A model generated the notes under the pieces. It worked only from the letters and a program-made list of their open reading frames with translations, had not been told where the DNA came from and ran no database searches. From positions 1-23,090 of IMG/VR virus record IMGVR_UViG_3300009593_000130: a stretch of DNA of 23,090 nucleotides; one strand, 5' to 3'. The stretch comes from a virus. Shown piece by piece: positions 1 through 23,090 of this stretch (position 1 is its first letter; every line of letters begins with the position of its first letter). Made by a program: the position numbers and the translations under genes.

Positions 1-620
1 AATCCATAAAGGTCAGCACATCCATAGTCCATCTCATCAGCAGAAATCAATTTGATGTTCTCATCCAACATTGCTTGTTTCCATTGAAACTTAATCATAA
101 TCATTGCAACCTCTGAATCTGTTGCCTCAACAAATTGCACATCAACTGTGTTTTTGTCAATTAGGATTGGTCTCATCACATTTGTTGATGAACCTTTATA
201 TCCCATTAAGTTTCCAGATTTGTCAATGATGTATGCACCAAAGTCATCACATGCCAATTGCTTTAATTGACCAACAAGTTCTCTTGGTGCTTGTACTAAA
301 TACCCAGTGAAATTCTTGAATCCATCTCTCACCTTTGCTTTGTTTCCTGAGTTAAACTCTTGGAAAACTGCCTCATCTCTGATGTTTTCAACATTCTCAA
401 GTTCTGGAGTAGGTAGCCACCTATCATTAAAATTCACAGCATTCAGCCATGTTTCAACTGATGCAAAAGACTCAAGGTCATCCACATCTCTTTCTTTTAA
501 TAGACCCGTAGAGGTCAGCTCTGTGTCAAAGATTAGACACCTTGCAATGTCACCGATTGCAACACAGGAGGGTACTCCAGTATTGAGGGAAACATTGTCA
601 CAATTACAAACACTTGCCAT
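1..620 (-). CDS. Virion structural protein, probably tail (3' end outside window)
   Basis: The reading frame is open from an ATG at 620 to the left edge of the window, so only the first 206 or so codons are seen and the C-terminus is missing. The protein starts MASVCNCDNVSLNTG and is a soluble mixed alpha/beta sequence without signal peptide or membrane helix; Cys residues cluster in the first 20 positions. It has its own promoter (662-698) and is separated from the upstream antirestriction gene by a terminator (775-807), which suits a strongly expressed late gene. It follows the head and head-tail connector genes in transcription order, so a tail tube or other major tail/virion protein is the most likely role, but this is inferred from position only and I do not recognise a named family. 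Confidence 0.6.
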   Translation of the reverse strand, partial: MASVCNCDNVSLNTGVPSCVAIGDIARCLIFDTELTSTGLLKERDVDDLESFASVETWLNAVNFNDRWLPTPELENVENIRDEAVFQEFNSGNKAKVRDGFKNFTGYLVQAPRELVGQLKQLACDDFGAYIIDKSGNLMGYKGSSTNVMRPILIDKNTVDVQFVEATDSEVAMIMIKFQWKQAMLDENIKLISADEMDYGCADLYG

Positions 621-661
621 TTTTTAAATATTTAATTGGTTAAAAATTTTTATTAATAATA

Positions 662-698
662 CAAAGATAATCAATTCTAAATTTTTGAATATTCCCAC
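662..698 (-). promoter_or_regulatory. Bacteroidota-type promoter for the left-edge structural gene
   Basis: Read on the minus strand, TATCTTTG (662-669) matches the TAnnTTTG -7 element, about 40 bases before the start codon at 620. Upstream is GAATATTC-AAAAA (palindrome 687-694), the motif shared with other promoters here. No good TTTG -33 box is visible, so the -33 half is weak. The leader AATTAAATATTT just before the gene also occurs before the antirestriction gene. Confidence 0.55.
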
Positions 699-774
699 AG
701 AATCAATGAGAGTGTTGTTTTTAAACGATTTAAGAGACTTTGACAATGTTTTGGATGTACGACACCAATGGACA

Positions 775-807
775 CAAAAAAGTCCCACACAATCAATGCA
801 TGGGACT
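775..807 (-). terminator. Intrinsic terminator after the ArdC-like gene
   Basis: On the minus strand AGTCCCA (807-801) pairs with TGGGACT (787-781) across a 13-base loop and runs straight into a T tract (780-776). It lies 25 bases beyond the stop codon of the antirestriction gene and so closes that single-gene unit. Confidence 0.8.
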
Positions 808-831
808 CAGACTCTGGAGAGACTGGGATTC

Positions 832-1794
832 TTATTTACCAGTCAATATGTATTCCACAGCCTTAGTTGTTTGCTGTGATGCTTGAAGAACCATTTTAGG
901 ATGGTCAGTTAATTGCTTAACCCATCCATTGATGTAAGCCTGAGAATTTTTCTCATCACTTTTTGGATTCAATCCAATGATTGATGAAAGGAACTCAGCA
1001 CCAATCTCAGCAACTAACTCCTCTTTTGAATAGTTATCAGAACCAAATCCATGAGACTCAACAAGAGTCTTTCTGTTTAAGATAGTCTCATGACCAGTTG
1101 AGTGAATCATCTCATGGAATAAAACATGATAATAGTCATCTGATGAAACAAATGAATCAATCTCAGGCATGTTGATGATGTGTTTTTTTGGCATGTAATA
1201 AGCACCAACACCACCATGTTTCAATTCTGGTTTTTTCACCATGTTAGTATATACAGCAAAAGCATCCTCAATGACTTGATTCTCAGACTTCTCCTCAACT
1301 TTTTTCATCACTCTTGATGGTTGAATGTTGTCACATTGCTCAATGTTGAAAACTCTCCAGATTTTTGGAGTGAAAAACTTTTGGATGTTTTTGTCTCTCT
1401 CACTGAATCCAGCCTCCTCCAATTTCTTTTTGTTAGCATAAAAAACTCCAGTCTCTTTGTTCTTAAAAGAAATCATCCAGTAAATTGTCTCAGTTGATTT
1501 CTCTCCTTTTTTAACATTCCCACCTAAGTCCTGAGCCTGTTTGAATGACACCCATTCATTTGCCTCATAACCATTGCACACAGCACATGAGTTCAAAAGA
1601 AATATATTGACTCCTCTATACTCATTTCCAGTTGCTCTGTTTATAGGTGCAAGGTGATTCCCATATTTGTCAGTCCATGATTTGAACCATGACAATCCTT
1701 TTTCTTTTAGACCAGCAATCACTCTGTCAGTAACTAATTGATAAACATCAACTCTGGCTTTCTTTGGGTAGTTTTTTTTAGTGTATTTTTTCAT
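832..1794 (-). CDS. ArdC-like antirestriction protein (ssDNA-binding domain plus zinc metalloprotease)
   Basis: A 320-residue protein with the two-domain layout of ArdC/DUF1738 proteins. Residues about 10-155 form the N-terminal ssDNA-binding-type domain (YQLVTDRVIAGL, the INRATGNEYRGVN loop at 51-64, WVSFKQAQDLGGNVKKGEKS at 81-100). Residues about 170-320 form a zincin-like metallopeptidase with HEMIHSTGH at 227-235 (HExxH zinc ligands and catalytic Glu) and a downstream EELVAEIGAEF helix (258-268) that should give the third ligand. ArdC proteins of plasmids and phages protect incoming DNA from host restriction. The gene has its own promoter and terminator between structural genes, as expected for a moron cassette expressed on entry. 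The start at 1794 follows a good promoter and an A-rich leader. Family assignment is firm; activity is inferred. Confidence 0.9.
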   Translation of the reverse strand: MKKYTKKNYPKKARVDVYQLVTDRVIAGLKEKGLSWFKSWTDKYGNHLAPINRATGNEYRGVNIFLLNSCAVCNGYEANEWVSFKQAQDLGGNVKKGEKSTETIYWMISFKNKETGVFYANKKKLEEAGFSERDKNIQKFFTPKIWRVFNIEQCDNIQPSRVMKKVEEKSENQVIEDAFAVYTNMVKKPELKHGGVGAYYMPKKHIINMPEIDSFVSSDDYYHVLFHEMIHSTGHETILNRKTLVESHGFGSDNYSKEELVAEIGAEFLSSIIGLNPKSDEKNSQAYINGWVKQLTDHPKMVLQASQQTTKAVEYILTGK

Positions 1795-1825
1795 GTTTGA
1801 AATATTTAATTAATAATAATTTCTT

Positions 1826-1855
1826 CAAAGTTAATCAAACATTTGAATATTCAAA
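1826..1855 (-). promoter_or_regulatory. Bacteroidota-type promoter for the ArdC-like gene
   Basis: Minus strand: TTTG (1855-1852), an 18-base spacer, then TAACTTTG (1833-1826), an excellent match to the TTTG/TAnnTTTG consensus of the Bacteroidota primary sigma factor. The palindrome GAATATTC (1845-1852) overlaps the -33 box, giving a perfect 14-base palindrome TTTGAATATTCAAA. The leader to the ATG at 1794 is about 25 bases. Confidence 0.8.
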
Positions 1856-1876
1856 CACTTTCAGATAAAAAAAAGC

Positions 1877-1906
1877 AAAAAAAAAGGTGAGAAATAAATC
1901 TCACCT
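1877..1906 (-). terminator. Intrinsic terminator after the two short genes
   Basis: Minus strand: AGGTGAGA (1906-1899), a 6-base loop, TCTCACCT (1892-1885), then a T tract. Perfect 8-bp stem, located 22 bases after the stop codon of the gene at 1929-2129. Confidence 0.85.
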
Positions 1907-1928
1907 CTGTTGATTTAGTTAAAAAAAT

Positions 1929-2129
1929 TTATTCCATTTCATCCAATTGGTCTTGAATACAGTCCATAAGACTCTCCTCCCAATTGCAAACAACATCATG
2001 AATGTCAAAGTCATTCCCAAATTTTTGTTTCAAAATATCATCAATTTTTCTGTATGCTTTTGTGTCATTGAAAACCATTGATAAATCAATTTTCAATTCT
2101 TCTCTTTGTTCGTCATTAAGTTGTGCCAT
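1929..2129 (-). CDS. Small acidic protein of unknown function
   Basis: A 66-residue acidic, probably all-helical protein (MAQLNDEQREELKIDLS at the start, DQLDEME at the end), with no membrane segment and no recognised domain. It follows the 42-codon gene by two bases and is followed by a strong terminator, so the two form a small dicistronic unit driven by the promoter at 2288-2320. It could be an early-expressed host-takeover or accessory peptide; nothing in the sequence decides this. Confidence 0.6.
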   Translation of the reverse strand: MAQLNDEQREELKIDLSMVFNDTKAYRKIDDILKQKFGNDFDIHDVVCNWEESLMDCIQDQLDEME

Positions 2130-2131
2130 GA

Positions 2132-2260
2132 TTATACGAGTTTAAAATTTGGATTTAACATTTTGATTTTTTCAATGACAACATCCATGTGGCTGTGTCT
2201 CACTCCAGTTTGATTCCAATCTTTTTGGAGTCTTTTTAGTTCTGCGATTAATTCTTTCAT
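2132..2260 (-). CDS. Short protein of unknown function (42 aa)
   Basis: The frame could be opened further upstream, but the promoter at 2288-2320 lies inside that extension, so the ATG at 2260, 28 bases after the -7 element and preceded by an A-rich leader, is preferred. The 42-residue product begins MKELIAELKRLQKDWNQTG, probably two helices with a basic C-terminus. No family recognised. It shares its promoter with the gene at 1929-2129. Confidence 0.55.
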   Translation of the reverse strand: MKELIAELKRLQKDWNQTGVRHSHMDVVIEKIKMLNPNFKLV

Positions 2261-2576
2261 TGTGTATTTTTTTAAATGTTTGAGCCACAAAGATAAAAGA
2301 TTCTTTTTGAATATTCCAAAACTTTCTGGAAAAAAAATATTTTGATGGCTTAGATTTTGCACCTCATCAAAGAGTGTGCCAAACTTTTTGACATTTCAAA
2401 AACTAAGATTTTTCTCTTGAGGGGAATTGACGCTAATGGAACATCTCGGATTTTTGATATGCTGATACCTTAGACACCCCAAAGTGTCTTAAATCGCTTT
2501 AAAATGGTGTTCTCGGATGTGTGAGAAATCACACAAAAAGATTAAATTTTGGCTAAAAAAAAATTAAATCAGTCCA
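2261..2576. other. Gene-free region with hairpins and a repeated octamer
   Basis: This 316-base gap holds the promoter at 2288-2320 and, from about 2400 to 2540, non-coding structure. A 7-bp perfect stem TGTGTGA/TCACACA with a GAAA tetraloop (as read on the plus strand) spans 2518-2535. A second stem AGACAC/GTGTCT spans 2472-2489. The octamer TCTCGGAT occurs at 2444-2451 and again at 2511-2518, the second copy abutting the GAAA hairpin. Four CpG dinucleotides fall within about 90 bases although CpG is very rare elsewhere. No open frame longer than about 15 codons was found. It may be a regulatory RNA, an untranslated leader or a protein-binding region. Confidence 0.5.
2288..2320 (-). promoter_or_regulatory. 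Bacteroidota-type promoter for the 42- and 66-residue genes
   Basis: Minus strand: TTTG (2320-2317), a 21-base spacer containing GAATATTC-AAAAA (2316-2309 and on), then TATCTTTG (2295-2288). The spacer is one to two bases longer than the usual 19-20. The same palindrome is found at the other promoters at 687, 1845 and 17315. Confidence 0.65.
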
Positions 2577-2825
2577 TTATTTTTCAAGATTTCCACTCCA
2601 TTTTTCAGTCTGCATCAACTCAATTGCTTGATTTTTGTCCATGATTTTGATTGGCAATACAGACCCATTTGCAATAAATGATGGCTCAGATTCATACTTA
2701 ATTCCAAACTCTTGACCATCATTTGAGTGTCTAAGTGTCCCAAAATTGTTCTCAATTATTTCACTGAAATTGATTTTCTCAATGTCTGAAATGTTTAAAA
2801 TTGTATATGTCAAAGTCATTGTCAT
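2577..2825 (-). CDS. Small protein of unknown function, coupled to the LamG connector gene
   Basis: An 82-residue protein starting MTMTLTYTILNISD, without membrane helix or recognised motif. Its ATG overlaps the stop of the preceding gene (ATGA, 2825-2822), so it is translated as part of the connector operon. By position it could be a small head-tail joining or tail-assembly protein. The operon ends in the structured region that follows; no classical terminator was found directly after the stop. Confidence 0.6.
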   Translation of the reverse strand: MTMTLTYTILNISDIEKINFSEIIENNFGTLRHSNDGQEFGIKYESEPSFIANGSVLPIKIMDKNQAIELMQTEKWSGNLEK

Positions 2826-4216
2826 GGTGCATCATTTACAAAATCAAAACTCTCCATATTAATCATTTGACCAAAGTGAGCATTGATTGAATTGTCTGTT
2901 AAGATTGGAAAGGTGTCTCCATTTCCACACCTCCACCACAACACTGGATTGGTGGCTGAGATGTCTTTGGCTTGATTGCTTGATGTCCTCACCTCACTGG
3001 ATGAAACAAGTCTATCAAAGAGACTGAAATTGTTTGTGAGTCCCTCCCAGAAATAAAAGGTTGACCCAACTTGACCACCTCCCATTTTCAAATTAGAATT
3101 TGATTCAACATAAGTCTCACCCACAATGGATGTTGTTCCCTCAGTTGACCCATCCAGAATCATTGATATTTGAACCCCTTGACTGATAGTACACAATACA
3201 TGATGCCATTGACCATCATCAATTGGTGTTGTCCCAATGATTGTTTTATTGCCTCCTAAGAAATTGACCAGCAATCTGAGTTTCCCTCCAGATGAATAAA
3301 ACTGATAACCAAAATTAGTGGCTGGATTTCTTTTGGCAACTATTATTCCAACACCATTGAATGTTGTTTTGATAAAAATTGAAAATGAAATGTTGCCTGT
3401 CAACTGGATTCCAAATGGATTGCCACCATCAACCTCCTCATCAAATCCATCAAAGGATGTTGAGAGAGTGTTGGCAAATGGTTGAGGTGGTGCAATGATG
3501 CATGAGTTGAATGAAAAACATGGATTCTTTTTGACTGGCAAATCCAATTTCAATTCAACACCAGACACATTCTCATCAATCAACTTGGTGATGTTGTCCT
3601 CATATTTGCCAGACCTCTTGGATGGCTTTGAAATATACACACCAAAGTTGGCTCTGTTTATTGTTTCATATTCATTGAAATCACCAACTGAATGATTGAG
3701 TCTCAATGTCTCAATGAAATCATTTACAAAATTATCCATTGGATTGATTGCAAAGTCATAATGTTGAGCAACATCCCAGTCCTCAAAGTTTGATGACATC
3801 AAAAAGAAAATCCTCAACTCAGAAATCCTGTCCAGTTTGTTTGTTCTGGAGTTAAATCTTTGTTCTCTTATGACCTCCAATAAATAAACCATTGGCAATT
3901 TGTCCCTCCATTCTCTGATGTTAGCCAATACATTTTGAACTTGCATTGGTGTCCCATTAAAAAAGTGAGGTGCTGGAATTACAAATGTTGTTGCTGTTGG
4001 TGGGATTTCTCCTTTGACTGAAATCCATTGATTGAGTTCAAAGTCAATCACTTTATATTTTACACCATCAATGTATATATAATTTCCCTTTGTGACATGA
4101 TGAGTCCGACATGTGTCAAACTGTGACTCACTGGGAGATGAGGTGAGGTTTGTGATTGCCTCTGTGAACTCAAGAGATTGGACAATATTTTTAATAAAAT
4201 CAACAATGGAAAACAT
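2822..4216 (-). CDS. Neck/tail connector-region protein with C-terminal LamG-type lectin domain
   Basis: A 464-residue protein with two parts. Residues 1 to about 235 resemble a class of Bacteroidota phage connector-region proteins (pattern TFVIPAPHFFNGTP at 77-90, then MVYLLEVIREQR and ISELRIFFL at 131-139), placed where tail-terminator or head-closure proteins are expected. Residues about 250-464 look like a concanavalin A-like/LamG jelly-roll: a beta-strand-rich, Gly/Ser/Asn-rich sequence with the hallmark DDGQWHHV at 333-340 followed by ILDG at 353-356. LamG-3 domains bind glycans or surface polymers, so the fusion may display a carbohydrate-binding knob at the neck. The domain call is good; the exact virion role of the N-terminal half is inferred from gene order. 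Confidence 0.7.
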   Translation of the reverse strand: MFSIVDFIKNIVQSLEFTEAITNLTSSPSESQFDTCRTHHVTKGNYIYIDGVKYKVIDFELNQWISVKGEIPPTATTFVIPAPHFFNGTPMQVQNVLANIREWRDKLPMVYLLEVIREQRFNSRTNKLDRISELRIFFLMSSNFEDWDVAQHYDFAINPMDNFVNDFIETLRLNHSVGDFNEYETINRANFGVYISKPSKRSGKYEDNITKLIDENVSGVELKLDLPVKKNPCFSFNSCIIAPPQPFANTLSTSFDGFDEEVDGGNPFGIQLTGNISFSIFIKTTFNGVGIIVAKRNPATNFGYQFYSSGGKLRLLVNFLGGNKTIIGTTPIDDGQWHHVLCTISQGVQISMILDGSTEGTTSIVGETYVESNSNLKMGGGQVGSTFYFWEGLTNNFSLFDRLVSSSEVRTSSNQAKDISATNPVLWWRCGNGDTFPILTDNSINAHFGQMINMESFDFVNDAP

Positions 4217-4224
4217 CTATAAAT

Positions 4225-4572
4225 TTATTTTTTATGGTCTATTATTAGCAACAAAAATTTTCCAAATAGTGTGAGAGTTTCTTTCTTTCCATTTCTCCTC
4301 ACAACATATCCAATGGAATCATCTGGACATCCAAATGAATAGCCTTTGCCTTTTATCATAATGTCATTAAATAAATCACTCATCATGACATTTGCATACT
4401 GGTCAAGAGCCACAACCAAAACTAAGAAATAGTCTTGGATTTGACTTAACCATGTTAAGAACTTGAGTGTAAAAATATTTTTCAATGCAGTATATAAAAA
4501 CCCCAATGGACTCAACACAACAATCAACGCTGTGACAATTGTATATATAATTAAACCTTTAATTTTTCTCAT
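4225..4572 (-). CDS. Small membrane-associated phage protein, unknown function
   Basis: A 115-residue protein. Residues about 8-32 form a hydrophobic helix (LIIYTIVTALIVVLSPLGFL). The second half carries the pattern GYSFGCPDDSIGYVV followed by LTLFGKFLLLIID near the C-terminus, a layout I recall from many small phage proteins in the head-tail region of diverse phages, none with a known function. It lies between the coiled-coil gene and the LamG connector gene with spacings of 1 and 8 bases. Confidence 0.65.
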   Translation of the reverse strand: MRKIKGLIIYTIVTALIVVLSPLGFLYTALKNIFTLKFLTWLSQIQDYFLVLVVALDQYANVMMSDLFNDIMIKGKGYSFGCPDDSIGYVVRRNGKKETLTLFGKFLLLIIDHKK

Positions 4573-4573
4573 C

Positions 4574-4954
4574 TTATTTTTTATTTGTTGAGCCTGTTGG
4601 TCTGCCTCTCTTTTTTCCAGAGGATGTTTTTGCTCTGGTCAAAATTCGTTTCTCCATTCTGTCCATCTTCTCAGCACATGCATCCATCATCAGTCTCAAT
4701 TGTTTATTAATAGTGAGCAACTCAGCAATCTTTTTTTCATGCTCAATCATCATTTGTTGTTGCTCATTCAATTGCTTTTGCAACTTCTCATTGTCATCCT
4801 TTAATTCTCTGATGACTTGGTGAGTGAAATCCAATTGTTTCTCCTCAAGGTTGCTGGAGTGGTCAACCTTTTTTTTGATTATTTTCCACACCTCTTTGAT
4901 TCCTAAAGCACCAACCAGTGCTGTCAAAATTGCCACATAAGATTCCATCTCCAT
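4574..4954 (-). CDS. Membrane-anchored coiled-coil protein with AT-hook-like tail
   Basis: The only ATG that fits is at 4954; a longer frame would need a non-ATG start inside the preceding gene. The 126-residue product has a short N-terminal hydrophobic helix (YVAILTALVGALGI, residues 6-19), a basic stretch (WKIIKKKV), a long Gln/Glu/Lys-rich coiled coil (about 36-107) and a basic tail GKKRGRPTGSTNKK (113-126). RGRP at 116-119 is the AT-hook core that inserts into the minor groove of AT-rich DNA. The gene sits in the connector operon. A membrane-DNA tether is suggested by the architecture but unproven. Confidence 0.6.
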   Translation of the reverse strand: MEMESYVAILTALVGALGIKEVWKIIKKKVDHSSNLEEKQLDFTHQVIRELKDDNEKLQKQLNEQQQMMIEHEKKIAELLTINKQLRLMMDACAEKMDRMEKRILTRAKTSSGKKRGRPTGSTNKK

Positions 4955-4965
4955 TTTAATATCTT

Positions 4966-5505
4966 TTATAACCAACCAGCAAAAGACTTGCACTTGCCTT
5001 TGTACGTTGGATAAGTTGTTGAATTGTTTTCAATATAACATTGGATTGATTTATAAGATTCAATCCCTCTATTGTATTGCTTTGTCAAACCATAGTGCAA
5101 TGATTTGATGACAACACTGTTTTCAGAATCCATGATGGATGTCCCACTCACAGTCTGTTTGTATTTCTGGTCTCTAAGCCAATAGAATCTGACCATTGAT
5201 TTGAGCATGTCAACCATGCCAAAAGACTCCATGAAAGTCTCCTTTCCACAACAACATGTGGACAGAGCCTCATCACAAATCTCATCATAAATTGTGACAT
5301 ATTCTGGTGACTGTGGAATCAATCTGTCATCAACATCAGCAACACAATCAGCCAAAAACAATGGATATAGTTCACAACCCAAAAGGTCTGTGAGAATCTC
5401 TTTCTCATAAGACTCAATATATAGTTCCAAATCCTCCTCACCAAACTTGTTGAGAGAGACATTCCATCTGCCTTTGAAATCACTTTTTAGAATAAAACTT
5501 GCCAT
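4966..5505 (-). CDS. Head-tail connector-type protein (DUF6712-like)
   Basis: A 179-residue mostly helical protein, first gene after the major capsid gene. The opening pattern, ending in YIESYEKEILTDLLGCELY (residues 29-47), is that of head-completion/adaptor proteins such as HK97 gp6 analogues and the DUF6712-like proteins of Bacteroidota phages. An unusual CCCGKE cluster lies near residue 83. It begins 13 bases after the terminator at 5518-5549, so it must be reached by readthrough or from an unseen promoter inside the capsid gene. The function follows from position plus pattern. Confidence 0.65.
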   Translation of the reverse strand: MASFILKSDFKGRWNVSLNKFGEEDLELYIESYEKEILTDLLGCELYPLFLADCVADVDDRLIPQSPEYVTIYDEICDEALSTCCCGKETFMESFGMVDMLKSMVRFYWLRDQKYKQTVSGTSIMDSENSVVIKSLHYGLTKQYNRGIESYKSIQCYIENNSTTYPTYKGKCKSFAGWL

Positions 5506-5517
5506 TTAATTTCTTTT

Positions 5518-5549
5518 AAAAAAGTCCCTCCCTAATGTTGAGAGGGACT
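5518..5549 (-). terminator. Intrinsic terminator after the major capsid gene
   Basis: Minus strand: AGTCCCTC (5549-5542), an 11-base loop, GAGGGACT (5530-5523), then TTTTT. Perfect 8-bp G/C-rich stem, 23 bases beyond the capsid stop. It would set a high capsid-to-connector transcript ratio if partly read through. Confidence 0.9.
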
Positions 5550-5572
5550 GATTTGGTTTATTATAAAGTCAA

Positions 5573-6739
5573 TTATAATGATGCAATTGCACCAGCTATT
5601 GAATCAACTTTTAAGAATGCATTTGCATTCACATTTCTAATCACAAAAGCCTTTCTCAATTGTGCTCTCAGTCTGATTCTATCATGCAAGAAATCATCAG
5701 CATGTTCTGATGCATAATCAAGAGACAATCCTCTGTGGTCATACACTGTTCCTTTTGAACTGTCCATGATATACATGATGTCCTGTGGAATCAATGATGA
5801 TGTGATGATTGTCATTCCAGCAACAACAGTCTCACTTGATGACATGTACATTGGGAATAAATATTGACCCTGTGCATCCTTAGACAGCATCAGTGCTGTA
5901 TAGTCTTGTGGATTCATTAAGACAACATTTGGTGCATAAGCATTATTCTCTCCAGAGTTTTCAATCTGAGATTTTCCAATCTTAATCACATCATAAGCAG
6001 TTGCATTTGCAATTGTACCAGCAAAAGCACCAGCAACCCATGTTTGAGATGCAGTGTCAACACCAGCTAAAATGTTGGCATCATTTTGCAATAATACATT
6101 CACCAAAAGGAAATTTCTCACCTCTGATTCAATGAAAGCATAATCTTCCATTGCCTCATTACAAACAGGAATGCTGTCAGCAACCTTTGTCATTGATACT
6201 GAATACTCTTTCCAGTTGATGTCTGATGTTGGTATCTCACCACACTCAGCAACATTGGATGCACTTCTCTCAACAACATTAGTGTCCCAATAAGTTATTG
6301 TTCCACCTGACTCAAATCCAACTGTCCCATGAGCAAACATCTCATCAAGAAATGCTCTCCTCACTGGTAGTTGTCCGATTCCAGCAATGTAATAAGATGC
6401 TGTACTGTCAATCACTGATGCACTTGAAACCTCTTTCACAGACATTTCTCCTGTCCCTCTTGATGTTCCTGACTTTACACCTTTGATTTTGTCAGCATTG
6501 TTTTCCAATGCATTTTTCACAGCATCAGCAAATGTCAATGGCTTTGCATTATCGTTTGCAGTTTTAAGATTTGCAAGTGCCTCACCTTGAGTCTTTGCAA
6601 CTTCTTTTAAATTTTCTAATTCATCATTCAGATTCTTTACTGAGTCTGTTGATGCTTTGCTCTCAATGGCTGTTGAAATCTCTTGATTCTTAGCCTCAAT
6701 CTGAGAGTTGATTTCTTCAATGGTTTTTTCTAAATCCAT
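5573..6739 (-). CDS. Major capsid protein, HK97 fold
   Basis: A 388-residue protein with the HK97 arrangement. Residues 1-60 are a coiled-coil delta (scaffold) domain (EEINSQIEAKNQEISTAIES and on), removed by the protease in this family. There follow a Ser/Gly/Thr-rich linker, the N-arm and E-loop region (IGQLPVRRAFLDEMF) and a long P/A-domain core including PNVVLMNPQDYTALMLSKDA and the C-terminal LRAQLRKAFVIRNVNANAFLKVD. The gene lies directly after the protease (4-base gap) and before a strong terminator. Length and order match the portal-protease-capsid module of siphoviruses. The mature N-terminus cannot be placed from sequence alone. Confidence 0.92.
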   Translation of the reverse strand: MDLEKTIEEINSQIEAKNQEISTAIESKASTDSVKNLNDELENLKEVAKTQGEALANLKTANDNAKPLTFADAVKNALENNADKIKGVKSGTSRGTGEMSVKEVSSASVIDSTASYYIAGIGQLPVRRAFLDEMFAHGTVGFESGGTITYWDTNVVERSASNVAECGEIPTSDINWKEYSVSMTKVADSIPVCNEAMEDYAFIESEVRNFLLVNVLLQNDANILAGVDTASQTWVAGAFAGTIANATAYDVIKIGKSQIENSGENNAYAPNVVLMNPQDYTALMLSKDAQGQYLFPMYMSSSETVVAGMTIITSSLIPQDIMYIMDSSKGTVYDHRGLSLDYASEHADDFLHDRIRLRAQLRKAFVIRNVNANAFLKVDSIAGAIASL

Positions 6740-6743
6740 CCTT

Positions 6744-7688
6744 TTAAATTTTAATTGTTTTCAATAGAGCAATGCACTTTGCATCCTCCTTTTTTTGTTT
6801 CTCTGATTCTGACTCCTCATTCATTTGAGATTCTTTTTTGAATGGCTCAAACTTGACAAGTGATTCAAATTGTTTTGTGATTTGCATGAGTTCCACTTCA
6901 AACAGATTATTGTATTTCTGTGAGTAGTTCCCATCTCTCAATGCTTTTATAAATGTTTCCATCCTTGATTTAAGGTCTGACAATACATTGTTGAGGTCAT
7001 CTTGACTCTTGATGTTGGTCAGGTTTGGTGTCTCAGAGTTAGCACCAAATGTCACAAAAGAACCCTCCCAAAGTTTGACCTCAGTCAGTGACCAATATCC
7101 TCCAATGTTTTGGACAATGGAGTTGTCTGTTTTGGTTTTGTCAACCTCAATGAATGTTGTTTTATCTCCTATGTAATTAAAACCAATTGAATGCTCTTTG
7201 ATGATTCCATCTTTATACATTCTCAATGCATTCTCTCCGTCCTCATGAGTTCCCATTTCAGATTCAAAATACAATCCTTTCTCATCTTCATTCAAGACCA
7301 CCAGATTTCCCACTGGTCTGGTCACATCATGGAATGCCAGATGACTGATTTTTCTGTTGCTCTGTGTTCCAACTCCATGCTCTTGGAGTGACTTGGTGAA
7401 TGCTCCTTGCATTATCATGTCCCCATCAGAATCAACATTGTTGAATGATGCGAAATATCCAGACACTCTCCTTGAGTCTGTGTCCACTTCTTTGACCCCA
7501 ATTGATGAGGTCTTGTTTGCATATCCTGTTTTCATAGGCATTGTTTTTTCTTTGTTTCTGTTGTCCCATTGAGAATTGCAAAAGGCAAATCTCTGGTCAC
7601 TGTTTGGAAAGTCTGATTGAGCCTCAGCATCAATCATGCATCTATCCAAAAAATCGTTTCTATTTTCATCAGTCAATGGCTCTGGCAT
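6744..7688 (-). CDS. Prohead maturation protease, HK97 (U35) family
   Basis: The start is taken as the ATG at 7688; the longer frame begins with TTG. The protein has 314 residues. Residues 1-45 are a small accessory module (FLDRCMIDAEAQSDFPNSDQ, then RFAFCNSQWD) that I know from the N-termini of some phage head proteins. Residues about 60-235 form the herpesvirus-assemblin-like serine protease, with the candidate catalytic His at 120 in HLAFHDVTRPVGN and Ser at 167 in IKEHSIGF. The C-terminal 80 residues are charged and coiled-coil-like, as in protease-linked scaffolds. It overlaps the portal stop by 20 bases. It cleaves the capsid delta domain during head maturation. Confidence 0.88.
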   Translation of the reverse strand: MPEPLTDENRNDFLDRCMIDAEAQSDFPNSDQRFAFCNSQWDNRNKEKTMPMKTGYANKTSSIGVKEVDTDSRRVSGYFASFNNVDSDGDMIMQGAFTKSLQEHGVGTQSNRKISHLAFHDVTRPVGNLVVLNEDEKGLYFESEMGTHEDGENALRMYKDGIIKEHSIGFNYIGDKTTFIEVDKTKTDNSIVQNIGGYWSLTEVKLWEGSFVTFGANSETPNLTNIKSQDDLNNVLSDLKSRMETFIKALRDGNYSQKYNNLFEVELMQITKQFESLVKFEPFKKESQMNEESESEKQKKEDAKCIALLKTIKI

Positions 7689-8952
7689 CTTCTCCAACTA
7701 TGTTTTCAGCCTCATCCTCAGTGAGATGATAAGCCATCATTAATGATTTAACTTTCTGTTCCTGAGTCATTTGTGACTCTAATATTTTAACATAACCCTC
7801 AGCAACTTTGTAGTCAGCCTCAGCCTTGAGTTTGGTCTCCTCGTATAAGTGAGGGACATGGCTTTTGTCAATAGCAATTTTAAATTCAGCATTATATTTT
7901 TTGTTGTATGCTGGGACAACAAACTCATTGAGACCCCACACAATCTTTTGCAATGATGGAATCACAGCCTCAGTGTAAAGAGATTTTGTTGCCTCTTTCC
8001 TGTTGTTGTATGTCTTGTTTGCTGGGTCATTGAACAATGATGAATCCACTCCATAGAGGTTGCAAAGTTGTCTCAACTTAACAACACCAGACTCAATCAA
8101 TTGGAGGTCTGTTGGACTCATTCCCATTTGTATATATTCAACTGATGCATTTGTTGTCACAATCTTTCCAAACTTATTTGCTCCAGCAATCTTTTTGTCA
8201 ATAGCTTTTTGAATCTCTTGAGCCTCCTCAGAGTCCAAAGGATAGTCACCTTTATTGGTTAGCAATCCAGATGCACCCTTGTTTGCAAGGATGGAACTCT
8301 CAGCAATGTTGAGGTCTCTGGCTGATTTCATTGCTAAATATCCAGCATGTATTGGAGACAATCCCCATCCAGTCTGGACACCATAATCAGTAGGATTGAA
8401 ATATTTAATATGCTTAACATACTCAGGAGATAGATTTCTCATGAGAGTGTCAATGCTTAGAATGTATTTGGTTGCATCCATTCCATTCTCAACTGGTGTG
8501 AGTTGGATGTCTATATATTGAGGAGGCAAAAGGTTGAGTGATGTGAACACATCTCCAAAGCCAACAGCCTCATTGCCATTGATAAAAATGTTCCCACTGG
8601 TCAACAAATTGACCAATGCATTTTCCTTGAAATCATATTGATTCTGCTTTGAGTTTGGTTGCATGATGAGGTCAAACAATTCCCCATCTCTTTGCAATTC
8701 ATATTCATTGTCCCTTGTTACTTTGAACACTTGCAACTCCATGTCAGCACCAGTCTGGGAAATCTTTTTGATGATTGCATAAAGGTCAGAGACCTTTGCA
8801 AACCCATCATCAATCAACTCACTTGCATTGGATTGGTTGTGAATGAAATTGTCATTGGTCAAATTAAATAGATGATTCCTTGACCATGTCATGTGCTTTT
8901 GCTGTTGCCCTCCAAAAAGTCTTTTGAGAAATCCTTGTTTGTTCTGTGACAT
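7669..8952 (-). CDS. Portal protein, HK97 type
   Basis: A 427-residue protein with portal hallmarks: an N-terminal region with DLYAIIKKISQTGADMELQV, the wing strand region (LVNLLTSGNIFING), the GLSPIHAGYLAMKSARD helix, the GASGLLT turn, and the C-terminal GVDSSLFNDPANKTYNNRKEA segment typical of phage_portal proteins. Twelve copies form the DNA channel at the head vertex, dock the terminase and later join the connector proteins. The start at 8952 follows a 179-base untranslated interval after the large terminase gene; the 3' end overlaps the protease start. Family assignment is firm. Confidence 0.92.
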   Translation of the reverse strand: MSQNKQGFLKRLFGGQQQKHMTWSRNHLFNLTNDNFIHNQSNASELIDDGFAKVSDLYAIIKKISQTGADMELQVFKVTRDNEYELQRDGELFDLIMQPNSKQNQYDFKENALVNLLTSGNIFINGNEAVGFGDVFTSLNLLPPQYIDIQLTPVENGMDATKYILSIDTLMRNLSPEYVKHIKYFNPTDYGVQTGWGLSPIHAGYLAMKSARDLNIAESSILANKGASGLLTNKGDYPLDSEEAQEIQKAIDKKIAGANKFGKIVTTNASVEYIQMGMSPTDLQLIESGVVKLRQLCNLYGVDSSLFNDPANKTYNNRKEATKSLYTEAVIPSLQKIVWGLNEFVVPAYNKKYNAEFKIAIDKSHVPHLYEETKLKAEADYKVAEGYVKILESQMTQEQKVKSLMMAYHLTEDEAENIVGEDARAID

Positions 8953-9131
8953 TTAAATAAATCTTTTATGCATAAATACAAAATAAAAGAAAATTTGAAT
9001 CAATGCCATGTGGATTGTCAAAAAGTTATTAAACTCTAAAGCACCTTATTTGGTGCTTATTAGCACCTTAGAGAGAATTTAATATTGTTTTAATATCAAC
9101 ACACCAATGAGAATGATTGAGTGTCTTAAAT
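8953..9131 (-). promoter_or_regulatory. Terminase-portal intergenic region with alternative hairpins
   Basis: The gap has no usable frame. At 9039-9067 three arms can pair in two exclusive ways: AAGCACC (9039-9045) with GGTGCTT (9052-9058), or GGTGCT (9052-9057) with AGCACC (9062-9067). The 16-base element GGTGCTTA-TTA-GCACC (9052-9067) matches GGTGCTTA-GAT-GCACC in the replication initiator gene (16465-16480). Minus-strand TTGACA at about 9022-9017 and an imperfect TATTTTG nearer the portal gene hint at a promoter, but neither fits the Bacteroidota consensus well. An attenuator, packaging-related site or protein-binding site are all possible. Confidence 0.5.
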
Positions 9132-10361
9132 CTATCCTACAAAGATTTTGCCTCTGCTCATCCTGTCAAATCCATATCTGAATGCATCACACAAATGATT
9201 CATGGTGTCCACTGGGACTCCAGATTTCTTGTCATTCCAAACATAGTTGGACAACTCTCTGACCAGATTGTTTGACTCACCACAAACAATGATGTCAAAT
9301 GATTGAATGTCTGTGATGCCTTTTTTGATTGACCCAGCACCTTTGACACAGGGATGAATGTTGAAACCCCCTTTGGTTCTCAAGTCATGAATCAACCTTT
9401 TTTCAGAGTTGTCTGCAATGATTAAATCTTTGTCTGTGGCAATTCTTTTGATGGCTCTAATCATGCCATCTGTGGACAATTCTTTTTGATATAAGACCTC
9501 CTCCAAATAGAGTTTCTTTTGCTTATGATTGACAGCAACTTTTATCATGGCTGTTTCATCTGGATGGAATCCAAAGTCTAAGCCATAACACCATGACAAT
9601 GAGTTGTCCCATTTGCCTCTCTCCCATCTTTCATAAACAACACCCTCAGCCTTTGACAACCATCCTCCAATGTAGTTGTGATAATAGAATTTAGGATTCT
9701 CATCCTTAACCTTGTTGGCTTTGTTGACCCATCCTTTTGAAAGGAATCCGAGCCTCTCAGCAAGGTGATATGTCACATGTATATGTTCAACCTCATCCAT
9801 GTCACTCACAATGACTTTGTGACCATGCACATCAATCTCTTTGTTCTTTGGGTCAATCCATCTTTTATAAATGAAATGCTCTTTGGTTGTTGGATTCTGA
9901 ATCCAGATGACTCTATTCTGTCGGCTGTTTGACCTTATGGAATCATCAATCAAATCAAATGTCCTTTCATTCTGAAAGTCCTCACCCTCCTCAACAATGA
10001 ATGTTGTGATTGAGCCACCTAATGATTTGAGGTTTGCTGTCTGGTCTCCAGATGATGTCTTGATTCCTGAGAACAAAATGAATGAGCCAGTCCGAATGTT
10101 TATGATTTTGGATTTGGTAATATAGAAATGTTGTCTGATTCCGAGCCTGTCCAATATGCTTTCAAACTCTGGGATGATTGATTTGGTTGCACTGGTCATT
10201 GTGTATCTGGTGAACAATATCCCATGTCCTGTCTCAAATGTTAGTCTGGCAACAAAGTCATGGACTGTTGTGGACTTGAGTGATGCTCTCCCTCCAGTGA
10301 TTAAGAAATATCTTTTTGATGAGGTGTAAAGCCTTTTAAATTGTTCACTGGTCTCAGTCAT
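9132..10361 (-). CDS. terL: Terminase large subunit
   Basis: A 409-residue two-domain packaging motor. The ATPase domain has a Walker A variant GGRASLKST (23-31), Walker B with catalytic Glu FIVEEGED (121-128) and a coupling motif IQNPTT (154-159). The RNase H-like nuclease domain shows GLDFGFHPDETA (Asp262), LIIADNSE (Asp317) and NHLCDAFRYGFDR (Asp392), the three metal-binding acidic positions. The sequence pattern is that of the PBSX/Terminase_3 group. It pumps DNA into the prohead and cuts the concatemer. Its ATG overlaps the stop of the microprotein gene at 10358-10453 (ATGA). All catalytic residues appear intact. Confidence 0.95.
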   Translation of the reverse strand: MTETSEQFKRLYTSSKRYFLITGGRASLKSTTVHDFVARLTFETGHGILFTRYTMTSATKSIIPEFESILDRLGIRQHFYITKSKIINIRTGSFILFSGIKTSSGDQTANLKSLGGSITTFIVEEGEDFQNERTFDLIDDSIRSNSRQNRVIWIQNPTTKEHFIYKRWIDPKNKEIDVHGHKVIVSDMDEVEHIHVTYHLAERLGFLSKGWVNKANKVKDENPKFYYHNYIGGWLSKAEGVVYERWERGKWDNSLSWCYGLDFGFHPDETAMIKVAVNHKQKKLYLEEVLYQKELSTDGMIRAIKRIATDKDLIIADNSEKRLIHDLRTKGGFNIHPCVKGAGSIKKGITDIQSFDIIVCGESNNLVRELSNYVWNDKKSGVPVDTMNHLCDAFRYGFDRMSRGKIFVG

Positions 10362-10453
10362 AGGAATTTAAAAAACATTATCTCTAAAAGCATTAAAACA
10401 GCAAATAGGTACAATCCATAGTCCTCAATCCATTTGTGAATCCTGTCTCTCAT
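10358..10453 (-). CDS. Single-helix membrane microprotein between the terminase genes (31 aa)
   Basis: I translated the 90-base gap between the two terminase genes and found one exact frame: its ATG (10453) shares one base with the small terminase stop (TGATG), and its TGA overlaps the large terminase ATG (ATGA). The 31-residue product starts MRDRIHKWIEDYG and continues with the hydrophobic segment LYLFAVLMLLEIMFF, ending KFL, so it should be an inner-membrane peptide with a charged N-terminus. Precise coupling to both neighbours argues for a real gene. No family is known to me. It may simply keep ribosomes moving into the large terminase gene, or act at the membrane. Confidence 0.6.
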   Translation of the reverse strand: MRDRIHKWIEDYGLYLFAVLMLLEIMFFKFL

Positions 10454-10818
10454 CAATTGTTCTGGAGTTTCTTTTGAGTTACCCAGTTGACTGGAGGGAT
10501 GTTGATTGGCTCATCATTGGATGTCAAATCCATTTTGGTTTTCTCAATCCAACCCATCTGAGTTTTGAGATAAAAGATTATTGATGTCTCTTTGCCTTTG
10601 CTGATGTTCTCCATTAGCATTGACCTGACAAAGTCATGTGATGCCTCTTTGGTTTGTTCAATAGCTAATTTGAAATCCTTGTCATCTTTCATGAAATCAT
10701 AATATGATTGCCTTGAGCATTTGCATTTCTCACAGGCTGTTTTGATAACACCCAGAGACTCTCTCATTGCTTCAATGAGGTTCTTTTTTAAAGTGTCTTT
10801 ATCTGTCTTTTTTGGCAT
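10453..10818 (-). CDS. terS: Terminase small subunit
   Basis: The ATG at 10818 is used; a TTG two codons upstream is less likely. The protein has 121 residues. An N-terminal helix-turn-helix DNA-binding domain (LGVIKTACEKCKCSRQSYYD, about residues 22-41) is followed by a helical oligomerisation core (HDFVRSMLMENISKGKETSIIFYLKTQMGW) and a flexible tail. This is the usual build of small terminases, which recognise the packaging site and load the large subunit. It is the first gene after the terminator at 10831-10861. TACEKCKCSR has two nearby Cys pairs, probably not a full zinc site. Confidence 0.85.
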   Translation of the reverse strand: MPKKTDKDTLKKNLIEAMRESLGVIKTACEKCKCSRQSYYDFMKDDKDFKLAIEQTKEASHDFVRSMLMENISKGKETSIIFYLKTQMGWIEKTKMDLTSNDEPINIPPVNWVTQKKLQNN

Positions 10819-10830
10819 ATACAAATCTAC

Positions 10831-10861
10831 AAAAAAAAAGCCAATCCGTTTTGGACTGGCT
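10831..10861 (-). terminator. Intrinsic terminator before the terminase operon
   Basis: Minus strand: AGCCAGTCC (10861-10853), loop AAAAC, GGATTGGCT (10847-10839) with one G-U pair, followed by nine T. It separates the small-gene block from the head module. It ends only 12 bases before the small terminase ATG, so head-gene transcription must start inside it, read through it or be antiterminated. Confidence 0.9.
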
Positions 10862-10883
10862 AATGTCTGGGACTTACATGTGT

Positions 10884-10909
10884 TTAAACAATGCCCTCCG
10901 ACTGTTTAA
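10884..10909. repeat. Inverted repeat upstream of the terminator
   Basis: TTAAACA (10884-10890) and TGTTTAA (10903-10909) flank a 12-base loop just after the stop of the gene at 10914-11240. The left arm is part of the octamer palindrome GTTTAAAC (10882-10889). It may be an operator or an extra hairpin of the adjacent terminator. Confidence 0.4.
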
Positions 10910-10913
10910 GAGG

Positions 10914-11240
10914 TTATTTGTAAACTTTGGATGCTGACTCTATATCAGCCAAATTTCTAAGGTGACACAAAGCCTGTGTCATTTTCTTATCTCCTTTGCT
11001 CAAGTGCAATGAGATTTGATTGTGGCTGTCAATGTAGATTCCCACAGGAGCAATGTGATGATTCAACAAATAATTGAGAACTGAGTTCCCAATGATGCAC
11101 CCATTAATCAATGAGTGATATATTTCAATTTGTTTGATATAGCTGTTCACCAGCTCAGTGTTTCCCTGTCTTGATGCCTCAACTTTTTTCTTCTCGCTTA
11201 TGTTGTACAATTCAATGATTGTTCTTTCTAAATGTGTCAT
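10914..11240 (-). CDS. Protein of unknown function (108 aa)
   Basis: A soluble, helical protein starting MTHLERTIIELYNISEKKK. It has a polar N-terminal helix pair, a middle hydrophobic stretch (CIIGNSVLNYLLNHHIAPVGIYID) and a basic C-terminal part. No motif or family recognised. It starts two bases after the stop of the gene at 11243-11578 and is the last gene before the terminator at 10831-10861, so it is read with the small-gene block rather than the head module. Real-gene status rests on its length, tight spacing and consistent strand. Confidence 0.6.
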   Translation of the reverse strand: MTHLERTIIELYNISEKKKVEASRQGNTELVNSYIKQIEIYHSLINGCIIGNSVLNYLLNHHIAPVGIYIDSHNQISLHLSKGDKKMTQALCHLRNLADIESASKVYK

Positions 11241-11242
11241 GA

Positions 11243-11578
11243 TTATTTGTTTAAATGATTAGTGATTAATTTCAAAAGGTCTTGAGCATAAGACCATGTG
11301 TTCCATGAATAATAAGTATCTGTTGAGGTTGCTGTCATGTTGATGGCTGGTACTCTCAGTCTCCATCCATTGTAAGTCCTTGTCCCTCCAGATGTGTAAT
11401 AAGTGAAACCAGATGGCTTTGTCCACTTCTCCTCAGACCACTCATCCAGTTTGTTTACAATGTTTAACTCATCCAGCAATTGAGAGATTTTTTTAAGTGA
11501 TGGCATTCTCCCATTGTTGTTTGCTTTGTTGCTTAAAGCATCCAAAGTCTTTTGATTTTTTAATTTAGTTTTTGTCAT
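11243..11578 (-). CDS. Protein of unknown function (111 aa), aromatic-rich C-terminus
   Basis: The ATG at 11578 is preferred because longer versions would overlap the upstream gene in another frame. The N-terminal third is basic (MTKTKLKNQKTLDALSNKAN), then comes a helical segment MPSLKKISQLLDELNIVNK. The C-terminal half is rich in Tyr, Trp, Ser and Thr (FTYYTSGGTRTYNGWRLRVP and on), suggesting a small beta domain. No family is recognised. It could be an accessory or host-interaction protein. Neighbours are also unknown small genes. Confidence 0.6.
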   Translation of the reverse strand: MTKTKLKNQKTLDALSNKANNNGRMPSLKKISQLLDELNIVNKLDEWSEEKWTKPSGFTYYTSGGTRTYNGWRLRVPAINMTATSTDTYYSWNTWSYAQDLLKLITNHLNK

Positions 11579-11603
11579 GATTTTTGTGTTTTGGTTTTTA
11601 TGT

Positions 11604-11840
11604 TTATCCCTCCAGAATTTCAAAGATTCTGAAAAAGTTTTTAAGTTTGAATTTGTGACATTTTGAGTCAGCCTCTTTATAATAATAAATAGAACCATCA
11701 AAAGACTGGTCTCCATTATAATCAACAGCAATGTGAAAGCCAGATGCACCACATAGTGATGATTTATGCCACACTACTCTCCCAGCAATTGTCTTGATGA
11801 ATTTCTCTGGGGTCTCAATATTTATTTTATCTATTGTCAT
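11604..11840 (-). CDS. Small protein of unknown function (78 aa)
   Basis: The ATG at 11840 is used; a longer frame would begin with TTG inside the terminator at 11848-11879. The protein begins MTIDKINIETPEKFIKTIAG and has a central beta-rich part (SGFHIAVDYNGDQSFDGSIYY read as two segments) with two Cys residues, and a basic C-terminus. No family recognised. It follows the terminator of the upstream single-gene unit, so expression needs readthrough or an unseen promoter. Confidence 0.55.
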   Translation of the reverse strand: MTIDKINIETPEKFIKTIAGRVVWHKSSLCGASGFHIAVDYNGDQSFDGSIYYYKEADSKCHKFKLKNFFRIFEILEG

Positions 11841-11847
11841 ATACCTC

Positions 11848-11879
11848 AAAAACTCCCAGACCAACAAAGGAATGGGAGT
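11848..11879 (-). terminator. Intrinsic terminator after the gene at 11898-12305
   Basis: Minus strand: ACTCCCA (11879-11873), a 14-base loop, TGGGAGT (11858-11852), then TTTTT. With the promoter at 12337-12365 it frames a single-gene transcription unit. Confidence 0.8.
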
Positions 11880-11897
11880 GCTGTGAGTTTGATTGAT

Positions 11898-12305
11898 TTA
11901 TCTATATCCGTTAGCTTTTAATATCAATTCTAAGTTGGTAATGTAAAGACGCAATTTCTCTTGTGATTTTTCTGGTACATAAACAGACCAGTCTCTATAA
12001 GTTTTTAATTTACCTAATGTCTCACTCACCTCCAAATAAGATTTGAGACCATTGAAATCCATTGCATTGTCAATGAATTTTTTGATTTTGTTTTTCTTGT
12101 TTATTCTATCAAGATTTGATTCCAATTCAATCTCTAAATATTGAGATACTTCTCCAGTTGGATTGTTTTGTATTATATAGTGATAGTTGCCTGTTTTCTG
12201 AGATTTTATTTTTTCAATGATAGTCACGCACTTATAAGTGTCTACTATCCAAACTTGTTGATTCTCTGTGAATTTTGCTTTTGATGTTTCAATTAAATTT
12301 GTCAT
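11898..12305 (-). CDS. Protein of unknown function (135 aa), own transcription unit
   Basis: A soluble basic protein. The N-terminal half looks beta-rich with a possible SH3-like/KOW-like barrel (NQQVWIVDTYKCVTIIEKIK, then TGNYHYIIQNN), and the C-terminal half is helical (LRLYITNLELILKANGYR at the end). I recognise no family. It has a convincing promoter (12337-12365) and terminator (11848-11879) of its own. Such isolation is typical of accessory or host-takeover genes. Start chosen at the ATG about 25 bases after the expected transcription start. Confidence 0.6.
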   Translation of the reverse strand: MTNLIETSKAKFTENQQVWIVDTYKCVTIIEKIKSQKTGNYHYIIQNNPTGEVSQYLEIELESNLDRINKKNKIKKFIDNAMDFNGLKSYLEVSETLGKLKTYRDWSVYVPEKSQEKLRLYITNLELILKANGYR

Positions 12306-12336
12306 GTCTGTGTGTATTAGTTAATATTAATTTATA

Positions 12337-12365
12337 CAAAAATAACAATTATTTGATATATCCAA
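12337..12365 (-). promoter_or_regulatory. Bacteroidota-type promoter for the gene at 11898-12305
   Basis: Minus strand: TTG (12365-12363), an 18-base spacer, TATTTTTG (12344-12337). The spacer begins with the palindrome GATATATC followed by AAA (12362-12355 and on), a variant of the GAATATTC-AAA element seen at four other promoters in the same position. Confidence 0.7.
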
Positions 12366-12385
12366 CAAAAACAGATAAGTTTTTT

Positions 12386-12637
12386 TTATTTTTTTTGTTT
12401 CTGGCTCTGGATTTGTTGTTTGCTCTCTTGATATTCTTTCTCCAGTGCATTAGATTTATTCTGGCTCAGTCTGATGAGTTTCTCTCTGTCTGTGTCTTTG
12501 ACTTGAAACCAATGACAAAAATCTGATTCCTCATCCTTGCCTCTAAAGTCAATTATTTTTTCCACATGTCTGACCATTAAATCATTGCCGACAATGAAAA
12601 ATTCTTTTGTGTGATACGTTTGTCTAAAAAAAACCAT
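12386..12637 (-). CDS. Small basic protein of unknown function (83 aa)
   Basis: Starts MVFFRQTYHTKEFFIVGNDL, with an N-terminal beta-rich part and a long Gln/Lys/Glu-rich C-terminal helix (NALEKEYQESKQQIQSQKQK), likely a coiled coil or nucleic-acid-binding tail. It overlaps the preceding DnaA domain IV-like gene by 14 bases and is the last gene of the replication operon. No family recognised. Confidence 0.6.
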   Translation of the reverse strand: MVFFRQTYHTKEFFIVGNDLMVRHVEKIIDFRGKDEESDFCHWFQVKDTDREKLIRLSQNKSNALEKEYQESKQQIQSQKQKK

Positions 12638-12983
12638 TTCTGTTCAATTTAATTATTATTTCATTATATTCATTTATTATCTCTTTGTCATGGGATATAA
12701 GCCATGCAAAATTCATTTGATGATGTCTGATGGTCAATCTGTCTCTCAATAGGTATAAGCCAATCAAATTGTGTTTTGTGGACTCCAAATCAACTTTGTG
12801 TGTGAGATATTTGTGCAAAAAATAGATGCAAAAGTTTCTGGCTCTCACAATGTGACCCTCCCTTGATGGTGACTTGACTGTTGACATTTCCATTTTGAAA
12901 TGCATTGCAATGATGATTGAGATTTCATTCATGGGGATGTGATAGTTCTCCAGCATTTTGACCATTCTCTCACTGTGTTTCAT
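12624..12983 (-). CDS. Free-standing DnaA domain IV-like DNA-binding protein
   Basis: A 119-residue protein matching the layout of the C-terminal DNA-binding domain of DnaA: an initial helix (ISIIIAMHFKMEMSTVKSPS), then RARNFCIYFLHKYL (47-60), which corresponds to the ARQIAMYL helix, then LIGLYLLRDRLTIRHHQ (73-89), which corresponds to the IG..FGGRDHTTVLHA signature. The ATPase and N-terminal domains are absent. In bacteria this domain binds DnaA boxes at the origin. Here a phage-encoded version could mark the phage origin or compete with host DnaA. It is coupled to the preceding gene by ATGA overlap. The similarity is by eye and moderate. Confidence 0.6.
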   Translation of the reverse strand: MKHSERMVKMLENYHIPMNEISIIIAMHFKMEMSTVKSPSREGHIVRARNFCIYFLHKYLTHKVDLESTKHNLIGLYLLRDRLTIRHHQMNFAWLISHDKEIINEYNEIIIKLNRNGFF

Positions 12984-13396
12984 TTTAAGATTTTTAAGAT
13001 ATTATATTCTCTTTTGAGTTGCTGGATTCTTAATGAGTTTTTTTTGTATATGTACATGTCAATTTTTTTGTGTGATTCCCATTTCTGATGCTCTGGGAGT
13101 GATAGGATGTTGATGTTTCTCATGTCCCACCTCATCTCAGGAAATGCACCTCTGGAAAGGATATGACTCACAAAACAGGCAGAATAAGACCTCAACTTGA
13201 GTCCAGTCTCCTCACAATAGTGATTCATATTGTCCCAACAAAATCTGTAAAAATGATTATCAGATTTGAAAAACTCCTTTTGAATTTTTACTCTGGTGAA
13301 AATACCCATCTCAATTTTCTCATCCAAAAAAGGATTGAAACCATGTTTTCTGAGTTCATGAAACTCCTCAATTGTTCTCAGTTTGATTGTGTCCAT
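12980..13396 (-). CDS. HNH/NinG-like nuclease-fold protein, atypical
   Basis: A 138-residue protein. The core at 61-107 reads CEETGLKL, then VSHILSRGAFPEMRWD, then NINILSLPEHQKWE, which follows the HNH pattern (His in SHILSRG, Asn in NINIL, His/Glu in EHQKWE) and resembles NinG/Rap-type recombination endonucleases. The usual CxxC zinc pair is reduced to a single Cys (C61) plus C74, so metal binding may differ or be lost. It sits with resolvase, NinB-like and replication genes, consistent with recombination or branch processing. The start overlaps the preceding gene by 19 bases. Confidence 0.55.
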   Translation of the reverse strand: MDTIKLRTIEEFHELRKHGFNPFLDEKIEMGIFTRVKIQKEFFKSDNHFYRFCWDNMNHYCEETGLKLRSYSACFVSHILSRGAFPEMRWDMRNINILSLPEHQKWESHKKIDMYIYKKNSLRIQQLKREYNILKILK

Positions 13397-13653
13397 TTGA
13401 ATTTTGTGTTGTCCCAGTTGTTAACTAAATTTTTTATTCTCTGAGATTTCTCATACATCTCAACATCCTCTGATGCAAAATACTCCATGACCAGTTGTAA
13501 ATCTCCAATGGTAATGTCATCAAGTGGGAATGGATAAAAAATCTCCTCTTTGTTGTTTCTCCTCATTGCCTCTGAATATGTCTCACCCTCAATGAGAAAT
13601 TTATATCCATTGACCATTGCTTCATGTATGTCAATATCCTTAGTCATTGTCAT
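13378..13653 (-). CDS. Small acidic protein of unknown function (91 aa)
   Basis: Acidic, soluble and helical; begins MTMTKDIDIHEAMVNGYKF and contains PFPLDDITIGDLQLVMEYFA. Two Met codons are possible: 13653 or 13647, the latter giving an ATGACTAA overlap with the preceding stop like other junctions in this operon. No family recognised. Position in the replication operon between a membrane protein gene and the HNH-like gene does not reveal its job. Confidence 0.6.
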   Translation of the reverse strand: MTMTKDIDIHEAMVNGYKFLIEGETYSEAMRRNNKEEIFYPFPLDDITIGDLQLVMEYFASEDVEMYEKSQRIKNLVNNWDNTKFKWTQSN

Positions 13654-13879
13654 CCAGATAAATTTGTTTGATTGATTTAAGCCTGTAAAATTTACCCACT
13701 TCCAATTTGTCCTCAGTGATAATCACCTCAACTTTTTTTGTTCTGGGATTGTGTAAATGGTACATGTGGACATCCAACTCTGAGACCACTTGATATTTTG
13801 AACACTGTTGAACTGTTGAAAGCAACAGACCAAAAGCACATCCATAAATGAACCATACAAAGTTTTTATTTTTAATCAT
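13640..13879 (-). CDS. Small membrane protein of unknown function (79 aa)
   Basis: The ATG at 13879 is used; a longer frame begins with TTG and would swallow the microprotein gene that precedes it. The product starts MIKNKNFVWFIYGCAFGLLL, giving one N-terminal membrane helix (about 7-24), then a 55-residue soluble domain (KYQVVSELDVHMYHLHNP, KVEVIITEDKLEVG). It overlaps the microprotein gene by 8 bases (ATGATTAA). Two adjacent single-helix membrane genes suggest a pair that may act together, for example at the membrane during replication or exclusion, but there is no recognised domain. Confidence 0.6.
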   Translation of the reverse strand: MIKNKNFVWFIYGCAFGLLLSTVQQCSKYQVVSELDVHMYHLHNPRTKKVEVIITEDKLEVGKFYRLKSIKQIYLDDND

Positions 13880-13964
13880 GGTCATAAAAAGATTTTGCAC
13901 ACAGAAATCCCATTGTAAAAAGGACAACCATGCAAATGAATATTCCAACATATATCTCAATCAT
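13872..13964 (-). CDS. Single-helix membrane microprotein (30 aa)
   Basis: Found by translating the junction between the genes at 13957-14355 and 13640-13879. The ATG at 13964 overlaps the upstream stop (ATGATTGA) and the TAA at 13872 overlaps the downstream ATG (ATGATTAA), 8 bases each. The product begins MIEIYVGIFICMVVLFTMGF and ends CAKSFYDHD: almost entirely one membrane helix with a short acidic tail. No family known. Its exact fit, with the same overlap type at both ends, is the main evidence. Confidence 0.6.
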   Translation of the reverse strand: MIEIYVGIFICMVVLFTMGFLCAKSFYDHD

Positions 13965-14355
13965 GACTCTCAGGTTTTTCAGTGTAAGTGTCAAATATTA
14001 CTCTCAACTCTCCAATGTATCTGTCCAATGGAGATGACTTGCATGAGCATATTTTTTTGTAATGATGTCCAAAGACTCTGGCATGGATTGTTCCAATTTG
14101 AGTTTTCACAACTACATAAGAGAATTTCTTTGGGTCATCAAAGTATTGTTTAAGCCAGTCAAATTCTTTCTCCAGCAGACATGATGGCTCATTTCTTTTA
14201 TAGGGGAAAGCCTTATTCAAAAAAGATTGCCTCTCAGAGCATCCACAGTCCTCTCCCAGCACAAATTTTGTAAGTTTATCAATACCAGTTTTTTGAGTGA
14301 TTTTTGCAATTGAGTCACCCAGACCCTCACTTGTTGTTTTTTTCTTTTTTGCCAT
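13957..14355 (-). CDS. Cys-rich phage protein with GEDCGC motif, unknown function
   Basis: The ATG at 14355 (MAKKKKTT) is chosen because the longer frame starts with TTG. The protein has 132 residues. The first 60 carry the pattern GLGDSIAKITQKTGIDKLTK, FVLGEDCGCSERQ, FLNKAFPY (Cys37, Cys39, FPY 50-52), which I recall from many Bacteroidota phage and prophage proteins of unknown role. The second half has another pair KICSCKSSP near residue 105, so a zinc site is possible. It lies in the replication/recombination operon after the NinB-like gene. Confidence 0.65.
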   Translation of the reverse strand: MAKKKKTTSEGLGDSIAKITQKTGIDKLTKFVLGEDCGCSERQSFLNKAFPYKRNEPSCLLEKEFDWLKQYFDDPKKFSYVVVKTQIGTIHARVFGHHYKKICSCKSSPLDRYIGELRVIFDTYTEKPESHD

Positions 14356-14377
14356 TTGTGTTCTTTTTTGTTTCAAT

Positions 14378-14800
14378 TTAATCAAAATTTTGGGTTGGTT
14401 CTTTTATCATCATGTCCAAATTTTCAACAGCAAATTGTTTCACATCTTCAATGTATTGTAAAAATTGTTTGTTGTCAATTTCATTCAATGACTTCATTCT
14501 GGATTTCATTTCACCATCAAAATAAACATGCTCAACCATGATTGGTGAATACTGTTTGATAAACTCATGGACTTGGTCTTTGTTCAAATTGTAGCCTAAA
14601 TCATTCAATCCGATTTTGCATTTAGTGACAACCTCAGCAAAATAATAGGCTCTTAAAAGTTCTGAATGTGAACTCAATTTGGTCACATGAATTTTGAATT
14701 TAGCATTTGGATTGTCCAAAAAATATTGCAAATAAAGTTCTTTGTCTGTGGCTTTTGGAGTCCCATTTTTGTCAGTTTCCATTGTGAATTCAAAGTCCAT
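14378..14800 (-). CDS. NinB-like recombination-associated protein (tentative)
   Basis: A 140-residue protein. The central part KFKIHVTKLSSHSELLRAYY, then FAEVVTKCKIGLNDLGYN and DQVHEFIKQYSP, follows the pattern of NinB/recombination-mediator-type phage proteins (substrate-binding strand, R..Q..YYW-like helix, VH..LK helix), although the usual Gln is not in place here. NinB-type proteins bind ssDNA and assist recombination. The neighbours fit: RuvC-like resolvase upstream, HNH-like gene downstream. It overlaps the preceding gene by 11 bases. The call is a weak pattern match. Confidence 0.45.
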   Translation of the reverse strand: MDFEFTMETDKNGTPKATDKELYLQYFLDNPNAKFKIHVTKLSSHSELLRAYYFAEVVTKCKIGLNDLGYNLNKDQVHEFIKQYSPIMVEHVYFDGEMKSRMKSLNEIDNKQFLQYIEDVKQFAVENLDMMIKEPTQNFD

Positions 14801-14990
14801 TTTGTGTTGATTTTGTTGGTTTTTGATAAATTGTTGAAATGCCTGAGAAGGCTATTTTTAAGCCTTTTAAGAGACTTTCTCTCTTGGCTGGTATGTAGGT
14901 ATCAAAAAAAATAGTTCGTTGATTCCCTCTGGGACAGATATGACTTTTTGAAATATCAAAAATCTGGCATGGTGTTTGTTGTCTGGTCAT
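14790..14990 (-). CDS. Small basic protein of unknown function (66 aa)
   Basis: Begins MTRQQTPCQIFDISKSHICP and is basic, with two Cys residues near the N-terminus. Its ATG overlaps the stop of the resolvase gene (ATGA, 14990-14987) and its 3' end overlaps the NinB-like gene by 11 bases, which supports it as a real coupled gene. No domain recognised. The segment GNQRTIFFDTYIPAKRES could be part of a small DNA-binding fold. Confidence 0.5.
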   Translation of the reverse strand: MTRQQTPCQIFDISKSHICPRGNQRTIFFDTYIPAKRESLLKGLKIAFSGISTIYQKPTKSTQNGL

Positions 14991-15451
14991 TTTTTGTGCA
15001 ATTTTTTAGTCAAAACATATTCCATCATTAGCAATGCATCACAATTCCAAAGAGTCACTTTTTGGTCTGGAAATAGTTTGATGCAATGCTCTTTCAATTC
15101 TTTTTTTCTATCTTTATAGGTTCTGGATTTTAATTCAAAATGTTTTTGCCATTTGACTGGTGACAGTTCTTTGACTGTAATATCACAACACTCCAATGCA
15201 TCTTTGATTCTTTGATAGTGCAAACATAATTTATGGATGTTGTGCCACCTCCCAGTCTGACAATCAATCTTTCTGAGATGCTGAGTTTCTACAAAAGCAA
15301 CAGCACCAGCATGACCCCAAAACTGTTCAGTGAGGTCAACAAACTCCTCTCTCAATTTATGGACAAAGACTTTGGAATCATCATTTGGTTTGATGCACCA
15401 GCCTCCAGACAATCCACAATCAATTGTGATGATTTTATTTTCTCCTGTCAT
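14987..15451 (-). CDS. RuvC-like Holliday junction resolvase
   Basis: A 154-residue RNase H-fold nuclease of the RuvC type. The acidic residues are visible: Asp11 in IITIDCGLSGG, Glu55 in VAFVETQH, and Asp138 (with Glu144) in LWNCDALLMMEY. The LSPVKWQKHF segment (96-105) matches the P..WK pattern common in phage RuvC-like resolvases. It should cut four-way junctions and branched replication intermediates before packaging. It overlaps the DnaC-like gene by 17 bases. All catalytic positions appear intact; the fold call is strong. Confidence 0.82.
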   Translation of the reverse strand: MTGENKIITIDCGLSGGWCIKPNDDSKVFVHKLREEFVDLTEQFWGHAGAVAFVETQHLRKIDCQTGRWHNIHKLCLHYQRIKDALECCDITVKELSPVKWQKHFELKSRTYKDRKKELKEHCIKLFPDQKVTLWNCDALLMMEYVLTKKLHKK

Positions 15452-16154
15452 GACCTCCCATTAATATCACATTAAACATTTCATTGATTCTGGATGCAAC
15501 CCTGTCTCCATATCTCTTTTTTATTTGAGAGATGGTCAGATTGGTTGTCAAGTAAGTTGGTTCTCCAGTATTTAAAAAAAGATTATACCTCTCCTCAATT
15601 ATAGTTTTAAAGACCTCCTCATCCTTTCCATAATGTTTCCCCATGTTTTCTGAGCCAAAGTCATCAAACATCCATCTGTGTTTTAAATACGTTTTAAGAG
15701 CCTGTGAGCCACTTTCATCATATTCCCTGACCACAGCATTGGTTGAGGTCATTCTAAAGGCTTGGGAGGACAGATTTTTGACAACATGTTTGAATAAGTT
15801 GAGCAACATGGTTTTCCCTGTCCCACAGTTTCCAGCTATCAACAGACCTTTCCTTGTTGAATACTGAGGAAAATTTCTCATCATCAACTCATCATCCTTT
15901 GAAAAATAGATGCATAAAAGATTGATGATGTTTTTGTTGGCATCATCAATTTGATAGTTGTATTTAGTCAATGAAGATTTTGTATAAAATTTAAATCCTC
16001 TTTTGACATTCTCATAATCAAAACAATCTGCTGGTCTGGGTCTTTCCTTTTTGACCTCTTTCCAATATTCTCTCTCTTTATCTGTGAGGACTCTTTTTGT
16101 TTTCTCCAAATCCATTTTCATGTTGGATTTTATTATGTCTGAAATTCTACCCAT
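15435..16154 (-). CDS. DnaC/IstB-like AAA+ helicase loader
   Basis: A 239-residue P-loop ATPase. Walker A is GNCGTGKT (108-115), Walker B WMFDDFG (161-167), sensor 1 YLTTNLT (201-207), and the arginine-finger region RYGDRVASRINEM (214-226). This is the signature order of DnaC and phage helicase loaders such as lambda P analogues. It would load the host replicative helicase onto the phage origin together with the initiator encoded just upstream, whose stop it overlaps (TAATG). No phage helicase gene is visible in the window, so use of host DnaB is likely. Confidence 0.85.
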   Translation of the reverse strand: MGRISDIIKSNMKMDLEKTKRVLTDKEREYWKEVKKERPRPADCFDYENVKRGFKFYTKSSLTKYNYQIDDANKNIINLLCIYFSKDDELMMRNFPQYSTRKGLLIAGNCGTGKTMLLNLFKHVVKNLSSQAFRMTSTNAVVREYDESGSQALKTYLKHRWMFDDFGSENMGKHYGKDEEVFKTIIEERYNLFLNTGEPTYLTTNLTISQIKKRYGDRVASRINEMFNVILMGGHDRRK

Positions 16155-16834
16155 TACACTTTGAATTTTTCCATCTCACCAGAATCAGAAATGGTCACTG
16201 ATTTGGTTTGATTTTTTGGTTTATAATTTTTCGCCCATGTTCCCAGTCTCCGACCTACTCCAAAGACTTTCTCTTTCTCATATCTCATGAGCCTGTCTCT
16301 TTCTCCATGCTCTGTCCAATAGTCAATGAACTCATTGAGCATTTCCCTGTCATATTGTGTCCTATAATCAGACACAATCTTTTGAGCAAATTTGACCTTT
16401 CTTTTTTCAATGTCTTTCTCTTTGTCTTTGTCTTTATCTTTAACACCTTGAAAGGTGCTTGGATGGTGCTTAGATGCACCATAAACAATTTTTAAGTCTT
16501 TGTCAATTAATTTGTATTTTAATAGTTTATCAATCACTGAGGCTGTGGCTCTGTTTGTTTCTTTTAGTGTCCCATATTGAAACTCAATAAAAGATGGAAG
16601 AAACCATTTCTCACCATCATCAAATTCAATCACATGGTGTTTAAAAATTTTCTTTGCCTTAACCTCATCAATATTGCATCCAATACGAATTGAGGCAACC
16701 TCAAAATCTGTGTGCCAGATTCCAGCATGGTCACAATCATCAAGAATGTAAAACCACAACAATTTGTGAGAGGCATCCAAACCCCTCACAAACTTTTTTT
16801 TCCACTTGTCAGTGTCAGTGAATCTCTTTGACAT
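16154..16834 (-). CDS. Replication initiator, DnaD/lambda O-like
   Basis: The ATG at 16834, just after the previous stop, is preferred over 16855. The protein has 226 residues in three parts. Residues 1-115 are a winged-helix-type N-terminal domain (KWKKKFVRGLDASHKLLWFY, HAGIWHTDFEVA) typical of phage replication initiators. Residues 117-146 are a Lys/Asp-rich linker. Residues 147-205 carry KIVSDYRTQYDREMLNEFID, YWTE and RYEKEKVFGVGRRLGTWA, a C-terminal helical motif I recall from Bacteroidota phage initiators. It should bind the phage origin and recruit the DnaC-like loader. The linker codons hold the repeats proposed as origin (16413-16480), the arrangement known from lambda O. Confidence 0.75.
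   Translation of the reverse strand: MSKRFTDTDKWKKKFVRGLDASHKLLWFYILDDCDHAGIWHTDFEVASIRIGCNIDEVKAKKIFKHHVIEFDDGEKWFLPSFIEFQYGTLKETNRATASVIDKLLKYKLIDKDLKIVYGASKHHPSTFQGVKDKDKDKEKDIEKRKVKFAQKIVSDYRTQYDREMLNEFIDYWTEHGERDRLMRYEKEKVFGVGRRLGTWAKNYKPKNQTKSVTISDSGEMEKFKV
16413..16480. repeat. Candidate replication origin: tandem iterons plus TCTTTN hexamer tract
   Basis: Plus strand: two head-to-tail 11-base repeats GGTGCTTGGAT (16454-16464) and GGTGCTTAGAT (16465-16475), with an opposing GCACC arm (16476-16480) that makes a 16-base hairpin element. Next to them are five tandem hexamers TCTTTC/G/A (16413-16442), an AT-rich asymmetric pyrimidine tract. All lie within the linker codons of the initiator gene. 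Iterons beside an AT-rich tract inside the initiator gene are how lambda-type origins are built. This is an inference from structure and position. Confidence 0.5.
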
Positions 16835-16835
16835 C

Positions 16836-17273
16836 TTATTGAATTTTGTTTGCATTCAACTTGATTGAGATGGTGTCACTGGTGTGCTTAACTTCTGGCA
16901 TTTGTAAAACCTCACCATCCTCTGTCACATTGGTCAATCCATTTGAATAGTTCCTAAATGCTGTTTTATATTTAGTCTCTATTTCAGTGAGATTGTCTTT
17001 GGCAAGTTTCCAGTCTGCTAATTTTTTGAAATTATATATTGCCCTCCCAGAAACTTTGGTGAATATATGGTCTCCTTTTGAAAATGATTTGTCCTCAAAT
17101 CTGGATTCATGGATTGCAACTTCCATCACTTGTTTTTGTGATGCTGAAATAATTGTTGAAAGTTCTTTGAGATATGCGATTGCCTCAAATGGAGACTCAG
17201 TCCCCTCCTCAACATTCTCAACCATTTTGCAAATGGTGTCAATCATTGAGTTGATTGTTGAATTGTTTGTCAT
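16836..17273 (-). CDS. Replication-operon protein of unknown function (145 aa)
   Basis: First gene of the replication operon, about 20 bases after the expected transcription start of the promoter at 17296-17327. It is a helical, soluble protein (SPFEAIAYLKELSTIISASQ, then FKKLADWKLAKDNLTEIETK). Length and helical content recall the Gp157-type proteins that often precede phage recombination/replication genes, but I cannot name the family with confidence. It ends one base before the initiator start (TAA-G-ATG). Confidence 0.6.
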   Translation of the reverse strand: MTNNSTINSMIDTICKMVENVEEGTESPFEAIAYLKELSTIISASQKQVMEVAIHESRFEDKSFSKGDHIFTKVSGRAIYNFKKLADWKLAKDNLTEIETKYKTAFRNYSNGLTNVTEDGEVLQMPEVKHTSDTISIKLNANKIQ

Positions 17274-17295
17274 AACTTGATTTTTTTGTTTGTGT

Positions 17296-17327
17296 TAAAA
17301 TTAAAATATTTTTTGAATATTCACAAA
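17296..17327 (-). promoter_or_regulatory. Promoter of the replication operon
   Basis: Minus strand: TTTG (17327-17324), a 20-base spacer starting TGAATATTCAAAAAA (palindrome 17322-17315), then TAATTTTA (17303-17296), which departs from TAnnTTTG in its last base. It lies immediately after a terminator, as expected for an operon boundary. The palindrome is shared with promoters at the left end. Confidence 0.6.
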
Positions 17328-17330
17328 GTC

Positions 17331-17370
17331 AAAAGAAAGGAGGATGGACATGACTCTCACCCTCCCTTTC
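17331..17370 (-). terminator. Intrinsic terminator after the SSB-like gene
   Basis: Minus strand: GAAAGGGAGG (17370-17361) pairs with CCTCCTTTC (17343-17335) with one bulged G and a long loop, followed by TTTT. It closes the regulator-SSB operon and abuts the replication promoter. Confidence 0.7.
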
Positions 17371-17407
17371 ATTCAAACACTGGAGGACACAACTCCCCCA
17401 TTCAAAT

Positions 17408-17426
17408 CAAAGTCATTAAGACTTTG
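17408..17426. repeat. Inverted repeat after the SSB-like gene
   Basis: CAAAGTC (17408-17414), loop ATTAA, GACTTTG (17420-17426): a perfect 7-bp stem 13 bases downstream of the stop at 17440. It lacks a T tract, so it may stabilise the transcript end or bind protein. Confidence 0.5.
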
Positions 17427-17439
17427 TAAATATACAGAT

Positions 17440-18012
17440 TTAAAATGGTAAATCATCATCATTAGGTTCAATTGATTCCAATATTGCCTCTCTCAATTGG
17501 CTGTCTGCTGGAGGTGGTGAGATTGGTGCTGGTGCTGGATTTGATTCCACTTTTTTTGATGGGTCAAATTTAGTTCCCTCAACAACAAATTGTGTCAACT
17601 CAGATGCTAATAAAACAACATCACTGAGTTTGACTCTTTTGCCAACATTGTTGTGACTTAATATCTCAACAGACCTTTCCAGTGAGGATTGTCTGACAAT
17701 CATGATTTGCACATCTGGGTCATTGTTTCTGGATGATGATGACTTGAATGATTGATTTGGGTCAAATCTTTTTGTCCCAGCCAGAGTTGGTCTTTTAATC
17801 TTTGGGAATTTATCATGTGGATGCCATTCATAATCAATGTCATTTCCTACTTTAAAAGGCAATGCATCAACTGATGTGTAATTTTTTGAGGCATACTCTC
17901 CAGAGTCCCCATTTTCCATTTGCATGTCATAGTTGAAAAACTGACCATGCTGTGTTTCAAATGTCCCATTTCCTTGAATGTTGACAATTTTGCTTGTTTT
18001 TAAATTGCTCAT
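17440..18012 (-). CDS. ssb: Single-stranded DNA-binding protein, phage type
   Basis: A 190-residue protein. The N-terminal 75 residues look like an OB-fold (KIVNIQGNGTFETQHGQFFN, then YEWHPHDKFPKIKRP). A Ser/Asn-rich linker leads to a helical middle part (SLERSVEILS, LSDVVLLASELTQFV) and a Pro/Ala-rich spacer. It ends EPNDDDLPF, the acidic tip with terminal Pro-Phe that in bacterial SSB recruits partner proteins. It coats ssDNA during phage replication. The gene overlaps the regulator gene upstream (ATGA) and is followed by a terminator. The C-terminal tip makes the assignment strong despite a divergent OB part. Confidence 0.8.
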   Translation of the reverse strand: MSNLKTSKIVNIQGNGTFETQHGQFFNYDMQMENGDSGEYASKNYTSVDALPFKVGNDIDYEWHPHDKFPKIKRPTLAGTKRFDPNQSFKSSSSRNNDPDVQIMIVRQSSLERSVEILSHNNVGKRVKLSDVVLLASELTQFVVEGTKFDPSKKVESNPAPAPISPPPADSQLREAILESIEPNDDDLPF

Positions 18013-18266
18013 TTATTTGTTTTTTTTGGTGAATAATTAAATAAAAAATTAGGCTCACATTTTAAGACCTTACATGCTTTGACAACAACATCTGGTGTGA
18101 ATCTACCATAAGCATGACCATTGAGTGCCATGTTAACATGATAGAGTGCTGTCTTTGGATTGTGGTCTGGAAATATTTTCTCAGCAAATTCCTGTTGAGA
18201 CATGAATTTTCCTGTGATTTTTTTCCTCTCTTTGAGAGCCTCTTTTAGTCTGAAATGTTTGTTCAT
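18009..18266 (-). CDS. Cro/CI-type helix-turn-helix regulator (XRE-like)
   Basis: An 85-residue protein that is essentially one HTH domain: FMSQQEFAEKIFPDHNPKTA then LYHVNMALNGHAY and FTPDVVVKACKVLKCEPNFLF give the helix-turn-helix plus the typical last helices of Cro-like proteins. It probably controls phage transcription, perhaps its own operon and the adjacent replication promoter. It is coupled to the SSB gene by ATGA overlap, an arrangement suggesting timing control of replication. It could also be a DNA-binding replication accessory factor. Confidence 0.75.
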   Translation of the reverse strand: MNKHFRLKEALKERKKITGKFMSQQEFAEKIFPDHNPKTALYHVNMALNGHAYGRFTPDVVVKACKVLKCEPNFLFNYSPKKTNK

Positions 18267-18288
18267 AATCTGAAAATTTTTGATTGTT

Positions 18289-18296
18289 CAAATATA
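18289..18296 (-). promoter_or_regulatory. Possible -7 element upstream of the HTH regulator
   Basis: TATATTTG on the minus strand fits TAnnTTTG and lies 23 bases before the ATG at 18266. No TTTG or TTG is seen at the -33 position, so the promoter is weak or activator dependent. Confidence 0.4.
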
Positions 18297-18308
18297 ACTT
18301 TTTTTTGC

Positions 18309-18575
18309 TTATTTACACATTTTATTTTTGATAATTCCAAAATGTGATGGGAGAAATTCCAATCTGTCCCAGTCATAAGATTCCACTATATAATCACTGG
18401 GAGTCACAAAAAGTTTTCCAGTAATTTTAAAATGAATCTGTTGAAAATATTGGACTGAATTTCTGGTCACAACATCTCTTTTGATATATTCATTTACTTG
18501 ATTGATGTTGTTTAATATTTGCCACTCCTCATCAAATGACAGGAGTTTGACTCTGTATTGTTTTATTGATTCCAT
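18309..18575 (-). CDS. Protein of unknown function (88 aa)
   Basis: The ATG at 18575 follows the preceding stop by one base; a longer frame would lie inside the upstream gene. The product starts MESIKQYRVKLLSFDEEWQI and ends HFGIIKNKMCK. It is a mixed alpha/beta soluble protein; VQYFQQIHFKITGKLFVTPS looks like two strands. No family recognised. It is co-transcribed with the winged-helix gene. Confidence 0.6.
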   Translation of the reverse strand: MESIKQYRVKLLSFDEEWQILNNINQVNEYIKRDVVTRNSVQYFQQIHFKITGKLFVTPSDYIVESYDWDRLEFLPSHFGIIKNKMCK

Positions 18576-18576
18576 A

Positions 18577-18861
18577 TTAAAAGAGTTTTTGTTGTTTAAA
18601 TTCTGGCAATGGCTCATGATATACATATTTTGCAAAAGTGCCACAGCCTCCAAAGATGTTGACAAATTTGACATCCTTTGTTTCTATATTATAACCCTCA
18701 TTTCTAAGATTGTGGATGATTCCTGACAGTCTGGTAATTTTATATTTTTGCCACACCTCCATTGATGTGCATGATTTAAATGTTTTGAGATGATAGAGAA
18801 TTGCCTCTCTTTGAGTATTAACCTCATCCCATGTCTGAATGTTGATTTTTTTGTGTTCCAT
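18577..18861 (-). CDS. Winged-helix protein, HTH_39-like (PF14090 type)
   Basis: A 94-residue protein with the pattern of the small phage helix-turn-helix family PF14090: NTQREAILYHLKTFKSCTSM (first helices), EVWQKYKITRLSGIIHNLRN (recognition helix) and a wing EGYNIETK, then FAKYVYHE near the C-terminus. It should bind DNA and may act as a phage regulator or anti-repressor-like factor. The gene starts 12 bases after the preceding stop. Family match is by eye but characteristic (TRLSxxIxxLRxEGYxIET). Confidence 0.75.
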   Translation of the reverse strand: MEHKKINIQTWDEVNTQREAILYHLKTFKSCTSMEVWQKYKITRLSGIIHNLRNEGYNIETKDVKFVNIFGGCGTFAKYVYHEPLPEFKQQKLF

Positions 18862-18873
18862 TGTTTTGTGTTT

Positions 18874-19230
18874 TTATATGTTATATTTTTCTAATAATTT
18901 TATTGAAATATCTAAGTGTTCGTCACCTAAATCTTCATAACAACCCTCATAAGATGTTCCGTTACAAAGAAAATGCAATCTTATTTGTTCAATGCACCAT
19001 TTTTTTGATGGCAATTTTTTCCATTCGTATATGTCACAATGCTCGTAATAATCCTCATAATCTCCAGAGCAATTTTCAATCTCATCACCATCAATGTCAA
19101 AATATTTTCTTCCAACTTTTTGAGCATGTGTTTTTAGTAAATCAGAACAACTCAAAGCCTTTGACAAAATGTGTGCTTTGTGTTCTGATTCTGGGATAAA
19201 TTGTATTTGATAAATTTTAAAATTGTTCAT
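18874..19230 (-). CDS. Acidic Cys-containing protein of unknown function (118 aa)
   Basis: The ATG at 19230 overlaps the stop of the microprotein gene (ATGA). The protein starts MNNFKIYQIQFIPESEHKAH and has a strongly acidic middle part (FDIDGDEIENCSGDYEDYYE) with several Cys and a KKWCIEQIRLHFLC segment. No family recognised. Acidic Asp/Glu/Tyr-rich proteins of phages include DNA mimics, but nothing here proves that. At least four CpG lie in this 357-base gene, dense compared with the rest of the window, hinting at a different recent history. Confidence 0.55.
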   Translation of the reverse strand: MNNFKIYQIQFIPESEHKAHILSKALSCSDLLKTHAQKVGRKYFDIDGDEIENCSGDYEDYYEHCDIYEWKKLPSKKWCIEQIRLHFLCNGTSYEGCYEDLGDEHLDISIKLLEKYNI

Positions 19231-19325
19231 GATTTTAGTATTAAATAAATAATTAAAATTAAGTTGATTAATAGACTGACAAGAGCCAATCTCAATGCAA
19301 TTGTTGACCTGTGTGAATGTCTCAT
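19227..19325 (-). CDS. Single-helix membrane microprotein (32 aa)
   Basis: Found by translating the 91-base gap after the gene at 19322-19636. The ATG (19325) overlaps the upstream stop (ATGA) and the TGA overlaps the next ATG (ATGA). The product has a basic N-terminus MRHSHRSTIALR and then a strongly hydrophobic Leu/Ile helix (ALVSLLINLILIIYLILK) ending KS. Topology would be N-in by the positive-inside rule. No family is known; toxin-like or membrane-regulatory peptides of this size exist, but this is speculation. Confidence 0.55.
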   Translation of the reverse strand: MRHSHRSTIALRLALVSLLINLILIIYLILKS

Positions 19326-19636
19326 TGTGTGCCAATTTTCCAGATTTTTTCTACATTTTGGAGACCATCACAGCCACAAACATGCTGAAAATCCATTTTA
19401 AAGACTTCTACTGGCTCACCAGTCTTTGCATGATGGTAAGACACCACTGAATCCATTTGATGCGTTCCTAATGCATATAAATGGCTAAAAAATTTGTCAA
19501 CCATGTTGTCTGGATTGATTTTGTGGATTTGATACATGAATAAATCTCCTCCATTCATGCCACAATAAAATCTGGTCAACACCAATCTCCTGACCTTGTC
19601 AATCTTTGGTGTGAAAGGTTTGAAATCTGGTCTCAT
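19322..19636 (-). CDS. Protein of unknown function (104 aa)
   Basis: Starts MRPDFKPFTPKIDKVRRLVL and continues with TRFYCGMNGGDLFMYQIHKI; the C-terminal part has HVCGCDG (a Cys-x-Cys), so metal binding is possible. No known family. It is linked to both neighbours by ATGA overlaps (19636-19633 and 19325-19322), which supports the start. Part of the operon that begins with the large Cys-cluster protein. Confidence 0.6.
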   Translation of the reverse strand: MRPDFKPFTPKIDKVRRLVLTRFYCGMNGGDLFMYQIHKINPDNMVDKFFSHLYALGTHQMDSVVSYHHAKTGEPVEVFKMDFQHVCGCDGLQNVEKIWKIGTQ

Positions 19637-19920
19637 GATGTGGCAACTTTTTTTGAGTGTTCAATGTCTCTTTCAATTTGCATGGTTGCATCCAAATAAA
19701 AGTCATATCTCCCAAACATTGTCAAGTCAGGAGAGCAAAAAACTTGATTCATTGTTTTGTACACATCATGAAATGAATTTTCAGCATTGATTGTCATGAT
19801 ATAAACATCAAAATCTCCCTCAATTATTTCCACAATAGATTGCTTTTTTTCACCCACTATAACCTCAGCAATTGAGTTGAGGTTGAATGGGATTTTTTTA
19901 GTTTCTGATTTAGCTGTCAT
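19633..19920 (-). CDS. Protein of unknown function (95 aa)
   Basis: The ATG at 19920 is chosen: it lies 4 bases after the preceding stop and follows an A-rich leader; Met codons upstream would force a 55-base overlap. The protein begins MTAKSETKKIPFNLNSIAEV and is a compact alpha/beta sequence (SIVEIIEGDFDVYIMTINAE). No family recognised. It is read together with the large gene at 19925-21229. Confidence 0.55.
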   Translation of the reverse strand: MTAKSETKKIPFNLNSIAEVIVGEKKQSIVEIIEGDFDVYIMTINAENSFHDVYKTMNQVFCSPDLTMFGRYDFYLDATMQIERDIEHSKKVATS

Positions 19921-19924
19921 TTTT

Positions 19925-21229
19925 TTATTTTTTAAAATTAGGTCTTGAAATATTTGTTTGTTTAGTTCCTTTATATTCATCATGAGATTTGATGGTGAAA
20001 GTCAAATTGATTTTTTCATCATCAACACCCAAATCCTTTGTCCCTTTATACACAACACAATCTCCAGTTGGATTCTCCATTGTGAAAATATAAAAGTCTC
20101 CATAAAATCCAGAGCCAAAATAAATTCTTTTTATAGTCAACTCCTGAGTGATTCTCTCACCCACCTCACCAACATGATTTGAATCACCAAACATTTTCTC
20201 TTTTAAGGCTCTGGCTTCTTCTTTTTCAATCTGTGTGACATAGTGATTGACCATTGAGCAGACTTTGTTTAAATTGGTCTTTAAAATCATTTTAGTGGAC
20301 AATAACTCTTTGCAATCTTTTACCCATGAATTAAATGAGTTTGATGGTTGACCCTCAGAATCAACCTCAACAACTTTCTCATCCCACCATTTGAGAATTG
20401 GTGTTGCACTTAATGGAGAGCCACATGGGTCTCCAGTTTCTGTGATGTCAGATTCTAAATCTTTTATTAAGAAATCCAATGTTGCCTCACCCTCATTGTC
20501 TCTCACCCATTTATAATATATTTGACCATTCCATCCACATCCATTTTCAACCTCCTCAAAAGTTGCTTTGACATATCCATCCAGCTCAATTTTTTGTGCA
20601 ATGAGATTCAATACTAATTTTTTGTCATAAGCAACATTCACAAATTTTTCTTTGGTTTCTTTACTGGCACGATAATATCCCTCCTCCTCTAAGCCAACAA
20701 CCATGAAAACTGGAGTGAATAAAGAGAACATTCTGATGGCTCTGGCTGGAGATATGCCACAAAAATCCTTGAGGCATGATGACCCCACTTGTTTGATCTC
20801 TCCTGACTTTGCTGAGTAAACTAAAAAATAATTTTTTCTATATCTTTTATGATTGCAATGGTCACAATTGTTGCTGGTGTGATTGATGAATGATTTTGGC
20901 AATTCAATATCCAGATTCAATTGTTGAACTGAGCCTGTCTCTCCAAAATAGATTCCCACCAATTCCCATTCACCATCCAATTTCAATGGACTGTGAGTGA
21001 TGGTGACATCAACAAGTGAATAAGTGTTTTTTGATTTTTCCCATTGGAATGATTCTTGTCCTCTGGTGTCAATAAATGTGTAAGGCTCAGAGATTTCATA
21101 ATCTAAATAAACCCCAAATTTATCAGCCTTTTTTTTAAGGCTTGTAAAATGATTTAATATTACTTTTTTTCTGGATGCAAAAAGGTGAGTGACCTTGATT
21201 TCTTTATACTCAATTTTCGTTGATGTCAT
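19925..21229 (-). CDS. Large phage protein with Cys cluster and OB-like C-terminus, unknown function
   Basis: The ATG at 21229 follows the promoter at 21244-21263; a longer frame would read through that promoter. The 434-residue protein has an N-terminal part with a Cys cluster: CDHC at 122-125, then KNYFLVYSAKSGEIKQVGSS and CLKDFC (152-157), which looks like a zinc site. The C-terminal region from about 350 (VGERITQELTIKRIYFGS, YIFTMENPTGDCVVYKG, LTFTIKSHDEYKGTKQT) resembles an OB-fold domain that I recall from proteins of this layout in phages and mobile elements of several phyla. Nucleic-acid binding is plausible; function is unknown. Confidence 0.65.
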   Translation of the reverse strand: MTSTKIEYKEIKVTHLFASRKKVILNHFTSLKKKADKFGVYLDYEISEPYTFIDTRGQESFQWEKSKNTYSLVDVTITHSPLKLDGEWELVGIYFGETGSVQQLNLDIELPKSFINHTSNNCDHCNHKRYRKNYFLVYSAKSGEIKQVGSSCLKDFCGISPARAIRMFSLFTPVFMVVGLEEEGYYRASKETKEKFVNVAYDKKLVLNLIAQKIELDGYVKATFEEVENGCGWNGQIYYKWVRDNEGEATLDFLIKDLESDITETGDPCGSPLSATPILKWWDEKVVEVDSEGQPSNSFNSWVKDCKELLSTKMILKTNLNKVCSMVNHYVTQIEKEEARALKEKMFGDSNHVGEVGERITQELTIKRIYFGSGFYGDFYIFTMENPTGDCVVYKGTKDLGVDDEKINLTFTIKSHDEYKGTKQTNISRPNFKK

Positions 21230-21243
21230 GTTGTGTTTTTTTG

Positions 21244-21263
21244 TGTGAATAATCACAAAAGTA
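21244..21263 (-). promoter_or_regulatory. Promoter -7 element with adjacent inverted repeat
   Basis: TACTTTTG on the minus strand (21263-21256) fits TAnnTTTG and lies 26 bases before the ATG at 21229. TGTGA-TTAT-TCACA (21257-21244) is a perfect 5-bp inverted repeat overlapping its downstream edge, a typical operator position. No clear -33 box. Confidence 0.5.
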
Positions 21264-21307
21264 AACAAACATTTTTAAAAAACCTATTTTTGAAATAATA
21301 AAAATTA

Positions 21308-21751
21308 TCAGATAAAAACTTTTTTCAGTTTTTGAAATATCAAAGAGCCACCCAAAACAGCTAATAAAATATAAATCCATTGAGAGTTTTTTTCCCACCA
21401 TGTCAATTCTTTGATGACCACTTTCTCAACTGGGACAGCCACCTCCTTAATGATGGTCACTGTGTCTCCTTTACATTCAATATAGTGATGAAATTCTCTG
21501 GTCAATGTGTCATAAAAGTATTTTGCAAATACCTCCTTATTATTGACAATGATTGTGCTGTCATGAAATATCAATTGAGTTGTGGTGTCATGAGAAACTG
21601 TCTCCAAAACAATGGTGTCATGGATAGCAATTTTCAGAGTGTCCATTTCCAACAATTCTGGATGCTTTGCCACCAGTCTTTGCAACCTTTTGTGTGGTGA
21701 ACAATTAGTTAGCAAAAAAAGGAGGCTCAAATATGTCACAATCCTCCTCAT
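21308..21751 (-). CDS. u-spanin candidate (lipoprotein with C-terminal membrane helix)
   Basis: A 147-residue protein with an N-terminal lipoprotein signal (MRRIVTYLSLLFLLTNCSPH, lipid Cys at 17; Asn at -1 is unusual but the rest of the lipobox fits), a periplasmic beta-rich region rich in DTIVLETVSHDTTTQLIFHD-type strands, and a C-terminal membrane helix WIYILLAVLGGSLIFQ followed by basic KLKK. An outer-membrane lipid anchor plus an inner-membrane helix in one protein is the definition of a unimolecular spanin, which fuses the two membranes in the last step of lysis of Gram-negative hosts. It follows the holin gene by three bases. The call rests on architecture and position. Confidence 0.7.
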   Translation of the reverse strand: MRRIVTYLSLLFLLTNCSPHKRLQRLVAKHPELLEMDTLKIAIHDTIVLETVSHDTTTQLIFHDSTIIVNNKEVFAKYFYDTLTREFHHYIECKGDTVTIIKEVAVPVEKVVIKELTWWEKNSQWIYILLAVLGGSLIFQKLKKVFI

Positions 21752-21754
21752 GTT

Positions 21755-21979
21755 TTAACTTTTTTTTTCAAAGGCTTTTTGTGAGACCTTTCCTCCTGTC
21801 CCAATTCCAATCATGGTGAGAATCAATGTCTCATGAATGTCAAAAGATGGGTCAAACAGGCTGAAAACAACCTCTGTGAGTGCTATAATCAAAGCAACTC
21901 CAATGACCACTGTCATGACCACTCTTGTCCAACTTAGTTGACCAACACTCTCCTCAAATATTCCAGCAAAATCACTCAT
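21755..21979 (-). CDS. Holin, two membrane helices
   Basis: The ATG at 21979 is used (an upstream TTG is less likely); it overlaps the lysin stop by 8 bases (ATGAGTGA). The protein has 74 residues: a polar N-terminus, TM1 VVMTVVIGVALIIALTEVVF (20-39), a short acidic loop (DPSFDIHE), TM2 TLILTMIGIGTGG (about 47-59) and a basic tail SQKAFEKKS. Small size, two helices and position between lysin and spanin candidates indicate a class II-type holin that forms the inner-membrane lesion controlling lysis time. Confidence 0.75.
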   Translation of the reverse strand: MSDFAGIFEESVGQLSWTRVVMTVVIGVALIIALTEVVFSLFDPSFDIHETLILTMIGIGTGGKVSQKAFEKKS

Positions 21980-22571
21980 TTTCAATGTCTTTTTGATTTA
22001 ATAAAGTATAAGTGAAAGAGTTTCCAAAAAACAATTCTGACTGTTCACAAATTTGAATGAATGTGTCAAAGTTTTGGGGATTCTGAATCACTTGACATCC
22101 AGCAGAATAATTGTCAATCTCAGCCAGTGTCTTGGATGATGATGCTCTGTGAATATTTATCCCAAAATACCCCCATTCTTTTGAATCCATGTTGAAATCA
22201 AACTCTGTGTCTTTGTCATTGTCTCTCCAGACCTCTACTTCTCCATTTCTTTGACACAAACCCTTGTATTTTCCAGCATGTAAATCAAGTTTGTAGGTGC
22301 TACGATATTGACCATCACAAAGGATTGCACATCCTTGAGGATTTGTTGGTTTTTCTAAGTAATAAAGACCAGCCAGAGTGGTGCATCTCACCCAATATTG
22401 TGACCACTTGCCTTGATATTTCCAAAACACAACAATCCAGTCATTGAACTCATTGACCTTGATTTCTGTTGACCTTATTCCAACAATGTTGAGGTTGAAA
22501 GGCTTTGAATCATGCTCAAAAACAGCATAATTTTTGGATTTCATGGTCTTAATAATTTGAGATAAAATCAT
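21972..22571 (-). CDS. Lysin candidate with L,D-transpeptidase-like HxnSxGC active site
   Basis: A 199-residue protein without signal peptide. Residues 134-161 read GYFGINIHRASSSKTLA then EIDNYSAGCQV: His141 and Ser156-Ala157-Gly158-Cys159 reproduce the YkuD/L,D-transpeptidase active-site pattern HG...SxGC with an 18-residue His-Cys distance. Such enzymes act on peptidoglycan stem peptides, and its place directly before holin and spanin candidates makes it the likely endolysin. The N-terminal 130 residues are a beta-rich scaffold (WVRCTTLAGLYYLEKP). The start at 22571 is coupled to the preceding stop (ATGA); Met at residue 10 is an alternative. Whether it cleaves or exchanges bonds is unknown. 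Confidence 0.6.
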   Translation of the reverse strand: MILSQIIKTMKSKNYAVFEHDSKPFNLNIVGIRSTEIKVNEFNDWIVVFWKYQGKWSQYWVRCTTLAGLYYLEKPTNPQGCAILCDGQYRSTYKLDLHAGKYKGLCQRNGEVEVWRDNDKDTEFDFNMDSKEWGYFGINIHRASSSKTLAEIDNYSAGCQVIQNPQNFDTFIQICEQSELFFGNSFTYTLLNQKDIENE

Positions 22572-23086
22572 TTCACATTTCTTTTGACTGTTGTTCTCTC
22601 TCTGTCCTCAAATGTTATCTCTTTGAATGTGTCTGTGGATTCAATAAAATAATTAGACTCAGATTGAGTTGGAATCACAGCAATGTCATCCAGAAAATAT
22701 GCATTTTTTAGATTGTAATCATCAACAAAAATTTTGTTAGACAACAAAACATCATTGAAAATGTTTTTGTGACAATCAGTGATGAAATCAGTTTGGAGAG
22801 TGTATTCTTTGAACAATGTATCTTGGATTTGAGTCACTTTCCTGTTTTTATCCAGATAGTTGTCTGTCTCCAATTTGTCTTGAGGATAACCAAAAAACCC
22901 ATTCATCCTCCAGCATTGAGGAAACTGCAAACCAGTATAATCAAAAGAACTTAAAATGTGACCATCTAGGATTGTTCTCAGTCTGAATGTTTTGTCTGCC
23001 TGTACTTTGTTAAATACTTGCAATAAAAAGGTGCATGAGCAAAGAGTTGCAATGGGAACTCCTCCCAGTGTGAAAGAAATATTCAT
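22568..23086 (-). CDS. Tail-region structural protein (possibly 5'-truncated by window edge)
   Basis: The frame has an ATG at 23086, but no stop is seen upstream before the right edge, so the true start may lie outside. The visible 172 residues begin MNISFTLGGVPIATLCSCTF and contain LFKEYTLQTDFITDCHKNIF and LSNKIFVDDYNLKNAYFL, a pattern I recall from tail-tip or baseplate-type proteins of Bacteroidota phages. It directly precedes the lysis genes, where tail fibre/tip genes usually end. Function is inferred from position and faint resemblance. Confidence 0.5.
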   Translation of the reverse strand: MNISFTLGGVPIATLCSCTFLLQVFNKVQADKTFRLRTILDGHILSSFDYTGLQFPQCWRMNGFFGYPQDKLETDNYLDKNRKVTQIQDTLFKEYTLQTDFITDCHKNIFNDVLLSNKIFVDDYNLKNAYFLDDIAVIPTQSESNYFIESTDTFKEITFEDRERTTVKRNVK

Positions 23087-23090
23087 TTTC

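Follow-up and report, generated by a model that had tools for sequence, protein, structure and literature searches.

The repeat segment between the two domains of this phage's replication initiator gene is very probably the replication origin of the phage, carried inside its own initiator gene in the style of lambda and the RepA_N plasmids. The DNA analysed, hereafter the window, is one whole virus record of 23,090 bases in which the minus strand holds nearly all long genes. The repeats, their 11-bp phase, their conservation at the DNA level, their exclusive position in initiator linkers and their reuse in other initiators and other reading frames are directly established. The origins of most phages known only from metagenomes are unknown, and the signature described here would pinpoint the origin to about 70 bp. 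Phages to which it applies number in the hundreds, both uncultured and temperate, and among them are prophages carried by roughly one in ten complete E. coli genomes. We found no description of the 11-bp iteron in the openly licensed literature, and an earlier description is possible.

Layout of the repeat segment within the initiator gene

The initiator gene (16154-16834, minus strand) encodes a winged-helix N-domain, a linker specified by the putative origin and a helical C-domain; the repeat segment lies within the codons between the N- and C-domains. The internal start at 16834 is favoured over an alternative upstream ATG at 16855 because relatives begin at the conserved MSKRF found at 16834. 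The ATG at 16855 overlaps the 3' end of the upstream gene (16836-17273). The initiator stop overlaps by one base the gene directly downstream (15435-16154, minus strand), which encodes a DnaC-like helicase loader (match to phrog_50, E 1.9e-18). The helicase loader that belongs to an ori of the lambda type is thus represented by the DnaC-like gene adjoining the initiator, and a Holliday-junction-resolvase-like gene comes after it.

On the coding (minus) strand, the segment reads GGTGCATCT-AAGCACCATCC-AAGCACCTTTC-AAGGTGTT-(AAAGAN)5. The outer inverted half-site GGTGCATCT (16472-16480; GGGGCTTAC or a similar sequence at this place in L031, L072 and L006) is followed by direct iteron 1, AAGCACCATCC (16461-16471), direct iteron 2, AAGCACCTTTC (16450-16460), and the inner inverted half-site AAGGTGTT (16442-16449), which is AAGGGGCT in most relatives. 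An initial annotation of the window had reported two tandem 11-base repeats, an opposing GCACC arm and five TCTTTN hexamers. The tandem repeats lie exactly where it put them (GGTGCTTGGAT at 16454-16464 and GGTGCTTAGAT at 16465-16475), and the arm (16476-16480) and the five hexamers (16413-16442) were likewise confirmed. It had not included a second inverted copy, CACCTT on the plus strand at 16444-16449. The four half-sites form a symmetrical set, inverted, direct, direct and inverted, all on an 11-bp pitch. The hexamer array AAAGAT, AAAGAC, AAAGAC, AAAGAG, AAAGAC (16412-16441, minus strand) is a candidate unwinding or single-strand-binding element, and belongs to a purine-rich tract (16396-16441, minus strand) that is 87% purine over 46 nt of the coding strand.

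These features depart clearly from chance within the record, and the repeat observation itself is confirmed. The 22-bp tandem is the sole match in the record at up to 3 mismatches, and none of 100 shuffles gave one; the tandem-plus-inverted score was reached in 1 of 3000 trials in which the gene's codons were resampled with the protein kept. The record-wide maximum of lag-6 periodicity falls at the hexamer array, where the record's highest 46-nt value of purine asymmetry also starts. A motif-blind scan of the window returned one cluster, the initiator-linker segment, and iteron matches elsewhere in the window were scattered single sites with one mismatch, forming no cluster. In duplex stability the array ranks at the 9th to 17th percentile, no more than a moderate degree of instability, and it is not unusually AT-rich. 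The AT-rich unwinding tract that had been proposed is accordingly replaced as a candidate by the purine-rich hexamer array. No DnaA boxes were present near the repeat segment, and GC skew of the window showed no turning point there, which is uninformative for a 23-kb linear piece with nearly all long genes on one strand.

Conservation of the linker as DNA

A protein-based search of IMG/VR yielded 250 relatives, from which 80 loci (L001-L080) were kept; the six search peptides included KDKDKDKE and so tilted the set towards KD linkers, although many of the loci recovered lack that sequence. In relatives, the linker combines a pair of AAGCCCCTTNN iterons of 11 bp with an inverted copy and with a hexamer array, in the layout AAGCCCCTTAN AAGCCCCTTNN AAGGGGCT followed by AWRGWT-type hexamers, with a core slightly different from that of the window. 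A motif-blind script, calling any 8-mer that recurs 11 bp on with no more than 1 mismatch, has a G+C of at least 4/8 and is followed by a lag-6 array within 70 nt, was run over the 650,025 bases of L001-L080 on both strands. It found 71 clusters, and 71 of 71 lay in the initiator linker. Among the nine loci missed, L051 and L080 are truncated by contig ends, six (L011, L012, L013, L025, L032 and L058) have variant or single iterons, and L040 is the sole locus of the 80 with no recognisable repeat in the linker. L040 (5001-5648) encodes a close initiator relative lacking iterons and hexamer array; the origin of this locus may have shifted to another place.

Exact 8-mer repeats ahead of the array were counted in the non-redundant initiators: a lag of 11 is present in 18 of the 29 Bacteroidota-phage-like genes and in 23 of the 27 proteobacterial-type genes, and lags other than 11 and 22 occur in at most 2 genes each. 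A lag-6 array follows the iterons in 28 of the 29 non-redundant relatives and in all 27 proteobacterial-type initiators. Retention of the repeats as DNA at the linker across relatives, the check that the initial annotation had set, therefore came out positive among the initiator relatives. That the DNA is conserved there while the peptide drifts supports, at the level of sequence comparison, the placing of the origin in the initiator gene.

Codon usage separates selection on the DNA from selection on the peptide. Within the iterons, Pro is encoded by CCC in 19 of 19 cases (against 15% of the Pro codons in the rest of these genes), Lys by AAG in 23 of 24 (31% elsewhere), Ser by AGC in 22 of 24 (12%) and Gln by CAA in 14 of 14 (70%), counts that overstate independence in their raw form as the sequences are related; for the window-L001 pair alone, codon constraint has p = 0.09. 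The mean synonymous identity of the N-domain is only 0.49, and synonymous sites outside the iterons in these genes are near saturation. All three frames of the iteron DNA are in use, giving the peptides KPLxSPLxG, EAPSKPLxRG and SPFEAPSKGL, which means that the DNA itself has been kept by evolution. The peptide encoded by the hexamers varies by phage (KD, MDMV, EQ, GT, GIGN or QG), and L222 has an ACAGGA array read in another frame than in its relatives, as GTGTGT. The segment offers a clean case in which the function of the DNA sets the protein sequence, whatever the reading frame.

It is accordingly very unlikely that the repeats are a by-product, with no DNA function, of a low-complexity charged KDKDKD linker with biased codons. 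Charged linkers are common and KD codons do force AARGAY hexamers, but an 11-bp period cannot come from a protein repeat because 11 is not a multiple of 3. The DNA layout also stays constant across divergent peptides (KD, MDMVMV, EQ, GT, GIGN), the rare codons CCC and AGC are fixed, and the L222 hexamers lie in another frame. Frame changes and codon freezing together largely refute the by-product explanation.

Occurrence in other phages and a second kind of initiator

The exact pattern AAGCCCCNNNNAAGCCCCNNNNAAGGGG was found in 77 stretches among 2.9 million viral contigs and in 11 in bacterial genomes, mostly within initiator-like genes; the few exceptions fell between genes or in the reverse reading of genes of this kind. 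Acinetobacter Vieuvirus phages have the iteron in a gene annotated 'DNA replication protein O'; E. coli prophages and the E. coli phage PhiR5_2 have it between cII and dnaC, Escherichia phage Fraca in 'primosomal protein I', followed by primase/helicase, and a Klebsiella phage upstream of dnaC. A 54-nt probe had a match in 540 of 5426 complete E. coli genomes. The Acinetobacter, E. coli and Klebsiella iterons are in other reading frames with a different hexamer-encoded peptide, and in these phages the iteron-bearing gene mostly sits immediately upstream of dnaC, where lambda has O. A DnaC-like loader directly follows the iteron-bearing gene in the window and in the Acinetobacter, E. coli and Klebsiella phages; in PhiR5_2 this arrangement is found downstream of cI-cro-cII. 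A search of named phages with a 34-nt module mostly returned Felix-O1-type terminator-like sequences outside genes, which were taken as chance matches.

A different reading is that the segment acts as RNA, its hairpins in the initiator mRNA controlling translation or stability. The segment does fold better than shuffled sequences in the window (z -3.4) and in L072 (z -5.2). Proteobacterial-type members, which have direct iterons only, fold no better than chance (L219 z +0.7, L246 z +0.6), and the orientation of the copies flips between relatives, so that the constants are the 11-bp phase and the array rather than pairing. An RNA function is extremely unlikely.

Several side observations concern further repeats. 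In the proteobacterial-type initiators of L205-L256, another, inversely oriented 11-bp iteron pair (GAAGGGGCTTCGAAGGGGCTTC) lies within winged-helix codons, in the EGASKGL codons about 90 codons upstream of the linker; GGG is used there in 25 of 26 cases (22% elsewhere), CTT in 24 of 26 (17% elsewhere) and GAA in 26 of 26. The conserved EGASKGL peptide may be partly dictated by the DNA. In L166 and L167 (Clostridium ganghwense contigs), an AAGCCCC/AAGGGG module adjoins TTACTTATT-type repeats, which hints at an origin module reaching Firmicutes. Flavobacterium phage 11b (L174, 2572-3210) and Cellulophaga phage phi13:2 (L175, 1945-2607) combine the C-domain of the window's initiator with a different N-domain. 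Both have CAAC-type repeats in place of AAGCCCC iterons, phi13:2 with an ACAGAT/ACAGTA hexamer array encoding TVTD; these probably represent another origin built to the same plan.

The protein had been called a DnaD/O-like initiator. Its N-domain is a predicted winged helix whose PHROG links to such groups are weak (phrog_678 'replication initiation O-like' is matched by 5 of 29 relatives and the DnaD-like phrog_5708 by 1 of 29), and Pfam recognises it as neither DnaD nor O. Pfam scans of the window initiator gave no O match and a weak DnaT match (E 0.016); they reported no match to the RepA_N domain (PF06970), to which a distant link is possible. The predicted model of the N-domain has the winged-helix order of elements, and its best structural matches are CRP-type winged helices with Z below 5 (VIA-align). 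For models of either initiator kind, none of the PDB matches by Foldseek fell below E 0.001; no lambda O, DnaD or RepA_N chain was among the VIA-align and Foldseek matches, which is uninformative either way. A sequence search of solved structures with the initiator returned nothing.

Alternatively, the segment could be an array of sites bound by some other protein or serving some other end, such as an autoregulation operator, packaging or partition, or an array bound by a host factor. The last gains some credit from the finding that the two initiator kinds that have the iteron in common show no significant hhalign profile match (E 0.16, 0.23). Against it, the sites occur almost only in initiator genes beside a loader, in several host groups, and the hexamer array always follows them. 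Moreover, one distant N-domain family may recognise the site, as phrog_25711 matches the N-domains of both kinds (L171, E 2.2e-5; L172, L257) and their predicted N-domains share the same helix and strand order. The two kinds may be distant homologues, for which these similarities are suggestive only. Relatives exchange C-domains freely while the N-domain and the iterons stay together, and this fits the N-domain as the iteron binder. We consider a binding array for some other protein or purpose unlikely.

Returning to the origin reading, changes in the iteron core are coordinated among copies. The window and L001 have a CACC core in every copy, and most relatives have CCCC. Between L082 and L072, four bases differ in the module, one per half-site at the equivalent position, and the inverted copies carry the complementary changes. 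Either a shift in binding specificity or gene conversion between the binding sites would be expected to leave this pattern in the sequence, and selection on the peptide accounts for it poorly. An iteron variant, ATCCCCCATTT, with an ATGGGGG inverted arm occurs in L032 (5001-5657) and L160 (4010-4816; Pseudanabaena phage Pan5); in L032 it is on the 11-bp pitch, another core change common to the copies. Such loci pair iteron variants with initiator variants in a naturally occurring series, on which shifts in initiator specificity can be studied.

On balance we slightly favour the view that a purine-rich hexamer array and AAGCCCCTTNN iterons phased at 11 bp together constitute one origin module of phages of Bacteroidota, Proteobacteria and perhaps other hosts, which travels with the winged-helix N-domain, is read in any frame and tolerates both C-domain exchange and coordinated core changes.

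Proposed initiation mechanism and comparison with known systems

Initiation at this origin might proceed as follows. The winged-helix N-domain would bind the two direct iterons and the two inverted half-sites, each one helical turn apart, and initiator oligomers on one face of the helix could then put the DNA under strain or wrap it. If lambda is a guide, the purine-asymmetric hexamer array next to these sites would open and its single strand be held. Gene order and protein family suggest that the C-domain would recruit the DnaC-like protein encoded immediately downstream, which in turn would load the host replicative helicase.

The closest parallel is lambda, in which the iterons bound by O lie midway in the O gene itself, a neighbouring strand-asymmetric AT-rich tract opens and P delivers DnaB (PMC7466680, PMC5043065). 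Both lambda and the window have iterons and a strand-asymmetric region with purines on one strand, in the window a candidate for unwinding, mid-initiator gene, followed by a helicase-loader gene (PMC7466680, PMC5043065), and in PhiR5_2 the iteron-bearing gene occupies the O position, after cII and before dnaC. The design had been described as exactly that of lambda. Iterons inside the initiator gene are indeed common to both, but those of lambda number four, are longer and are accompanied by an AT-rich tract, whereas the window has 11-bp iterons of mixed orientation, with inverted outer copies, and a hexamer array. In addition, the window's loader is DnaC-like, unlike lambda P, and its initiator has no significant Pfam O match.

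The DnaA-trio of bacterial oriC is a short-period array beside initiator boxes that guides single-strand binding (Richardson 2016, cited in PMC5043065). The hexamer array resembles it as a short-period repeat array beside initiator boxes, a functional analogy only; its period is 6 rather than 3, and no DnaA is involved.

In the RepA_N plasmid pSK41 of Staphylococcus, the Rep boxes are central in rep, within the codons of a dispensable linker that joins a DNA-binding N-domain and a C-domain, both structurally DnaD-like (PMC5703833). Like the putative origin of the window, that of pSK41 lies inside the linker-coding part of the initiator gene (PMC5703833). pSK41 differs in being a plasmid with different Rep boxes and a C-domain that binds DnaG primase, and we found no RepA_N sequence link. 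In the chimeric Rep of pPR9, a phage-like N-domain and the origin have been swapped as one block of about 500 bp into a pSK41-type rep (PMC5703833). Although the N-domain of pPR9 is a pfam13730 HTH, the exchange fits an N-domain plus internal origin acting as a module, a likeness in plan. The plan of an origin internal to the initiator gene is thus already known, and the 11-bp iteron origin appears from its sequence to be a variant of it.
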